This document shows, piece after piece, positions 1-64,000 of a DNA stretch of 64,000 bases. The position numbers and the translations under genes were made by a program. Source of the DNA: Lachnospira multipara LB2003. Lineage in GTDB: Bacteria; Bacillota; Clostridia; Lachnospirales; Lachnospiraceae. How positions within the stretch are numbered: position 1 is the first letter of the stretch; every line of letters starts with the position of its first letter. Below the pieces are notes generated by a model, which had not been told where the DNA came from, searched no databases, and saw nothing but the letters and a program-made list of their open reading frames with translations. The DNA lies in NCBI RefSeq assembly GCF_000702205.1, contig NZ_JNKW01000004.1:1-64000 (forward strand), written 5' to 3'.

Positions 1-255
<255 letters not shown>

Positions 256-487
256 AGTTTTACCTTAGCTTAGTTCTGAACGAACTAGCTTATAGTTCCG
301 TTTCCGTTTAACATTACTGTTATTAAGGATAATCATTTTTAAACTTATGTTTAACGATTGATTAACTCGCTTGAATTTTTTTCAAAGAATTTTCAAGGTT
401 GTCATTCTGTTCAGTTGTCAAGGTTCTTATTGTTTATCAGAAGCAATCTTCCGACTTAGCAAAATCATTAAATCTAATGATTTTGAG

Positions 488-573
488 CGGAGAGGATGGG
501 ATTCGAACCCATGCGCCCGTGAAGACAAACGGTTTTCAAGACCGCCCCGTTATGACCACTTCGGTACCTCTCC
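488..573 (-). tRNA. tRNA-Ser (anticodon TGA)
   Basis: The 86-nt minus-strand gene folds as a class II tRNA. The acceptor stem is GGAGAGG/CCTCTCC with discriminator G, the anticodon loop is CTTGAAA (anticodon TGA), there is a long variable arm, and the T-loop is GGTTCGAATCC. No CCA is encoded. It lies about 230 nt upstream of the 16S gene on the same strand, behind a strong promoter, so it may be the first gene of the rRNA transcript. Confidence 0.97.
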
Positions 574-623
574 AGAACTTTTATTTTGTTTCTGTGTCGT
601 TGCTGTATCGCAGCGACTCGTAT

Positions 624-652
624 ATAATAACATCATCCATATTTTTTGTCAA
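624..652 (-). promoter_or_regulatory. Strong promoter for tRNA-Ser / rRNA operon
   Basis: On the minus strand there is a -35 TTGACA (plus 647-652), a 17-bp spacer and a -10 TATTAT (plus 624-629) with an extended TG one base upstream. This is near-consensus sigma-A. Transcription would start about 45 nt before the tRNA-Ser. No promoter as good is visible between the tRNA and 16S. Confidence 0.85.
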
Positions 653-883
653 CACATTTTTCGTAATTTTTTTCGATTTTTTCGCATAATTTCTATACTT
701 TACAAACTATTCTAATAAGCTATTTACTAGCGATATGTTTGTTTTTCTATAGATATATCACAAGAATGTGCCTGAAATGCTGATGAATACTGGCTTTGAT
801 GGCTTTTTCTTCTCTTTTTAGCCTTCTCTTCGTGTTTAGTTCCTATTTATTTTTTGTTCTATCCATATGTTTTATAAATATTA

Positions 884-922
884 AAAAAGAAGGTGAAATT
901 CTTATGTTTTCGCCTTCTTTTT
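884..922 (-). terminator. Intrinsic terminator after lrgAB
   Basis: A hairpin with a GAAGG/CCTTC core, extended by A/T pairs, is followed on the minus strand by a T-rich tail. It sits about 75 nt past the lrgB stop. The A/T flanks could also let it work in the other direction. Confidence 0.75.
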
Positions 923-996
923 GGAATTATTTTTTACTTTTTTCTATTTATTTTTCATTCTTATCTTATGTGCTATATAGGATTATTTACTCTTTA

Positions 997-1686
997 TTAT
1001 AGAATATTTGAGAAGATTGGGGCGATGATTACTGTTAATAGTCCTGCTATGGCTAGTGAAAGACTGCTTATTGCTCCTTCTACTTCTCCCATTTCCATTG
1101 CCTTTGATGTTCCCATGGCATGGGATGATGTTCCTATGGCAACGCCTTTTGCTATTGGATCCTCTATTTTAAAGAGTTTACATATCATTTCTGCAAAGAT
1201 ATTTCCAAATATACCTGTTATTATGATTGAAGCTATTGTTATTGTTATTATTCCGTTCATCTCTTCTGAAACACCTATTCCTATTGCTGTTGTTATGGAT
1301 TTTGGCAATAGTGTTACATATGTTTCATGATTCATCTTAAATAATAGGCTGCAAACTAATACACATAGCATGCTTGTTACTGTTCCCGATAACACGCCTA
1401 TTAAAATTGCTAAGCCATTCTTTTTTAAGCTTTCCATTTGCTCATACATAGGTACCGCCAAGCATACTGTTGCTGGTGTTAATAAGTAGGATATAAAATC
1501 CGCTCCTTCTGAATATGTCTGATAACTCATTCCTGAAAATGCCAAGAATACTATTATTAGCATTATTGATATTAAAAGCGGGTTAAATATTGCCACTTTT
1601 AGTTTTTTCTTTATTATTACTCCTATTGCATAGGCTACTAATGTTATTGTTACTCCAAAAAATAAGGATTCTTCTAATACTTCCAT
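997..1686 (-). CDS. lrgB: LrgB-family membrane protein
   Basis: This 229-residue integral membrane protein of the LrgB/CidB family is typical in length and has about six or seven hydrophobic segments. Family motifs visible are PKSITTAIG (residues 128-136) and GTSSHAMGTSKA (185-196). It begins 3 nt after lrgA on the same strand, the usual two-gene arrangement. In other Firmicutes the pair has been linked to murein hydrolase control and, more recently, to export of small organic acids such as pyruvate. Which role applies here cannot be read from the sequence. Confidence 0.93.
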   Translation of the reverse strand: MEVLEESLFFGVTITLVAYAIGVIIKKKLKVAIFNPLLISIMLIIVFLAFSGMSYQTYSEGADFISYLLTPATVCLAVPMYEQMESLKKNGLAILIGVLSGTVTSMLCVLVCSLLFKMNHETYVTLLPKSITTAIGIGVSEEMNGIITITIASIIITGIFGNIFAEMICKLFKIEDPIAKGVAIGTSSHAMGTSKAMEMGEVEGAISSLSLAIAGLLTVIIAPIFSNIL

Positions 1687-1689
1687 TAT

Positions 1690-2040
1690 CTATTTATTGC
1701 CTTTCTTTATTATTAGCTGAGATACACTTCCTGATATAACCATTACTATTATTGTCGATGCTATTATTGTTACGCTTAGTGGTAACCAAATTCCTTTTAT
1801 TAATCCCCATTTTTCTAATAGGCCTACTCCCGATGGTATAAACATTAATGGCATTACTTCTATTAGAAAGGTTGATACTTCCTTTACTTGATGCACTTTT
1901 ATAATTTTGCTTTGTAATAAGATAAATAATATTATCATTCCGTATATGCTTCCTGGTATTGGCAAATCCACATAATAGTGTATTAATTCACCTACAAATG
2001 AAATTAAAATGACTATTAAGAACTGCTTTACATATTTCAT
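1690..2040 (-). CDS. lrgA: LrgA-family (holin-like) membrane protein
   Basis: This 116-residue CidA/LrgA-family protein has about four membrane segments. It contains the family signature PIPGSIYGM (residues 27-35) and the segment LMFIPSGVG (65-73). A GAAAGGAAA ribosome binding site precedes the ATG. It is followed at once by lrgB, so both are probably one transcript. LrgA proteins are described as holin-like partners of LrgB. No LytSR-type regulator is present in the window. Confidence 0.93.
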   Translation of the reverse strand: MKYVKQFLIVILISFVGELIHYYVDLPIPGSIYGMIILFILLQSKIIKVHQVKEVSTFLIEVMPLMFIPSGVGLLEKWGLIKGIWLPLSVTIIASTIIVMVISGSVSQLIIKKGNK

Positions 2041-2226
2041 TTTTATTTCCTTTCTTGTTATTCATATATATATTTACTAAGTAACTTATTGAAATTACGC
2101 TACACATATAGGCTTTTATGGTCCTTACTACATATGTTGCTATCATTATTTTAGTTACTTTTATGTTAAGCCAAAGAATTATAGTACTTATATTTATTAA
2201 ATTCTAGATTAATTTTTTACAAAAAT

Positions 2227-2274
2227 AAAAAAAGAATTGCCTACTTATCTTATGAAGTAAACAATTCTTTTTAT
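2227..2274 (-). terminator. Intrinsic terminator after the Gln/Pro-repeat gene
   Basis: The stem AAAGAATTG/CAATTCTTT, extended by a second TACTT/AAGTA helix, is followed on the minus strand by a run of T. It lies about 50 nt past the end of the repeat tail, ahead of the lrgA leader. Confidence 0.8.
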
Positions 2275-2321
2275 TTATCATATACAATTTTAAAATTTAC
2301 TGATTATACAGAGTTTGTTAA

Positions 2322-2538
2322 TTACTGCTGTGTATTATTCTGATTAAATCCGCCAAATGTCTGCTGATTTGCCTGTGTATTAGGCTGCTGTGGCTGACTT
2401 GGCTGTGCATTAAACTGCTGTGGCTGGCCTGGCTGTGCATTAAACTGCTGTGGCTGACCTGGCTGTGCACCAAACTGCTGTGGCTGACCTGGCTGTGCAC
2501 CAAACTGCTGTGGCTGCTGTGGCTGGCCTGGCTGTGCA
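2322..2538 (-). pseudogene. Out-of-frame remainder of the Gln/Pro-repeat tail
   Basis: This stretch continues the 30-nt repeats of the upstream membrane-protein gene but is in the next reading frame. If one C of the CCC at 2557-2559 is removed (the other repeat units have CC), the frame joins up. It then encodes further copies of QPGQPQQFNA and ends with a non-repetitive tail that finishes in NNTQQ at a TAA. The full protein would be about 303 residues instead of 230. It is either a true frameshift allele or a single-base sequencing error. Confidence 0.6.
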
Positions 2539-2616
2539 CTAAACTGCTGTGGCTGGCCCTGGCTGTGCATTAAACTGCTGTGGCTGGCCTGGCTGTGCAT
2601 TAAACTGCTGTGGCTG
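2384..2616 (-). repeat. 30-bp tandem repeat, about seven copies
   Basis: The imperfect unit encodes QPGQPQQFNA on the minus strand. The sub-motif GGCTGTGCA recurs at 2401, 2431, 2461, 2491, about 2530, 2561 and 2591. One unit carries an extra 9 bp near 2511-2520, and another carries one extra C at 2557-2559. Because the unit is a multiple of three, all three minus frames stay open across the array. Confidence 0.9.
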
Positions 2617-3231
2617 ACTGCCCTGGAGATTTGGATTGTACTGTGCATTAGCTGCGCCGTATCCTCTGTTGCTATTAATCATATCTGCAAATGGATTAAG
2701 ATTAGGATTAGCTGGCATCTTATATACCATTGGCTTAATTACTAATTCGTTAATCCAGTATGATGCTGCTATTACTAATGTTAGGATGATTTCAAAAATC
2801 ATTCCTACACCTACTTTGAATTTTACAAATTCTGACATATCAATGCCTAACCATGATGCTGTGCCATTATATGCTTCAATATATTCCTTAGCTTCTTTAA
2901 CATCTGAATTTCCTACAATTATTGTTAATAGGATTAATACAAAACTTGCTAGGCATAATCCTGTTGCTACTATAGAAATCACTGGTGTTGCTTTTCCTAA
3001 TGCTTCAAGAATAAATAACACAATTATTGCTACTAAAACTAAAAGTAATAATGCTCCGAAGAAATTATACTTTATTAAGCTATATGATTTTGATTCTAAA
3101 CTACTGCTAGCATAAGACTTTAACATACCGCTTGGTACTACCTGATAAAACGGTACAAAAGAAAATAGTACTGCCAATACCGCTGCACACAAACCTACGA
3201 TATTGGTTTTTTTAATATTAAATTGATTCAT
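2539..3231 (-). CDS. Four-helix membrane protein with Gln/Pro-rich repeat tail, truncated by frameshift
   Basis: The family is not recognised. The protein has four hydrophobic helices (about residues 11-29, 55-76, 82-106 and 140-160). An Asn-rich linker follows, and then a tail of QPGQPQQFNA repeats from about residue 205. The frame ends after two repeats at PGPATAV because one unit has CCC at 2557-2559 where the others have CC. The missing repeats continue in the next frame down to 2322. The membrane domain is intact, so the truncated protein could still function. An AGGAGG site precedes the ATG. The tail looks like a flexible cytoplasmic or surface-exposed low-complexity region. Confidence 0.75.
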   Translation of the reverse strand: MNQFNIKKTNIVGLCAAVLAVLFSFVPFYQVVPSGMLKSYASSSLESKSYSLIKYNFFGALLLLVLVAIIVLFILEALGKATPVISIVATGLCLASFVLILLTIIVGNSDVKEAKEYIEAYNGTASWLGIDMSEFVKFKVGVGMIFEIILTLVIAASYWINELVIKPMVYKMPANPNLNPFADMINSNRGYGAANAQYNPNLQGSQPQQFNAQPGQPQQFNAQPGPATAV

Positions 3232-3300
3232 GAGACCTCCTCAAAACTTTATATTTTTCAATTAAATTATAGTGGCTATTATTTTTCACGTCAAGCATTC

Positions 3301-4002
3301 TTACTTTCTTCTAAGAAAGCATTCTGCTATCTTTAAGTCTTCTGGCGTTGTTACCTTGATGTTCTTATAACTTGACTTTGTTAAATATGGTTCTACCTTT
3401 CCAAAGGCTGATACTACCATTGCATCATCTGTAACGCCTTCTGTCTTACCTTCTTTATACATTTGTGTATAGGAATCATATACTAATTTTATTGTAAAAC
3501 TTTGTGGTGTCTGCACCTGATATAATTTGCTTCTATCTGGTGTTTCTATTGCAAAGCCCTTATCGTCTGATACTTTTATTGTATCTTTTACTGCTACTGC
3601 TGCTATACTTGCCTTATATTTCTTGCAAGACTCCACACATGACTCTATGATTTCATTATCTAGCATTGGTCTTGCTCCATCATGTATCAAACATATATTA
3701 GTATCTGTAATGTCCTCAGTTGGTATCTTTTTTAAACCACTATACACCGAATCATAACGTTCTTTCCCAGCATAGGCTATTGCATATGCTTTTGTTATGT
3801 CGTTTTTATTCATTAGTTCTTTAATATAGTCCTCATATTCTCTTGATACTACTACTATTATTCTATCTATTAGTGGGCTTTCTTGCATTGCTTTTAAGGA
3901 ATAATATATTACTGGTTGTCCTAAAATTTCTAAATACTGTTTAGGTACCTTGGCTCCCATTCTTGTTCCTTTACCACCTGATAGCACTATTGCATAGTTC
4001 AT
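3301..4002 (-). CDS. ispD: 2-C-methyl-D-erythritol 4-phosphate cytidylyltransferase
   Basis: IspD condenses CTP with methylerythritol 4-phosphate, the third step of the MEP isoprenoid pathway. At 233 residues it is full length. The nucleotide-binding loop SGGKGTRMG (residues 8-16) is followed by K21, and an IHDGARPM segment follows near residue 106. The ATG has an AAAGGGG ribosome binding site. It lies directly after tsaD, separated by decayed 20-bp repeats. Some IspD-like proteins use ribitol phosphate (TarI); no teichoic acid genes are nearby, so the isoprenoid role is preferred. Confidence 0.9.
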   Translation of the reverse strand: MNYAIVLSGGKGTRMGAKVPKQYLEILGQPVIYYSLKAMQESPLIDRIIVVVSREYEDYIKELMNKNDITKAYAIAYAGKERYDSVYSGLKKIPTEDITDTNICLIHDGARPMLDNEIIESCVESCKKYKASIAAVAVKDTIKVSDDKGFAIETPDRSKLYQVQTPQSFTIKLVYDSYTQMYKEGKTEGVTDDAMVVSAFGKVEPYLTKSSYKNIKVTTPEDLKIAECFLRRK

Positions 4003-4012
4003 ATTGTCCCCT

Positions 4013-4080
4013 TTTTAGATTCGTTCTTCTAATTTTAGATTAATTCTCCTAATCTAGATTCGTTCTCCTAATTTTAGATT
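4013..4080. repeat. Degenerate 20-bp tandem repeat at the tsaD/ispD junction
   Basis: Three copies of a 19-20 bp unit (4013-4032, 4033-4052, 4053-4071) and a partial fourth (4072-4080) are visible. On the minus strand the unit reads like TTAGGAGAACGAATCTAAAA. The TsaD codons for LKLGERI lie in the last copies, so the spacer appears to be made of duplicated tsaD 3' end. Confidence 0.75.
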
Positions 4081-5121
4081 TGGTACTGCATTTAGATCTA
4101 GGCCATGTCTTGTTCCCTTTATATATTCATAATATGCTGCTGCCCCTATCATTGCTGCATTATCTGTACAAAGAGCTGGTGTTGGCGAATAAAATTTAAT
4201 TCCATTGGCCTCACATTCTTTCTCTAATGTTTCCTTTAGGCATGAATTTGCTGCTACTCCTCCTGCTATTGCTAGATTATTATAGCCGCTTTCCTTTGCT
4301 AGCTTTACTGCTCTTGATACTAAAGCATCTACTACTGCCTTCTGGAAGGATGCTACTAAATCTGCTTTATTTATTGTCTCACCCTTCATCTCTGCCTGAT
4401 TTATATAATTTAGGACTGCTGACTTGATTCCACTAAATGAAAAATCATATGGTGCATCATCTACATGTGCTCTTGGGAACTGTACTGCATCTGGATTTCC
4501 TTCTTTGCTTAATTTATCTATCTTTGGTCCTCCTGGATATCCTAATCCTACTGCACGAGCTACTTTATCAAAAGCTTCTCCTGCCGCATCATCTCTTGTT
4601 CTTCCTACAATTTCGTATTCACCATAGTCTAATACCTTTATTAGATGTGTATGTCCACCTGATACTACTAATCCTGCAAATGGTGGTTCTAGCTCTTTAT
4701 GCTGTATAAAGTTAGCTGAAATATGTCCTTCTATGTGATGTACTCCTACTAATGGCTTCTTTAGTGCCCACGCTAGTGCTTTTGCCTCTGCTACTCCTAC
4801 TAAGAGTGCTCCTACTAAACCTGGTCCATATGTTACTGCTATTGCATCTATATCATCCCATGTCATATTAGCATCAGTTAATGCTTTCTTTATTACTGGA
4901 TTTATATTCTCAATATGCTTTCTTGAAGCTATTTCTGGTACTACTCCACCGTATTGTGTATGGATTGCTATCTGTGTATTTATTACATTACTTATTACTT
5001 CACGTCCATTTCTTACAATTGCACATGCTGTTTCATCACATGAACTTTCTATTGCTAAAATAGTTATGTCTTTTTTATTCAATTCGTTTTGTTCTATATT
5101 TGTTTTTACTTCTTCGCTCAT
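4054..5121 (-). CDS. tsaD: tRNA N6-adenosine threonylcarbamoyltransferase TsaD
   Basis: TsaD transfers threonylcarbamoyl from TC-AMP to A37 of ANN-decoding tRNAs, acting with TsaB and TsaE, both encoded a few kb upstream on the same strand. Visible motifs are the ATP-binding ESSCDET (25-31) and the metal-binding HxxxH (H129, H133), with a GGVAANSCL loop further on. The protein is 355 residues, slightly longer than usual because of a charged N-terminal extension of about 18 residues. The start has an AGGAGAA site. The C-terminal codons fall in a tandem repeat. Confidence 0.96.
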
Positions 5122-5148
5122 AATTTCTCCTAATTAATGGCATATTTT

Positions 5149-5177
5149 AGGCTTAGCCATTATTTATGGCTAAGCCT
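5149..5177 (-). other. Strong 12-bp hairpin between tsaD and the upstream gene
   Basis: The perfect stem AGGCTTAGCCAT/ATGGCTAAGCCT has a 5-nt loop. On the minus strand it is followed by AAAATATG rather than T residues, so it is not a standard intrinsic terminator for the gene at 5200. On the plus strand only TTT follows. It may stabilise or process the mRNA. Confidence 0.6.
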
Positions 5178-5199
5178 TTGTTATCTAAGTATTTTATTA

Positions 5200-5775
5200 C
5201 TATTCCGTTTGATTATCAAGTTCCCAAAATAGTATCTTCCATTGTCCTAATTCATTTTTCCTTAGGGTATACTTATAATACGAACTTCTAAGGGTTGAGC
5301 CTTCTCTAAAATAATACAATACATGAAGGGATGCATATTGCTTATCTCCTATGGTTGCATATTTTAGTCCCTGGGCTGACTGTACTGTATAACTATTTAT
5401 AAATATATCCGATGACTTAAATTCCTTTACTTCTTGCTTTAAGGATGTTAAAAATTCGTTATAAGTATTTTTCCCGTTCAATTCATCATCAAGTAGTATT
5501 CTTGCTTGTTTAGCCAAGCTATCCAGCTGCTCTTCTGTTGTGTCCTTGGCATAATAGCACTTACTTATTTCAGCATAGTTTTTTAATACTTCCCTTGGTG
5601 TATCTGGGTAATTTTTTACAAAATCCTTATTTATTAGCACTGTAGCTATATCATTTTTTGCTGTTTTTTCTATTGCCTGTTGTGTTATATCTTTATTGGC
5701 CAAATAAAAGTAATATCCCACTGCTGCTATAGCTAAAACGCCAACTATTATAAACGTTCTAAGATATTTTTTCAT
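5200..5775 (-). CDS. Membrane-anchored protein of unknown function
   Basis: I do not recognise the family with confidence. The protein has 191 residues: an N-terminal hydrophobic anchor (about residues 5-23) and a soluble alpha/beta domain outside the membrane. The C-terminal part (YYKYTLRKNELGQWKILFWEL) resembles the end of small NTF2-like or lipoprotein-type folds. An upstream GTG would add nine residues, but the AAAAGGGG site lies just before the ATG at 5775, so that start is used. It lies between rnz and tsaD on the same strand. Confidence 0.7.
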   Translation of the reverse strand: MKKYLRTFIIVGVLAIAAVGYYFYLANKDITQQAIEKTAKNDIATVLINKDFVKNYPDTPREVLKNYAEISKCYYAKDTTEEQLDSLAKQARILLDDELNGKNTYNEFLTSLKQEVKEFKSSDIFINSYTVQSAQGLKYATIGDKQYASLHVLYYFREGSTLRSSYYKYTLRKNELGQWKILFWELDNQTE

Positions 5776-5840
5776 ATATTCGCCCCTTTTTAGGATCTTC
5801 ACGAAGTTATTCTAAAAATATAATATCACGTTTTTTATTA

Positions 5841-6752
5841 TTAGTCATCCTCAAAATTCAATTCTATGCTTTGTTTATCTTTAGCTGCTATTACGTTAGG
5901 GAATATGTTCTTTATTGAATCTACATAGTCCCATGGTCTTACTAGGGATGGAGAATAATGGGTTAGCCACATTCTTTCAACATTGGCTTCTTTAGCTAAC
6001 TTTGCTGCCTCTCTAAAGGTCATGTGCTTATATTCTCTTGCCTTATTATCTTTATCATTCTCTCCATACATTCCTTCACATATAAAGAGATCTGAATTTT
6101 GAGCATTTTTTACTATTGATGGTACTGGTCTTGTATCTGTACAATATGTGACTTTTATGCCCTTTCTTGCTCCTCCCATTACCATATCTGATGTATATGT
6201 CTTATCATCTATTACTACTTCTTCACCATGCTGTAGCTTGTTCCAGTAATGTACTGGAATTTCTAATTCTCTTGCCTTTACTGGATCAAATTTACCTATT
6301 CTTGGGATGTTTATTGTATATCCATAACATGCTACTGTATGGTTTACTTTAAATGCATCTATCTCATATCCATTTATTGAAAAATGTACCTGTGGCTCTG
6401 TTAACTCTATACATTTTATTTCAAATGGTAATTCTGGTGCTATTACTCTTAAAGAATTTACTACTCTTTGTAGCCCCTTTGGTCCTATTAATGTCAATGG
6501 TGCTGTTCTTTCTGAATTTCCTATTGTTAGTAATAGTCCTGGTAAGCCACTGATATGATCTGCATGATAATGCGTAAAGCAGATTATATCTATTGGATTG
6601 TAACTCCATCCTTTTTCTTTGATTGCTATCTGTGTTCCTTCTCCACAGTCTATTAATAAACTGCTGCCATTATATCTTGTCATCATGGATGTCAACCATC
6701 TTCCAGGCAATGGTAACATTCCACTTGTTCCTAGCAAACATACGTCTAACAT
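5841..6752 (-). CDS. rnz: Ribonuclease Z
   Basis: This metallo-beta-lactamase-fold endonuclease matures tRNA 3' ends. The 303-residue length is normal. The metal-binding motif HYHADH is at residues 61-66, downstream of the N-terminal LLGTSGMLPLPGR strand-turn. A later CTDTRP segment and a WLTHYSPS segment near the C-terminus supply further metal ligands of the family. It is 13 nt downstream of rimI and probably in the same transcript as the t6A genes. Since tRNAs here may lack encoded CCA (see tRNA-Ser), RNase Z processing fits. Confidence 0.94.
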   Translation of the reverse strand: MLDVCLLGTSGMLPLPGRWLTSMMTRYNGSSLLIDCGEGTQIAIKEKGWSYNPIDIICFTHYHADHISGLPGLLLTIGNSERTAPLTLIGPKGLQRVVNSLRVIAPELPFEIKCIELTEPQVHFSINGYEIDAFKVNHTVACYGYTINIPRIGKFDPVKARELEIPVHYWNKLQHGEEVVIDDKTYTSDMVMGGARKGIKVTYCTDTRPVPSIVKNAQNSDLFICEGMYGENDKDNKAREYKHMTFREAAKLAKEANVERMWLTHYSPSLVRPWDYVDSIKNIFPNVIAAKDKQSIELNFEDD

Positions 6753-6765
6753 CTTTATACCTTTC

Positions 6766-7218
6766 TTATCTTTCTTTTATTATTTTGGACATTATTATGG
6801 CATTTTCCACTGGTTTTTCATAGAAATTCTTTCTCATTCCTAAGGTCTTATATCCTATCTTAGTATAGAGATTTCTGGCATTATCATTACTTTCTCTTAC
6901 TTCTAGTAAAAATGCATTAATTCCTCTTTCATGTCCTTTTTGTTCAAGCCATTTCATTAAGCTTATTCCTATTCCTTGATGTCTATACTTTGGATTAACG
7001 GCTACGTTGGTTATTTCTCCTTCATCAAAACTTTGCCATAGTCCTGCATATCCTGCAACTTCTCCGTCTTTATGAGCTACTATGTATAGTGTATTTTCGT
7101 TATTAATGGCTTCTAAAAATGAATTTCTAGACCAGGGTGTGCTAAATGTATTCTGCTCTATTTGGCTCACTTCATCTATGTCTTTTTCTTTCATAAATGC
7201 TATATCGATTAATTCCAT
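6766..7218 (-). CDS. rimI: Ribosomal protein S18-alanine N-acetyltransferase (GNAT)
   Basis: This 150-residue GNAT-fold acetyltransferase has the acetyl-CoA loop RHQGIG (79-84) and the C-terminal LEVRESNDNARNLYTKIGY segment characteristic of RimI. Its position 34 nt after tsaB is the classic tsaB-rimI arrangement. The likely reaction is acetylation of the N-terminal alanine of ribosomal protein S18. Assignment of substrate rests on family and neighbourhood. An AGGAG site precedes the ATG. Confidence 0.9.
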   Translation of the reverse strand: MELIDIAFMKEKDIDEVSQIEQNTFSTPWSRNSFLEAINNENTLYIVAHKDGEVAGYAGLWQSFDEGEITNVAVNPKYRHQGIGISLMKWLEQKGHERGINAFLLEVRESNDNARNLYTKIGYKTLGMRKNFYEKPVENAIIMSKIIKER

Positions 7219-7252
7219 TATAACTCCTATTCTACATATCTATATAAAGGGA

Positions 7253-7960
7253 TTAACTTCTTTTTTTCTTGGCTTCTAATTCTCTTTCTGCCTGTGATGG
7301 TCTTAAATAATCTGGGCTTATATTATCCCCTGATTCTAATTTACCTTCTTTAGCTAAATCTAGAGCTCTTAGTGCTACTGAGCTTGCCTTATGTTTCCTA
7401 TTTACTATACTTGCTTCTGTGTAGTTAATTTTTAAATTCTCTTTAAAGTAGTCTCTTGCGACTTCTATTCCATCACCTAAAAATACCACATCTTCATAAT
7501 TATCGTTTAATTCCTTAGCCAAATCCTCTATTGCTATTAGATTTGTCTTTCTTAATTCCTTAAACTGTCCATTCTCAAATGTATATATTCCGCTATACAC
7601 ATGCTTTCTCTTGGCATCCATTATTGGGACTATAACTTTACTAGTTCCCACTAGGTTATAAGCTAATCCTTCTAATGTTGGCACTGCTATCATTGGCTTA
7701 TCTTTAGATAAAGCTATTCCCTTAGCTGTAGCTACTCCTATTCTTAAACCTGTAAAAGAGCCTGGCCCTACTGAAACTGCTATTGCGTCTATATCATCTA
7801 CTTCTGTTTCTGTCATTGCGCATATTTCATCTATCATTGGTAATAATGTCTGCGAATGTGTCTTCTTATGATTTATTGTATATTCTGCTATTACATTCTC
7901 CTCATCTACTATTGCAGTTGATGCTGTAATTGCTGAACTTTCTATTGCTAATATCTTCAT
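7253..7960 (-). CDS. tsaB: tRNA threonylcarbamoyladenosine biosynthesis protein TsaB
   Basis: TsaB is the inactive paralogue and partner of TsaD in t6A synthesis. The 235-residue protein has the ASKHA-fold N-terminus MKILAIESS and the loop SVGPGSFTGLRIG (63-75). It lacks the TsaD HxxxH metal site, as expected. It lies 5 nt downstream of tsaE, so translation is probably coupled. Confidence 0.95.
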   Translation of the reverse strand: MKILAIESSAITASTAIVDEENVIAEYTINHKKTHSQTLLPMIDEICAMTETEVDDIDAIAVSVGPGSFTGLRIGVATAKGIALSKDKPMIAVPTLEGLAYNLVGTSKVIVPIMDAKRKHVYSGIYTFENGQFKELRKTNLIAIEDLAKELNDNYEDVVFLGDGIEVARDYFKENLKINYTEASIVNRKHKASSVALRALDLAKEGKLESGDNISPDYLRPSQAERELEAKKKRS

Positions 7961-7965
7961 TGTTA

Positions 7966-8397
7966 TTACATGACCTTTCCATCAATTTGAATTAATCGAT
8001 AATCGAAACCTTTACTTAAGTCTTTCTTGATGCTTATATAAATTGCATCCTCTGGCATTATTTCTTCTACTAGACTTGCCCATTCTATTAAGCAAACCCC
8101 ATCTGAGAAAAAATATTCTTCATAGCCTATTTCATCCATTTCGTCCACATCTGCTATTCTATAAACATCAAAATGATATAAAGGAATTCTTCCTTCGTTA
8201 TATTCTTGAACTATTGTAAATGTTGGGCTATTTATTGGTTCTTCTATTCCTAAGCCTTTAGCAAAACCTTGAGTAAATACTGTCTTACCTACTCCTAGGT
8301 CTCCTTCTAATCTATAGATTTCGCCAGCTTTGGCTTTTTTTCCTAATTCATAGCCTAACTCAAATGTTTCCTTTGAATTATATGTTTCCCTTGTCAT
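7966..8397 (-). CDS. tsaE: tRNA threonylcarbamoyladenosine biosynthesis ATPase TsaE
   Basis: This small P-loop ATPase of 143 residues has a Walker A motif GDLGVGKT (32-39) and the SPTFTIVQEY segment typical of the family. It powers or resets the TsaB-TsaD complex. Its start overlaps the end of the YcxB-like gene by 20 nt. Confidence 0.95.
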   Translation of the reverse strand: MTRETYNSKETFELGYELGKKAKAGEIYRLEGDLGVGKTVFTQGFAKGLGIEEPINSPTFTIVQEYNEGRIPLYHFDVYRIADVDEMDEIGYEEYFFSDGVCLIEWASLVEEIMPEDAIYISIKKDLSKGFDYRLIQIDGKVM

Positions 8398-8926
8398 GAT
8401 TATTTACTACTTTCTTTAACTTTGATTCGTTAACTTTTATTTGAAATGGTTTTAATTTTGTCTTTGCTATATTTACGAATTCAAGAGACTTCTCATTCAT
8501 TGTATCCACTGTTAATATATTAGCTCTTGTTGTATTTATATATATCAAAAGATTCTTGCCACTAAACTTTATCTTATAGATATTATCCCATGTTAAGTCT
8601 TCAGTCAACTGACCCTGACTTAGGGTTAGTTTTTCTGTTGTTACTTTATAGTGCATTGGATTTGCAAAAACTTCCATTTTACTTTGTTTATTAGCGCTTA
8701 AAATCATATTTAATATTGGATATAATCCAAACATTACTGCAAATAAATATAACATTAATGTATATGTTGTTGTTGTCTTATTAATTGATATGGTTCCAAA
8801 CACCAAGAAAACTATACCTGCCACCACTCCAAACCAGCCATTAAAGCTATGGAAATTGTGATATAGCTTAAAATCTATCAAGTCTTTTTTGCTAACTTTA
8901 CTGTCAAACTCTAATGCGTTAGTCAC
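8378..8926 (-). CDS. YcxB-like membrane protein
   Basis: This 182-residue protein has two adjacent membrane helices (about 31-47 and 55-76) followed by a soluble beta-rich domain containing the TLSQGQLTEDLTWDNIYKIKFSGKNLLIYI pattern (split here across residues near 105-130), typical of YcxB-like proteins. Function is unknown. The start is GTG with an AAGGAGG site. Its 3' end overlaps tsaE by 20 nt, so it heads the t6A cluster transcript. A second protein of the same architecture is at 34464-35120. Confidence 0.8.
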   Translation of the reverse strand: MTNALEFDSKVSKKDLIDFKLYHNFHSFNGWFGVVAGIVFLVFGTISINKTTTTYTLMLYLFAVMFGLYPILNMILSANKQSKMEVFANPMHYKVTTEKLTLSQGQLTEDLTWDNIYKIKFSGKNLLIYINTTRANILTVDTMNEKSLEFVNIAKTKLKPFQIKVNESKLKKVVNNHDKGNI

Positions 8927-9003
8927 TTATTTGTCCTCCTTATGACTTTATACATGCTGTTAATATACTAGCATATTTTTAATTCCAATCGTATTAATTT
9001 TTA

Positions 9004-9037
9004 CTAAAAAAGAGTAGAACTTATGTCCTACTCTTTC
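9004..9037 (-). terminator. Intrinsic terminator after tex
   Basis: The 9-bp stem AAAGAGTAG/CTACTCTTT has a 10-nt loop. On the minus strand it is followed by a run of six T. It lies about 50 nt past the tex stop. Confidence 0.88.
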
Positions 9038-9088
9038 TTAATGTTTAGTTATTTGTTTACGTAGGAATCTTCCTCTTTATCAAATATC

Positions 9089-11386
9089 TTACTTATTCAT
9101 AAACTTTGCTAAGCCGCTTAAGTTTAGGCCACCATTTTTATTAGATTTCTTTTTGAAATTTTTATTGTATGGCTTTTTAGCTTGATTATTCTTAGCTTTT
9201 TCTTTAAATTCAGCCTTTGCTTTTGCTTCGTTCTCATCTAGAATCATTGAAAGAGCTATTCTTTCCTTAACTGTATCTATTTCCATAACTCTTACATCTA
9301 TTACGTCTCCTACTGATACTACATCAAGTGGGTGATTAACTCTCTTAGTTGCACTCATCTGCGAAATATGTACTAAGCCATCCTGGTGAACACCAATATC
9401 AACGAACACACCAAAGTCTATTACGTTTCTTACTGTTCCCTTTAAAATCATGCCTGGCTTTAAGTCATTAATATCCATAATATCCTTTCGAAGGATTGGC
9501 GCTGGCATCTCATCTCTTGGATCACGACCTGGCTTCTCAAGTTCCTTAATAATATCTTCAAGGGTAATTTCACCTACACCTAACTTGTCTGCCATTTCCT
9601 TAAGATTAGAAACCTTACTCTTAAGGTTTGTTAATTCGCCCTTTGTTATTGAGTTCACATCATAGCCTAAATACTCTAAGAACTTTGTTGCTGCTTCATA
9701 ACTTTCTGGGTGAACACTTGTTGCATCAAGTGGATTATCTCCATCTGTTATTCTCATGAAGCCGGCACACTGCTGGAACGCCTTAGGTCCTAGTTTAGAT
9801 ACCTTAAGTAACTGCTTTCTGTTAGTAAACTTACCATTAGTCTCTCTGAAATCTACAATATTCTTGGCTACTGTCTTAGAAACACCTGAAATATATTCTA
9901 ATAAAGATGCTGATGCTGTATTAAGATCTACACCTACTTTATTAACTGAATCTTCTACAACTCCTGATAGTGTTTCTCCTAACTTCTTCTGGTTCATATC
10001 ATGCTGATACTGACCTACACCAATAGCCTTAGGTTCAATCTTTACTAATTCTGCTAATGGATCTTGTACACGTCTTGCAATTGAAATTGCACCACGTGCT
10101 GCCACATCATAATCAGGGAATTCTTCTGATGCAAGCTTTGATGCTGAATAAACAGAAGCACCTGCTTCGTTTGTAATTATGTAGTCTACATTAAAGCCAT
10201 TTTCCTTAATAATATCTGAAATAATCTGCTCTGATTCACGAGAAGCTGTACCATTACCGCAAGAGATAAGATTAACATTATACTTCTTAATTAAATCTAC
10301 TACTATCTCTTTAGCCTTATCTACCTGATTTCTTGGCTCAGTTGGATAAATTACCTTATTATCAAGTACCTTTCCTGTTGGATCTACTACTGCTAGCTTA
10401 CATCCATGAGCATAACCTGGATCCCAGCCAAGTACAGTCTTACCTGCGATTGGTGGTTGTAATAGGAGCTGCTCTAAGTTCTTACCAAAGACCTTAATAG
10501 CGCCATCTTCAGCCTTTTCTGTTAAGTTAGATCTAATTTCTCTTTCAATTGATGGTGCAATTAATCTCTGGTATGCATCTTCGATAGCCTTCTTTAAATA
10601 TTCTGTTGTATATTCGTTATTCTCAGTAATAATCTGCTTTTCAAGGTATCTTAAAATTCTATCCTCTGGAGCTTCAATCTTAACTGTAATAAACTTTTCT
10701 GCTTCACCTCTATTAATAGCTAAAATTCTATGACCTGGCATTGTTGCTACTGCCTCATTATAATCATAGTAATTCTCATATACAGACTCTGCGTCCTTAT
10801 CCTTAGCAGCACATACAATCTTACCTTCTTTAGAAGTAATATCTCTTATATAAGTTCTATAATCTGCCACATCTGAAATAGATTCAGCAATAATATCAAG
10901 CGCACCAGCAATAGCCTCAGAAGTGCTCTTAACTTCCTTGCCTTCTTCTTCAGATAAATAATTAGCTGCCTCTTCTTCTACTGAGTGACTAGCCTTCTGT
11001 TCATAGATAAATGTAGCAAGTGGCTCAAGACCTTTTTCCTTAGCCTGTGTTGCTCTTGTTCTTCTCTTCTGCTTATATGGTCTATATAAATCTTCAACAA
11101 GCACTAAAGTTTCTGCTGCAAGAATGGCGTTCTTTAACTCTTCTGTTAATTTACCCTGTTCTTCAATGCTTGAAATAACAGATGCTTTTCTATCTTCAAG
11201 TCCTCTTAAATACTTAAGTCTCTCATCTAAAACTCTTAACTGTTCATCATCAAGAGAGCCTGTTACTTCCTTACGGTATCTTGCGATAAATGGAATTGTA
11301 TTACCTTCATCAATTAAAGATACTGCAGCTTCAACCTGCGATACTTTAATTTCCAATTCTTCTGCAATCTTCTTATTAATATCCAT
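9089..11386 (-). CDS. tex: Tex family RNA-binding transcriptional accessory protein
   Basis: At 765 residues it has the full Tex layout. An N-terminal helical domain starts with IAEELEIKVSQVEAAV, followed by a YqgF/RNase H-like domain (GWDPGYAHGCKLAVVDPTG near residue 323) and helix-hairpin-helix motifs (SLLEYISGVSKTVAKNIVDFR near 500). The S1 RNA-binding domain starts at LKPGMILKGTVRNVIDFGVF (about 640-715). A basic, Asn/Lys-rich tail ends the protein. Tex binds nucleic acid and is linked to transcription; its precise role in Firmicutes is not settled. Confidence 0.95.
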   Translation of the reverse strand: MDINKKIAEELEIKVSQVEAAVSLIDEGNTIPFIARYRKEVTGSLDDEQLRVLDERLKYLRGLEDRKASVISSIEEQGKLTEELKNAILAAETLVLVEDLYRPYKQKRRTRATQAKEKGLEPLATFIYEQKASHSVEEEAANYLSEEEGKEVKSTSEAIAGALDIIAESISDVADYRTYIRDITSKEGKIVCAAKDKDAESVYENYYDYNEAVATMPGHRILAINRGEAEKFITVKIEAPEDRILRYLEKQIITENNEYTTEYLKKAIEDAYQRLIAPSIEREIRSNLTEKAEDGAIKVFGKNLEQLLLQPPIAGKTVLGWDPGYAHGCKLAVVDPTGKVLDNKVIYPTEPRNQVDKAKEIVVDLIKKYNVNLISCGNGTASRESEQIISDIIKENGFNVDYIITNEAGASVYSASKLASEEFPDYDVAARGAISIARRVQDPLAELVKIEPKAIGVGQYQHDMNQKKLGETLSGVVEDSVNKVGVDLNTASASLLEYISGVSKTVAKNIVDFRETNGKFTNRKQLLKVSKLGPKAFQQCAGFMRITDGDNPLDATSVHPESYEAATKFLEYLGYDVNSITKGELTNLKSKVSNLKEMADKLGVGEITLEDIIKELEKPGRDPRDEMPAPILRKDIMDINDLKPGMILKGTVRNVIDFGVFVDIGVHQDGLVHISQMSATKRVNHPLDVVSVGDVIDVRVMEIDTVKERIALSMILDENEAKAKAEFKEKAKNNQAKKPYNKNFKKKSNKNGGLNLSGLAKFMNK

Positions 11387-11515
11387 GCTGTAATAATCCT
11401 CTTTTCAAATTGTCTTAGACATAAGTTTAAGCTTTTAAACTCAATATTAATAATATGTCAACTCGTATAATTATATCAATATATAAAATTTCTGGCAATA
11501 AAATTATCTTAATTT

Positions 11516-11544
11516 AAAAAGGCGAACCCCTAAAGGGGTCCGCC
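11516..11544 (-). terminator. Intrinsic terminator of the threonine operon
   Basis: A GC-rich stem GGCG(A)ACCCC/GGGGTCCGCC with a TAAA loop is followed on the minus strand by TTTTT. It is about 90 nt past the aspartate kinase stop. Confidence 0.93.
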
Positions 11545-11635
11545 CATTTAACACATACTATTTAGGTTTTTCACTTTTTATTGTTAAGAAGCTAAAGCCA
11601 CTAAGCTTCCCTTTGAGGTGTGCAATTAGTCTAAA

Positions 11636-12955
11636 TTACGCTTCCTCTGGTACAAACACTCCATAAATAGTTCTAATTGCGTCCTCAAAATACTTGTTTC
11701 TAACACCAATTATGATATTAAGTTCTGAAGAACCCTGATCTATCATCTTAATGTTAATTTTTTCCTTAGCAAGCGCAGAGAAAATAGCACCTGCAATACC
11801 TGAATTATTCTTCATTCCTCGACCAACAACTGCAATTAAGCTTAGGTCTGACTCTAATTCTATTGTATCAGGATTAACTGCTCTATGAAGACCAGCAAGC
11901 ACTTTCTGCTCTTTTTCAATAAACTCGTCCTGATGAACAAATACTGTCATTGTATCAATTCCTGAAGGCATGTGTTCAAAGGATATTCCGTTATCTTCAA
12001 ATACCTGCAATACTTTACGACCAAAACCTATTTCTGAATTCATTAACTCTTTATCGATGCTAATGGAAACAAATCCCTTTTTACCTGCGATACCTGTGAT
12101 CTTATAACTTGGGACATTACAAGTTGTTCCTACGATCATTGTACCTTTGTCTTGTGGTGCATTAGTATTACGTATATTTATTGGAATTCCTTCTTTACGT
12201 ACAGGGAATATTGCTGACTCGTGAAGTACTGAAGCTCCCATATATGAAAGCTCTCTTAATTCTCTGTATGTAATTACATCAATTGACTTTGGATTCTTTA
12301 CTATTCTAGGATCAGCAGCCATAAATCCAGAAACATCTGTCCAGTTCTCGTAAATATCTGCCTTTACGGCACGCGCAACAATCGAGCCTGTAACATCTGA
12401 TCCACCTCTTGAAAATGTCTTGATTTTGCCATTAGATAAAGCACCGTAGAATCCCGGAATAACGGCTCTTTCTATCTTAGATAGCTTTTTAGATAAGTTA
12501 TCATTAGTCTTTTCTGAATCAAATTCGCCATTCTTATCAAAAAAGATTACTGTTGCTGCATCAATAAATTCATAACCTAAGTATTCAGCCATAATAATAC
12601 CATTGAGATACTCACCTCTTGATGCTGCATAATCACTACCTGCAAGATTTTCAAAATTTTTCTTTATAGTCTTGAACTGGTCTGATAGATTTAGCTTAAG
12701 ACCAAGTCCCTTGATGATTTCGTCATATCTCTCCTTTATTGCCTGAAGAGACTTATCAAAATTCTTACCATTCTCTGCTTCTGCATAACACTTATAAAGC
12801 ATATCTGTTACTTTAATATCATCAGAGAATCTTTTTCCTGGTGCAGAAGGTACTACATATCTTCTATCTTCTTCTGCCTTAATTATATTTCCAACTTTCT
12901 TAAACTGCTCTGCGCTAGCAAGTGAACTTCCGCCAAATTTAACTACTTTTACCAT
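11636..12955 (-). CDS. Aspartate kinase
   Basis: This enzyme phosphorylates aspartate, the first step of the threonine/lysine/methionine family. The 439 residues comprise a kinase domain with KFGGSSLAS (6-14) and the substrate loop SRGGSDVTGS (about 183-192), then two ACT units starting near VSISIDKELM and LSLIAVVGRGM. The length matches the monofunctional threonine-linked class (B. subtilis YclM/ThrD-like) more than the alpha/beta class. It follows hom by 26 nt, so the operon is the threonine branch and feedback by threonine is likely but inferred. Confidence 0.95.
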   Translation of the reverse strand: MVKVVKFGGSSLASAEQFKKVGNIIKAEEDRRYVVPSAPGKRFSDDIKVTDMLYKCYAEAENGKNFDKSLQAIKERYDEIIKGLGLKLNLSDQFKTIKKNFENLAGSDYAASRGEYLNGIIMAEYLGYEFIDAATVIFFDKNGEFDSEKTNDNLSKKLSKIERAVIPGFYGALSNGKIKTFSRGGSDVTGSIVARAVKADIYENWTDVSGFMAADPRIVKNPKSIDVITYRELRELSYMGASVLHESAIFPVRKEGIPINIRNTNAPQDKGTMIVGTTCNVPSYKITGIAGKKGFVSISIDKELMNSEIGFGRKVLQVFEDNGISFEHMPSGIDTMTVFVHQDEFIEKEQKVLAGLHRAVNPDTIELESDLSLIAVVGRGMKNNSGIAGAIFSALAKEKINIKMIDQGSSELNIIIGVRNKYFEDAIRTIYGVFVPEEA

Positions 12956-12981
12956 ACTACTCCTTTTGTATACAGATTATC

Positions 12982-14202
12982 CTAATTTAAAACTGTATCA
13001 TCTATCCTTATTCTTGAAATTACATCTAACTTAGCTGCTGCCTCGTTAAATTCCTTTTCTGTCATTTTTTCTGTAAAGAAGGCGAATTCATTATCTATTC
13101 CCTTCACTCTTATAACATTAATTTCATCATTAAATGCCTCTTTAGCCTTAGTTATATCTGTGCCTTTAACTCTAACAAAGAAGGCTCTTACTTCATCATC
13201 TGTCTTACCTAATTCTAGTTCTTCTTCTGACCAGAATACTGGTAATGCTCTATCTAGATTTCTTACACAATCAACTACATCTGCACATACAGCTGCTGCT
13301 GTTGGTAACTTACCTGCTCCTGAACCAAAAAACATTAAATCGCCTACCATATTACCATTAACATATATTCCGTTAAGTACTCCATTCACATTATATAGTG
13401 GATGATTCTTATCTATCATAAATGGTGCTGTTATGGCATAAATCTTTCCATCTTTTTCATAGCTGCTTGCAAGTAATTTAATAACACAACCTAATTCCTT
13501 AGCATATGCAAAATCTTCATTAGATACCTCTGTGATTCCTTCGCATGTTATATTGCTATACTTTACTGTCTTTCCTGAATAAAGAGATGTTAGTATTGCA
13601 ATCTTTCTACATGCATCGTGTCCCTTAACATCTGCTTCTGGATTTCTTTCTGCATAACCAAGTTCCTGTGCTTCCTTTAAAACATCTTCATAAGAAGCCC
13701 CTTCAGTACTCATCTTAGTTAAGATAAAATTAGTTGTTCCATTCATAATTCCTGTTACCTTTAATATCTTATCTGCTGTAAGACTTGTATTAAGTGGTCT
13801 TATTATTGGAATTCCGCCGCCTACTGATGCTTCAAACTGGAAATTTACGTTTTTCTCTTTAGCAAGGGCTAAGAGTTGTGGTCCCTTAGCTTCAACTAAT
13901 GCCTTATTTGATGTACATACGCTCTTACCTGCTTCTAAACATTTACTAACAAATTTAAAAGGTACATCAACTCCACCCATTACCTCGACTACTACATCGA
14001 TTTCAGGGTCATTAACAATTAAATCAATATCATGTACTATCTTTTCTTGTATTGGATCTCCTTCAAAATCTCTTAAGTCCAATACACTCTTTACTTCGAC
14101 CTCTTGACCTGCCTTTAATTTAATTGCTTCTGCATTTTTTTCTAAGACTTCAACAACACCTGATCCTACTGTGCCGTATCCTAGTACCGCAACCTTTGCC
14201 AT
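12982..14202 (-). CDS. hom: Homoserine dehydrogenase
   Basis: The enzyme reduces aspartate semialdehyde to homoserine with NAD(P)H. The 406-residue form includes the Rossmann motif GYGTVGSGV (8-16), the catalytic region GIMNGTTNFILTKM (about 151-164), the YAERNPEADVKGHDACRK segment, and a C-terminal ACT-like domain for feedback control. An AGGAGG site precedes the ATG. It lies 71 nt after the ACT/HTH gene and 26 nt before aspartate kinase. Confidence 0.97.
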   Translation of the reverse strand: MAKVAVLGYGTVGSGVVEVLEKNAEAIKLKAGQEVEVKSVLDLRDFEGDPIQEKIVHDIDLIVNDPEIDVVVEVMGGVDVPFKFVSKCLEAGKSVCTSNKALVEAKGPQLLALAKEKNVNFQFEASVGGGIPIIRPLNTSLTADKILKVTGIMNGTTNFILTKMSTEGASYEDVLKEAQELGYAERNPEADVKGHDACRKIAILTSLYSGKTVKYSNITCEGITEVSNEDFAYAKELGCVIKLLASSYEKDGKIYAITAPFMIDKNHPLYNVNGVLNGIYVNGNMVGDLMFFGSGAGKLPTAAAVCADVVDCVRNLDRALPVFWSEEELELGKTDDEVRAFFVRVKGTDITKAKEAFNDEINVIRVKGIDNEFAFFTEKMTEKEFNEAAAKLDVISRIRIDDTVLN

Positions 14203-14273
14203 TTACTTTTCCTCCTAATTTACAAATACTACATATCTATCTTATCTATAACTTAATGTTATCTTTACTACAA

Positions 14274-14723
14274 TTATAAATTAGCTTCTGAACTTAATAT
14301 CTTAAGATATCTTACTCCAGAAATTTTCTCTATCTCCTCAATCATCTTTGATGGATCTAATGTGTCTTCAAGAATTTCAACGCTTAGTGTTAAAGAAGCA
14401 ACTCCGTTAACTGGAATTGTCTGGTGAATTGTTAATAAATTAGCCTTAAACTCTGCCACTGTTCTTAGTACAGTTGATAGGATTCCTGGTTCATCATTCA
14501 TTGATAATACAAAGGTTACTGTCTTTCCCTTCACACTATCTCTAAATGGGAATATATCGTCCTTATATTTATAAAAAGAACTTCGGCTTATTCCTACTTT
14601 CTCTGTGGCATCCGCTACACTAATATTATTAGATTCTATTAGCTTATTAGCTTCTGCTACTTTAAGTAGTACTTCTGGTAAGGCTTTCTGTTTAACAACA
14701 TAATATTTTATATTTTCATCCAT
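14274..14723 (-). CDS. ACT-domain protein with N-terminal HTH (PheB/ThrR-like regulator)
   Basis: This protein of about 149 residues has two parts. Residues about 36-58 (VADATEKVGISRSSFYKYKD) read as a helix-turn-helix. Residues about 70-149 form an ACT domain (TFVLSMNDEPGILSTVLRTVAEF), the usual amino-acid sensor. Proteins of this family are annotated PheB or UPF0735. As I recall, the B. subtilis homologue was shown to be ThrR, a repressor of threonine biosynthesis genes. It heads the hom and aspartate kinase operon directly behind a long palindrome over the promoter, so autorepression is the natural reading. The AGGG site favours the second ATG (14723) over the one at 14729. Confidence 0.85.
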   Translation of the reverse strand: MDENIKYYVVKQKALPEVLLKVAEANKLIESNNISVADATEKVGISRSSFYKYKDDIFPFRDSVKGKTVTFVLSMNDEPGILSTVLRTVAEFKANLLTIHQTIPVNGVASLTLSVEILEDTLDPSKMIEEIEKISGVRYLKILSSEANL

Positions 14724-14745
14724 AAACATCTACCCTATTTTTGTT

Positions 14746-14777
14746 TTTCTACGAAAGACAGTTGTCTTTCGTAGAAA
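14746..14777 (-). promoter_or_regulatory. Perfect 15-bp-arm palindrome, probable repressor operator
   Basis: The arms are TTTCTACGAAAGACA and its exact complement, separated by GT. The site begins 1-2 bp after the -10 hexamer of the regulator promoter and so covers the transcription start. It is not followed by a T run on either strand, so it is not a terminator. The adjacent gene encodes an HTH-ACT protein, the obvious candidate ligand-controlled binder. Confidence 0.75.
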
Positions 14778-14778
14778 G

Positions 14779-14807
14779 AATATAACATATTAATTTAAAG
14801 AATGCAA
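14779..14807 (-). promoter_or_regulatory. Promoter of the regulator-hom-aspartate kinase operon
   Basis: On the minus strand: -35 TTGCAT (plus 14802-14807), 17-bp spacer, -10 TATATT (14779-14784) preceded by the extended TG. The start falls inside the adjoining palindrome. Confidence 0.85.
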
Positions 14808-14857
14808 GGGAAATAGTTGAAAATAGCAAAAAAAATAAATATTCAAGACATAAATAA

Positions 14858-15240
14858 TCCCCTCATGAAACGGGAGAAAAACATGAGGGGGAAAATTATA
14901 TTTAAAAATAAAGGCTTACTTTATTTTTAAAACGTATTTAGTTATCCCCTAATCTCCTCTTTTTAATATATCCGGGGCTTATAGGGATGCCCCGGATCCT
15001 TAGGGGAGAGGGAGGCAATGAATGCTTAGGGGGACATTCATTGCTATATTCTATGTAGATCAAAGCGAGGGAGGGTGCTAAGACCTACATCTATCAAGCC
15101 TTTTTAGACTAAATAGCTAGTTAGTTGCCAAGCGACAGATTGTCTAATCAACGTTTGGGGACAAGAACAATTACTGCCGCTTATGCATTTTTAAAAATAT
15201 TACTCAGTCTTTAATCCGCATATATTCTGATTAAAGCTTT
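14858..15240 (-). ncRNA. Candidate structured non-coding RNA with C-rich hairpin loops
   Basis: No open reading frame is convincing here, yet successive strong hairpins are present. Stems: 15209-15216 with 15229-15236; 15053-15058 with 15085-15090; 15015-15024 with 15035-15044; 14971-14978 with 14989-14996 nested in 14945-14952 with 15000-15007; 14901-14913 with 14919-14931; 14859-14867 with 14882-14890. Read on the minus strand, four loops expose C-rich motifs (ACCCTCCCTC, TCCCCCTAAG, ATCCCTATAA, TTCTCCCG). The last hairpin is followed by ATTATTT and may end the RNA. It could be an independent RNA or the 3' UTR of the CAP-protein gene. No known class (tmRNA, RNase P, SRP, 6S) was recognised. 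Confidence 0.5.
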
Positions 15241-15350
15241 ATCTTATCGATGACTTTAGCTCTCCATTATGTGCGAACTAAGTTTCACCTTGTAGTCTTA
15301 CAACATAACTGTTTATAGATAAAACCTAATTTTTAAACTTGGTTTATATG

Positions 15351-16352
15351 CTAATTCATAAATATTGCTACCCAATATCTCTTACCATCTGAGCCATCTG
15401 CTACACCTATACCTACTCTTGTATATGATGAGCTTACCATACAGTTGTAGTGTGCCTGTGAATTATGCCATCCTGATACAATTCCCTGTGGTGTTCTCTG
15501 ACCCTTGCCCATTACTTCACCAAAGCTTCCATACTGTCCGTAGTAATAGCAGATTGTCTTAGCTTCTTTGTATGTATTTTCTGCTACTTCGAATGGTCTT
15601 CTATGATGTCCACCTGCTACTAAGAAGAATGTGCTATCTGCATTCTCTGCTGCTCTATGACTTGCCATTACTGTAAGAGTTGGATCGTATGCTACGCTTG
15701 CAACTCCTACGTTAGCTCTTTCTTGATTAATTAAGTCATATACCTGTGATATCTCTGAAGCATAAATGCCTGCATTACTTTGTGCCATTGCATAGTAATC
15801 ATCATCTGTTTTTCCTGTTATTGATACTTCGCCTGTGTACTGTGCTTCCTCTACTACTGGCTCTGGAGCTGGTTCTGGTGCTGGTTCTGGCTCTGGTGCT
15901 GGTTGTGCTTCCTGTGCCTGTGGTGCTTCATATGCTGGCTGTGGTGCTTCATATGCTGGCTGTGGTGCTTCATATGCTGGTGCTTGTGTTTCCTGTGTTT
16001 GTGTGCTTACTGTTGGAGCTTGTGTTGTTTCTTCGATTGTTGGTGCCTGTGTTGTTTCTTCCTTACGTTCACTAGCAATTCCTGTTGAGCCTACGATTGC
16101 TCCATATCCAAGATTTGTCTCTGGCTCTGTGCTAAATGTTACATTACCAGTTCCTGTTGCTAGTTCACTCTCACCTGCTACCTTTTCAGAAATAGAGCCA
16201 TCCATTGCTCCTGCAGCGGCTACATTAATTGATACGCTGTCCTTAGAATTGTTGCTTCCTGCAAACTTACTTGCGAATACGGCACCTGTGCCGATAATTG
16301 CAATACCTGTGAATAAAGATATCATTTTAATTTTTCCTCTAGAATTTCCCAT
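15351..16352 (-). CDS. Secreted or anchored CAP (SCP/PR-1) domain protein
   Basis: This 333-residue extracytoplasmic protein has an N-terminal hydrophobic segment (about residues 10-30), a Ser/Thr/Gly-rich stretch and a Pro/Glu/Ala-rich linker with three PAYEAPQ repeats followed by PEPAPEP. The C-terminal CAP domain starts at about residue 195 (LINQERANVGVASVAYDPTLTVMASHRA split here for length) and runs to the end. The start at 16352 has a well-spaced GGGAGAG site; the upstream ATG at 16367 does not. A GEMM-I riboswitch and terminator lie upstream, so expression should respond to c-di-GMP. CAP proteins in clostridia are often envelope- or spore-associated; the function here is unknown. Confidence 0.88.
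   Translation of the reverse strand: MGNSRGKIKMISLFTGIAIIGTGAVFASKFAGSNNSKDSVSINVAAAGAMDGSISEKVAGESELATGTGNVTFSTEPETNLGYGAIVGSTGIASERKEETTQAPTIEETTQAPTVSTQTQETQAPAYEAPQPAYEAPQPAYEAPQAQEAQPAPEPEPAPEPAPEPVVEEAQYTGEVSITGKTDDDYYAMAQSNAGIYASEISQVYDLINQERANVGVASVAYDPTLTVMASHRAAENADSTFFLVAGGHHRRPFEVAENTYKEAKTICYYYGQYGSFGEVMGKGQRTPQGIVSGWHNSQAHYNCMVSSSYTRVGIGVADGSDGKRYWVAIFMN
15919..15980 (-). repeat. 21-bp tandem repeat, three copies, in the CAP protein linker
   Basis: Three nearly identical 21-bp units (15919-15939, 15940-15960, 15961-15980) encode repeated PAYEAPQ. Flanking codons extend the Pro-rich linker. Confidence 0.9.
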
Positions 16353-16554
16353 AATAAACTCTCCCATTCTCTCCTAACCTAATACAAAAGTTACTTATGA
16401 GTCCTAGATAAACACATGTATGTGATAATATTAAGTTTTGCTTATCGGACTTCCATGTCTATTAGACCTCCATGTCTTTACATCCTGTAAAATCCCTACC
16501 TCCTTGTAAGGATTAGAAAACTTATACCCTACTCTTTAACCTTAGCTTTTGATG
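16353..16554 (-). other. Leader segment between riboswitch terminator and CAP gene
   Basis: This 200-nt untranslated stretch has no convincing reading frame. On the minus strand it contains a 13-bp direct repeat, AGACATGGAGGTC then AGACATGGAAGTC, about 17 nt apart (near 16447-16476), and an AAGGAGG-like run inside a short ATCCTTAC/GTAGGGAT hairpin that is not followed by a start codon. The role is unknown. Confidence 0.4.
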
Positions 16555-16583
16555 AATAAAAAAAGCACCCTTGCCGGGTGCTT
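16555..16583 (-). terminator. Intrinsic terminator of the riboswitch expression platform
   Basis: The stem AAGCACCC/GGGTGCTT with a 5-nt loop is followed on the minus strand by seven T. It lies about 55 nt downstream of the GEMM-I aptamer and upstream of the CAP gene, the expected place for a c-di-GMP-controlled terminator. Confidence 0.93.
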
Positions 16584-16634
16584 AAACTTCACATCTAAAA
16601 ATAACTAATTAACCTTCTAAGATTAGTCATTAGA

Positions 16635-16731
16635 TTAAATAAAGTGCAACCGGCTGCCATTCCTTTGTTAAAAGGAGAAGACCCTTTGGCTTTGCGTCCC
16701 TAGCTTTCGCTAGGTTTGCTAAAGTATTTAG
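16635..16731 (-). promoter_or_regulatory. Cyclic di-GMP-I (GEMM) riboswitch
   Basis: The minus strand contains the class hallmarks in order. These are GCAAACC, a CTAGC-GAAA-GCTAG hairpin with GNRA tetraloop, the invariant GACGCAAAGCC, then AAGGGTC, a second hairpin, and GGCAGCCGGTTGC. The ends pair as AAATA/TATTT (16637-16641 with 16725-16729). A terminator follows. It should couple transcription of the CAP protein gene to c-di-GMP. Two EAL proteins, possible degraders of the ligand, are encoded in this window. Confidence 0.93.
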
Positions 16732-16747
16732 TTCTCTATCTGACTTT

Positions 16748-16775
16748 ATTATATCATCTATATATTATAAGTAAA
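16748..16775 (-). promoter_or_regulatory. Probable promoter of the riboswitch transcript
   Basis: A -10 TATAAT (plus 16748-16753) lies on the minus strand with a weak -35 TTTACT (16770-16775) 16 bp upstream. It starts transcription about 10 nt before the aptamer. Confidence 0.6.
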
Positions 16776-16867
16776 TAGTACTTTAGTACTATTTTTATAA
16801 AATTCTATTATTTTCGGGTGTGAATTTATTATTTTTAAATATTATTGCACTAATATTAGTACAATTT

Positions 16868-18454
16868 CTATTTTTCTCTATCAAATACGCTTGCGTAATA
16901 GCGCATGGTATTTATGTGGCTTTCATTTAGCTGTCCTTTGGTTAATCGCCATTTCCAGTTGCTTCCTGTACTTGATGGCATATTCATCCTTGCATGATTA
17001 TCAAGTCCTAGGATATCCCATACTGCAAAAATTGTCAAAACTGAAACACTACTATAGGCTGCTCTAAATACCTTATCTAGTATTTCATTTCTATCTCTTG
17101 TTCCTAAATAATCAAAGGCATAAGCTAATTCCTCATCTGATCTTTCTTTAAAAAATCCCATTATTGTTTCATTATCATGGGTTCCTCCGTATACCACACA
17201 ATTTTTTTCATAATTATATGGCAGATGTGGATTGTCTCTACTTCCACCAAAGGCAAACTCTAGAACTTTCATTCCTGGATAGGCATTTTTGGTTAATAAC
17301 TCATCTACTTCTGGAACATAAACTCCTAAGTCTTCTGCTATTAACTTCTTACTCCCTAGTTCTTCATTGATTGCATCTAATAGGGCTTGCTTTGGGCCTT
17401 CCCTATACTCTCCATTTATTGCTGTCTTATCTTTTTCTGGTACTGCGTAGTATTTTACTATGCCTAAAAAATGATCTATTCTTATTACATCATATAGATT
17501 TGTCTGCCATTTTATTCTATTTCTCCACCATGTGTAGTTATCTTTCTTCATCCTATCCCAATCATATAAAGGATTTCCCCACTTCTGACCATCTGCGCTA
17601 AAGTCATCTGGTGGTACTCCCGCTACCTTTGTTGCTACTAGGTCTTTATCTAGCTGGAACTGTTCTTGGTTAGCCCATACATCTACACTATCATAGCCCA
17701 TATAAATTGGTATGTCGCCTATTATCCCTATTCCTTTATTATTGGCATATTCCTTTAGCTTATCCCACTGCTCGTAGAATTTAAACTGAATAAATTTCCA
17801 AAAATCTATTTCATCCTCAAGTTCTTTGGTCTTCTTGTCTAATGCTTCTGGCTTTCTCCTTCTTAAATCTTCTTCCCAGTCTGCCCATGATTTAAAATTA
17901 TTATCTACCTTTAATGCCATAAATAATGCATAATCTGTTAGCCATTTACTTTTGTCTAAAAATTTTTCATAAGCGGTCTTTATCTTATCTTCTTTAACTT
18001 TTTCCTTAAATCTATTATAGGCTAGTCGCAAAATATCAAATCTATTCAGATACATTTTTTCATAGCTTACGTATCTTCTATCTCCTATAGTTGGATCTAT
18101 ATTTAGCTGATAGCGATTATTTAATGCATCTTCTTCGCTAAGTTTAATAGGTACAATCCCATCGCCCCAATCACGCGCAAGCACTTCTGATTTTAACAAT
18201 AGTTTTTCTTCAATTAGCTTGTCTAAGTCTATAAAATATGGATTCCCTGCATTAGCAGAATATGACTGATATGGGCTATCGCCATAGGTTGTTGGACCTA
18301 GTGGAAGCACTTGCCAATACTTATGATTTGTCTTATCTACAAAATCTACAAATTCATACGCTTCCTTACCAAAGGTTCCTATTCCATAAGGGGATGGTAG
18401 AGAACTTACAGGCATTAGTATTCCTGCACTTCTAGTGAATTTACTCTTTATCAT
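16868..18454 (-). CDS. malQ: 4-alpha-glucanotransferase (amylomaltase)
   Basis: This GH77 enzyme transfers alpha-1,4-glucan segments in maltodextrin or glycogen turnover. The 528-residue length is normal for bacterial MalQ of the short type. Catalytic residues are visible as D327 in RIDHFLG (nucleophile), E374 in AEDLG (acid/base) and D427 in GTHDNET. The N-terminus has the typical SAGILMPVSSLPSPYGIGTFG. No other maltose or glycogen genes are adjacent. Confidence 0.96.
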   Translation of the reverse strand: MIKSKFTRSAGILMPVSSLPSPYGIGTFGKEAYEFVDFVDKTNHKYWQVLPLGPTTYGDSPYQSYSANAGNPYFIDLDKLIEEKLLLKSEVLARDWGDGIVPIKLSEEDALNNRYQLNIDPTIGDRRYVSYEKMYLNRFDILRLAYNRFKEKVKEDKIKTAYEKFLDKSKWLTDYALFMALKVDNNFKSWADWEEDLRRRKPEALDKKTKELEDEIDFWKFIQFKFYEQWDKLKEYANNKGIGIIGDIPIYMGYDSVDVWANQEQFQLDKDLVATKVAGVPPDDFSADGQKWGNPLYDWDRMKKDNYTWWRNRIKWQTNLYDVIRIDHFLGIVKYYAVPEKDKTAINGEYREGPKQALLDAINEELGSKKLIAEDLGVYVPEVDELLTKNAYPGMKVLEFAFGGSRDNPHLPYNYEKNCVVYGGTHDNETIMGFFKERSDEELAYAFDYLGTRDRNEILDKVFRAAYSSVSVLTIFAVWDILGLDNHARMNMPSSTGSNWKWRLTKGQLNESHINTMRYYASVFDREK

Positions 18455-18547
18455 GTTTCACCTCTAACTCTAACTTCATTAAAGCTTGCGCAATCTAGTG
18501 CCCATACCTTTGTGATGCCACACTTCAATTGCCTTGGTTTATAAAGT

Positions 18548-18586
18548 TACAAAACAAAAGGACGAGACCAAAGCCTCGTCCCTTTT
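18548..18586 (-). terminator. Intrinsic terminator after cheW
   Basis: The stem GGACGAG/CTCGTCC with an 8-nt loop is followed on the minus strand by TTTTGTTTTG. On the plus strand CTTTT follows, so it may be bidirectional. Confidence 0.8.
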
Positions 18587-18652
18587 ATGCCTCGAATTTA
18601 AGCTTCTCCTAACTTTCGTTAGACCAATATGAAACTTTTCTTGATTATGCAC

Positions 18653-19141
18653 TCATTCCTTGGCTTCATTACTTGCCTTCTCCTTTACTTGATTGATTCT
18701 TGTTACCTCTTCTTTAGTAAGTAACTTATCTGTATCAAGTAATATTACAAGTTTCCCATTCATATTAGCTACCCTATCAAGGTAATCGGCTTCCTCACAC
18801 TTGGCTAATTCTGGCATTGTTACTATATTTTCACTATCTACATCGCCTATTTGATGAACTGCATCTACTACGAAAGCTAACAAAGTGTCCTTTGTGCTTA
18901 CTACAATGCTGCTAATTTCATCATTTTTTCCATAGCTTTTTTTGGGAAAGCCAAATTTTTTTCTTAGATCGTAGGATGGTATTACATCTCCTCTTAGGTT
19001 GATGATTCCATCTACATATTCCGTTGCATTGGGTATACTAACTACTTCCAATTGTTTTTCAATTGATTGAACGAGTTCAATATCGACGCCAAAGAGCTGC
19101 TCATTTACCGAGAACACAACTGGTCTTGTATAGCTTGCCAT
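18653..19141 (-). CDS. cheW: Chemotaxis coupling protein CheW
   Basis: CheW links chemoreceptors to the CheA kinase. The protein has 162 residues and a complete CheW fold: VVFSVNEQLFGVDIELVQSI at the start, NATEYVDGIINLRGDVIPSYDLRKKF in the middle (split here), and NGKLVILLDTDKLL near the end. An AGGAGG site precedes the ATG at 19141; the open frame upstream lacks one. It is an isolated gene without cheA or receptors nearby. It suggests a motile organism, or use as a signalling adaptor. Confidence 0.93.
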   Translation of the reverse strand: MASYTRPVVFSVNEQLFGVDIELVQSIEKQLEVVSIPNATEYVDGIINLRGDVIPSYDLRKKFGFPKKSYGKNDEISSIVVSTKDTLLAFVVDAVHQIGDVDSENIVTMPELAKCEEADYLDRVANMNGKLVILLDTDKLLTKEEVTRINQVKEKASNEAKE

Positions 19142-19272
19142 TGTTTTTCCTCCTAGCACTTGTGCAAAAGCTAAGGTTAACACCCTAACTTCCATCAATA
19201 TTTAATTCTCCCGTTTCATATCAGTTAAATTATAACATATTTTTTTAGTAGTGAAAACATTGTGATAATAGT

Positions 19273-20400
19273 TTATTCTGTATCTCCTGCCTTGGCTCCT
19301 GTGCTTAAATATATCAAGTATGCATTAATAAATGGGTCTATTCCCCCATCTAATACCATCTGGGCATTTCCTATGTCTTTACCTGTTCTGTGGTCTTTAA
19401 CCATTGTATATGGCTGCAATATATAACTTCTTATCTGGCTACCAAAATTAATATCTTTAACATCACCTCTTATTTGGGCTGCGTTCTTAGCATTGGCTTC
19501 CTGTGCCTGTAGATATAATTTAGCCTTTAACATCTGCATAGCTTTTTCTTTATTTTGATGCTGTGATCTTTCATTCTGGCACTGTACTACTATTCCTGTT
19601 GGCAAATGTGTAATTCTTATGGCTGAACTTGTCTTATTAATATGCTGTCCACCGGCACCACTTGCTCTATATGTATCTATTCTTAAGTCATCTTCATTTA
19701 TTTCAATGTCAATATCTGTATCTATATCTGGCATTACATCGCAGGATACAAATGATGTCTGTCTCTTTCCTGCTGCATTAAATGGTGATATTCTTACTAA
19801 TCTATGTATTCCGTGCTCTGACTTTAAATGTCCATAGACATTATCTCCCTTTATTTCTATTGTAACTGACTTTATTCCTGCCTCATCGCCATCTAAATAA
19901 TCAATTACTTCGTAACTGCAGTCATGTCTTTCTGCCCATCTTGTATACATTCTAAATAGCATCTGGCACCAATCGCAACTTTCTGTTCCACCTGCTCCTG
20001 CATGTAGTGTAAGAATTGCATTACAATCATCATATTCTCCTGATAATAGTGTCTCTACGCGTAATTCATCCATTTTATCGCTTAAGCTATTTACTTCATC
20101 TGTTACTTCATCTACTAGGGATGCATCATCTTCTTCCTCTGCCATCTCTATTAGTGTCTTAGTATCTTCTAATTTTCTTTGTAATTCATCATATTTTTCA
20201 AAGCTTGACTTTAAGGTCTTTAGCTCTTTCATTGCCATATTGGATTTTTCTGGATTATCCCAAAATCCTGGAGATTCCATATCTGCTTCTAATTCTTCTA
20301 TTCTCTTAGTCTTAGAATCCAAATCAAGAGATTCTTTTATTCTTTCTAATGGTTTCTCTAAGGATTCTAGCTTAAATTTTAATTGATCATATTCAACCAT
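19273..20400 (-). CDS. prfB: Peptide chain release factor 2
   Basis: RF2 releases peptides at UGA and UAA. The anticodon-like tripeptide SPF (205-207) and the catalytic GGQ (250-252) are both present, and the length (375 residues) is full. Unusually, the gene is one uninterrupted frame. The autoregulatory +1 frameshift site near codon 26, usually CTTTGA, is here the in-frame CTTGAT (plus 20323-20328) within IKESLDLD. The start at 20400 has an AAAGGAG site. It lies 129 nt after secA. Confidence 0.97.
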   Translation of the reverse strand: MVEYDQLKFKLESLEKPLERIKESLDLDSKTKRIEELEADMESPGFWDNPEKSNMAMKELKTLKSSFEKYDELQRKLEDTKTLIEMAEEEDDASLVDEVTDEVNSLSDKMDELRVETLLSGEYDDCNAILTLHAGAGGTESCDWCQMLFRMYTRWAERHDCSYEVIDYLDGDEAGIKSVTIEIKGDNVYGHLKSEHGIHRLVRISPFNAAGKRQTSFVSCDVMPDIDTDIDIEINEDDLRIDTYRASGAGGQHINKTSSAIRITHLPTGIVVQCQNERSQHQNKEKAMQMLKAKLYLQAQEANAKNAAQIRGDVKDINFGSQIRSYILQPYTMVKDHRTGKDIGNAQMVLDGGIDPFINAYLIYLSTGAKAGDTE

Positions 20401-20529
20401 ATTGTCTCCTTTCTTGTGCACTTTTATTGTAACAAACATATGAAAATAAAACAGAGGAATACTCAATCTAATTAAAAAGAATAATCCTCTGTCTTTATTA
20501 GTAAATCCTATTGGACTTAAATTTATTTC

Positions 20530-23094
20530 TTAAGCTCTACCGCAGCAATTTTTATATTTCTTACCGCTTCCACATGGGCATGGATCATTAGGGTAAATCT
20601 TCTTATCTACTCTCTTAACAGGTCCCTTTACTGATGGTCCTTCATCCTTATTAGTTCCTGTTACCTTAGCTACCTGCTCTCTTTCTACTTTCTGTTCAAC
20701 CTTAACATGCATAAGGAGTCTTACTGTATCCTCTGTTATGCCCTCTGTCATCTCGTTAAACATATCGTAGCCCATCATCTTATACTGAACTACTGGATCC
20801 TTCTGACCATATGCCTGTAAACCAATACCCTGCTTTAACTGATCCATATCATCAATATGATCCATCCACTTTCTATCAATTACCTTAAGTAAGATTACTC
20901 GCTCAAATTCACGAATCTGTTCTGGTTCTGGGAACTGTGCTTCTTTCTCTTCATAAAGCTTTACAGCTTTTTCCTTAAGGTCCTGAATAAGTTCATTCTT
21001 AGTCTTTATATTCTCATCTGGATAAACCTTAGGCAATGGAATTGTAGGAAGTAATAATTCATTAATTCCTTCATAATCCCATTCTGTATATGCTTGATCT
21101 TCATTAACTGTACGATTTATCACACTTTCTACGAAGTTAGTAATCATGTTAATGATTGACTTACGCATGTTCTCTCCATCAAGAACTTTTCTTCTTTCAG
21201 CATACATTATTTCACGCTGTTCATTCATTACCTGATCATATTCAAGTAAGTGACTTCTTATACCATAGTTGTTAACTTCAATCTTCTTTTGAGCTGATTC
21301 GATTGCCTTACTTAACATCTTATGTTCAAGCTGCTCATATTCATCTACACCTAATCTATTAAATGTATTAATTAAAGTCTCTTGTGCAAAAAGTCTCATT
21401 AAATCATCTTCAAGTGAAAGATAGAATCTAGATTCACCTGGGTCACCCTGACGACCAGCACGACCACGAAGCTGATTATCTATTCGTCTTGAATCATGTC
21501 TTTCTGTACCAATAATTTTAAGTCCACCAGCTGCTCTTGCTTCATCATCAAGCTTAATATCAGTACCACGACCAGCCATGTTTGTTGCAATTGTTACTGC
21601 TCCATGTTGACCTGCCTGTGCTACGATTTCAGCTTCCTTCTCGTGGAATTTAGCATTAAGTACATTATGTGGAATGCCTTCTTTTGTAAGCATTCTACTT
21701 AGTAATTCTGATGTCTCAATTGTTATTGTACCTACTAAGACTGGCTGTCCCTTAGCATGTGCTTCCTTAACTGCTTTAACTACTGCTGCAAACTTACCCT
21801 TCTTAGTCTTAAATACTGCATCATTTAAATCTACTCTTGCTATTGGCTTATTAGTTGGAACTTCTACTACATCAAGACCATAAATGTCTCTAAATTCCTT
21901 CTCTTCTGTAATAGCTGTACCTGTCATACCAGCCTTCTTCTTGAATTTATTAAAGAAGTTCTGGAATGTAATTGTAGCAAGTGTCTTACTTTCTCTCTTT
22001 ACCTTTACCTTTTCCTTAGCTTCAATTGCCTGGTGAAGTCCATCTGAATAACGACGTCCTGGCATAATACGTCCTGTAAATTCATCTACGATTAATACTT
22101 CATCATCCTTAACTACATAATCCTTATCTCTATGCATAAGATAATTGGCACGAAGGGCAAGGGTTACATTATGCTGAATCTCTAAGTTCTCTGGATCTGC
22201 ATAATTATCAATATGGAAGAATTGTTCTACCTTATGAACACCCTGTTCTGTTAAGTTAACAACCTTATCCTTCTCATTAACAATAAAGTCGCCATCTTCT
22301 TCTATCTCTTCCTGCATCATATACTGCATCTGAGTTAATTCACCCTTATATTCACCTTGCTTTAACTGTCTTGCAAGTACATCGCAAAGTTCATAAATCT
22401 TAGTTGATTTACCTGACTGACCTGAAATAATAAGTGGTGTTCTAGCCTCATCAATAAGAATTGAATCCACCTCATCGATAATACAATAATTAAGGTCACG
22501 AAGAACTAACTGTTCCTTATAAATTGCCATATTATCACGAAGGTAATCAAAACCTAATTCGTTATTAGTAACGTATGTAATATCACATGCATATGCTGCT
22601 TTTCTTTCTTCTGGTGTAAGGTCATGTAATACAATACCTACCTTTAATCCAAGGAATTCATGTATCTTACCCATCCACTCAGCATCACGCTTAGCTAAGT
22701 AATCATTAACTGTTACTACTAAAACACCTTTCTCTGTAAGGGCATTAAGGTATGATGGAAGTGTACAAACAAGTGTCTTACCTTCACCTGTACGCATCTC
22801 TGCAATACGTCCCTGATGGAGGATAATACCACCAATAATCTGTACTCTATAATGTTCCATTCCTAAAACTCTTCTAGATGCCTCTCTTACTGTTGCATAT
22901 GCCTCTGGTAAAATATCATCAAGAGTTTCGCCTTTAGCTAATCTATCCTTAAATTCTCTTGTCTTAGCCTGTAATTGTGCATCTGATAATTTGCCGTATT
23001 CTTCTTTATAAGATTCGACTTTATCAGCTATAGGTGAAATTCTTTTAAGCTCACGTTCACTGTGAGTACCAAAAATTTTCTGAGCTAATCCCAT
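20530..23094 (-). CDS. secA: Protein translocase ATPase SecA
   Basis: This motor drives preprotein export through SecYEG (secY is at 61420). The 854 residues show the full layout. Walker A is in [10 protein letters not shown] near residue 102 and the DEAD-like [16 protein letters not shown] near 207. [12 protein letters not shown] and [17 protein letters not shown] mark the second motor domain. The C-terminal zinc-binding SEC-C motif is [14 protein letters not shown]. The start at 23094 (MGLAQKIFG) has an AAGGAGCG site, whereas the longer frame from 23136 has none. Confidence 0.98.
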
Positions 23095-23301
23095 TTTTAT
23101 ACGCTCCTTATTAAATCCTCTAATACTCCGTTTCATTATAAAAATAACAAAACTAATATGGGAATTATATTATTAAAAAAATTCCCAACATGCTTGTAAT
23201 TGTACCATTTTGTTGATTAGTACGCAAGGCATTTAGCTTGCTTGCTAAAACTGCCTTAACTACAATGTATGTCTTACAATGTAGTCTATTCATCAAAGAA
23301 A

Positions 23302-23321
23302 GGGCACGCCTTAGCGTGCCC
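23302..23321 (-). terminator. Intrinsic terminator after hpf
   Basis: The stem GGGCACGC/GCGTGCCC with a 4-nt loop is followed on the minus strand by TTTCTTT. It separates hpf from secA. Confidence 0.92.
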
Positions 23322-23355
23322 TCATTAATCACCTTTATTAGTTAATAAAAAAATC

Positions 23356-23886
23356 CTAATCAAGTTCTGGTTCAATAAGACCGTATGTGTTACCCTTTCT
23401 TTTATAAACAACATTAACTTCTTCTGTTTCTGAATTAAAGAATACAAAGAAATCATGTCCTAAAAGTTCCATCTGAACACAAGCTTCTTCTGGATCCATT
23501 GGCTTAATACCAAATCTCTTAGTACGAATAATCTTTACTTCATCTTCATCTTCGATTTCCTTCTCAATGAATTCCTTAGTGAAGCTAGCACGATTATTCT
23601 GCTTATCAACAATCTTATTCTTATACTTCTTTAACTGACGTTCAATAACCTCTTCCACAAGATCAATTGAAACGTACATATCACTACTTACCTCTTCAGC
23701 TCTAATAATATTGCCCTTTACTGGTATAGTGACCTCAATTTTCTGTCTTTCTTTCTCAACACTTAATGTAACATTGACTTCTGTCTCAGGAGCAAAGAAT
23801 CTGTCCAACTTTCCAAGTTTTTCCTCTACTGCTGACTTTAGACCTTCTGTGATATCAATATTTCTTCCTGTTATAATAAAACGCAT
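23356..23886 (-). CDS. hpf: Long-form ribosome hibernation promoting factor
   Basis: HPF binds the 30S subunit and dimerises ribosomes into inactive 100S particles in stationary phase. The 176 residues include the N-terminal S30AE domain (MRFIITGRNIDITEGLK), a charged linker, and the C-terminal dimerisation domain (KPMDPEEACVQMELLGHDFFVFFN, shortened: KPMDPEEACVQMELLGHDFF). The start at 23886 has an AAAGGAG site. The open frame upstream to 23934 overlaps a highly structured leader RNA and is not used. Confidence 0.95.
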   Translation of the reverse strand: MRFIITGRNIDITEGLKSAVEEKLGKLDRFFAPETEVNVTLSVEKERQKIEVTIPVKGNIIRAEEVSSDMYVSIDLVEEVIERQLKKYKNKIVDKQNNRASFTKEFIEKEIEDEDEVKIIRTKRFGIKPMDPEEACVQMELLGHDFFVFFNSETEEVNVVYKRKGNTYGLIEPELD

Positions 23887-23912
23887 GATGTCCAACTCCT
23901 TTACATTAGATT

Positions 23913-24091
23913 GTCGTGGGAAAAACAACTTCACATATCTTATTACTTTCTAGAACATCTTATAATTTATTCAATTGTAGGAAAACTCCTTATTATGTGA
24001 ATAAATGCTACTATTGTGTTCTATAAAAACCTCCTTAACACAAATCCCATATGTAAGTTTCACGACTATTAGATACCTTTAGTATCTTTAT
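23913..24091 (-). ncRNA. Structured leader of hpf, probable raiA-motif RNA
   Basis: The segment between promoter and hpf folds into a compact structure on the minus strand. GTCGTG pairs with CACGAC (24061-24066 with 23913-23918) as closing helix. ACTTACATAT pairs with ATATGTGAAGT (24049-24059 with 23927-23938). An ATTTATTCA/TGAATAAAT helix, a TAGAACA/TGTTCTA helix, an inner AGGA/TCCT hairpin, and a 5' hairpin at 24072-24086 are also present. It contains AAGGAGG not followed by a start codon. Position and size fit the raiA motif known upstream of raiA/hpf genes in Firmicutes; the match was judged by position and structure, not by a covariance search. Confidence 0.65.
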
Positions 24092-24097
24092 GTGTAT

Positions 24098-24125
24098 ATT
24101 ATATCATATTTATAACATTAAACAA
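24098..24125 (-). promoter_or_regulatory. Promoter of the raiA-like RNA and hpf
   Basis: On the minus strand: -10 TATAAT (plus 24098-24103) and -35 TTGTTT (24120-24125) with a 16-bp spacer. Confidence 0.7.
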
Positions 24126-24163
24126 GTTTATATATGTGAAGTTTATATAAAAGTTATTTTTTC

Positions 24164-24644
24164 TTATCAACATATTTTTCCCCACAGTGTTGATAACTTT
24201 TCAAAAATATTAGTACTAAAGTAATGCTATATTTTAATAAATATGACCATCGTCTTATATTGTTAAAAGTCAACTTTTTATTATATTTTCTCTACTTTTT
24301 ACAATTTTTTGTTCCCTCTTTTTGGGGGATAAATGTAGGTTTAATATTGTGTAAAAGCATTGTGGATAAGGTGGATAACTTTGTGGTTAACTATAAAAAG
24401 CCTTGAAATAGCGGTGTTTCGGCTGTGGATAAGTCGAAAGTTTCCACATTGACTCTGTCAACATTTTTCTTAATTTTTTTACTAGTTAAGAGTTTTTTTG
24501 TTAAAGATGCACAAAAAAATAAAATTCAATAGTATATTTTGATAGTTTTAGTAGTTAAAATAAACTGCTAATAAATATTTTTCATATCTAAAGTCATATT
24601 TATCAACAAAAACTATCTTGATAAGTGTGGATAAGTTATCAACA
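24164..24644. other. Cluster of DnaA boxes in AT-rich intergenic DNA
   Basis: Three perfect DnaA boxes (TGTGGATAA at 24361-24369, 24424-24432 and 24626-24634) lie among one-mismatch sites. These are TTATCAACA at 24164-24172, 24600-24608 and 24636-24644; TGTTGATAA at 24188-24196; GGTGGATAA at 24370-24378; and TGTGGTTAA at 24382-24390. All lie in very AT-rich DNA with no gene. This resembles an origin or a DnaA-binding control locus, but there is no dnaA or dnaN nearby and no switch in gene strand. Confidence 0.75.
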
Positions 24645-24687
24645 ATCATTATTGATATATATTTTTATGGCTATTATTTAAGCTTTT

Positions 24688-24696
24688 TGTTATAAT
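24688..24696 (+). promoter_or_regulatory. Extended -10 promoter for the SDR gene
   Basis: The sequence TGTTATAAT (extended -10) lies about 48 nt before the ATG at 24744 on the plus strand. No good -35 is seen, which is compatible with an extended -10 element. The nearest DnaA boxes are about 45 bp upstream. Confidence 0.6.
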
Positions 24697-24743
24697 CATG
24701 TGGAAATTTTATCTGAATTTATTCTAGAAAGGATTGAGTATAT

Positions 24744-25469
24744 ATGCATAATATCATTATCACAGGTGCTTCTAGGGGAATTGGCTTTGCAATTGCAAAG
24801 GAACTTGCAAGTGCTAATACAAATATTCTTATTAGCAGTTTTCACAATTCTAAGCTATTAGATGAGGCTAGGGATATATTAGCTAGCAAATCTAACAAAG
24901 TTATTTCTTTTGTTGGTGATATGGGAAATTACGAAGATGTTTCTGCTATGTTTGACTTAGCTATTAAAGAATTTGGCAGTGTTGATATTGTTATCAACAA
25001 CGCTGGTATCTCTATTGTGGGTCTTTTTCAGGATATGACTCCAAATGAATGGCAGGAAATTGTAAACACTAATCTTACTTCTGTTTATAACTGCTGCCAT
25101 TTTGCCGTTAAGGACATGCTTAAAAGACACTGTGGAAAAATCATTAATATCTCCTCAGTATGGGGTCTTTATGGTGCTAGTTGTGAGGTCGCTTATAGCG
25201 CTACTAAAGGTGGAATTAATGCCTTTACTAAAGCTCTTGCTAAAGAACTTGCTCCTAGTAATATTAGCGTTAACGCTATTGCCTGCGGCGCTATTAATAC
25301 TACAATGAACGGACATTTATCAGATGAAGAGATTAAGGAGCTTTCCTTAGAAATCCCTGCAGGTAGATTTGCTGAGCCAGAAGAAGTTGCTATTCTTGTT
25401 AGAAAAATCATTGAATCCCCAAATTACCTAACAGGTCAAGTTATTCAATTTGATGGTGCTTGGATTTAA
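24744..25469 (+). CDS. Short-chain dehydrogenase/reductase (FabG-like)
   Basis: This 241-residue classical SDR has a TGASRGIG cofactor loop (7-14), the NNAG motif (85-88), active-site S137/S138, and YSATK (Y151, K155). The closest general type is the 3-oxoacyl-ACP reductase or a related oxidoreductase; no fatty-acid genes are adjacent, so the substrate is unknown. An AGAAAGGA site precedes the ATG. It is one of the few plus-strand genes and is convergent with the CDF gene, with which it shares overlapping stop codons. Confidence 0.9.
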   Translation: MHNIIITGASRGIGFAIAKELASANTNILISSFHNSKLLDEARDILASKSNKVISFVGDMGNYEDVSAMFDLAIKEFGSVDIVINNAGISIVGLFQDMTPNEWQEIVNTNLTSVYNCCHFAVKDMLKRHCGKIINISSVWGLYGASCEVAYSATKGGINAFTKALAKELAPSNISVNAIACGAINTTMNGHLSDEEIKELSLEIPAGRFAEPEEVAILVRKIIESPNYLTGQVIQFDGAWI

Positions 25470-26398
25470 TTTTTAAATTCCTCTATGTCTACTGGATCTA
25501 CGTGAATACTTATATAGCAATTATATTCTGATGCTATTTTTTGCTCTATTTCATCTACACACTTATGTGCCTGAACTAGGGGTGTATTCTTATCTATTTC
25601 AGCATGAAGGGATACAAATTTTCTTCCTGGGCCATAGTCATGTACTATTAAATCGTGGAAACCATATACCATTTCCTCTGATAGTACAATTTTTCTTATT
25701 CGTGCTACCATACAGTAGTCTGGAGCCTGGCCAAGTAGTGGAGAAATTGTATCCTTTGTTGTTGATACTCCTGCTATTATTACTAAAACTGCCACAAAGG
25801 CACCTGCATATCCATCTAAGTTAAATCCACATATATCACTAAAAAGTAAGGATATTAAAACCACACTTGTGGATAATACATCACTTAGGGAATCCTTTGA
25901 TGTGGCAATCATTACTGTTGAGTCAAATTTCTTTCCTAATCTTCCATTTATTACCGATAAGAATACCTTGAAAAAAATAGACACCACTAAGATTAATATT
26001 GATATATAACTAAATTTGATTGTCCTTGGATTTATTATCTTATTAACTGAAGTGTGAAGTAATTCTATACCCATTACCACTATTAACTCTGCCACAAATA
26101 GACCTGCTATATATTCTATTCTGCCATGTCCATATGGATGCTCTTTATCTGCTGGCTTACATGCTAATTTAAAGCCCACTAGGGTTATTACTGATGATGC
26201 AGCATCTGAAAAATTATTAATTGCATCTGCCATTATTGATACTGCACCTGTTAATAATCCTGCAACTAGCTTTAGTACCACCAAAAGTATATTAACTCCT
26301 ATTCCTATAAATCCTATTAGTGATCCTACCTTGGTTCTTTTTTGTATTTCATCTAAATTATCATAATCCTTTATGAATATTTTCAAAAAATTGTACAT
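25466..26398 (-). CDS. Cation diffusion facilitator family transporter
   Basis: This 310-residue CDF exporter of divalent metal ions (Zn, Mn, Fe or Co) has about six membrane helices. Metal-site residues in the second helix region are D58 and D65 (DAINNFSD), followed by HPYGHGR (87-93), typical of CDF proteins. The C-terminal cytoplasmic domain (HDLIVHDYGPGRKFVSLHAE, then HVDP) supplies the dimer interface. A GAGGTG site precedes the ATG. The metal cannot be predicted reliably. Its stop overlaps that of the convergent SDR gene. Confidence 0.93.
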   Translation of the reverse strand: MYNFLKIFIKDYDNLDEIQKRTKVGSLIGFIGIGVNILLVVLKLVAGLLTGAVSIMADAINNFSDAASSVITLVGFKLACKPADKEHPYGHGRIEYIAGLFVAELIVVMGIELLHTSVNKIINPRTIKFSYISILILVVSIFFKVFLSVINGRLGKKFDSTVMIATSKDSLSDVLSTSVVLISLLFSDICGFNLDGYAGAFVAVLVIIAGVSTTKDTISPLLGQAPDYCMVARIRKIVLSEEMVYGFHDLIVHDYGPGRKFVSLHAEIDKNTPLVQAHKCVDEIEQKIASEYNCYISIHVDPVDIEEFKN

Positions 26399-26543
26399 TA
26401 CCCACCTCTAATTAATTAAAAAGTTATTTAAAATATAATATAAGAATCCTTGAAATTCAAGGCTCAAAACTTGATTTATGTATAGTTAACTTATATAATT
26501 TACTTATGTAATGCGGGATTTTTATATATTGGAGGACTTTACA

Positions 26544-28016
26544 ATGACTGATTTTTTTACTCATTCTACAAATGAAGATACTGATATTCCTAAAAAACTA
26601 ATTATGAATTTTCAAAAACGTTTAGAAAAAGCTCATCTTCCTATGCATTCTATTATGATTATGAGACATGACAAATTAATATATGAATCGCACTATGCTC
26701 CATATACTAGGGATTCTCTTCATAGAATGTTCTCTGTAACTAAGTCTTTTGTTTCTCTTGGTATTGGTTTACTTGCTGATGAAGGTAAACTCTCCCTTGA
26801 TGATAAAATTATTGATTATTTTCCTGACAAACTTCCACAGGGTGAAATTCATCCTTTCCTTAAAATGATGACAATTAGGGATATGTTACAAATGAAGTCT
26901 TGTCACAGATTTACAACATACAAAGCTAGTGGCTGTAATGACTGGTTAGGTTCTTTTTTTACAACTACTCCTACTCACGTTCCTGGAACTAATTTTGCCT
27001 ATGATACTTCTGCTACACATACTCTAGGCATTCTTATTGAACGTTTAACTGGAATGAATTTTCTTGACTATTTAAGGCATAAATTTCTTGATGAACTTGA
27101 ATTTAGTAAAGATGCTTATGTATTAAAGGATCCTTCTGGTTTAAGTATGGGTGGTTCTGGCCTTAACTGTTCACCTTACGACTTACTTAAGGTTATGTAC
27201 TTGGTTGTTAAAAAGGGTAACTGGTTTGGTAAACAATTACTTCCTGAATGGTATATAAAAGAGGCTACTTCTTTTCATTCAGACAACTGGGCAAAATCTG
27301 ATGTTATTGAGGAAATGCAGGGTTATGGTTACCAATTTTGGCTAACTACACATAATGGTTTTGCTATGTATGGCATGGGTGGACAGCTCTCCGTCTATAT
27401 TCCAAAATACGACATTATCCTTATAACAACTGCAGATGCACAAGGACGTAAAGGTGGTGTTCAGCTTATATACGATTCTTTCTATGATGAACTAATTGAT
27501 AGGCTTGATTCCTACGATTATGCAAAAGACCCCGTATCATATGATGAACTAATGGCTTATGCTAGTTCTAGAAAACTTGAAGTTATGCCAAAATTTACTG
27601 ATAGATCTAGTAATTGTTATAATGATATCCTTGATAAAATTAATGGGCGTAAATACGAGGCTATTGGTGATAATGTGTGCACTGTTAAAAACTTTTCTAT
27701 TGAGATTTCTGATGATAAGGAAAGTGGTATTTTTCATTACAGCAATTCTTTCGGAGACTTTTCTCTTCCCTTTGGTCTTGGAAAAAATATTATTAGTAAA
27801 TTCGCTAATTACAATTTAAGAATAGCTGCTTGTGCTTCTCTTAGAACTTGTGATTTACTTGATATTAAGATTCAGGTTATAGATGAGGTTCTTGGAAATC
27901 TTTACTTTGCCCTTAATTTCAAAGACCCCTTTATTACTGTTATGATGAGAAAAATCGAAGAACACACCTTTAATGAATACGACGGTGTATTCTCAGCAAA
28001 AATAATCGAAGAATAA
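26544..28016 (+). CDS. Beta-lactamase-family serine hydrolase
   Basis: This protein of about 490 residues has a class C/DD-peptidase-type N-terminal domain. The SxxK motif is SVTK (S64, K67), a YDTSATH segment stands where YxN is expected, and YGMGGQ lies near the position of the third motif. The last 150 residues are a separate beta-rich domain. No signal peptide is visible, so it is probably cytoplasmic, an esterase-like hydrolase rather than an antibiotic beta-lactamase. The GGAGG site selects the ATG at 26544 over the in-frame ATG at 26511. Confidence 0.85.
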   Translation: MTDFFTHSTNEDTDIPKKLIMNFQKRLEKAHLPMHSIMIMRHDKLIYESHYAPYTRDSLHRMFSVTKSFVSLGIGLLADEGKLSLDDKIIDYFPDKLPQGEIHPFLKMMTIRDMLQMKSCHRFTTYKASGCNDWLGSFFTTTPTHVPGTNFAYDTSATHTLGILIERLTGMNFLDYLRHKFLDELEFSKDAYVLKDPSGLSMGGSGLNCSPYDLLKVMYLVVKKGNWFGKQLLPEWYIKEATSFHSDNWAKSDVIEEMQGYGYQFWLTTHNGFAMYGMGGQLSVYIPKYDIILITTADAQGRKGGVQLIYDSFYDELIDRLDSYDYAKDPVSYDELMAYASSRKLEVMPKFTDRSSNCYNDILDKINGRKYEAIGDNVCTVKNFSIEISDDKESGIFHYSNSFGDFSLPFGLGKNIISKFANYNLRIAACASLRTCDLLDIKIQVIDEVLGNLYFALNFKDPFITVMMRKIEEHTFNEYDGVFSAKIIEE

Positions 28017-28018
28017 TA

Positions 28019-28080
28019 AAAGACATACAATTATTTGTGTCAAATGCAAAGCGTTTCACTTATAATTGTATGTCTTATTT
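28019..28080. terminator. Bidirectional terminator between convergent genes
   Basis: The stem AAGACATACAATTA pairs with its complement around a 29-nt loop. T-rich flanks lie on both sides. It ends the serine hydrolase gene (+) and the CgeB-like gene (-). Confidence 0.85.
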
Positions 28081-29289
28081 TTACATATACTTATTTTGTT
28101 TTTCCTTCTTAACTATATCTAAGATTTCCTCTATTCTTCTATCATAGCTATGTTCTTTCTCTACTTTCTCAAGTCCATTTTGTGCTATCTTTATTCTTTC
28201 TTCATCGTGTTCTAAATAGTAAAGCGTCTTTGTCACTGCCTCTTCTATTGTTGAATAACACTCTATTTCCTTACCTTCTATAAAGTAATCTCTTATTTCT
28301 ATCTGTCTATTACTAAGCAAAAAGCCTCCGCTTCCAAGTACATCCCAAACTCTAAGGGGGATTCCACTTCTAATATTCCTTAAGGATATATTTAAGTTTA
28401 TCTTAGAATTATTAAATACCTTAGGCATTGTTTTCTTATAATCCACAAAATCTTTAACTCTTACACCTCTTAATTTATCATCTGCATTATCTGTGTATAA
28501 ATCCATAGTATATCTATCTTTAATAGCTGATGCTAATGCATTAATTGTTACTACTCTTTCCATATTGGCTAATTTAAAGCCTAAAAAGGTATTAGTAAAC
28601 ACTAATGCTAAATCAGAAAATGAACCTTCACTTTGAACAAAGCTTGTTGCCTCTAATAATTCTTCTAATATCTTTGGACTAAGACTTTCATCTATCAACT
28701 CCATCCCTGGAATAAATAGCTGTTCCTTTAATACCTCCATAAAGTAATCCCTTAATTCTTCTGGAAGTTTCCCTGCTATTGCATCAAAGGAATTTCTATG
28801 ATACATACTTCCTACAAAGGACACATCTGATTTAAGCCCTGCATTAATTTCTTCCTTACTTTTCCTTTTTATTGTTTCTTGTAATCTAGCAGCATTTACT
28901 GCTAATGGTAAATAATAGACATGCTCTAATCCTAAGTCCTTTATTTGTATATAAAAGAACTTATCAAATATAAAAATGTAATTACACTTATTATAAATTG
29001 ATTCATGAAAAAGTGATATTAGTGGTGAATCCACACTCCAGGACACATATGGTATCTGCAACTCTTCGCATATATTAGACACATGGGCAAAATAATTAAA
29101 GGAGAAGACTATATCTACTCCTTTAATTTTATTATAAACCTCAGCATAATTGTGAAATTTAAGCCCCTTATCCTCATCTATATATACTGATGCTTCCTCG
29201 TATTCTATTACGTTAACGCCTAAGTTTCTAAGACTTTCTGCTATGTCTTCCTGATTAAATACTTTCCAACGATAAAGCAAACAATTCAT
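28081..29289 (-). CDS. CgeB-like glycosyltransferase family protein
   Basis: This 402-residue cytoplasmic protein has an N-terminal region (VDIVFSFNYFAHVSNICEEL, then IPYVSWSVDSPLISLF) and a C-terminal segment (INLNISLRNIRSGIPLRVWDVLGSGGFLLSN, in part) that match the DUF3880/CgeB type of GT-B fold glycosyltransferase. The C-terminal GSGGFLLSNRQIEIRDYF is the usual donor-binding part. CgeB itself is a spore-coat maturation protein in Bacillus; here the acceptor is unknown. It stands alone between the serine hydrolase and an EAL protein. Confidence 0.75.
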   Translation of the reverse strand: MNCLLYRWKVFNQEDIAESLRNLGVNVIEYEEASVYIDEDKGLKFHNYAEVYNKIKGVDIVFSFNYFAHVSNICEELQIPYVSWSVDSPLISLFHESIYNKCNYIFIFDKFFYIQIKDLGLEHVYYLPLAVNAARLQETIKRKSKEEINAGLKSDVSFVGSMYHRNSFDAIAGKLPEELRDYFMEVLKEQLFIPGMELIDESLSPKILEELLEATSFVQSEGSFSDLALVFTNTFLGFKLANMERVVTINALASAIKDRYTMDLYTDNADDKLRGVRVKDFVDYKKTMPKVFNNSKINLNISLRNIRSGIPLRVWDVLGSGGFLLSNRQIEIRDYFIEGKEIECYSTIEEAVTKTLYYLEHDEERIKIAQNGLEKVEKEHSYDRRIEEILDIVKKEKQNKYM

Positions 29290-29330
29290 ATTATCACCAA
29301 TTTTTCACGAGTTTTCTTTAGTTTATTTTA

Positions 29331-31295
29331 CTATTTTTCATTGAAATATTCAACCAGCTCTTCAATTGGTACTGGTCTGGCATAGGCAAATCCTTGGATA
29401 TACTCAAATCCCTTTTCCTTAGCAAAACTACTCTGTTCTTCTGTTTCAACACCTTCTACCAAAGTAACAATTCCCTGTTTTTTTACTAACTCTATTATAG
29501 CCTCTAGCATTTCTTCTGTATATTTATTGCTTAATGACTTATAGAATATGGATTTATCAAATTTAATTGTCATAAAATTCTGACTTGTCATTCGCTCTAG
29601 ATTAGAATAACCTGTTCCGTAATCATCTAAATAAAACTCTATTCCTGCATCTCTTAGTTTTTCTACATTTAGCTTTACTACGTCGTGTTTTTCAAACATT
29701 TCACTTTCTGTTATTTCTAATCGTATTTTATTACATGCTATGTTATATTTTTTTATTACTGACATTATATCTGAGAAAAATCTGCTGTCTGATAGTTCTG
29801 TTGCTGATATATTTATTGTTATTGCATCAAACTCATATTTACTATCATATTTACTTATAAATTCACAGACCTTTGTTACCATGCATAGGGTTAAGGTATG
29901 TATAAATCCTCTACTTTCTGCCAGTCTTATAAACATATCTGGTGGTATTTTTTGTCCATTTATTTCTAGTCGCATTAGAGCTTCTGCTGCCCTAAATTTC
30001 TTATCAGAAACCCTTAATATTGGTTGTGCATAGCAAAGAACTCTTTCATCTAAATATTTTTTGCCTTCTCTTATTTCTTCAAATACGCTTATTATCTGGC
30101 GTTCCTGGGCATATTTTTTAAGCTTATTATCATCTAAATATACAAATTCGTTTATATTGAATTCTGTTGTATAATTTTTTAATAGATGTCTATTTATTTC
30201 TTTTATGTCCTTTATTGATGTTATTAAACTGTTCTTTCTATAGCAAATTGCCTTGAAATATGTTATTTCATCAAAGACTGTGGTTGCATAATTCATGACC
30301 TTGTTTAACTCTGTCAAGAAAAATTCTAAATCCTCTGACTTATCTCCCCTACATATCTTCTTTACTACTACATAATCTGTAGCGTTTACTTTAAAGACTG
30401 TTGTGTGTCTTATCTTTCTATTTAGATAATTTACAGCATATGCCACGTGTCCATCAATTTTATTTACTATTTCATTGTCTAATACATTATTTAATTGCGG
30501 ATACTTCACATATGCAAAATAAAAATCTAACTTTGCAAGTAATAACAATTTTATTTTTGATTCTAGGGATTCTTTATTCATACATCCTGTTACCTCATCC
30601 ACTGGATTTGAATGAAATAGCATATAAAAAATTGTAAATGGCAATACATAAGTTACGCTTAATATAATTGTGTCTGAATTAACTATCTGAAATGCTAAAG
30701 CTAATGCATCTATTGGAATAAATATTAATATATTAATTAATACAAACCTCGATAAATTCTTTCTATTTAGTATTGAGCTTACAAAGCTTATTGTTGCTAC
30801 TGATATTCCTTCTATGGCTAAAAATCTAAATAGTCCATCTATAAATACTCTATTAGTAACTTCGATTACTAAATAGCCTTTAAAATAGCAAATTAAAGCT
30901 GCTATAAAAAATTGCATCTGAAATATTATGCTTTGTATAATTATATTTTTCTTCTGAATTCGTCTATTAGGTGCTAACAAAACAATATACATCAATATTG
31001 ATTGTAAAATATAATTATAGAATACTATTATTGCAAAAGTCAGTATGCTTATCTCTAAAAAACTTATTTGTGTGTCTCTTTCAGCTATAACACATAGATC
31101 TATTGTTAGTATTATCTCTGCAATAGATATAAACATACCTAATAAAACTAATGGATATCCAATCGAAATCCTTGGTCTTGTATATAACATAAAAAAAAGC
31201 ATTACTATAGCAATGCCCAACATCAAGTATTCCGCTGTCAATGAATAATAAGAATATCCTCTTATATGGTATATCCCATAAATTAAAAATTCCAT
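29331..31295 (-). CDS. Membrane EAL-domain c-di-GMP phosphodiesterase with degenerate GGDEF
   Basis: The 654-residue protein has about seven membrane helices (residues 20-230), a degenerate GGDEF-like domain (about 232-320, with NATDY at 304-308 in place of GGDEF), and a C-terminal EAL domain (about 415-650). The catalytic set is complete: E438 in EAL, N495, E528 in EITES, D557-D558 in DDYGTGYS, K578, E614/E617 in VEGVETEEQ, and Q634. It should hydrolyse c-di-GMP to pGpG, with the membrane part as sensor. It may lower the ligand of the riboswitch at 16.7 kb. Confidence 0.92.
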   Translation of the reverse strand: MEFLIYGIYHIRGYSYYSLTAEYLMLGIAIVMLFFMLYTRPRISIGYPLVLLGMFISIAEIILTIDLCVIAERDTQISFLEISILTFAIIVFYNYILQSILMYIVLLAPNRRIQKKNIIIQSIIFQMQFFIAALICYFKGYLVIEVTNRVFIDGLFRFLAIEGISVATISFVSSILNRKNLSRFVLINILIFIPIDALALAFQIVNSDTIILSVTYVLPFTIFYMLFHSNPVDEVTGCMNKESLESKIKLLLLAKLDFYFAYVKYPQLNNVLDNEIVNKIDGHVAYAVNYLNRKIRHTTVFKVNATDYVVVKKICRGDKSEDLEFFLTELNKVMNYATTVFDEITYFKAICYRKNSLITSIKDIKEINRHLLKNYTTEFNINEFVYLDDNKLKKYAQERQIISVFEEIREGKKYLDERVLCYAQPILRVSDKKFRAAEALMRLEINGQKIPPDMFIRLAESRGFIHTLTLCMVTKVCEFISKYDSKYEFDAITINISATELSDSRFFSDIMSVIKKYNIACNKIRLEITESEMFEKHDVVKLNVEKLRDAGIEFYLDDYGTGYSNLERMTSQNFMTIKFDKSIFYKSLSNKYTEEMLEAIIELVKKQGIVTLVEGVETEEQSSFAKEKGFEYIQGFAYARPVPIEELVEYFNEK

Positions 31296-31395
31296 CTAAT
31301 TATTCCTTCTCTTTTATTTAATTATTCTCCCATTATTTTTTATTATACTTTATGTATATATTTATTTCAAGTAATTGGAAACTACGGCGAAAAAA

Positions 31396-31446
31396 ATACC
31401 AAATGGGATATTTTATAGATTTTTTCTATATTTTCCCATTTGGTAT
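31396..31446 (-). terminator. Intrinsic terminator after aroA
   Basis: The 13-bp stem ATACCAAATGGGA and its complement, with further pairing inside, is followed on the minus strand by seven T. Confidence 0.9.
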
Positions 31447-31492
31447 CTTGTTATAAATAAATTGTTAATAAAAATTTTAGATTTAGCTATGC

Positions 31493-32788
31493 TTACTGTC
31501 GACATGCGTAATCTAATACCTGGAAGTAATTCTCAAAAGTCTTTCCACAACATTCATAGTCGTCTATCTCTATTCCATCCACCACTAATCCTATTAAAGC
31601 AAATGCCATTGCCATTCTATGATCATCATGGGTTCCGACTACTCCTGGCTTAATCTTACCTGGTGTTATATCGATTCTATCTTCATATTCCTTAACTTCA
31701 ATTCCTAGATTAGTTAATTCTGTTACTATACTCTTTATTCTATCTGATTCTTGAAGTCTTATATGTCCTATATTCCTTATTGTTGTACTAGTCTTAGCAA
31801 ATGGTGCTATGGCTGCTAATGTCATTGTCTGGTCTGAGAAATCATTCATATCTATATCTATACCATTGAATTCTCCATTATATGGTCCTGTTACACATAT
31901 GCCTTCTCTTTCCTCTGTTACTGCACATCCTAACTGCTTTAATACATCTAAGAATTTCATATCTCCTTGCATTACATTAGAATGTACATTTTTTACAAGG
32001 GCTCTTCCTCCTGTTATGGCTGCTGCTCCATAAAAATAACATGCTGCTGATACATCTGGTTCTATCTGATATGTACTTGATCTATAATGCTCATCTGCTG
32101 GTACATCATAAACGGATTCGTTATGGAATACCTCGCAACCAAACTGTCTCATCATATTCATTGTTATATTAATATATGAACCGCTTGTCTTCTTAGATGT
32201 TATCTGTACTTTTAATCCATCCTGTAACATTGGTGCTGTCATAAGTAGGGCACTTAAAAACTGTGTACTCTTGCTTATATCTATATATACCTTATTAGCT
32301 GGTATCTTACCGCCTACTCTTGCTCCTACTACCTTTACTGGTAAATGTCCTTTTTCTTCAAGATATGTAAAGCTAGCACCTAAGCTCTCTAATGCCTCAA
32401 ACAATGGTAACATTGGTCTTCTCTTCATCTGCTCTGATGCATTTATTGTATATGTTCCATCTGATAGGGCTAACATTGATGTTAAAAATCTTGCTGCTGT
32501 TCCTGCACTTCCCACATCTATTGTTGCCTCTTTTTTAGGAATATTGCCATCGCATCCCTTAACTGTTACATATCTCTCTACTTCATTAACCTGCATCTTA
32601 AAGCCAAGTGATAATAGGCATGTTATAAAGTGTCTTGAATCATCTGAAAATAATACTCCATTTAGAGTACATTCTTCATTGGACAAGGCTGCAAGTAATA
32701 GCGCTCTATTAGTTACACTCTTAGAACCTGGTACTTCTACAACGGCATTAAAGGGATGTGTTATCTTTTTTATTCGTATTCTTGACAT
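31493..32788 (-). CDS. aroA: 3-phosphoshikimate 1-carboxyvinyltransferase (EPSP synthase)
   Basis: This is the sixth step of the shikimate pathway, joining PEP and shikimate 3-phosphate. The 431 residues begin with PGSKSVTNRALLLAAL, the substrate-binding loop, followed by GSAGTAARFLTSML (about 91-105). LQESDRIKSIVTEL and THDDHRMAMAFAL appear in the C-terminal half. The length is normal. No other aro genes are adjacent. An AGGAGAA site precedes the ATG. Confidence 0.97.
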   Translation of the reverse strand: MSRIRIKKITHPFNAVVEVPGSKSVTNRALLLAALSNEECTLNGVLFSDDSRHFITCLLSLGFKMQVNEVERYVTVKGCDGNIPKKEATIDVGSAGTAARFLTSMLALSDGTYTINASEQMKRRPMLPLFEALESLGASFTYLEEKGHLPVKVVGARVGGKIPANKVYIDISKSTQFLSALLMTAPMLQDGLKVQITSKKTSGSYINITMNMMRQFGCEVFHNESVYDVPADEHYRSSTYQIEPDVSAACYFYGAAAITGGRALVKNVHSNVMQGDMKFLDVLKQLGCAVTEEREGICVTGPYNGEFNGIDIDMNDFSDQTMTLAAIAPFAKTSTTIRNIGHIRLQESDRIKSIVTELTNLGIEVKEYEDRIDITPGKIKPGVVGTHDDHRMAMAFALIGLVVDGIEIDDYECCGKTFENYFQVLDYACRQ

Positions 32789-32838
32789 TAGAAAATTCTC
32801 CTAGAAACTAGTTATTTATATTTATTATTAATCCAATA

Positions 32839-34212
32839 TTATCTCTCATCTATTGTTGTATATGGTCTATGATGACCTACATACTTATAAGCTGGACGAA
32901 TAATCTTTCCTGCATTTACTAATTCCTCTAGTCTATGTGCACACCAGCCTGAAATTCTTGCTGTAGCAAACATTGGTGTAAACATTTCCTCAGGAATTCC
33001 TAACATAGTATAAACTAATCCACTATAAAAATCCACATTAGCACATACTGGTTTAAACATTTTTCTCTTGTTCATAATTAGGCTTCCTGCTTCTTTTTCT
33101 ACTGTCTCATAAAGAGCGAATTCCTTAGTCATTCCCTTTTCTTTAGATAATTGCTTAGCAAAGCTTTTAAGGATTACTTCTCTTGGATCTGAGTTTGTAT
33201 ATACTGCATGTCCCATACCATAGATTAATCCTGCTCTATCAAAGGCTTCCTTATCAAGTATCTTGTTAAGATATTCTTTAATACTTTCTGTATCTTCCCA
33301 GTCTGATACATGTGTCTTAATATCTTCAAACATCTCTTGTACCTTAAGGTTAGCACCACCGTGCTTTGGTCCCTTTAGGGATGCTATTGATGCTGCTATT
33401 GCTGAATATGTATCTGTTCCTGATGATGTTACTACGTGAGTTGTAAATGTTGAGTTATTACCACCACCATGCTCTGCATGTAATACTAAGCATATATCTA
33501 ATACCTTAGCCTCTAATTCTGTGAAATTTCCATCATCTCTTAACATATAAAGGATATTCTCTGCTGTTGAATATCCCTTCTTAGGATTCTTTATCATTAA
33601 TGTTCCATCTAATCTAAAATGTCTAAATGCCTGATATGCATATACTGTTAATAAAGGCATCTTAGCTATTAGCTGTAAACTCTGTCTTAATACGTTAGGT
33701 ACTGAGATATCGTCTGGATGCTCATCATATGAATATAAACTTAATATTGATTTCATTAAGGAATTCATTAAATTATCAGATGTTGCCTTCATTATTACGT
33801 CTCTAATAAAGGCTCCTGATAATTCCTGTAAATCTGTCTGTATACGTACGAATCTCTTTAACTGGTCTTCTGTTGGTAATTTACCAAATAACAATAGATA
33901 TGTTGCTTCCTCAAAACGAAATCTATCTGTCTTAGAATTCTTTATTAGATCTTCTACATTGTAACCCTGAAAATATAATTCTCCATCTACTGGTATCTTT
34001 CTTCCGTTAATGCTTTGATTACCAAGTACATCAGATATCTCTGTTAGTCCTGTTAATACTCCATTACCATTACTATCTCTAAGGCCACGCTTTACATCAT
34101 ATTCTATATATAAATTCTGATCTATAGAACCAGAAGCTGTAACTTCCTTTACTAATTCCTCGAACTCGCTATTATCTACGGTTGTAAGCGCCATCATTTC
34201 CTGGTTGTTCAT
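32839..34212 (-). CDS. Citrate synthase
   Basis: The enzyme condenses oxaloacetate and acetyl-CoA. The 457-residue form starts at MNNQEMMALTT. It includes the histidine motifs LHAEHGGGNNSTF and GPKHGGANLKV, then GLIYGMGHAVYTNSDPRE and the C-terminal RISGWCAHRLEEL. The reading frame is open for 39 more codons upstream, to 34329. An AAAGGAGGA site lies 8 nt before the ATG at 34212. The upstream segment is a series of hairpins, and the predicted transcription start leaves no ribosome site for the longer form, so 34212 is used. It could instead act on propionyl-CoA (2-methylcitrate synthase). Confidence 0.93.
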   Translation of the reverse strand: MNNQEMMALTTVDNSEFEELVKEVTASGSIDQNLYIEYDVKRGLRDSNGNGVLTGLTEISDVLGNQSINGRKIPVDGELYFQGYNVEDLIKNSKTDRFRFEEATYLLLFGKLPTEDQLKRFVRIQTDLQELSGAFIRDVIMKATSDNLMNSLMKSILSLYSYDEHPDDISVPNVLRQSLQLIAKMPLLTVYAYQAFRHFRLDGTLMIKNPKKGYSTAENILYMLRDDGNFTELEAKVLDICLVLHAEHGGGNNSTFTTHVVTSSGTDTYSAIAASIASLKGPKHGGANLKVQEMFEDIKTHVSDWEDTESIKEYLNKILDKEAFDRAGLIYGMGHAVYTNSDPREVILKSFAKQLSKEKGMTKEFALYETVEKEAGSLIMNKRKMFKPVCANVDFYSGLVYTMLGIPEEMFTPMFATARISGWCAHRLEELVNAGKIIRPAYKYVGHHRPYTTIDER

Positions 34213-34238
34213 GGGCAAATCCTCCTTTATGCCTATAT

Positions 34239-34337
34239 AATCACCCTGGTTCCTCATTATTAAGAATATAGGTTTCTTCTTAATAATCTCAGGGTGATTA
34301 GACAACTCCTCATTGTTGTCTGACATCATGTGATGTC
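34239..34337 (-). promoter_or_regulatory. Structured 5' leader of citrate synthase, three hairpins
   Basis: The leader contains, from its 5' end, GACATCA/TGATGTC (34322-34337), GACAAC/GTTGTC (34301-34320), and a nested pair just before the ribosome site. In the nested pair, AATCACCCTG/CAGGGTGATT (34239-34248 with 34290-34299) encloses ATTATTAAGAA/TTCTTAATAAT (34256-34266 with 34277-34287). All stems are perfect. Possible post-transcriptional control; no known class recognised. Confidence 0.65.
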
Positions 34338-34343
34338 CTTTGT

Positions 34344-34387
34344 ATTATGCAGTAAAGTGGGGATGTTGTCAAGCAAATCCCCACTTT
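34344..34387 (-). promoter_or_regulatory. Citrate synthase promoter within an inverted repeat
   Basis: On the minus strand: -35 TTGACA (plus 34367-34372), 17-bp spacer, -10 CATAAT (34344-34349). An 11-bp inverted repeat AAAGTGGGGAT/ATCCCCACTTT (34354-34364 with 34377-34387) flanks the -35. It may be an operator or a terminator; TTTTTC follows it on the plus strand and only TTT on the minus. Confidence 0.75.
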
Positions 34388-34463
34388 TTCTTTATAATAT
34401 TAAGTTATTTCGTAATCGACTTTATTTTATTTTGTTTTCACTTAATTTAATAAGGCTAATTTT

Positions 34464-35120
34464 TTAATTATTGCTATTATTTATCTGCGACTGATGTTCT
34501 TCATTCTCTATATCAAGTTTTGTTACATATCTATCATCGATGCTCTCTTCATTTATTTGTAATGTATCTTTACTGTCTTTATTCTTAGTTTCCTGTCTTG
34601 TCTGTAATATGGCATTGGATAATTCTAGAAGATCTTTATCACTTCCTTCACTAAATCCTGCTCTATTTAGTGCTAAACCATTCTCATTGTTAAAAAAGAT
34701 GTATATGTAATCACTATCTTTCTCTACTATATACACGTCTTTCCACTTTAATACGTCCACATCTTGTTCTTCATCTTCTACTTCTATTTCTTCTGAATCT
34801 ATTGTGTACTTAAATTCTAAGCCTATCATGTTCTTATATAGATTATTAAAGCGTTTCTTGCTATCACTTTCTAATAAATACATTCCTATAAATAAAAATA
34901 CTCCTGCTGCCAGTCCATAAAATACTGTTAAAAATACATCTTGCCTTTCATCTTGTGTTAGTAATAAGACCATATATCTTACAAATAGCATCAAAAATAC
35001 TAATCCTGCAAGATTATATATTAACTTAAATCTCTTATATTTTTCATTTCGAAAATTGCTTGCTTTATTCAAACCTTCCAAAGTTTCTTGCGTAAAAACT
35101 GTACTGTTTTTTATTACCAT
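34464..35120 (-). CDS. YcxB-like membrane protein (second copy)
   Basis: This 218-residue protein has two membrane helices (about 30-55 and 65-85), a beta-rich domain with EFKYTIDSEEIEVEDEEQ and LKWKDVYIVEKDSDYIYIFF, and a charged, Asn/Gln-rich tail. It has the same layout as the protein at 8378-8926 but low sequence similarity. Function is unknown. The GGAGG site supports the ATG at 35120 over an upstream in-frame TTG. No partner gene is evident. Confidence 0.78.
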   Translation of the reverse strand: MVIKNSTVFTQETLEGLNKASNFRNEKYKRFKLIYNLAGLVFLMLFVRYMVLLLTQDERQDVFLTVFYGLAAGVFLFIGMYLLESDSKKRFNNLYKNMIGLEFKYTIDSEEIEVEDEEQDVDVLKWKDVYIVEKDSDYIYIFFNNENGLALNRAGFSEGSDKDLLELSNAILQTRQETKNKDSKDTLQINEESIDDRYVTKLDIENEEHQSQINNSNN

Positions 35121-35235
35121 TGCTTCCTCCAAAACTTTCTATTAGTTTCATGTTCTGTTATAATTTATTTAGTATTTAATAATTATTACTATTTTACCAC
35201 ATTTTTATTAGATTTGTAAGATTATGGAGGTTTAT

Positions 35236-35997
35236 ATGGGTATTGCTGTTATAACTGGGGCTAGTTCCGGTATTGGTAAGGAAATGGCTAAAATTCTTAG
35301 CCACAAAGGTTATTCTCTTATTCTTGTTGCTAGAAACAAGGTATTACTTGATGAGCTTAGTGCTACTCTTCCTACTAAGACTAAAACTCTTAGTCTTGAC
35401 CTTAGTAAAAAGGCTGATATTTTTAAACTTGTTAAATACATAAAAAAGAAAAAAATCGATATTTTTATTAATAATGCTGGTTTTGGAGATGTTGGGGATT
35501 TTGATAAGACTAGCCTTTCTAAGGAACTTGATATGATTGATGTTAATATTAAGGCGCTTCACATTCTTACTAAAGCTGCCCTTAAAATCATGAAGAGACG
35601 AAACTACGGCTATATTCTTAATGTTGCTAGTAGTGCTGGACTTTTTTATGGCGGTCCTTATATGGCTACTTACTATGCTAGTAAAGCTTATGTAACTAGC
35701 CTTACTACTGCTATTAGCTCTGAACTTAAAGCTTCTAAATCTAATGTTTCTATTAGCGCTTTATGTCCTGGTCCTGTTAATACTAACTTTAATAATGTGG
35801 CTAATGTTAAGTTTGATCTTAGTGGCATTAGTGCTAGGGAATGTGCTAAGGTCGCTATTGATGGTATGTTTAAGAAAAAGCTTATTATTATTCCTACTAT
35901 CTATATGAAATTAGCTGTCTTTGGCAATAAATTCTTACCTAGACAGCTATCTGCAAGAATTGTTGGTAAACAACAATCTAAAAAAATCTATAATTAG
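35236..35997 (+). CDS. Short-chain dehydrogenase/reductase
   Basis: This SDR of about 253 residues has TGASSGIGKEMAKIL at the N-terminus, NNAGFGDVG (near 83-91), a SSAG motif, and YYASKAY with the catalytic Tyr and Lys. The C-terminal KKLIIIPTIYMKLAVFGNKFLPRQ segment is typical of the DltE/YqjQ-type SDRs, often membrane-associated. The substrate is unknown. GGAGG precedes the ATG at 35236; the ATG at 35224 is too close to it. It is convergent with the dus gene and overlaps its end by 4 bp. Confidence 0.88.
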   Translation: MGIAVITGASSGIGKEMAKILSHKGYSLILVARNKVLLDELSATLPTKTKTLSLDLSKKADIFKLVKYIKKKKIDIFINNAGFGDVGDFDKTSLSKELDMIDVNIKALHILTKAALKIMKRRNYGYILNVASSAGLFYGGPYMATYYASKAYVTSLTTAISSELKASKSNVSISALCPGPVNTNFNNVANVKFDLSGISARECAKVAIDGMFKKKLIIIPTIYMKLAVFGNKFLPRQLSARIVGKQQSKKIYN

Positions 35998-37007
35998 TGT
36001 TTTTTCCAAAAGGATATATGTTCCTTTTCTACTATGTTGGTGTTATTAAGAAGGACTTTTACTGCAAGTTTATATTCTTCCATTTTCTGGGATTTTTTTA
36101 CTTGCTTTACGTCCTTCTTATCATCAAATACGTATTCCATATAGCACCACATTTCCTTCATTCTATGAATTGCGTGCTTATCTCCTGACATTATTTTTAG
36201 TCTTTCATTTAGGACTTTTTCATGGAATTTACTTAATTGTTCCTTATCTTTTTGTAAGTCCCTTACGTAATTAACAGGATCTTCTGCCTTTAATACATTT
36301 ATTAATGCTGGATCTGCTACTAGACCTCTTCCTAGCATTATTGCATCACACTCTTTAAACTCTGTTAAAAAGTCTAAATAATCTCTTCTTGTAAATATAT
36401 CTCCGTTATATACTACTTTGTTAGTGCTCATTCTCAGGGCATATTTAAAGGCTTCTTTATTTACTTCGTTCTTATAAAAATCCGTTCTTATTCTTGGATG
36501 TACTATTATTTCTTCTAGCTTATATTTATTATATACGCCTATTATTTCTTCCCAGTTACTTGCTGTATCTAGTCCTATTCTTGTCTTTAGTGATATTTTT
36601 ATATTATTGTCCTGCACGTATTTATCTGACATTGTCTCATATAAGAATTTATCTAGACCTTCTATATCTCCTAAAAAGCCTGAGCCCTTTTTCTTTGATA
36701 CTACTGTGCCTGATGGACATCCTAAATTTAAGTTAATTTCTTCATATCCTAACTCTTTATGAAGCTTTTTTATTGTCCATATAAAATCCTTAGAATTATT
36801 GGTCATTACCTGTGGGACCACATAGAGGCCTTTGTTGTTGTCCCTATCTACGTCTCGCATTTCTTTTGTTAAAAAATTCTCTGAACTATTTGGCGATATA
36901 AAGGGCGTAAAGTACTTGGCTATTTTTCCCTTGCCATATACCTGCTCATACGAATTTCTAAATGTATAATCTGTTAAACCTTCTAATGGCGCTAAATATA
37001 TATCCAT
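35994..37007 (-). CDS. tRNA-dihydrouridine synthase family protein
   Basis: This FMN enzyme reduces uridines in tRNA D-loops. The 337 residues include APLEGLTDYTFR (6-17), INLNLGCPSGTVVSKKKGSG with the active-site cysteine, LKTRIG, IIVHPRIR (in place of the common HGRTR), NGDIFTRRD, and MLGRGLVADPAL. The specificity among Dus subtypes is not clear. The ribosome site AGGAAA is derived from the edge of a 12-bp tandem repeat just upstream. Confidence 0.88.
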   Translation of the reverse strand: MDIYLAPLEGLTDYTFRNSYEQVYGKGKIAKYFTPFISPNSSENFLTKEMRDVDRDNNKGLYVVPQVMTNNSKDFIWTIKKLHKELGYEEINLNLGCPSGTVVSKKKGSGFLGDIEGLDKFLYETMSDKYVQDNNIKISLKTRIGLDTASNWEEIIGVYNKYKLEEIIVHPRIRTDFYKNEVNKEAFKYALRMSTNKVVYNGDIFTRRDYLDFLTEFKECDAIMLGRGLVADPALINVLKAEDPVNYVRDLQKDKEQLSKFHEKVLNERLKIMSGDKHAIHRMKEMWCYMEYVFDDKKDVKQVKKSQKMEEYKLAVKVLLNNTNIVEKEHISFWKKH

Positions 37008-37017
37008 TTTATTTCCT

Positions 37018-37053
37018 ATCTATCTTCTTATCTATCTTCTTATCTATCTTCTT
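37018..37053. repeat. 12-bp tandem repeat, three perfect copies
   Basis: ATCTATCTTCTT is repeated three times on the plus strand (37018-37029, 37030-37041, 37042-37053). It fills the gap between the M18 peptidase stop and the Dus ribosome site. Confidence 0.92.
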
Positions 37054-38389
37054 ACCTTAGTGTGATACTGCCATTTCTGTTAGTGTATATGCTTGTTTCA
37101 TAAAATTTCTTTATGGCATCTATCATATATTTTGTATCTTTTATTCCTGCTGTCTCATATGGTGAATGCATTGATAACTGTGCCAATCCTATATCTACTG
37201 TATTTAATGATATATGTGCATTGGAAATATTTCCTAGGGTTGATCCTCCTGCTATATCTGAACGGTTGACATAAGTCTGTACTGGCACCCCTGCTCTTTT
37301 ACATATCTCTTTAAATATACTTGCTGATATTGCATCTGTTGTATATTTCTGATTAGCATTATATTTTACTACTATTCCTTCATTTAGGTATGGTCTATTA
37401 GTTGGATCTGCCTTGTCTGTGTAGTTTGGATGTACTCCATGGGCATTATCTGCACTTATCATAAAGGAATTGGCTATTGATCTTTTGTAAGCTTCCATAT
37501 CCTTACCACACATTGTTGCTATTCTTTCTAATGTATCTGTTAAAAATGTTGAATCTGCACCTTGCTTTGTTGTGCTTCCCACCTCTTCATTATCAAAGAC
37601 TGCACATACATTAACACTTTCTCCATTGGAATTCTCTGCCTTTATTAGGGCATTTACACATGAATAAGCACACTGTAAATCGTCTAATCTTGGGCTTGAT
37701 ATAAATTCATTATCTACTCCCCAAATTGTTCCTGGCATTCTATTATATAAAAATAAATCTGCCCCTACTATGTCTTCTACCTGTGCTTCTGCTGCATCTG
37801 CTATTATCTTATCTAATAAATCCTTTGATTCGATTTCCCCCATTAGTGGTAACATGTCTTTTTGTGCATTATATGCTATTCCACTATTGGCATCTCTATT
37901 CATATGTATTGCTAGATTTGGGATTAGGCATAGGTCTCTATCTACATTCACTAATCTTGTTTCAAATGTATCTGTTTCCTTAACTATTACCCTTCCTGCT
38001 ACAGATAATGGTCTATCAAACCATGGTGCCATTAGCATTCCACCGTATTTTTCTACGTTGGCTACTATGTATTTATTATCTGATACTATCTCTGGATTTT
38101 CCTTTAACTTAAACGCAGGTGAATCTGAATGGGCTGCTGTTATCTGGAAATTTGTAAAATCTACTGCTCCATCCTTTGGCAATTTAAAAACTATTATACT
38201 TGAGTCTCCTCTTGTTACAAAATAGCCCTTTGCCTGGCTTATATTCCATTCTTGATTCTCGCTTAATTCTACATAGCCCTCATCTTCTAAAATCTTAGCT
38301 AAATTATTTACTACATGAAATGCTGATGGGCTATTTTCTATAAATGTTAATAATTCCTTTGATGTTTCTAAAAAGCTTGCTTCTTCCAT
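37052..38389 (-). CDS. M18-family aminopeptidase
   Basis: This 445-residue zinc aminopeptidase removes acidic or neutral N-terminal residues in the cytoplasm. Metal and catalytic segments visible are TAAHSDSPAFKLK (first His), FDNEEVGSTTKQGADS (Glu pair), SADNAHGVHPNY, and the C-terminal MHSPYETAGIKD. The length is normal for the family. An AGGAGG site precedes the ATG. It lies 11 nt after the surface-protein gene on the same strand, so the two are probably cotranscribed. Confidence 0.93.
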   Translation of the reverse strand: MEEASFLETSKELLTFIENSPSAFHVVNNLAKILEDEGYVELSENQEWNISQAKGYFVTRGDSSIIVFKLPKDGAVDFTNFQITAAHSDSPAFKLKENPEIVSDNKYIVANVEKYGGMLMAPWFDRPLSVAGRVIVKETDTFETRLVNVDRDLCLIPNLAIHMNRDANSGIAYNAQKDMLPLMGEIESKDLLDKIIADAAEAQVEDIVGADLFLYNRMPGTIWGVDNEFISSPRLDDLQCAYSCVNALIKAENSNGESVNVCAVFDNEEVGSTTKQGADSTFLTDTLERIATMCGKDMEAYKRSIANSFMISADNAHGVHPNYTDKADPTNRPYLNEGIVVKYNANQKYTTDAISASIFKEICKRAGVPVQTYVNRSDIAGGSTLGNISNAHISLNTVDIGLAQLSMHSPYETAGIKDTKYMIDAIKKFYETSIYTNRNGSITLR

Positions 38390-38400
38390 TTTTAATCCTC

Positions 38401-39945
38401 CTATTTATTCTTTTTAGGCTTAAAAATTGTAAATCTTAATGCTAATAATATTATTACAACTATTATAGCTGCTACTGGTAATACTATCTGCTTTATATCT
38501 TTTTCTACTTTAGTTGTTTCTGCTTTGTTACTAGACTCCTCTATTTGTGTTTCTTCATAGTCATAGTCTTCATATACTGTTCGTCCTGTTGTTATTTCTG
38601 TTCCTTTTCTTATGCCCTTCTGGTCTTTAGTTGCTTCTAGTTCTATCTCGTAATTCTCAACTGTCTGTGTTGGTAATACATAGTCTGTATTATATGTATA
38701 GCCTGTCTTGGCATATGTTACTGTTGTATAACCTGGTGTTACTGGTGTTGGCTCTGTTATTGTCTCTGTCTTTACTGAATCTGCATCTCCTTCTGGTAGT
38801 AAATCTTTATCGTATGTCATTACTTCATCTCTTACAAATTCATCGATGTTATTATAGCCTACTGCAAATGTCCAATTCATTACTTCTCCAGCTATGCCTT
38901 TACAATATGCTCTTCTATCTGTGTTATCTTCAAAAAATCTTATATATCCCTTTACGTCATTTCCTGTTATTACGCCTTCATTAACTGTTCCATATGGATA
39001 TAGGATATACATTCCTACTAATCCACCACTATGTACGTATCCATGATCTGAATCATATCCCTTTATATTCACTCTACAGTCCTGTATATCAAAATATCCT
39101 GCTGATAGTATTCCTGCTAAGAAATTCTCATCTTTTACTTCTTTATCTGTATCTATTGATATTACTGTTACGTCTATATCGCAATTTGTGATTTTTCCAT
39201 TTCCATAGCCTACTACGCCGCCGATTCCATTCATTACTGCACTTGTTTCTAGCTTATCTGTTCCATAAATCAAGCAATTTTCTATTTCTGCTTTATCTGC
39301 TATTCCTGCTAATATTCCTACCATCATATGGTCTGATGATGTTAGTTCTACCTTGGCACCTACTATTTTTAGGTTAGTTACTTTTCCTGTTAAATTACCA
39401 AAAAAGCCTGCTGCCTTAGTATCATATTTCTTATAATTGCCATCATATGTTACTGTTGTTATATCTGTTGCTGTGCTTACCTTTAAGTTATATAGTGTAT
39501 ATCCATTTCCTTCAAATTCGCCGTTAAAATTCCATGGCTTCCAATCTATTCCACTTAAATCTAAATCTGATAGTAGGGCATACTTTCCTGTTTCATTGCT
39601 TGCTACTCTTTGTAATTCCCCTACTGTTCTTATTACTGTATATCCTTTACTTTCTGCCTCTTCTTTGGTCATTGGCTTAAAGTCAGTTGTCTTATCTGTA
39701 TACTTTACCTGCTTTCCTCTACATCTCTTGTTACTTGATGCTATGTCTTTTGGTCCATCTATATTAGTTGTTTTTTTATCTATATTGACTTTACTATCAC
39801 ACACTTGATGTAAGCTAGTTTCTTTATTTATCATCTTACTTACTTCATCTGGTAATTTATAAATTGCTGTTACTGACACTGCTAGTAATGCTAATGTACA
39901 TGCTATTGCTTTTGCGTTTTCTTTTAATTTTGTTTGTTTTTTCAT
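38401..39945 (-). CDS. GLUG-like surface protein with C-terminal membrane anchor
   Basis: This 514-residue protein has a signal peptide-like N-terminus (hydrophobic residues about 12-28). The Cys-containing linker is followed by a beta-helix region (about 110-370) with GLUG-like repeats such as GFFGNLTGKVTNLKIVGA, VGILAGIADKAEIENCLIYG, IGGVVGYGNGKITNCDIDV and SGGLVGMY. A Thr/Glu-rich stalk and a C-terminal helix (about 487-506) followed by KPKKNK complete it. It is probably displayed outside the membrane; no LPXTG motif is seen. The ligand is unknown. Confidence 0.78.
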   Translation of the reverse strand: MKKQTKLKENAKAIACTLALLAVSVTAIYKLPDEVSKMINKETSLHQVCDSKVNIDKKTTNIDGPKDIASSNKRCRGKQVKYTDKTTDFKPMTKEEAESKGYTVIRTVGELQRVASNETGKYALLSDLDLSGIDWKPWNFNGEFEGNGYTLYNLKVSTATDITTVTYDGNYKKYDTKAAGFFGNLTGKVTNLKIVGAKVELTSSDHMMVGILAGIADKAEIENCLIYGTDKLETSAVMNGIGGVVGYGNGKITNCDIDVTVISIDTDKEVKDENFLAGILSAGYFDIQDCRVNIKGYDSDHGYVHSGGLVGMYILYPYGTVNEGVITGNDVKGYIRFFEDNTDRRAYCKGIAGEVMNWTFAVGYNNIDEFVRDEVMTYDKDLLPEGDADSVKTETITEPTPVTPGYTTVTYAKTGYTYNTDYVLPTQTVENYEIELEATKDQKGIRKGTEITTGRTVYEDYDYEETQIEESSNKAETTKVEKDIKQIVLPVAAIIVVIILLALRFTIFKPKKNK

Positions 39946-40061
39946 TTTACCCTCCCATTTTTTATTTTTCTAGTTTTATCTTGTCTTCTTTATAGGATTT
40001 CACTAAAAAAACACACCTTGTATTGTAACAAACTTTCGTATTTTTATAAACACCTTCCATA

Positions 40062-40102
40062 AGAAAAATGCTGCCATACACATTCACTTGTATGACAGCA
40101 TT
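40062..40102 (-). terminator. Intrinsic terminator after the EAL-PAS-GGDEF gene
   Basis: The stem AATGCTG.CATACA/TGTATG.CAGCATT has one internal mismatch and is followed on the minus strand by TTTTTC. It separates this gene from the GLUG-like gene. Confidence 0.85.
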
Positions 40103-40154
40103 CATCTATTGAATAGTTGCCCCTATATGGGGTCCAACTTTTCATCATTATTAT

Positions 40155-42668
40155 TTACTTGTGTACATCTGCTCTTATGACTTCTCTTATTAGATGTTCT
40201 ATGATTTTTTCCATGTTCTCTACTTCCGAGAATTTTTCTGATTCTATGGTTAAATATATTGTACATGGTACATGGTCTATTCGACGTATATTATATACTT
40301 CTTCCTTTATCTCTTCTTGTAGCTGCATGTCCTCTTCATCTGTTGTTACTGACTTCAACACTACGAAGTGATCTCCTCCTATTCTTGCTACTGTTCCTGT
40401 TACTCCTACTACTTCTTTTATTTTATTTACCACTTCTTGCAGTACTCTTGTGGATAGCCTAACTCCATTACTATCCACAAAATGTCTGAAGTTTACTATG
40501 TCAATATAATATATATCAAAGTCTCTCCTATGCATTATATAGCTATCAATATAGTCTTGTACGGTGTCTAATAGTCCTTTCATATTAAGAGCTCCGGTTA
40601 CTTCGTCCATATAGGAATCAACCTTTCCTAACATGTTATTATCTGTCTCCTCTACAAAATAACCTATTATTCCATCTATTTTACCATTTCTATAATATGG
40701 CATTTTACTTGCCCTTATATTTTTTATACTTCCGTCATTTATGCATGTTCCATGCACTCCATGGGTCTGTATTCCCCTCTTTAAAATATCTTCTTCGTCA
40801 TCCTTGAATTTTTCCGGGTCTACGTGCCATCCCATGTCCTCATCATTTTTCCCTATTATGTTATCTACTGACTTTATATTATAGTAATCCAAAAAGGCTC
40901 TATTTACACCTACAAATCGTCTATTCTTATCTTTCCAGAATAATCCTATATCTGTATTAGTTGTGAAATTCTTCCAAAGAGATGACTCACTAAATGCTAC
41001 ATCGTCTTCCTTTATTCCGTTTAACATTCTCTCTAGAGGCATTCTTCTTACTATCTCATCTTCTAATTCCACTATACAGGATAATAATTTGTCCTTTTCT
41101 TCGCCTTCGTCTTTTACTAGAAATCCTATATGCCAATTATAGCCTTTTCCTATCTTTTTAGCTCTAAAATACTCTACTAATATATTCTTTTTCGATTCTT
41201 TTAGTCTTTCCTCAACTGTAGACAAATCGTAAAAATTTCTTACAGTTTCTTTATCTATTGGATATACATTTCTATTGCAAAATTCTTCTATATGACTTTG
41301 GGCATCTAAATTATTCGCTTCTCTATTAACAATGCTCTTTTTAAAGATGCTCTCTATTGTGTAATTCTTTAAGTCTATTATATCCACTATATCAAATAAA
41401 CTATACAATATGTCTCTTTCCTTAAAGCGATTATATTGTCTTAAAAAATCTGTATTATTGCTTACATTTTCTATCCGATATGCATATGTTCTTCTTTTTC
41501 CTTCTTCTGCTAGCTTAAATAATCGCACTAAATAAAAGCAGCCATTTACTATTCCGTCTGCCTTACTTTCTTTTCCTGTTTCATCCACTGTATAAATCAT
41601 ATATTTCAATTTTTTATGAAATTCATGTTCTCTATCCAGCAATTTTTCTCTCATTTCTTCGATGCTCTCTATTCCTAGTGATCTTATTTCTTTTAAAAAC
41701 ATCTCGTTATAATACTTAAATCTAAGTGTTTCGTTCTCCACCTCAATCAAAGATAGAGCATCTACATAGCCCATTATATCTATTGTCTTATTTTTTATAT
41801 CTTGATACTCTGTTACTGGTTTACTACTTAGAAGATTTATTTTGGCGATTTCGTCGTTATATCTCATATCGATATTTTTCTCTATCTTATATCCTCGCTC
41901 CTTTAAATATTCCTTTACATCTCCTCCTGGCATGGGCTTTGCTATGTAATAACCCTGTAGCTTATCGCATCCTATATTTGTTAAAAACTCAAGCTGCTCC
42001 TTTGTTTCTACTCCCTCTGCTAAAGTTTTTATACCTATTGTCTTTAGCATATCTATCATAAATTTTACGATTTGTTTTGACTTTACAGAATCTGTTTCCA
42101 CAAACTTCATATCTAATTTTACTACGTCAAAATCAATATCTTTTAGCATATTTAGTGTTGAATACTCACTTCCAAAATCATCCATCCACACTTCATAGCC
42201 TTCTTCATGCAGCTTTTTAAACTGTTCCTTCATGAATTCCTTGTTTTTTCCAACTGCTGACTCTGTTATTTCAATGTTTAACATTTCTCTTGGTACGTTG
42301 TATTTCTTGAGATTTGTATTTAAAACTTTATTTATATCAACATCTTCAAAATCATAGCGTGAAAAATTGAGGGAGACTGGTAACATATCTTCTCCCTTCT
42401 CAAATGCCACACTATACTCTTTACACATCTGCTCGATTAAATATGTATCTAGCTTATAAATTAATCGCTCTTTTTCTAGTACTGGAACAAAATCACCTGG
42501 AGATATTATTCCTAATTTAGGATCTATCCATCTTGCTAGACCTTCCATTGCACATATTTCACCTGTCATTGATCTAAGTATTGGCTGATAATATAGTTTT
42601 ATATACCCCTTATTAATTGCATTGTCTATGTTATCTAACACATATCTCCTTGCTTCTTTTTTATCCAT
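40155..42668 (-). CDS. EAL-PAS-GGDEF c-di-GMP signalling protein
   Basis: The 837-residue soluble protein has the less common order EAL first. The EAL domain (about 15-255) carries EGL (42-44), LNFS, IEITES, DDFGSEYS (163-170), VKLDMKF, AEGVETKEQ and QGYY, so the metal and catalytic residues look complete. A middle region of about 300 residues is not recognised. A PAS domain (about 585-700, DIGLFWKDKNRRFVGVNRAF) precedes a C-terminal GGDEF-like domain whose signature is GGDHF (about 764-768), lacking the catalytic Glu. It is probably a phosphodiesterase with a regulatory cyclase-like domain. Confidence 0.9.
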   Translation of the reverse strand: MDKKEARRYVLDNIDNAINKGYIKLYYQPILRSMTGEICAMEGLARWIDPKLGIISPGDFVPVLEKERLIYKLDTYLIEQMCKEYSVAFEKGEDMLPVSLNFSRYDFEDVDINKVLNTNLKKYNVPREMLNIEITESAVGKNKEFMKEQFKKLHEEGYEVWMDDFGSEYSTLNMLKDIDFDVVKLDMKFVETDSVKSKQIVKFMIDMLKTIGIKTLAEGVETKEQLEFLTNIGCDKLQGYYIAKPMPGGDVKEYLKERGYKIEKNIDMRYNDEIAKINLLSSKPVTEYQDIKNKTIDIMGYVDALSLIEVENETLRFKYYNEMFLKEIRSLGIESIEEMREKLLDREHEFHKKLKYMIYTVDETGKESKADGIVNGCFYLVRLFKLAEEGKRRTYAYRIENVSNNTDFLRQYNRFKERDILYSLFDIVDIIDLKNYTIESIFKKSIVNREANNLDAQSHIEEFCNRNVYPIDKETVRNFYDLSTVEERLKESKKNILVEYFRAKKIGKGYNWHIGFLVKDEGEEKDKLLSCIVELEDEIVRRMPLERMLNGIKEDDVAFSESSLWKNFTTNTDIGLFWKDKNRRFVGVNRAFLDYYNIKSVDNIIGKNDEDMGWHVDPEKFKDDEEDILKRGIQTHGVHGTCINDGSIKNIRASKMPYYRNGKIDGIIGYFVEETDNNMLGKVDSYMDEVTGALNMKGLLDTVQDYIDSYIMHRRDFDIYYIDIVNFRHFVDSNGVRLSTRVLQEVVNKIKEVVGVTGTVARIGGDHFVVLKSVTTDEEDMQLQEEIKEEVYNIRRIDHVPCTIYLTIESEKFSEVENMEKIIEHLIREVIRADVHK

Positions 42669-42880
42669 AAACGACCCCTATTTTTTGTTTTTTTACACGA
42701 TCTCATTTGTAATTATAATTATAGCATTTATTTATTTCTTTTACAATAAGATGTAGTTCTGTGCTTATTTTCCTTTTTATGCTATTATCGTAATGTTAGT
42801 AATTCTTATTCTAATTGGAAACTGTCTATTCGTAAGTTTATCAATTAATATAACTAGTTTTATTACTTTAGGAGGAATAT

Positions 42881-44158
42881 ATGATTTTAATTAAAAATGG
42901 TAGGGTTTGCGATCCTGTATCTAATACTGACGATTTACTTGATGTTCTTATTAATGATGGAAAAATTGTTAAGCTTGGGAAAAATTTAGATGCTCCTGAC
43001 TCTTCTACTCGTATTATTGATGCCACTAATCTTGTTGTGGCTCCTGGTCTTATGGATGCCCATGTTCACTTTAGAGATCCTGGTTTTACCTACAAAGAAG
43101 ATATTATTTCTGGATCTAGGGCTGCTTGTAGAGGTGGCTTTACTTCTATTGTTCTTATGGCTAATACTAAGCCTTGCGTTGATAATATTGAAACTCTTTC
43201 TTACTGTTTAAATAAAGGTGCTAGCACTGGTATTCATATCCATCAGACTGCTAATGTCACTTGTGGCATGAAGGGTTTAGAACTTGTTGATATGGACTTG
43301 CTTTCCCAAAATGGTGCTTGCGGTTTTACTGATGATGGTGTCCCTATTATGGATGAGAAAATCCTTTATAACGCCCTTATTAAGGCTCATGAGCTTAATT
43401 TGCCTGTTGCTCTTCACGAAGAAGATCCTTTATTTATTAAGCAAGCTGGAGTTAACATGGGTGATGTTTCCAAAAAGCTTAATTACGGCGGTGCCTCTTC
43501 TACTGCTGAAGACATTATGGTAGCTAGAGACTGTGTTCTTGCCCTTGATACTAAGGCTTCTGTGTGCATCCAACATATTAGTTCTGGTAATTCTGTGGAT
43601 ATTGTCCGTTCTTTTAAGAAGATGGGTGCTGATATTCATGCCGAAGCTACTCCTCATCATTTTACTCTTACTGAAGAGGCTGTTCTTAAATATGGAACTA
43701 ATGCTCGTATGAATCCTCCTTTAAGAACTGAAAATGACAGACTTAAGATTATTGAAGGTATTAAAGATGGTACTATTGACATGATTGTTACTGACCACGC
43801 TCCTCATTCTAAGGAAGAAAAATCTAAGGAGCTTTCATGTGCTCCTAGTGGTATTACTGGCCTTGAAACTAGTCTTGCCCTTGGCATTAAGTCCTTAGTT
43901 AAAACTAAAGAAATCTCCTTAATGAAACTTATTGAGCTTATGAGTACTAACCCTGCTAAGTTCTACAGAATGACTCCTGCTTCTGTTAGTGAAGGGGCTA
44001 ATGCTGATATTGTTATCTTTGGTGAAGATTCATTATGGACTGTTAAGGAAGAGGAATTTGCCTCTAAAGCTTCTAATTCTCCTTTTATTGGCTGGGAATT
44101 ACCTGGTAAGGTTTTCTATACTATCTGCGATGGTAAGCTTGTATATGAAGCTAATTAG
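42881..44158 (+). CDS. pyrC: Dihydroorotase
   Basis: The enzyme closes carbamoyl aspartate to dihydroorotate in pyrimidine synthesis. At 425 residues it is the class I type. The metal-binding DAHVHFRDPG motif (H61, H63) is followed by the KEDIISGSRAACRGGFT segment (71 on), and VTDHAPHSKEEK is near residue 303. An AGGAGG site precedes the ATG. It is a lone plus-strand gene, divergent from the EAL-PAS-GGDEF gene, with no other pyr genes and no PyrR-type attenuator visible in the 210-nt gap. Confidence 0.96.
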   Translation: MILIKNGRVCDPVSNTDDLLDVLINDGKIVKLGKNLDAPDSSTRIIDATNLVVAPGLMDAHVHFRDPGFTYKEDIISGSRAACRGGFTSIVLMANTKPCVDNIETLSYCLNKGASTGIHIHQTANVTCGMKGLELVDMDLLSQNGACGFTDDGVPIMDEKILYNALIKAHELNLPVALHEEDPLFIKQAGVNMGDVSKKLNYGGASSTAEDIMVARDCVLALDTKASVCIQHISSGNSVDIVRSFKKMGADIHAEATPHHFTLTEEAVLKYGTNARMNPPLRTENDRLKIIEGIKDGTIDMIVTDHAPHSKEEKSKELSCAPSGITGLETSLALGIKSLVKTKEISLMKLIELMSTNPAKFYRMTPASVSEGANADIVIFGEDSLWTVKEEEFASKASNSPFIGWELPGKVFYTICDGKLVYEAN

Positions 44159-44222
44159 TCCTTAATATTTAATTTTAATTTTTCTTTATCTTGCTTATAA
44201 AAAAATTTTAACAAAATAAAAT

Positions 44223-44296
44223 AAAAAGGCCTAGAGGTTTACTTTTAAGAAAGCTTGTGTCTTAACTTTCTTAAGGTTTTCCTCTAGGTCTTTATT
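44223..44296. terminator. Bidirectional terminator between pyrC and oppA
   Basis: The outer stem AAAGGCCTAGAGG/CCTCTAGGTCTTT encloses a second stem TTAAGAAAG/CTTTCTTAA. T residues follow on both strands, and the flanking genes are convergent. Confidence 0.85.
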
Positions 44297-44341
44297 AGTT
44301 TATAGCTACAATTTTGCTATTTAAAGCTACATTGTATTATT

Positions 44342-46147
44342 TTACTTATATGTTACTTCTGAGAAGAACTTAAATCCAAGTGGTGTTTCAAAGAAACCGT
44401 CTACCTGATTGTTTAACATATATGGATCTGTATAGAAATAAAGTGGTGTAATACAACCTGTTTCCATTAACTTATCCTCTGCTAAGTGCATTAACTTATA
44501 ACGTGTTTCCTTGTCTGTGCATGACTTGATTGTGCTGATAAGTACATCATATGTCTGTGCCCATGTACCATTTGTTACATTTACATTATATCCATAAGGT
44601 GTTAAATCTAATGAATAAATTGCAAGTGAAGCATGGTCTCCCTTACCAAACTGGATATCATTGTTACCTGAAGCTGTTGTCCACATATCAAGGAATGAAA
44701 TTGGATCATTATAATCTGCTAACCAACCATTTCTTGCAAGTGAGTAATCACCGCTCTTACGTGTTGTTAAGAATGTTGCCCATTCCTGATTCTGTAACTG
44801 AACATTAATACCTACGCCACTAAATGCGTTCTGGATATATTCACCAATTGCCTTATGTCCTTCTGATGTATTATAAAGGTATGTAAGTGTTGGTGCATCT
44901 GTGAACTTCTTACTTGATTCATCAAATGTATAATACTTCTTTAATGTCTCAATTGCCTTATTGTAGTTATCTGTATATGAATCAGATGCTACATTATAAT
45001 ATCCTGTATAGCTTTCATGTCCTGCATTATCGCTGAATTCTGTCTTACCATCTGCATCTGTAACACCTCTTGCTACAAATGATGATGCTGGAACCTGTCC
45101 AGCCTGTGTAATATTCTCAACGATATAATTTCTATCAATTAAAAGACTTAATGCCTTTCTAATATCAGCTTCTGCTACTGCCTTATCAGCACCTGTAAGT
45201 GTTGATGAAGCTGGTAATAATCCTTCATTTACATTCCAGCATGCATAGTATGTACCAAGCTGGCTACCTACGATAAATTCATCGCTGTAGTCCTTCTTTA
45301 ACTTAGGAATTTCATTTGTTGGTACATCATCAATAAACTGCCAGCTACCATTCTGGAAGTTTGTTAACATATTATTAGTGTTATCTGATAAGTAGAAATT
45401 AATTGTTGGCATCTTAATCTTATCAGCATCATAATAGTCGTTATTCTTCTTTAATGTAATAACTGAGTTATGGCTCCAGCTATCAAGTGTATATGCACCA
45501 TTACTTACATATGTACTTGGGTCTGTTGCCCAACTTTCATTAGAAACAACATCTTCTCTTACTGGGAAGTATACTGGGAATGCAAGTAATTCATTCCAAT
45601 ATGGTACTGCGTTATTTAATGTTACAACTAATGTCTTATCATCTGTTGCATGTACATTAAGCTTTTCTGAACCTGTTGCATTGTCTGCCCAGATTTCATC
45701 ATAACCATCAATTACATCAAACATATAGCCATAGTCTGCTGCAAGAGCAACTGATGTAGCTCTGTTCCAAGCATATTCATAATCCTTTGCAGTTACATCT
45801 TTACCATCTGACCACTTTAAGCCATCTCTAAGTGTATATGTGTATGTAACTGTTCCATCTGCGTTCTCTACGCCTTCAACTAATTCTTTAGCAGCATCGG
45901 CTACAACAACTACTGTTCCATCTTCTTCCTGATCCCACTTTGCAAGTCCTGAGAAAAGGTGAGAAAGCATTGTTCCTCCATCAACTGCTGAATTAAGTGC
46001 CGGATCTAATGTCTGTGGTTCTGAAGCAATACAAACATTGATCTCGTCCTTGTTCGCAATTGTTGACTTCTTGCTAGAGCAACCAGATACTAGTGTTGTT
46101 GCTACTAAGCCAACTACGAGTGCGAGCGACATAAGTCTCTTCTTCAT
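44342..46147 (-). CDS. oppA: Oligopeptide ABC transporter substrate-binding lipoprotein
   Basis: This 601-residue solute-binding protein of the SBP_bac_5 type captures peptides outside the cell. It has a lipoprotein signal peptide with the lipobox LVSGC (C23), then INVCIASEPQTLDPALNSAVDGG and YTYTLRDGLKWSDGKDVTAKDYEYAWNR, in parts typical of OppA. An AAGGAGGAA site supports the ATG at 46147 over the upstream in-frame ATG. It has its own promoter and lies after oppBCDF, so it can be made in excess over the permease. Confidence 0.95.
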   Translation of the reverse strand: MKKRLMSLALVVGLVATTLVSGCSSKKSTIANKDEINVCIASEPQTLDPALNSAVDGGTMLSHLFSGLAKWDQEEDGTVVVVADAAKELVEGVENADGTVTYTYTLRDGLKWSDGKDVTAKDYEYAWNRATSVALAADYGYMFDVIDGYDEIWADNATGSEKLNVHATDDKTLVVTLNNAVPYWNELLAFPVYFPVREDVVSNESWATDPSTYVSNGAYTLDSWSHNSVITLKKNNDYYDADKIKMPTINFYLSDNTNNMLTNFQNGSWQFIDDVPTNEIPKLKKDYSDEFIVGSQLGTYYACWNVNEGLLPASSTLTGADKAVAEADIRKALSLLIDRNYIVENITQAGQVPASSFVARGVTDADGKTEFSDNAGHESYTGYYNVASDSYTDNYNKAIETLKKYYTFDESSKKFTDAPTLTYLYNTSEGHKAIGEYIQNAFSGVGINVQLQNQEWATFLTTRKSGDYSLARNGWLADYNDPISFLDMWTTASGNNDIQFGKGDHASLAIYSLDLTPYGYNVNVTNGTWAQTYDVLISTIKSCTDKETRYKLMHLAEDKLMETGCITPLYFYTDPYMLNNQVDGFFETPLGFKFFSEVTYK

Positions 46148-46298
46148 AAATCTTTTCCTCCTTAAGGTTATAAATGTGTTTATCATAAAAGTCTATGGCT
46201 TCTAGCAGATAAATCCACCATAGAACTATATGATCCAATTTAAACTTTTAATTTAAACCTTATCCCCTTTGATTTAAACTATTTTCCTAAACGTAATC

Positions 46299-46327
46299 AT
46301 TGTATCATATATTTAACTGTATATCAA
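46299..46327 (-). promoter_or_regulatory. oppA promoter
   Basis: On the minus strand: -35 TTGATA (plus 46322-46327), 17-bp spacer, -10 TACAAT (46299-46304). It gives a leader of about 145 nt that contains a CTATGG/CCATAG hairpin near 46190-46225. Confidence 0.82.
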
Positions 46328-46342
46328 AACTTTATTTTATAT

Positions 46343-46370
46343 ATGTTGTGCCAGCTAAGTGGCACAACAT
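46343..46370. other. Perfect hairpin between oppF and oppA
   Basis: The stem ATGTTGTGCCA/TGGCACAACAT has a 6-nt loop. On the minus strand it is followed by ATATAAAATAAAG, without a T run; on the plus strand ATTTTTATTT follows. It is therefore either an imperfect terminator for oppBCDF or an mRNA-stabilising hairpin that allows some read-through. Confidence 0.65.
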
Positions 46371-46405
46371 ATTTTTATTTATTTATAATTTATATTATTT
46401 ATAAT

Positions 46406-47392
46406 TTAGTTAATTTCTGCCACTCTATGACATGCTACAAAATGTCCCTTTGAAATTTCCTTAAATTCTGGCATGCTCTCTGCACAAGCGTCTGTTGCAT
46501 GAGGACATCTTGTTCTAAATGGACAACCACTTGGTGCATTTAGTGGACTTGGTATATCTCCTGATAACACGATTCTTTGATTTTCTCTTGCTATCTTCGG
46601 ATCTGGAATTGGTACTGCACTCATTAATGATTTTGAATATGGATGCAATGGTCTTTTGTAGATTTCATCTGCATCTGCTAATTCTACCATTCTTCCTAAG
46701 TACATTACTGCAATTCTATTACTTATATGTCTTACTACTAATAAGTCATGTGCAATGAATAAATATGTTAGATTTAATTTATCCTGTAATTCCTCAAACA
46801 TATTTATTACCTGTGCCTGAATTGATACATCAAGGGCTGATACTGGTTCATCACATACAATAAATCTTGGATCTACTGCTAGAGATCTTGCAATACCGAT
46901 ACGCTGTCTTTGTCCACCTGAGAATTCGTGAGCATATCTTGATGCATGTTCACTATTTAATCCTACGTAAGACATTAATTCTAAGATTCTGTTGTGTCTT
47001 TCCTCTTTAGACTTATACATCTTATGAATATCTAGTGGCTCTGCAATAATATCTGATACTGTCATTCTTGGATTAAGTGAAGAGTATGGATCCTGGAATA
47101 CCATTGTGGCATCCTTTCTAAATTCCTTAATATCTCTTTTTGTCTTAATCTGCTTTCCATCAAACCAGATTTCTCCAGCTGTTGGCTTATATAGATTTAA
47201 AATTGTTCGTCCTACTGTTGTCTTTCCACAACCTGACTCACCTACTAAACCTAATGTTTCACCTTCATTAATTGTAAATGACACATCATCTACAGCCTTT
47301 AGAGGCTTTGTCTTAAATGCCCCTACATTTATGTTGAAGTACTCTTTAAGGTGCTTTACCTCTACGAGTGGCTTATTATTATCATTACTCAT
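46406..47392 (-). CDS. oppF: Oligopeptide ABC transporter ATPase OppF
   Basis: This ATPase of about 328 residues has Walker A GESGCGKTT, the signature SGGQRQRIGIARSLA, Walker B FIVCDEPVSALD and the oligopeptide-family C-terminal cysteine cluster CPFRTRCPHATDAC, which binds an iron-sulfur cluster in some members. The ATG at 47392 overlaps the oppD stop; a GTG three codons upstream is an alternative. It works with OppD to energise OppBC. Confidence 0.94.
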   Translation of the reverse strand: MSNDNNKPLVEVKHLKEYFNINVGAFKTKPLKAVDDVSFTINEGETLGLVGESGCGKTTVGRTILNLYKPTAGEIWFDGKQIKTKRDIKEFRKDATMVFQDPYSSLNPRMTVSDIIAEPLDIHKMYKSKEERHNRILELMSYVGLNSEHASRYAHEFSGGQRQRIGIARSLAVDPRFIVCDEPVSALDVSIQAQVINMFEELQDKLNLTYLFIAHDLLVVRHISNRIAVMYLGRMVELADADEIYKRPLHPYSKSLMSAVPIPDPKIARENQRIVLSGDIPSPLNAPSGCPFRTRCPHATDACAESMPEFKEISKGHFVACHRVAEIN

Positions 47393-48377
47393 TAACAGCA
47401 CCGCCTTCCTTTAATTTCTTAACGTTCATCCAGCATGCAGCCTGATGATCTGCATCAATCTGCATTCTTTGACATTTTTCGCGTAAACAAATCTTTAATG
47501 CCTGCTCACATCTTGGTGCAAATGCGCATCCCTTAGGCATATTTAGAAGGTCAATTGGTGTTCCTGAAATTGGCTTTAATCTCTGTCCTGAATTACTTTC
47601 TGTTGGTATTGAGCGCATAAGGCCCTTTGTATATTCATGACATGGATTATAGAATATTGCATCTGCTGTTCCCTGCTCACAAATTGAACCTGCATACATT
47701 ACAATTACTTCATCACACATCTGTGCTACTACACCTAAATCATGTGTAATCATTATAATTGCCATTCCAAGCTTCTTCTGTATTGTCTGCATCAATTCAA
47801 GTATCTGTGCCTGAATTGTTACATCAAGAGCTGTTGTTGGTTCATCTGCAATTAAAATATCTGGTTCACAAGCAAGTGCCATTGCAATCATTACTCTCTG
47901 TCTCATACCACCTGAGAATTCATATGGATACTGTTTCATTCTCTTCTCTGGTTCATTAACATTAACAAGTCTAAGCATTTCTATTGCTCTTTCTCTTGCC
48001 TGTTCTTTATTACGATCTGTATGAAGTAATATTGCTTCCATTAGCTGTTTTCCAATTGTATATGTTGGATTTAAGCTTGTCATTGGGTCCTGGAAGATAA
48101 TTGAGATCTTATTACCTCTAATTGTCTTCATTACCGATTCTCCGGAATTAACTAATTCCTGTCCTTTATATTTAATTGATCCAGAAACAATTTTTCCTGA
48201 ACCTGCTAATATCTGCATTATTGAATATGCTGTTACAGACTTTCCGGAACCTGACTCACCTACAATACCAAGTACTTTGCCTTCGTCAAGGTTAAATGAT
48301 ACTCCGTTTACTGCCTTAACTTCACCGGCGTCTGTAAAGAAAGATGTATGTAAATCTTTTACTTCTAATAAACTCAT
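47385..48377 (-). CDS. oppD: Oligopeptide ABC transporter ATPase OppD
   Basis: This 330-residue ATPase has Walker A GESGSGKSV, signature SGGMRQRVMIAMALA, Walker B ILIADEPTTALD and a C-terminal Cys cluster CAFAPRCEQALKIC. It is paired with OppF and lies 16 nt after oppC. The start has a GGAGGC site. Confidence 0.95.
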   Translation of the reverse strand: MSLLEVKDLHTSFFTDAGEVKAVNGVSFNLDEGKVLGIVGESGSGKSVTAYSIMQILAGSGKIVSGSIKYKGQELVNSGESVMKTIRGNKISIIFQDPMTSLNPTYTIGKQLMEAILLHTDRNKEQARERAIEMLRLVNVNEPEKRMKQYPYEFSGGMRQRVMIAMALACEPDILIADEPTTALDVTIQAQILELMQTIQKKLGMAIIMITHDLGVVAQMCDEVIVMYAGSICEQGTADAIFYNPCHEYTKGLMRSIPTESNSGQRLKPISGTPIDLLNMPKGCAFAPRCEQALKICLREKCQRMQIDADHQAACWMNVKKLKEGGAVNE

Positions 48378-48393
48378 TCTAAACGCCTCCTGT

Positions 48394-49467
48394 TTACTTA
48401 TTTAATTTAGGGTCAAATGCATCTCTTAATCCATCACCAAATAGATTTAGTGATAATACGATTAATGAGATTACAACAGCTGGAATTACCATTCTATATG
48501 CATATGATGAAATACCATTTAATGCATCTGATGCAAGTGAACCTAATGATGGCATTGGAGCATTTACACCTAATCCTAAGAATGATAAATAACTTTCTGT
48601 AAAGATTGCACTTGGAATCTGTAGTGCTGTTGAAATAATTACTAAGCTTATGCAGTTTGGTAATAAGTGCTTTAAAATAATCCACTTTCCCTTTGCTCCT
48701 GCTGCTCTTGATGCTAATACATATTCCTGCTCTCTTAGTGAAAGTATCTGACCTCTAATAAGTCTTGCCATTGATACCCAATATAGTAAACCGAAAACGA
48801 TAAACAAACTTATCATATTAGATCCAAGTTTCTCTAGGGCTGTTCCTTCTAATGCTGATGATAATGTTACCTTTAATACTGATGATAATAAAATTACCAT
48901 TAATGTATCTGGTAACGAATAGATTATATCTACGATTCTCATAATAAACATATCTATCTTACCACCGCAGTATCCTGAGATTGATCCAATTGTAAGTCCA
49001 ATTATTAATACAATTATACTTGCAAAAAATCCTACTGCTAGAGATATTCTTGTACCATATACTACTCTGATAAAGTAATCTCTACCCTGTGCATCTGTAC
49101 CAAAAATGTGTGGGAACACCTTCTGGCCTGCATCTATCTTAGCTAATTCTGTTCTTCCATATTCGAATGGCTTTAAGTTATTAAATGATGCATCCACTGG
49201 CTGTCCAGGGATATTTCCTAACATTGTGTCATACTTATATGGCCAAACCATTGGTAAGAATATAGCTGCTAATGTTATTATTATGATTATGAAGAAACAG
49301 ACTGTTGCTACCTTATTCTTTAAGAGTCTCTTTACACCATCTTTAAAAAATGTTGTTGAAGGTCTCATTTGAACAACATATGCTTTTTCTTCATCTGTTG
49401 CCTGATTAAAATCATCTGCCATGAAATTTTCCATGTCGATTTGATTATTAAATGGATTCTTCGACAT
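48394..49467 (-). CDS. oppC: Oligopeptide ABC transporter permease OppC
   Basis: This 357-residue permease has about six membrane helices. The long N-terminal cytoplasmic tail precedes the first helix (FFIIIIITLAAIFLPMVW). The EAA loop is EYVLASRAAGAKGKWIILKHLLPN. The ATG at 49467 is preceded by AAGGAGTG; the GTG upstream overlaps that site and is rejected. It is the middle gene of oppBCDF. Confidence 0.94.
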   Translation of the reverse strand: MSKNPFNNQIDMENFMADDFNQATDEEKAYVVQMRPSTTFFKDGVKRLLKNKVATVCFFIIIIITLAAIFLPMVWPYKYDTMLGNIPGQPVDASFNNLKPFEYGRTELAKIDAGQKVFPHIFGTDAQGRDYFIRVVYGTRISLAVGFFASIIVLIIGLTIGSISGYCGGKIDMFIMRIVDIIYSLPDTLMVILLSSVLKVTLSSALEGTALEKLGSNMISLFIVFGLLYWVSMARLIRGQILSLREQEYVLASRAAGAKGKWIILKHLLPNCISLVIISTALQIPSAIFTESYLSFLGLGVNAPMPSLGSLASDALNGISSYAYRMVIPAVVISLIVLSLNLFGDGLRDAFDPKLNK

Positions 49468-49495
49468 ATTTATTATCACTCCTTATTTCCAAATC

Positions 49496-50425
49496 TTATT
49501 CTAAGTTAATTCTTGGATCTACAATCTTATACAAGATATCACTTATTAAGTTCATAACTACGATTAAAGTAGCAAGTACGATTGTTGTTCCCATGATCAT
49601 TGTGTAATCTCTGTTGGTAATAGAATTTACAAATGCTCTACCTATACCTGGTACCGCAAAAATCTGCTCTACTACTAATGATCCTGTTACAATACCTGCT
49701 AGCATTGGACCAAAATATGTAATTACTGGGATTAATGAATTCTTAAGTGCGTGACCAAAGATTATCTTCATTCCAGATACACCTTTTGCTCTTGCTGTTC
49801 TAATATAATCCTGTCCTAATACATCTAACATTGATGATCTTGTAAGTCTTGTAATATAAGCCATTGGATAAAGTGATAATGTTACTATTGGTAAAACCAA
49901 ACCATTCTCTGCTGCACCATTTGCTGGGAATATTCCTAATTTTATTGAGAATAATGTTAATAATAATGTTCCCATGATAAATGATGGCATTGATACGAAT
50001 GCTGTGGTAATTACCATGATAATTCTATCAAATATGCTATTTCTTCTAAGTGCTGCTATTGATCCTAATACAACACCTATAATTAATGCGATAAATGCTG
50101 CTGCAAGTCCTAATTCTGCTGATGTAGATAATCCGTCTACGATAATATCTACTACATCTCTACCTTTCTGCTTTAGAGATGGTCCAAAATCAAACTTTGT
50201 AACAACATCCTTTAGATAAGTTACATACTGTGTGCCTAGTGGCTTATCCAATCCATATTTTGCCTCTAATGCTGCCTGTGCTGCTTCTGTCATTGACTTT
50301 TCGCCTTGGAATGGACCACCTGGTACCGCATGCATTACAAAGAATGTAACTGTAATAACTACCCATACAGTTACTGCTGCTAATAACAGTCTTTTTAAAA
50401 TGTACAGTAATGTCTTTGAATTCAT
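49496..50425 (-). CDS. oppB: Oligopeptide ABC transporter permease OppB
   Basis: This permease of about 309 residues has six membrane helices, the characteristic N-terminal ILKRLLLAAVTVWVVITVTFF helix (shortened), and an EAA loop DYIRTARAKGVSGMKIIFGHALKN. It is the first gene of the opp operon, preceded by a 210-nt hairpin-rich leader. The ATG at 50425 is preferred over the TTG three codons upstream by distance to GGAAAGG. Confidence 0.94.
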   Translation of the reverse strand: MNSKTLLYILKRLLLAAVTVWVVITVTFFVMHAVPGGPFQGEKSMTEAAQAALEAKYGLDKPLGTQYVTYLKDVVTKFDFGPSLKQKGRDVVDIIVDGLSTSAELGLAAAFIALIIGVVLGSIAALRRNSIFDRIIMVITTAFVSMPSFIMGTLLLTLFSIKLGIFPANGAAENGLVLPIVTLSLYPMAYITRLTRSSMLDVLGQDYIRTARAKGVSGMKIIFGHALKNSLIPVITYFGPMLAGIVTGSLVVEQIFAVPGIGRAFVNSITNRDYTMIMGTTIVLATLIVVMNLISDILYKIVDPRINLE

Positions 50426-50644
50426 AATTAACAACTGCCTTTCCGATTTTTATTTGCTATTAAAAAATCCCCCGTTAGGACCAAAAATAAATAGCATCTC
50501 ATTCACTCAATTAATAAATTACAAAATACCTTTATTAGCATTTGTTCTCATCAATTATTTAATTGTGAATGTATTAAGTAAATGTGTTTGTAAATGTGTT
50601 ATTTTGTAAAATATGTTTTGATTTGGTAAATGACTTTTGTCTTA

Positions 50645-50811
50645 TGCGTATTTAACGCTTTAATCGGTTAAAGTACTTTGATGTAAAATTACGCAAGGAT
50701 GCTAAGCCATGCATCTTTGCACATATATCCCTCAGTACTAAATTATAAATTACAACCCTCGCTCTTTCCCCAAAGAGCAGGATCTTCTTTCGTTTCATAG
50801 GTCTTGAAACG
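50645..50811 (-). other. Hairpin-rich non-coding region upstream of oppB
   Basis: No gene is seen. Five paired elements occur in 170 nt: CGTTTCA/TGAAACG (50791-50811), GCTCTTT with a four-base loop/AAAGAGC (50761-50778), GATGC/GCATC (50698-50715), CTTTAA/TTAAAG (50658-50673), and TGCGTA/TACGCA (50645-50650 with 50690-50695) enclosing the last. This suggests a structured 5' leader of the opp transcript or a small RNA. No riboswitch class was recognised. Confidence 0.5.
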
Positions 50812-50883
50812 TCATTTTCCATCCTTCTCTACATCAAAGGTTGTTAATTTTAAGTTTTAATAATCTAAGTTTTTATTTATAGC

Positions 50884-50915
50884 AAAACAGCGCCCACAGC
50901 TAAGGTGTGGACGCC
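50884..50915 (-). terminator. Intrinsic terminator after rpsI
   Basis: The 10-bp stem around 50889-50898 and 50906-50915 is complete on the minus-strand RNA when two G-U pairs are allowed, and is followed by GTTTTGC. It ends the rplM-rpsI transcript. Confidence 0.8.
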
Positions 50916-50962
50916 ATTGTCTGCTTTTCTTATCAATAATATTCGTAATATATCTGAAAATA

Positions 50963-51367
50963 TTATCTCTTTGAGAACTGTGGAGCACGACGAGCTGCCT
51001 TTAAGCCGTACTTCTTTCTTTCCTTCATACGTGGATCTCTTGTTAAGAATCCAGCCTTCTTAAGTGATGGACGATATTCGTCTGAATCTACCTGAAGAAG
51101 TGCTCTTGAAATACCATGTCTGATAGCACCAGCCTGACCTGTTGTACCACCACCGTGTACGTTAACTAAAACATCGAACTTTTCAGCTGTTTCTGTAAGT
51201 TCTAATGGCTGTCTAACTACAACCTTAAGTGTTTCAAGTCCAAAATATTCATCAAGTGATCTCTTATTTATTGTAATCTTACCTGTACCAGGTACTAAAT
51301 ATACTCTAGCAATACTGCTTTTTCTTCTACCAGTTCCGTAGAACTTTCCGTTAGCTTTCTTTGCCAC
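50963..51367 (-). CDS. rpsI: 30S ribosomal protein S9
   Basis: The 134-residue S9 has the C-terminal [17 protein letters not shown] tail that reaches the ribosomal P site, and the [19 protein letters not shown] start. It follows rplM by 27 nt in the conserved rplM-rpsI pair. An AGGAGG site precedes the ATG. Confidence 0.98.
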
Positions 51368-51394
51368 TGTTATTTCCTCCTTATATTATGCCTA

Positions 51395-51829
51395 TTAAAA
51401 CTTTAATACTTCTGGCTTCTGAGCTGCCTGCTCATGTTCTGGGCCTGCATATACGTGAAGCTTCTTGTACATCTGACGTCCTAAAGGTCCCTTTGGAAGC
51501 ATTCCCTTAACAGCTAATTCGATAACTCTTTCAGGAGTCTTATTCATCATTTCCTTAAGAGTTGTTTCTTTCATACCACCTACGTAGTCTGAATGTCTGT
51601 AATAAATCTTCTGATCTAACTTCTTACCAGTAGTCTTTACCTTAGAAGCGTTGATAACGATTACGTTGTCACCACAGTCAAGGAATGGTGTGTACTCAGG
51701 CTTGTTCTTACCTCTAAGTACAGCAGCAACCTGTGATGATAAACGACCTAATGTATAATCTGCAGCATCGATAACATACCATTTTCTTTCGATGTTAGAT
51801 GCACTAGCCATAAATGTCTTGTTACTCAT
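51395..51829 (-). CDS. rplM: 50S ribosomal protein L13
   Basis: The 144-residue L13 contains [19 protein letters not shown] near the start, [16 protein letters not shown], and a terminal [17 protein letters not shown]. Length and motifs are standard. An AGGAGG site precedes the ATG. The leader upstream contains a hairpin in the place of the L13 leader. Confidence 0.98.
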
Positions 51830-51883
51830 GGTTTCCTCCTAAATTGCTTTTAATGCACTTTAAATGTTTCATTATTATTATCA

Positions 51884-51913
51884 AATACTTCTCCGGGGCA
51901 TTGGCTAAGTATT
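51884..51913 (-). promoter_or_regulatory. Candidate L13 (rplM) leader hairpin
   Basis: A 7-bp stem AATACTT/AAGTATT encloses an asymmetric C/G-rich element AGCCAATGCCCCGGAG (minus strand) in the 120-nt leader of rplM. Firmicutes are known to have an L13 leader for autoregulation; assignment to that class is by position and general shape only. Confidence 0.5.
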
Positions 51914-51955
51914 CATAATCTATAATCATGACGATATTACACGCCACATTTAAGA

Positions 51956-51984
51956 ATTATATAACACAAGGCCTAGTGTGTCAA
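51956..51984 (-). promoter_or_regulatory. Consensus promoter of rplM-rpsI
   Basis: On the minus strand: TTGACA (plus 51979-51984), 17-bp spacer, TATAAT (51956-51961). Both hexamers are perfect. It makes the rplM-rpsI transcript independent of the truA/ECF genes upstream. Confidence 0.93.
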
Positions 51985-52022
51985 TGGATTTTTTCTTTTC
52001 ATTTGTATGTATTTTTCTTTGT

Positions 52023-52778
52023 TTAGTATTCTATCTTAATTAATGTTAAGCCTTGTGGTGGTGCGGTTTCCCCTGCTTTTGTTCTGTCTTTTTTATCTAG
52101 CATTTCCATTACGTAGTCTGCCTTATATCTTCCCTTTCCTACTCCTACTAAGGTTCCTGCTATTATTCTTACCATGTTATAAAGAAAGCCGTTTCCTGTT
52201 ACTCTTATTATTATTTCGCCCTTATATTTTTCTTCTGTTTCTTCTTTTGCAATTACTTTTATATCATATATTGTTCTTATTGTTGTTTCTGCCTGTGTAT
52301 GAACACTTGCAAAACTTTTAAAATCATGCTCTCCTATTAGATAATTTGCTGCTTTTTGCATCTGTGCTATATCTAATTTTGCTGGCACATGCCATGAGTA
52401 ATTTCTTTTCTTTGGTTGCATAAATTCTGTGTTCATTATGGTGTACTCATAGGTTTTTATTGTGTCACAATGTCTTGGATGAAAGTCTTTATCTACTTCT
52501 TCTGATTTTTGCACTTGTATATCCTCTGGCAAATACCTATTTAATGCATAGCTAAATCGTTCCCCGGGTATTGTACTTTCTGTATCAAACACTGCTACGT
52601 TACCTAGTCCATGTACCCTTGCATCGGTTCTACTTGCTCCTATTACATGTATTTCTTCTTTTGTTAATTGTTTTATTGCTTTGTCTAATTCTGCTTCTAT
52701 TGTTGGTGCATTGGGCTGTATCTGCCAGCCACAATAATTGCTTCCATCATAGCTTACAACTAGCTTTATTCGTCTCAT
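52023..52778 (-). CDS. truA: tRNA pseudouridine synthase A
   Basis: TruA makes pseudouridine at positions 38-40 of tRNA anticodon arms. The 251-residue protein carries the catalytic Asp in SRTDARVHG (D52) and the C-terminal FLYNMVRIIAGTLVGVGKG. It is 9 nt after ecfT. An AAAGGAG site precedes the ATG. Confidence 0.97.
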   Translation of the reverse strand: MRRIKLVVSYDGSNYCGWQIQPNAPTIEAELDKAIKQLTKEEIHVIGASRTDARVHGLGNVAVFDTESTIPGERFSYALNRYLPEDIQVQKSEEVDKDFHPRHCDTIKTYEYTIMNTEFMQPKKRNYSWHVPAKLDIAQMQKAANYLIGEHDFKSFASVHTQAETTIRTIYDIKVIAKEETEEKYKGEIIIRVTGNGFLYNMVRIIAGTLVGVGKGRYKADYVMEMLDKKDRTKAGETAPPQGLTLIKIEY

Positions 52779-52787
52779 TTGACTCCT

Positions 52788-53588
52788 TTATAATACTATA
52801 TTTAATGTTATACATATCCCTAGATACACTGCCATTGCAATGTATGCCTTATAATCTGCGCTTTTATAGCGTAATGGTTTCATCTTAGTTCGTCCATTAG
52901 ATCCATGATAACATCTTGCCTCCATTGCCATTGCTAAATCATCTGCTCGTCTAAAAGCTGATATAAACAGTGGCACTAGTATTGGCACCATGGATTTTGC
53001 TCTTTTTATTATATTTCCTGTTTCAAAATCTGCGCCTCTTGCCTGCTGGGCTTTCATGATTTTGTCTGTCTCATCTATTAATATTGGTATAAATCTTAAT
53101 GCTATTGACATCATCATTGCTATTTCATGTACTGGTACTTTTATTACTCTTAAAAATCCCAATCCTTTTTCTAATCCATCTGTTAGATTATTTGGCGTCG
53201 TTGTTAATGTCATCAGTGATGATCCCATTATTAAGTATATTAATCTTATTACCATGTATACGGCTGTTTGTAGACCTCTATCTGTTATTGTTATTTTCCA
53301 CACCTTTAGGATTACTGTTCCTGGTGTTAAAAACAAATTAAACATTGCACTTATTAATATTAATACTACTATTGCTTTTAGGCCTCTTATTATAAATTTA
53401 AATGGCACTTTTGATAATTTTATTACTGCTATTAATGCTATTGTTGCTACTAGATATATCCATATATTCATTCCTAAAAATAGGGATATTATAAATACTA
53501 ATGTTCCTAATAGTTTTACTCTTGGATCTAAGCTATGTATTTTTGATTCTGCCTGATAGTATTGTCCTATTGTTATATCTCTAATCAT
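52788..53588 (-). CDS. ecfT: ECF transporter transmembrane subunit EcfT
   Basis: This 266-residue membrane subunit of an energy-coupling factor transporter for vitamins or metals has four to six helices. Two Ala-Arg-Gly type coupling motifs lie in the cytoplasmic helices (QQARGADF near residue 182 and MEARCYHG near 228). Its start overlaps the ecfA2 stop. No substrate-binding S component is adjacent, as in group II ECF modules, where several S units share one module. Confidence 0.95.
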   Translation of the reverse strand: MIRDITIGQYYQAESKIHSLDPRVKLLGTLVFIISLFLGMNIWIYLVATIALIAVIKLSKVPFKFIIRGLKAIVVLILISAMFNLFLTPGTVILKVWKITITDRGLQTAVYMVIRLIYLIMGSSLMTLTTTPNNLTDGLEKGLGFLRVIKVPVHEIAMMMSIALRFIPILIDETDKIMKAQQARGADFETGNIIKRAKSMVPILVPLFISAFRRADDLAMAMEARCYHGSNGRTKMKPLRYKSADYKAYIAMAVYLGICITLNIVL

Positions 53589-54427
53589 ATTGTCTCCAAA
53601 ATACTTTTCTTTGCTTCTTCTATTGTTATTGCGTCTGTTCGCACATTAAATCCTGCTTCTTTTATATCCTGCATTATATATGTTACTTGTGGTGCTGCCA
53701 GACCTATTTTTTCTAGTTCTTTGTAATGTTTAAATATATTTCTTGGCGTATCGTCATATTTTAATATTCCATCATCCATTACCATTATTCGATCTACATG
53801 AGCTGCCACATCTTCCATGCTATGTGATACTAGGATTATTGTTATATTTTTCTCTTCTCTTAGTCTTTTTAAAATTGCAAATATTTCATCTCTTCCCCTT
53901 GGATCTAGGCCTGCTGTTGGTTCATCTAATATTAATACTTCTGGCTGCATTGCTAGTACTCCAGCTATTGCAACTCTTCTTTTTTGGCCTCCTGATAAAT
54001 CAAATGGTGAGTGATAATATAAGTTCTCATCTAAACCTACTAGCCTTAAGCTTTCAAATGCTCTTATTTCACATTCTTGCTTTGATAAGCCTTGATTTTT
54101 GGGCCCAAAACACACGTCCTTAAATATTGTATTTTCAAAAAGCTGATGTTCTGGATACTGAAATACTAATCCTACTTTGTTTCGTAAATCTCTTAAATTG
54201 TAATTTTTATCATATATATCTTGTTCATCATAATATATATGGCCACTTGTTGCTTTATATAATCCGTTTAAATGCTGTATTAGTGTGGATTTTCCTGAAC
54301 CTGTATGACCTATTAATCCAATAAATTCGCCTTTTTCTATTACAAAACTTACATCCTTTAGCGCTTGTCGTTCTAGATTCGTACCTTGTTCATATATGTA
54401 ATTTATTTTATCTACTATTATCGACAT
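53585..54427 (-). CDS. ecfA2: ECF transporter ATPase EcfA2
   Basis: This 280-residue ATPase has Walker A GHTGSGKST, Q-loop VFQYPEHQLF, signature LSGGQKRRVAIAG and Walker B VLILDEPTAGLD. The usual EcfA2 C-terminal helical extension is present. It overlaps ecfA1 by 20 nt and ecfT by 4 nt. Confidence 0.95.
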   Translation of the reverse strand: MSIIVDKINYIYEQGTNLERQALKDVSFVIEKGEFIGLIGHTGSGKSTLIQHLNGLYKATSGHIYYDEQDIYDKNYNLRDLRNKVGLVFQYPEHQLFENTIFKDVCFGPKNQGLSKQECEIRAFESLRLVGLDENLYYHSPFDLSGGQKRRVAIAGVLAMQPEVLILDEPTAGLDPRGRDEIFAILKRLREEKNITIILVSHSMEDVAAHVDRIMVMDDGILKYDDTPRNIFKHYKELEKIGLAAPQVTYIMQDIKEAGFNVRTDAITIEEAKKSILETI

Positions 54428-55286
54428 TTCTTTCTTCCTTTATTCTTTTTAATTCAGAAATTAGCTCATTACTATATAGAATCCCTGGTCTTATATCTAA
54501 GCCTTCTTTTCTTAATTCATAGGCTAATTCTGTTACCTGTGGCACGTCTAATCTATATTCTTTTAGCCTTTCTACTTGGCTAAATATCTCTCGTGGTGTT
54601 CCTTGCATTTGTAATTTTCCTTCATGTATTACAAACACCTTATCTGCTTCTATTACTTCTTCCATATAATGTGTTATAAGTATTATTGTTACTTTTTCTT
54701 GTTCATTTAATTCGTGTAACACTTTTAACACTTCTTTTCGTCCATTTGGATCTAGCATTGCTGTTGGTTCGTCTAAGATTATACATTTTGGTTTCATTGC
54801 TACTATTCCAGCTATTGCTATTCTTTGCTTTTGGCCTCCAGAGAGTTTTGTTGGATTGGCATTTCTATACTCATACATTCCAACGGATTTCAAGCTTTTC
54901 TCTACTCTTTCCCAGATTTCATTCTCTGGCACTCCTATATTTTCTGGACCAAATCCCACTTCTTCATCTACAACTGTACAAATCATCTGATTATCTGGAT
55001 TTTGAAAAACCATTCCAGCTCTCTGACGTATCTGTAGTGTATTCTCATGCTCTAGGGTATTCATTCCGTCTACCCAGACACTTCCCTCTGTTGGGCTTAC
55101 TAACACATTTAAATGCTTCGCAAATGTAGATTTCCCTGAGCCATTATGACCTAATACTGCCACAAACTGTCCCTCTTCTATCTCTATATTCAAGTCATCT
55201 ATGGCTTTATTGATACTCTCTACATTTCCTTCTTCATCTCTTCGTATATATTCAAATGTCAAGTTTTTAGCCTTAACGATACTCAA
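54408..55286 (-). CDS. ecfA1: ECF transporter ATPase EcfA1
   Basis: This 292-residue ATPase has Walker A GHNGSGKST, Q-loop VFQNPDNQMI, signature LSGGQKQRIAIAG and Walker B CIILDEPTAMLD, all typical of EcfA1. The start is TTG (AGT ATC follow) with a GAGGAAAG site. It begins the ecfA1-ecfA2-ecfT-truA transcript, separated from rplQ by a strong terminator. Confidence 0.94.
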   Translation of the reverse strand: MSIVKAKNLTFEYIRRDEEGNVESINKAIDDLNIEIEEGQFVAVLGHNGSGKSTFAKHLNVLVSPTEGSVWVDGMNTLEHENTLQIRQRAGMVFQNPDNQMICTVVDEEVGFGPENIGVPENEIWERVEKSLKSVGMYEYRNANPTKLSGGQKQRIAIAGIVAMKPKCIILDEPTAMLDPNGRKEVLKVLHELNEQEKVTIILITHYMEEVIEADKVFVIHEGKLQMQGTPREIFSQVERLKEYRLDVPQVTELAYELRKEGLDIRPGILYSNELISELKRIKEERNVDNSR

Positions 55287-55444
55287 TTTTCTTTCCTCAC
55301 TTTATCTTTTCTTATAATGCTAAGATTTCTTTTTAACCTTATTTCATCATATTTCCATAATCAATCGTTATTTAGTTTATCACATTTTATCTATTATATA
55401 CACTTTTATCATCTCTTTTAATTAGCTTTTTATAAATTTAAGTT

Positions 55445-55478
55445 TAAAAAAAGCGGATATGCTTTCGCATATCCGCTT
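55445..55478 (-). terminator. Intrinsic terminator after rplQ
   Basis: The perfect 12-bp stem AAGCGGATATGC and its complement with a GAAA loop is followed by a T run on the minus strand. It ends the alpha-operon transcript. Confidence 0.96.
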
Positions 55479-55512
55479 CATAATTTCTTCGATTTATCTA
55501 TAGAATCTTGAA

Positions 55513-56049
55513 TTAGATTAATTCAAGAAGTACTTCCATAGCTGCATCGCCCTTTCTTAAACCGATCTTAACGATTCTTGTGTAACCACCCTTACGATCA
55601 GCGTACTTAGGTGCGATTTCATCAAATAACTTGTTTGTAAGGTCAACCTTCTTTGTGTTCTTCTTCTTACCAGCTGCTTCTGTAGGTACTTCAGTAACTG
55701 TGTAAAGAACCTTATCCATCTGCTTTCTAGCATGAAGTCTTGAAGGCATATCCTTCTTGATTTCCTTATCAACTGTTTCGTAAACTGTAACCTTCTTACC
55801 GTCTACAACTTCCTTAACTCTCTTACCGTTAGCGTCCTTCTTAGCTACCTTAGCCTGAACTGTAACAGTTTCAAAGTTATCCTTTTCCTTAACAGCTAAT
55901 GTGATAAGTTTTTCAGCAATCTTGCTAACTTCCTTAGCTCTAGCCTCTGTTGTTACAATCTTACCATTTTCGATAAGAGCTGTAACCTGATTTCTTAATA
56001 ATGCTTTTCTCTGGCTAGATGTTCTGCCAAGCTTTCTGTACTTTGCCAT
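55513..56049 (-). CDS. rplQ: 50S ribosomal protein L17, long form
   Basis: The 178-residue L17 begins MAKYRKLGRTSSQRKALLRN and ends GGYTRIVKIGLRKGDAAMEVLLEL. Most bacterial L17 are about 115-130 residues. Here an insert of some 50-60 charged residues (about 55-115, KKDANGKRVKEVVDGKKVTV region) lies in the middle, as in other Lachnospiraceae L17. A GGAGGAA site supports the ATG at 56049. Confidence 0.96.
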   Translation of the reverse strand: MAKYRKLGRTSSQRKALLRNQVTALIENGKIVTTEARAKEVSKIAEKLITLAVKEKDNFETVTVQAKVAKKDANGKRVKEVVDGKKVTVYETVDKEIKKDMPSRLHARKQMDKVLYTVTEVPTEAAGKKKNTKKVDLTNKLFDEIAPKYADRKGGYTRIVKIGLRKGDAAMEVLLELI

Positions 56050-56229
56050 TTTAAATTCCTCCATTTGTAACATCAGCACACGCGCGTTGGTCTTATAGCA
56101 CCAATGTTCTCCTACAAATTAATAGTTACGCAACTTCTCACTAAGGATAAGTTGTTCCACCTCTCGCACGCGCATAAGGACTTACTGCAATCAGCGATAT
56201 ATTAATACATAAAATATGTATTAAGCAAA
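56050..56229 (-). other. Structured spacer between rpoA and rplQ
   Basis: This 180-nt gap has no gene. Hairpins on the minus strand include TTAATACATA/TATGTATTAA (near 56195-56218), CAACTT/AAGTTG, and TTGGT/ACCAA (near 56092-56110), with CGCGC/GCGCG pairing across it. It may be a leader or processing element; most bacteria have a much shorter gap here. Confidence 0.45.
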
Positions 56230-57198
56230 TTATTCATCACTTGGCTTAAGATGTAAATTTAACTCCTTAAGCTTAAGTAATACTTCGTCTAATGACTTCT
56301 TACCAAGGTTTCTAACCTTCATCATATCATCAGGTGTCTTATTACATAATTCTTCAACTGTATTGATACCTGCTCTTCTAAGGCAATTTGAAGAACGAAC
56401 TGATAATTCAAGATCTTCGATACTCATTGAAAGCACCTTAGATGATTCGTCTTCCTGTGGTTCAACCATAATCTCTGCCTTAACTGCATTCTCAGATAAG
56501 TTGATGAATCCCTTTAAATGTTCTGATAAAACCTTAGCTGCTAAGCTTAAAGCTTCATCTGGAGCTATTGTTCCATTTGTAAAGATATCAAGTGTTAATT
56601 TATCAAAATCTGTATCCTGACCTACACGAGTATTCTGTACAGACATATTAACTCTTTCAACTGGTGTATAAATTGAATCAATTGCAATTACACCTGCTGC
56701 TGCATCTTCTCTCTTATTCTTTTCTGAACTAACATAACCACGTCCGTTAGTAATTGTAAGTTCCATAGAAAGCTTAGCTTCTGGACCATTAAGATGTGCA
56801 ATTACTAAGTCTGGGTTAATAATCTCTATATCAGGATCTACCTGAATATCAGATGCTTTAACAACGCCTTCGCCTGTGAAGTCAATATGTGCTTCCTTAG
56901 GCTCAACCGAGTTGCCGTTATTCTTAATAGATAACTGCTTAATATTCATTACGATCTCAGTAACATCTTCCTTAACGCCAGGAATTGAACTAAATTCATG
57001 AAGTACACCATCAATCTTAATGCTGCTTACTGCTGTACCAACTAAAGATGAAAGCATAATTCTTCTAAGAGAATTACCAAGTGTTAAACCGTAGCCTCTT
57101 TCAAGTGGTTCAACTACAAATCTTCCAAACTTTCCGTCTTGTGACTCTTCAGCCATCTCAATTTTTGGCATTTTGAAATTGAAATCTGCATCAACCAT
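56230..57198 (-). CDS. rpoA: DNA-directed RNA polymerase subunit alpha
   Basis: The 322-residue alpha subunit has an N-terminal assembly domain ([22 protein letters not shown], shortened: [19 protein letters not shown]) and a C-terminal DNA- and activator-binding domain ([29 protein letters not shown]). An AAGGAGGGG site precedes the ATG. It is downstream of a terminator-like hairpin after rpsD. Confidence 0.99.
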
Positions 57199-57346
57199 TA
57201 TTGCCCCTCCTTATTGGGTATTTAAGTTGTATATATAGCGTTAATCAAAGCCAAGACATGGTCCTACTAGCTTTGCTCGCATTATACTTTTAATATGATT
57301 CAAAAAATTTATATCTTGAATTATTATATCATATAAAGCCACATAA
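57199..57346 (-). other. rpoA leader region
   Basis: This gap holds candidate -10 elements (TATAAT on the minus strand near 57282-57287 and near 57325) and a CAAAGC/GCTTTG hairpin at about 57247-57277 ahead of rpoA. Together with the terminator-like hairpin upstream it suggests that rpoA-rplQ has a promoter of its own. Confidence 0.45.
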
Positions 57347-57400
57347 AAGCCAGCAGGTATGGATAGTTTTATAAAACTTTTCCATAACGCTGCCTGGCTT
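57347..57400 (-). terminator. Terminator-like hairpin after rpsD
   Basis: Stem AAGCCAG/CTGGCTT, with further ATGGA/TCCAT and TTTT/AAAA pairing inside, is followed on the minus strand by TTTATG. It may partly end the rpsM-rpsK-rpsD transcript. Confidence 0.65.
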
Positions 57401-57414
57401 TGAATTACGCAATC

Positions 57415-58008
57415 TTACTTAGAATATAACTCGACGATAAGCATCTCATTTACTGGTACATCGATTACTTCTCTTGTTGGAAGAGACTTAACCTGACCCT
57501 TAAGAGCTTCTTTATCTGCTTCTAACCACTCTGGTACTAATCTACCATTTGTAGTTTCAAGTACTTCCTTATATCTTGCAGAAGACTTAGACTTTTCTCT
57601 TACTTCGATTACGTCTCCAGCCTTTACTAAGTATGAAGGAATGTTAACGCACTTACCGTTAACTAAAATGTGCTTATGATCAACGATCTGTCTAGCTTCC
57701 TTACGTGTTCTAGCTAAACCTAATCTATAAACAACATTATCAAGTCTGAGTTCAAGCATGATCATAAGGTTCTCACCTGTCATACCCTTCTGCTTCTCAG
57801 CCTTCTTATAATAATTTCTGAAAGGCTTTTCTAATACGCCATAGATGAACTTAGCCTTCTGTTTTTCACGAAGCTGTAAACCATATTCGCTAATCTTTCT
57901 TCCAGCATTCTTAGCCTTTCTTCTAGACTTCTTATCTATTCCTAAATATACAGGATCCAAATCAAGGGATCTGCATCTCTTAAGCACTGGTGTTCTATTA
58001 ACTGCCAT
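57415..58008 (-). CDS. rpsD: 30S ribosomal protein S4
   Basis: The 197-residue S4 has an N-terminal basic domain without the zinc cysteines (only C13 is seen: [10 protein letters not shown]) and the S4 RNA-binding domain [31 protein letters not shown] (in part). S4 is the translational regulator of alpha operons in other bacteria and might bind a leader here. A GGAGG site precedes the ATG. Confidence 0.98.
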
Positions 58009-58028
58009 TGTTATACTACCTCCCTAAA

Positions 58029-58424
58029 TTAAACTCTTCTACGCTTTGGTGGACGACAACCGTTATGTGGAACTGGTGTAACATCCTTGATACTTGTAAC
58101 TTCTAGACCGCAAGCAGAAAGTGCTCTAATAGCAGCTTCTCTACCTGAACCTGGTCCCTTTACCATAACGTCTACAGACTTTAATCCATGGATTAAAGCA
58201 GCTTTTGTAGCTGTTTCAGCTGCCATCTGAGCAGCATATGGAGTAGACTTCTTAGATCCTCTGAATCCAAGACCGCCTGCTGATGCCCAAGATAATACAT
58301 TACCTTCTGCATCTGTTAATGTAACTATTGTATTATTAAAAGATGACTGAATATGTGCCTGTCCTCTTTCGACATTCTTTTTAACACGCTTCTTTGTCAC
58401 TTTCTTTGTAGCTTTCTGAGCCAT
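58029..58424 (-). CDS. rpsK: 30S ribosomal protein S11
   Basis: The 131-residue S11 has [29 protein letters not shown]-like [20 protein letters not shown] and the terminal [17 protein letters not shown]. It is 20 nt from rpsD and 41 nt from rpsM in the usual order. An AGGAGG site precedes the ATG. Confidence 0.99.
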
Positions 58425-58465
58425 GACTATATCCTCCTATTGAGTTAAACGTTTTATTTTAAAAA

Positions 58466-58840
58466 TTACTTCTTCTTGTTAGCTACTGTTTTCTTAGGAC
58501 CTTTGCAAGTTCTTGCATTAGTCTTAGTCTTCTGTCCTCTAACAGGAAGGCCCTTTCTATGACGAATTCCTCTATAGCAGCCAATTTCCTTTAATCTCTT
58601 AATATTCATGGCAACTTCTCTTCTTAAGTCACCTTCTACTAAATGCTCTGAATCAGCATCAATAACCTTTGCAATCTTTGCTACTTCTTCATCAGTTAAA
58701 TCCTTAACACGTGTGTCAGGATTAACTCCAGCTTCAGCAAGGATCTTATTTGATCTTACACGTCCAATACCATAAACATAAGTAAGTCCGATTTCGATTC
58801 GTTTTTCTCTAGGTAAATCCACACCTGAAATACGAGCCAT
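58466..58840 (-). CDS. rpsM: 30S ribosomal protein S13
   Basis: The 124-residue S13 starts [21 protein letters not shown] and ends with the basic [22 protein letters not shown] tail (shortened: [18 protein letters not shown]). It is first of the rpsM-rpsK-rpsD set, behind a 287-nt gap with its own promoter. A GGAGG site precedes the ATG. Confidence 0.99.
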
Positions 58841-59127
58841 ATTACTAACCTCCGTTAATTAACTAATTAATGTGTGATTCGAAACTTATTATTATAAACT
58901 TTACGCAGCTCCTTACCTTGATAAGTTTCCTATCTTAGTATGACCTGAAATGTGTGCGTCGCCTTATAATAACTATATTAAATAGCAACCATTATATCGT
59001 TATGGTTACTGCAGCCGCAAATTAATAGTTCAAGTAATAAATACTTGAAATCTTACATTGATAATAATTAATGACTTATTATCAATATGCAGAACCTAAG
59101 AAGTTTAACTTCTTCTAACAAAGCTAA
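58841..59127 (-). other. Hairpin-rich gap between rpmJ and rpsM
   Basis: This gap is long for a ribosomal operon. On the minus strand, in order after rpmJ, it has AAGAAGTT/AACTTCTT, ATTGATAATAA/TTATTATCAAT, TTCAAGT/ACTTGAA and AACCAT/ATGGTT hairpins. A promoter and a leader of about 130 nt before rpsM follow. No gene is seen. Confidence 0.6.
58991..59020 (-). promoter_or_regulatory. Internal promoter of rpsM-rpsK-rpsD
   Basis: On the minus strand: -35 TTGCGG (plus 59015-59020), 18-bp spacer, -10 TATAAT (58991-58996). An inverted repeat AACCAT/ATGGTT (58987-58992 with 59002-59007) spans the -10. Confidence 0.65.
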
Positions 59128-59241
59128 TTAGCCCTGTCTCTGCTTGTGCTTAGGGTTTTCACAGATAATTCTGATGCTGCCCTTTCTCTTAATGACTTTG
59201 CATTTTTCACAAATTGGTTTTACTGATGATCTAACCTTCAC
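59128..59241 (-). CDS. rpmJ: 50S ribosomal protein L36
   Basis: The 37-residue protein is [20 protein letters not shown] followed by [17 protein letters not shown]. It has the zinc ligands of the C+ type (CEKC, C, H). The start is GTG with a strong AAAGGAGG site 6-7 nt upstream. It follows infA, as is standard. Confidence 0.97.
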
Positions 59242-59344
59242 TGCAAAAGCCTCCTTTCAGACAAGTTCGTGAACAATTATATCACAAATGAAAATATAAT
59301 TGCAACAACTAATTATAAAATATTCTACTATTATATTTTGTAGA

Positions 59345-59563
59345 TTATTTATCACGCCAAATAATTCTTCCCTTTGTTAAATCATATGGTGACATCTCGA
59401 TTGTTACCTTGTCACCAGGAAGAATTCTGATATAGTTCATTCTTAACTTACCACTGATGGTAGCAAGAATTTGATGTCCATTTTCTAATTCTACCTTAAA
59501 AAATGCGTTTGGTAATTTTTCTACTACTGTTCCTTCGATTTCAATTACATCAGCCTTAGACAT
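59345..59563 (-). CDS. infA: Translation initiation factor IF-1
   Basis: The 72-residue OB-fold protein reads [20 protein letters not shown] at its start and ends [13 protein letters not shown]. It binds the 30S A site during initiation. It lies between the KOW protein and rpmJ, with 8 nt to the former. Confidence 0.98.
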
Positions 59564-59571
59564 ACATCCTC

Positions 59572-59841
59572 CTATTTCTTTTCAATATAATGTTTAATCT
59601 CAAACTTAATTTCCTCATCAGATACTCTCTGATCATCAAGGATTTTTTTATATAATAACGAATTTTCATTCTTTATTATCTGAATATGTTTCTTCTTTTT
59701 TCTTTTGGGATTATTCACTTTTCTTATCTGGCCATCTGATAAATATGCAAATGTACTATCTTCTTCTATTACATAGTATATCTTATCTTTATCGTGTCCA
59801 GATAATGACTTTGCCATAAAACCTTTTATTCCATTATTCAT
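59572..59841 (-). CDS. KOW-domain RNA-binding protein
   Basis: The 89-residue protein has an L14e/KOW-like N-terminal strand set ([21 protein letters not shown]) followed by a strongly basic [18 protein letters not shown] segment and a helical tail. Short proteins of this type are found between map and infA in many Clostridia. It probably binds rRNA or ribosomal structures; the function is not established. Confidence 0.85.
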
Positions 59842-59850
59842 ATTCTCACC

Positions 59851-60606
59851 TTAATTTTCCAAAGTTAATATCTCTGGTCCTTCTTTTGTTACTAATACTG
59901 TGTTCTCATAGTGAGCTGATAATGAATGATCTCTTGTTTCAACTGTCCAGCCGTCATCAAGGAAATTAACTCTCCAGTCTCCTGCTGTTACCATTGGTTC
60001 TATTGCTAATGTCATTCCTTCATATAGCCTTATTCCTCTATGTTCTTGTCTATAATTAGGAATTTGAGGATCTTCATGCATTGATGTTCCAATTCCATGA
60101 CCACATAAGTCTCTTAATACTCCATAGCCAAATGATTCATTATAATCTGCTATTGCATTAGATATATCATGTAATCTACAACCCTCTTTTGCAAATTTAA
60201 TTCCTTCAAAAAAGCTTTGCTTTGTTACATCTATTAGCTTCTTAGCTTCACTTGATATTTCTCCAACACCATAAGTTCTAGCCGCATCTGCCATATAGCC
60301 TTTATATGATAGAACTGTATCTAATGATACAATGTCTCCATCTCTTAGAATCTTATTTTTGCTTGGTATTCCATGCACTACTTGATCATTAACTGAAACG
60401 CAAAATGATGCTGGATATCCTTGATAACCTTTTTCTTCAGGTATACATCCATAGCTTCGAATTATTTCTTCACCGATTCTATCTATTGTATATGTTGAAA
60501 CTCCTGGTTTTATTTCCTTAGCAATTTCTTTATATACTTTTCCTAAAATCTTACCTGCTTCTCTCATTAACTCGATTTCTCGAGCACTTTTAATTGATAC
60601 TGACAT
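59851..60606 (-). CDS. map: Type I methionine aminopeptidase
   Basis: The enzyme removes the initiator methionine. The 251 residues include VVHGIPSKNKILRDGDIVSLD with the first metal Asp, AARTYGVG, LCGHGIGTSMHEDPQIPNY with the catalytic His, and MTLAIEPMVTAG. The start at 60606 has an AGGAGAA site. It lies between adk and the KOW gene, as in most Firmicutes. Confidence 0.98.
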   Translation of the reverse strand: MSVSIKSAREIELMREAGKILGKVYKEIAKEIKPGVSTYTIDRIGEEIIRSYGCIPEEKGYQGYPASFCVSVNDQVVHGIPSKNKILRDGDIVSLDTVLSYKGYMADAARTYGVGEISSEAKKLIDVTKQSFFEGIKFAKEGCRLHDISNAIADYNESFGYGVLRDLCGHGIGTSMHEDPQIPNYRQEHRGIRLYEGMTLAIEPMVTAGDWRVNFLDDGWTVETRDHSLSAHYENTVLVTKEGPEILTLEN

Positions 60607-60628
60607 ATTATGTTCTCCTATCAATTAA

Positions 60629-61270
60629 TTATCCAAGAATATCAACGATTGCCTTAAATACGTCATCCATTGCCTGTGTTCCGTCTACTTCACGTAAAAC
60701 ATTCTTCTTATTGTAGTAATCAATAAGTGGCTGTGTCTGATCATGATATACTGATAATCTATTCTTAACTGTTTCTGGCTTATCATCATCTCTAAGGATT
60801 AATTTTTCTCCACATGTATCGCAAATGCCTTCTACCTTTGGTGCATTAAACTGAATATGGTATGTTGCTCCACATCCTACACATGCTCTTCTTCCACCCA
60901 TTCTATTGATGATGTTTTCATCTGGTACTTCTACATTAATAGCGAAATCAACTGATTCTCCATTAGCTTCTAAAGCCTTATCTAGAGCTTCAGCCTGTGG
61001 AATTGTTCTTGGGAATCCATCTAATACATATCCATTAGCAGCATCTGCCTGCTTAAATCTATCCATGATTAAATCTACAACTAATTCATCTGGAACAAGT
61101 TCACCTTTATCCATATATGTCTTAGCTTTCTGACCTAATTCAGTATTGTTCTTGATGTTTGCTCTAAAAATATCTCCTGTTGAAATATGTGGAATAGAAT
61201 ACTTTTCTGCAATTCTCTTTGCCTGTGTTCCTTTACCAGCTCCTGGTGCTCCTAACATAATAATTTTCAT
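60629..61270 (-). CDS. adk: Adenylate kinase
   Basis: This 213-residue long-form kinase balances AMP, ADP and ATP. The P-loop is GAPGAGKG (7-14), DGFPRT is present, and the LID domain has a zinc-binding set of four cysteines (CVGC and CDTC) typical of Gram-positive enzymes. A GGAGGAA site supports the ATG at 61270. Confidence 0.98.
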   Translation of the reverse strand: MKIIMLGAPGAGKGTQAKRIAEKYSIPHISTGDIFRANIKNNTELGQKAKTYMDKGELVPDELVVDLIMDRFKQADAANGYVLDGFPRTIPQAEALDKALEANGESVDFAINVEVPDENIINRMGGRRACVGCGATYHIQFNAPKVEGICDTCGEKLILRDDDKPETVKNRLSVYHDQTQPLIDYYNKKNVLREVDGTQAMDDVFKAIVDILG

Positions 61271-61374
61271 GTCTAATTCCTCCATTAATAATTTCTAGTT
61301 ATATGTAAAATCACTTGTTATGTGATTTATTTTCAATTTTAGGTATATTTTTATCATTACACAAATACAGACTT

Positions 61375-61405
61375 ACCCAGGATTTCTCCCAGGTAAGCCT
61401 ATTAT
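61375..61405 (-). terminator. Hairpin between secY and adk
   Basis: CTTACC pairs with GGGTAAG around a GAAA-centred inner helix, in the 149-nt gap after secY. The tail on the minus strand (TCTGTATTTG) is only moderately T-rich, so this may be a weak terminator or a processing site. A second small hairpin AATCAC/GTGATT follows closer to adk. Confidence 0.45.
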
Positions 61406-61419
61406 ATCTTAGTTAATTA

Positions 61420-62739
61420 TTATTCAGATAAAAATCCTTTATAATAACGATTAACCATCTGTGCTTCAATTTGCTTTAATGTCTCAAGAACAACACCAAC
61501 AATAATAATTACTGATGTACCACCAAATGAAATACTAGCATTAAAGAAACCAGTACATGCAATTGGAATAAGAGCTACAATAAGTAAACCTATGGCACCT
61601 ATAAATACGATATAATTTAATATCTTATTTAAATAATCACTAGTAGATTTGCCTGGTGTGATACCTGGTACTACTCCACCAGCTTTCTTTAAATCATCCG
61701 CTACCTTAACTGGATTGAATGTAATTGATGTATAGAAGTATGCAAATATAATAAGCAATACTACATAAAGAATTAATCCAATTGAGTATTTAGGATAGCT
61801 TACTCTGCACCAGTAAGATGAGCTTAAATATCTTGTCCACTCATATGACTTACCAAATAACTGAGCAACAATTACAGGGAACTGCATAAGTGATGATGCG
61901 AAAATTACAGGCATAACACCAGCAGTATTTACCTTTAATGGGATATTTGTTGATTGTCCTCCAACCTGTCTTCTACCCACAACTTTCTGTGAGTACTGAA
62001 CAGGGATTCGTCTTTCTCCATCTTGAAGAATGACTACTAATATTACCATTATTACAACAATTGCTATAATAACAGCTGCAGCAAGAACGCCCTTTGCTGG
62101 AGTCTTTGTTGCTACGAAAGAGCTGAATAATGTTGCGAAATCACTTGGCATTCCAGAAATAATATTAATTAATAATACTATTGAAATACCATTTCCTACA
62201 CCATTTTCAGTTATTCTCTCACCTAACCACATAAGAGCTGCTGAACCAGCTGTAAGAGCCATAACTACTACAATAATAGCTACTACATAATGTAATTTGC
62301 TAAATGTCTGGTATCCAGCGATTAAGCCAGATCTACCAAATCCAACAGCCATAGCAATACTTTCAACTAGTGATAAACCAATTGTTACATATCTTGTTAT
62401 TGCTGCAATCTTCTTTCTACCGTCCTCGCCCTCTTTTTGCATTTCTTCCAATTTTGGAATGGCAATTGTAAGTAATTGCATTATGATCGAAGATGTGATG
62501 TATGGAGTAATGCTTAATGCAAAGAGGGACATTCTTTCGAATGAACCTCCTGTAAATGCACTAAGATAATCCAAATCACCGGTATTAATTCCACTAAGTA
62601 AGCTACTAAAGTAATCAGTATCTACACCAGGAATTGGAAGAAGACTTCCTATTCTTACAACAATTAATATTGCTAATGTGTATAATATCTTTTTTCTTAT
62701 GTCTTTGTTTTTAAAAGCGCCTACAAGTGTTTTGAACAT
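61420..62739 (-). CDS. secY: Protein translocase subunit SecY
   Basis: The 439-residue channel subunit has ten membrane helices. The plug region after helix 1 (LLPIPGVDTDYFSSLL) and the cytoplasmic loop ERRIPVQYSQKVVGRR that contacts SecA are clear. It lies 1 nt after rplO and works with SecA at 20530. Confidence 0.98.
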   Translation of the reverse strand: MFKTLVGAFKNKDIRKKILYTLAILIVVRIGSLLPIPGVDTDYFSSLLSGINTGDLDYLSAFTGGSFERMSLFALSITPYITSSIIMQLLTIAIPKLEEMQKEGEDGRKKIAAITRYVTIGLSLVESIAMAVGFGRSGLIAGYQTFSKLHYVVAIIVVVMALTAGSAALMWLGERITENGVGNGISIVLLINIISGMPSDFATLFSSFVATKTPAKGVLAAAVIIAIVVIMVILVVILQDGERRIPVQYSQKVVGRRQVGGQSTNIPLKVNTAGVMPVIFASSLMQFPVIVAQLFGKSYEWTRYLSSSYWCRVSYPKYSIGLILYVVLLIIFAYFYTSITFNPVKVADDLKKAGGVVPGITPGKSTSDYLNKILNYIVFIGAIGLLIVALIPIACTGFFNASISFGGTSVIIIVGVVLETLKQIEAQMVNRYYKGFLSE

Positions 62740-62740
62740 A

Positions 62741-63181
62741 CTAGATCACCTCGCAAGTTCCGCCGAGAGCTTCGATCTTCTCTTTTGCTGCTGCACTAAA
62801 TGCATTAGCCTTAACTGTAAGCTTCTTTGTAAGCTCACCATTTGCAAGAATCTTTACGCCATCCTTAGTATTCTTTACAATACCAGCTTCGATTAATGTA
62901 TCGATTGTTACTTCTGCACCATTATCGAATCTTTCTAATGTAGATACATTGATAGCTACGAATTCCTTACGATTTCTGTTAGTGAAACCTCTCTTAGGAA
63001 TTCTTCTATATAATGGCATCTGGCCACCTTCAAAACCAGGTCTTGGTGCTCCTGAACGAGCCTTCTGGCCCTTGTGTCCCTTACCAGCTGTCTTGCCGTT
63101 ACCTGAACCATGACCACGACCTCTTCTGAAATTATCACTCTGTACTGAACCTTCTGCAGGTCTTAAATTAGATAAATCCAT
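62741..63181 (-). CDS. rplO: 50S ribosomal protein L15
   Basis: The 146-residue L15 has the basic [22 protein letters not shown] segment (in part) and [20 protein letters not shown]. It lies between rpmD and secY, the standard spc order. An AAGGAGGTG site precedes the ATG. Confidence 0.99.
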
Positions 63182-63209
63182 TCTTGCACCTCCTTCTATT
63201 TATTTTTTA

Positions 63210-63395
63210 TTAGATTTCTTCTACCTTTAACATATAACCAATCTGCTGAATCTGTCCTCTTGTAGCAGCATTATCTGGAAGTTCTACTGTCTTATGAAGC
63301 TTTGTAAGACCCATAGCTTCAACAGTTCTTCTATGCTTAGGAACAGCACTGATTGGAGACTTAACTAAAGTTATTCTTAACTTCTTATCAGCCAT
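63210..63395 (-). CDS. rpmD: 50S ribosomal protein L30
   Basis: The 61-residue L30 begins MADKKLRITLVKSPISAVPK and ends QIGYMLKVEEI. The start at 63395 has a GGAGGTT site; the frame is open six codons further but lacks a suitable site. It sits between rpsE and rplO. Confidence 0.97.
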   Translation of the reverse strand: MADKKLRITLVKSPISAVPKHRRTVEAMGLTKLHKTVELPDNAATRGQIQQIGYMLKVEEI

Positions 63396-63437
63396 TTTAA
63401 CCTCCATCTGCACCTATTACGGTGCTATCACAATTTC

Positions 63438-63947
63438 TTAACCTAAGATTTCTTCAACTGACTTACCACGAAGTCTTGCAACTTCTTCTGGAGTCTTCAT
63501 AGACTCAAGACCAGCGATTGTAGCTAATACTACGTTCTGCTTATTGTTAGAGCCAAGTGACTTTGTACGAATATTTCTGATACCTGCTAATTCAAGTACT
63601 GAACGTGCAGGACCACCAGCGATAATACCTGTACCTTCTGGAGCCTTCTTTAAAAGAACTGTTGCTCCACAGAACTTACCGATGAAATCATGTGGTACTG
63701 AACCATTTTCATCCATTGGAATTTCTACTAAATGCTTAATGGCATCTTCCTTTCCCTTGCGGATAGCTTCAGGAACTTCAGCTGCCTTACCAACACCAGC
63801 GCCAACGTGACCATTACGATCACCAACTACTACTAAAGCTGCAAAACGCATATTACGTCCACCTTTTACAACCTTAACTACGCGCTTGATTGATACTACA
63901 TTATCGTCTAATTCAAGCTGACTAGCATCAATTATTGTACGTTTCAT
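63438..63947 (-). CDS. rpsE: 30S ribosomal protein S5
   Basis: The 169-residue S5 has the N-terminal DSRBD-like [20 protein letters not shown] and [15 protein letters not shown], and the C-terminal [19 protein letters not shown]. It follows rplR by 19 nt. Confidence 0.99.
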
Positions 63948-63966
63948 ACTGTTTTCTCCCTTCCGC

Positions 63967-64000
63967 TTAGAACTCGAGGCCAGCTTCTCTTGCTGCCTCT
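63967..64000 (-). CDS. rplR: 50S ribosomal protein L18, C-terminal end only
   Basis: The last ten codons read [10 protein letters not shown] and stop, matching the conserved C-terminus of L18. The gene directly precedes rpsE, as in all spc operons. The rest lies beyond the window. Confidence 0.93.

Follow-up and report, generated by a model that had tools for sequence, protein, structure and literature searches.

A C-rich multi-hairpin RNA, probably the 3' UTR of a c-di-GMP riboswitch-controlled CAP-domain mRNA in Lachnospira multipara, and its predicted pairing with the ribosome-binding region of the same gene

The window, i.e., the whole stretch of DNA analyzed here, comprises 64,000 nucleotides of contig NZ_JNKW01000004.1 of Lachnospira multipara LB2003, and the features of the CAP locus described below are located on its minus strand. 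The locus begins with a promoter-like site (TTTACT-16-TATAAT with a TG before the -10 element; 16748..16775), which was identified in a consensus scan and ends 18 nt upstream of a c-di-GMP-I riboswitch. Since the scan returned four promoter-like sites in the stretch and 7.4 are expected from shuffled sequences, this site alone is weak evidence. The riboswitch aptamer (16642..16730; RF01051, 65.6 bits) is followed by an attenuator-like terminator hairpin (16563..16583; consensus scan), and a leader of about 200 nt separates this terminator from a CAP-domain gene (15351..16352), which was taken from the list of open reading frames (ORFs), assigned by a Pfam match (PF00188) and given the start that agrees with similar genes of sister species. 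Between the stop of the CAP gene (15351) and the start of an ACT-domain gene (14729), no ORF of at least 60 amino acids is listed. About 490 nt, most of them structured, extend from the CAP stop to the end of the last hairpin, H8. Beyond H8 lie a palindrome (14777-14746), the ACT-domain gene, and genes that resemble homoserine dehydrogenase and aspartate kinase, the latter two names being read from the translations with no search behind them. The palindrome, located directly before the ACT gene, is perfect over 15 bp with ACA-N2-TGT half sites and resembles an operator of that ACT/HTH-type protein; ACA..TGT repeats also precede the ACT gene in other members of the genus (L008-L027, by eye).

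The original prediction had described six or more strong hairpins with C-rich loops in the gene-free stretch at 14858-15240, and the folding analysis bears this out. The minus strand from 15350 to 14850 reaches a predicted folding energy of -146.2 kcal/mol, compared with -101.5 +/- 6.0 kcal/mol in 100 shuffles (z -7.4), and is more structured than the plus strand of the same region (z -4.4). For the core of the region (minus strand, 15215-14856), the corresponding values are -117.9 and -75.4 +/- 4.6 (60 shuffles). All six C-rich motifs quoted at the outset are present on the minus strand where they had been placed, and C residues are indeed preferentially exposed: 30.5 of the 75 C of the core are unpaired vs. 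8.6 of the 62 G. The core exhibits 8.66 unpaired CCC triplets vs. 4.43 +/- 1.46 in shuffles, the highest of which reached 8.12. This excess is weaker in the sister species G007 (12.04 vs. 7.41 +/- 2.15, highest shuffle 13.74). The feature is larger than first proposed, with upstream hairpins to 15186 and matching leader elements at 16359-16514. Rfam 15, searched over the C-rich region at gathering and loose thresholds, returned no family; the best candidate, SpF43, reached 29.9 bits where 70 would have been required.

In 5' to 3' order, the structured region starts with hairpin H2 (15127..15186), which contains UUGUCCCCAAACGUUGAU and is nearly invariant in the alignment of three species. The consensus fold then places H3 at 15091..15117, H4 (loop CACCCUCCCUCGC) at 15053..15090 and H5 (loop GUCCCCCUAAGC) at 15015..15044, with covarying stems in both H4 and H5. 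H5 is separated from H6 (14970..14997; loop AUCCCUAUAA) by the C-rich linker L56 (14999..15014; CUCCCUCUCCCCUAAG), which is the best complement of the CAP start as judged by duplex energies. Folding indicates that L56 can alternatively pair within the 3' region with a purine stretch, GAGGAGAUUAGGGGAU (14944..14959), and a switch between two partners is therefore conceivable. The A/T-rich hairpin H7 (14901..14931) occupies the position of the first of two tandem hairpins found in the remaining genus. The last hairpin, H8 or hairpin B (14859..14890), was delimited by alignment and covariation; it is of the terminator type and carries the anti-Shine-Dalgarno (anti-SD) loop UUUUUCUCCCGUUU. Its T run is good in the sister species and broken in the window, where the terminator scan does not list H8.

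A DNA search of 61 genomes, including the genome of origin, returned matches in six of them: the genome itself, two of the same genus (G007 and G002), and three with 23-35 nt only. The whole region is present in G007 (68% identity) and G002 (67%) with the gene order retained, and H2-H8 recur in both with altered stems and kept C-rich loops. The letters of H2 and H5 are nearly invariant in the three-species alignment, and 10 of 127 consensus pairs show a kept change on both sides. As G007 and G002 are close to each other, the three species amount to roughly one comparison, and the long 3' region is present in two lineages only. H2-H6 and L56 are additions of the clade formed by the window species, G007 and G002. 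In the remaining genus, the last hairpin alone is kept downstream of the riboswitch-CAP gene (ACCCTCACATTCCTCTCCCGTTGTGTGAGGGT and similar sequences), followed by a T-rich stretch. A model of H4-H6, applied to 22 genomes of the genus and, with stricter filters, to 397 of the family, recovered the three sister species and scored 27.8 bits in G006; two further matches, in G021 (19.8 bits) and G394 (24.4 bits), were judged to be chance by eye. The element in G006 (L197, G006:C213, 1501-1602, minus strand) combines a CCUAAG-loop hairpin with a G/C-rich one through the linker UCCCUCCCCC, an arrangement like H5-L56-H6, and it is located between two genes that resemble MATE-type efflux genes by eye. 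It may be another representative of this kind of RNA. The related loci also contain long palindromic, MITE-like intergenic elements (L011, L014, L015, L017, L020, L021 and L032; e.g., TATAGGAAATTGAATTTCCTATA in L020), one of which is inserted in the CAP leader of G021.

The H8 hairpin with its loop UCUCCCGUU was found in 12 of 22 genomes of the genus within the stretches examined, which in the other ten genomes were the surroundings of the ACT gene and the riboswitch loci (G020 has no ACT match, and G003 offers 231 nt upstream). TCTCCCGTT is identical in all 12 H8 sequences. An alignment of ten sequences, nine of them distinct, from which the two sisters with their longer loops were omitted, shows that all nine stem pairs hold in every row and that five of them have changed on both sides. 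Covariation among relatives is observed both in G007 and G002 and for H8 in these ten sequences, and a constant loop core is found in 12 genomes on top of changing stems. The hairpin B covariance model gave 35 matches in 31 of 299 family genomes, and of the 20 loci examined, two (in G013 and G000) carry the loop, while 17, by eye, are other hairpins that lack it. None of the 17 model matches examined outside the genus has the loop; the 18th, L181, is similar, with CUCCCGU in a hairpin loop that apparently lies within a reading frame (by eye).

The ribosome-binding region of the CAP gene, UUAGGAGAGAAUGGGAGAG (16359..16377), is complementary to both L56 and the H8 loop according to duplex prediction. 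The pairing of CTCTCCC with GGGAGAG at the CAP gene start, proposed earlier, exists as letters, and complementarity of the UCCC type is conserved. Most riboswitch-controlled CAP starts carry AACGGGAGA, AACGGGGGA or AAUGGGAGA, i.e., the complement of the H8 loop. A start motif, [AU]ACGGGRG or AAUGGGRG, which was defined only after the CAP starts had been seen, occurs at 10 of the 11 CAP loci that have UCCCGUU in the terminal loop (by eye; window, G007, G002, G001, G017, G019, G011, G012, G012b and G004), all of which share ancestry. It is present at only 2 of 569 non-CAP gene starts (6 of 573 overall, four of the six being CAP starts). The single riboswitch-CAP locus without the loop, in G021, also lacks the start motif, and the CAP paralogue G012b, whose own hairpin has a different loop, still has AUCCCGUU within this loop, together with AACGGGAGAG at the gene start. 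Complementarity between a 3' motif and the gene's own SD region is common to these loci with the exception of G008, which keeps the loop and has the start AAACAGGGAA (-7.7 kcal/mol, a value equaled by 381 of 519 null starts).

The null gene starts used for comparison belong to the window itself or to one of 80 related loci and are, for G007 and other species, not their own genes; they include four CAP starts in the sets used for H8 energies (519) and run lengths (573) and three in the L56 set. By duplex energy, the H8 loop is only moderately unusual at the other ten loci, with 10-39 of 519 null starts equally strong. Its longest pairing run is matched by 7-59 of 573 null starts at eight loci and is ordinary at G004 (93 of 573) and G012b (168 of 573), with 356 of 573 at G008. 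There is no preference of the loop for its own species, and the window leader pairs better with the loop of G007. The linker L56 gives stronger duplexes with the CAP start of its own gene. In the window, 16 interrupted pairs yield -19.8 kcal/mol, a value reached by none of 53 window starts and 12 of 519 others, and in G007, 17 interrupted pairs yield -23.0 kcal/mol, reached by none of 53 and none of 519. Each leader also forms a stronger duplex with the L56 of its own species than with that of the sister, the differences being 1.7 and 0.9 kcal/mol. H2, H4, H5 and H6 do not favor the window CAP start, which ranks 26th, 14th, 18th and 6th, respectively, among 58 starts.

Another feature, which had no place in the original prediction, is an array of hairpins with GGA in their loops, which the same three species carry in the leader, downstream of the terminator and ahead of the CAP start. 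In the window it comprises ACAAGGAGGU, ACAGGAUGU, ACAUGGAGGU and ACAUGGAAGU; in G007 the stems differ and the loops are similar. Motif and fold define hairpin a (16491..16514; ACAAGGAGGU), a CsrA-type site with the loop AAGGAG whose stem letters are replaced in G007 while the loop is retained, hairpin b (16477..16491; UUUACAGGAUGUAAA), which comes close to the CsrA SELEX consensus RUACARGGAUGU (PMC7652899), and hairpin c (16464..16477; AGAC-AUGGAG-GUCU). Hairpin d (16448..16459; GAC-AUGGAA-GUC) is a computed motif match with a 3-bp stem by eye. Over the 64 kb of the window, the pattern ACANGGANGU has four matches against 1.14 expected, and three of the four are located in the CAP leader. Tandem copies of this pattern, at most 28 nt apart, are restricted to the CAP leader in G000, G002 and G007, with no match in the reversed control. 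Tandem copies were also found elsewhere in G013 (one), G018 (five) and G006 (one), and the other 16 of the 22 genomes have none and show some reversed-control matches. A looser count of GGA hairpins in the 300 nt after the riboswitch gave three sites in the window, a number only modestly above expectation and reached by 5.5% of 200 shuffles (G007, 4.5%; G002, 1.0%); two other CAP leaders did equally well (G021, 0%; G012b, 2.5%). More weight attaches to the stricter consensus pattern as evidence for a predicted CsrA-type array.

CsrA is encoded in 19 of the 22 genomes of the genus. GGA hairpin loops matching the consensus and a csrA gene in the genome, two marks of a CsrA-regulated or CsrA-titrating leader, are both present. 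In the genome of the window species (G000), fliW overlaps csrA, and both belong to a fliW-csrA-flaG-fliD cluster. Within a 14-kb stretch of this flagellar cluster, ACANGGANGU occurs twice (0.28 expected), at the flaG start and about 45 nt before the fliD start, which fits CsrA control of these two genes. The corresponding locus (L234, G000:C3, 5430-5520 and 5960-6010, minus strand) shows a fliD leader with the GGA hairpins AAACAAGGAUGUUU and AUGCAAGGAUGCAU (by eye) and a flaG start with ACAUGGAGGU. Judged from these sites, the fliD leader and the flaG start are likely CsrA targets beside fliW-csrA.

In all likelihood the C-rich region belongs to the CAP gene as its 3' UTR and is not an independent sRNA. 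A single promoter-like site was found at the locus, ahead of the riboswitch; on the minus strand, the consensus scan detected neither a promoter-like nor a terminator-like site that would separate the C-rich RNA from the CAP gene, and G007 and G002 share the gene order. Of the two origins considered in the original prediction, a trans-acting RNA or a processed 3' UTR of the CAP gene under riboswitch control, the latter is therefore better supported, and the earlier interpretation as a whole is partly supported. The proposed link of the RNA to c-di-GMP depends on the RF01051 aptamer located upstream of the CAP gene.

The explanation favored here, to which we assign a probability just short of even, is that the 3' UTR of the CAP mRNA pairs with its own ribosome-binding site by means of the H8 loop and L56, and that its leader presents a predicted array of CsrA sites. 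In this model, the mRNA of the CAP surface protein would begin at the c-di-GMP-I riboswitch and run into the C-rich 3' UTR. The H8 loop UCUCCCGUU, together with L56 in the clade of the window species, would contact the ribosome-binding site in cis or between two copies of the mRNA. Such pairing would presumably block ribosome loading and might create a cleavage site for RNase III, by analogy with icaR of S. aureus. The riboswitch would set how often the CAP mRNA is made, through c-di-GMP-dependent termination, while the 3' UTR would set its translation or lifetime. Binding of CsrA to the GGA array of the leader could add the CsrA/FliW state as a further input. What the sequences show is the structure with its conservation and gene order, the complementarity and the consensus array; that the regions are cotranscribed, pair in the cell and bind CsrA, and in which direction each effect goes, is inferred. 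Three observations run counter to a purely cis-acting role: the CAP locus of G008 lacks the match; in G013 the riboswitch and the hairpin persist although no CAP gene was matched; and in G018, a genome of 78% completeness, the hairpin persists with a match to neither CAP nor the riboswitch. These cases leave room for a role in trans or for a hairpin that is kept merely as a terminator.

A trans-acting sRNA, derived from the CAP 3' UTR or from a promoter of its own, whose UCCC loops would cover the SD sequences of other mRNAs in an RsaE-like manner, is a less probable explanation that still deserves some weight. The presence of several different C-rich loops, the nearly invariant letters of H2 and H5 and the retention of H8 in G013 and G018 would suit such an RNA, as would the CAP paralogues of G002 (L207, G002:C11) and G007 (L208, G007:C5), which carry UGGGAGAG and AUGGGAGAG at their starts. 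These paralogues, for which no Rfam match was found in L207 and L208, are possible trans targets of H8. The original prediction had suggested pairing before the GLUG-like gene at about 39950 (here the gene at 39945), and this pairing exists as letters. Among 58 window starts, this gene ranks first for H4 and third for H8, it is one of only two non-CAP starts among 569 that bear the motif, and its orthologue in G012 pairs with the genus-type loop in another register (-17.1 kcal/mol). However, among the 12 orthologues compared, AAUGGGAGG marks the start in the window species only; it is absent from the remaining 11, which comprise all relatives but that of G013. For this lack of a conserved motif, the gene was set aside as a trans target. 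The gene itself (38401-39945) encodes a secreted- or membrane-looking protein of 514 amino acids without a Pfam match at E 0.01, which has relatives of 39-60% identity in 12 other genomes of the genus. A wider search also speaks against trans action. The sequence AACGGGRGA occurs before ATG 82 times in the 22 genomes, compared with 64 times in the reversed control; ten of the 82 matches are the opposite strand of the hairpin and five are CAP starts, leaving 67, and by eye the 30 loci that were translated share no common gene set except CAP. The consensus scan, moreover, detected no promoter-like site before the RNA.

Still lower probabilities are attached to two explanations in which pairing with the start codon region plays no part or a secondary one. 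According to one of them, the region would be an ordinary structured 3' UTR of tandem terminator-type hairpins, with loops that are C-rich for stability or for binding of a protein and with a complementarity to the start that is a by-product of C-rich facing G-rich sequence. H7 and H8 do occupy the place of two such hairpins in the remaining genus, several null starts match the CAP start in energy or run length, and the hairpins of G013 and G018 persist without the gene. We nevertheless consider this explanation improbable, as a constant loop core sits on a varying stem and the start motif is so rare beyond CAP genes (2 of 569). Similarly improbable is the notion that the 5' GGA array pairs loop-to-loop with the 3' C-rich array, in which case the 3' UTR would mainly antagonize CsrA binding to the leader. 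GGA is complementary to UCC, and the tight tandem CsrA consensus at the CAP leader co-occurs with H4-H6 in the same three species. This co-occurrence has only one evolutionary origin, however, the numbers of sites in the two arrays do not match, own-species pairs are not consistently preferred (window, -32.9 own vs. -28.3 cross; G007, -50.3 own vs. -59.3 cross), and the CAP leaders of G021 and G012b hold three GGA hairpins by the looser count without any C-rich array.

Returning to pairing between the CAP 3' UTR and its own start, the leader array allows an extension that we regard as rather unlikely: the c-di-GMP-gated mRNA might act as a CsrA sponge, in which the GGA array would take up CsrA once the riboswitch permits transcription, and pairing by the C-rich 3' UTR would set both the amount of CsrA held and the amount of CAP protein made. 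If so, it would represent a c-di-GMP-driven RNA antagonist of CsrA beside FliW in a Gram-positive bacterium. A 2020 review states that joint action of FliW and sRNAs on CsrA remains undetermined in any species (PMC7652899); the present locus would be a related candidate for such joint action of FliW and RNA, the RNA being the leader of an mRNA and not an sRNA. More generally, a single mRNA would join a c-di-GMP riboswitch, an array of CsrA sites and 5'-3' UTR pairing, which are usually studied separately, and would tie the state of a second messenger to CsrA/FliW control in a member of the Lachnospiraceae. It would also extend pairing of the icaR type to a hairpin loop that is kept across much of a genus. 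No paper on this RNA or on this combination of elements was found in the open-access literature searched.

The closest known counterpart is icaR of S. aureus, also Gram-positive, in which a UCCCCUG motif of the 3' UTR binds the SD region of its own transcript, creating a substrate for RNase III (PMC3868564). The CAP mRNA likewise has a C-rich 3' UTR motif complementary to its own SD region. Unlike in icaR, the motif is located in the loop of a terminal hairpin, a longer second complement is provided by L56, the pairing is predicted, and the gene is that of a riboswitch-controlled CAP protein with CsrA-type sites in its leader. The leader resembles that of C. jejuni flaA, a dual-function, CsrA-titrating mRNA, in having hairpins with GGA loops in a host with CsrA and FliW (PMC4894983); flaA is described there with two GGA hexaloops, compared with four in the CAP leader of the window and more in G007 by eye. 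In contrast to flaA, the CAP leader lies behind a c-di-GMP riboswitch and does not belong to a flagellin gene, and titration is hypothetical. Unpaired UCCC in a structured RNA is shared with RsaE and RNAIII, which PMC3868564 lists as UCCC-motif sRNAs; here, however, no promoter of its own was seen, no conserved trans target was found among those tested and there is no Rfam match. The arrangement of an aptamer followed by a terminator is that of other c-di-GMP-I riboswitches (RF01051). As far as can be read from the sequence, the parts are thus of known kinds, while their combination, and a conserved terminal-hairpin loop as a putative anti-SD element, appear to be new.
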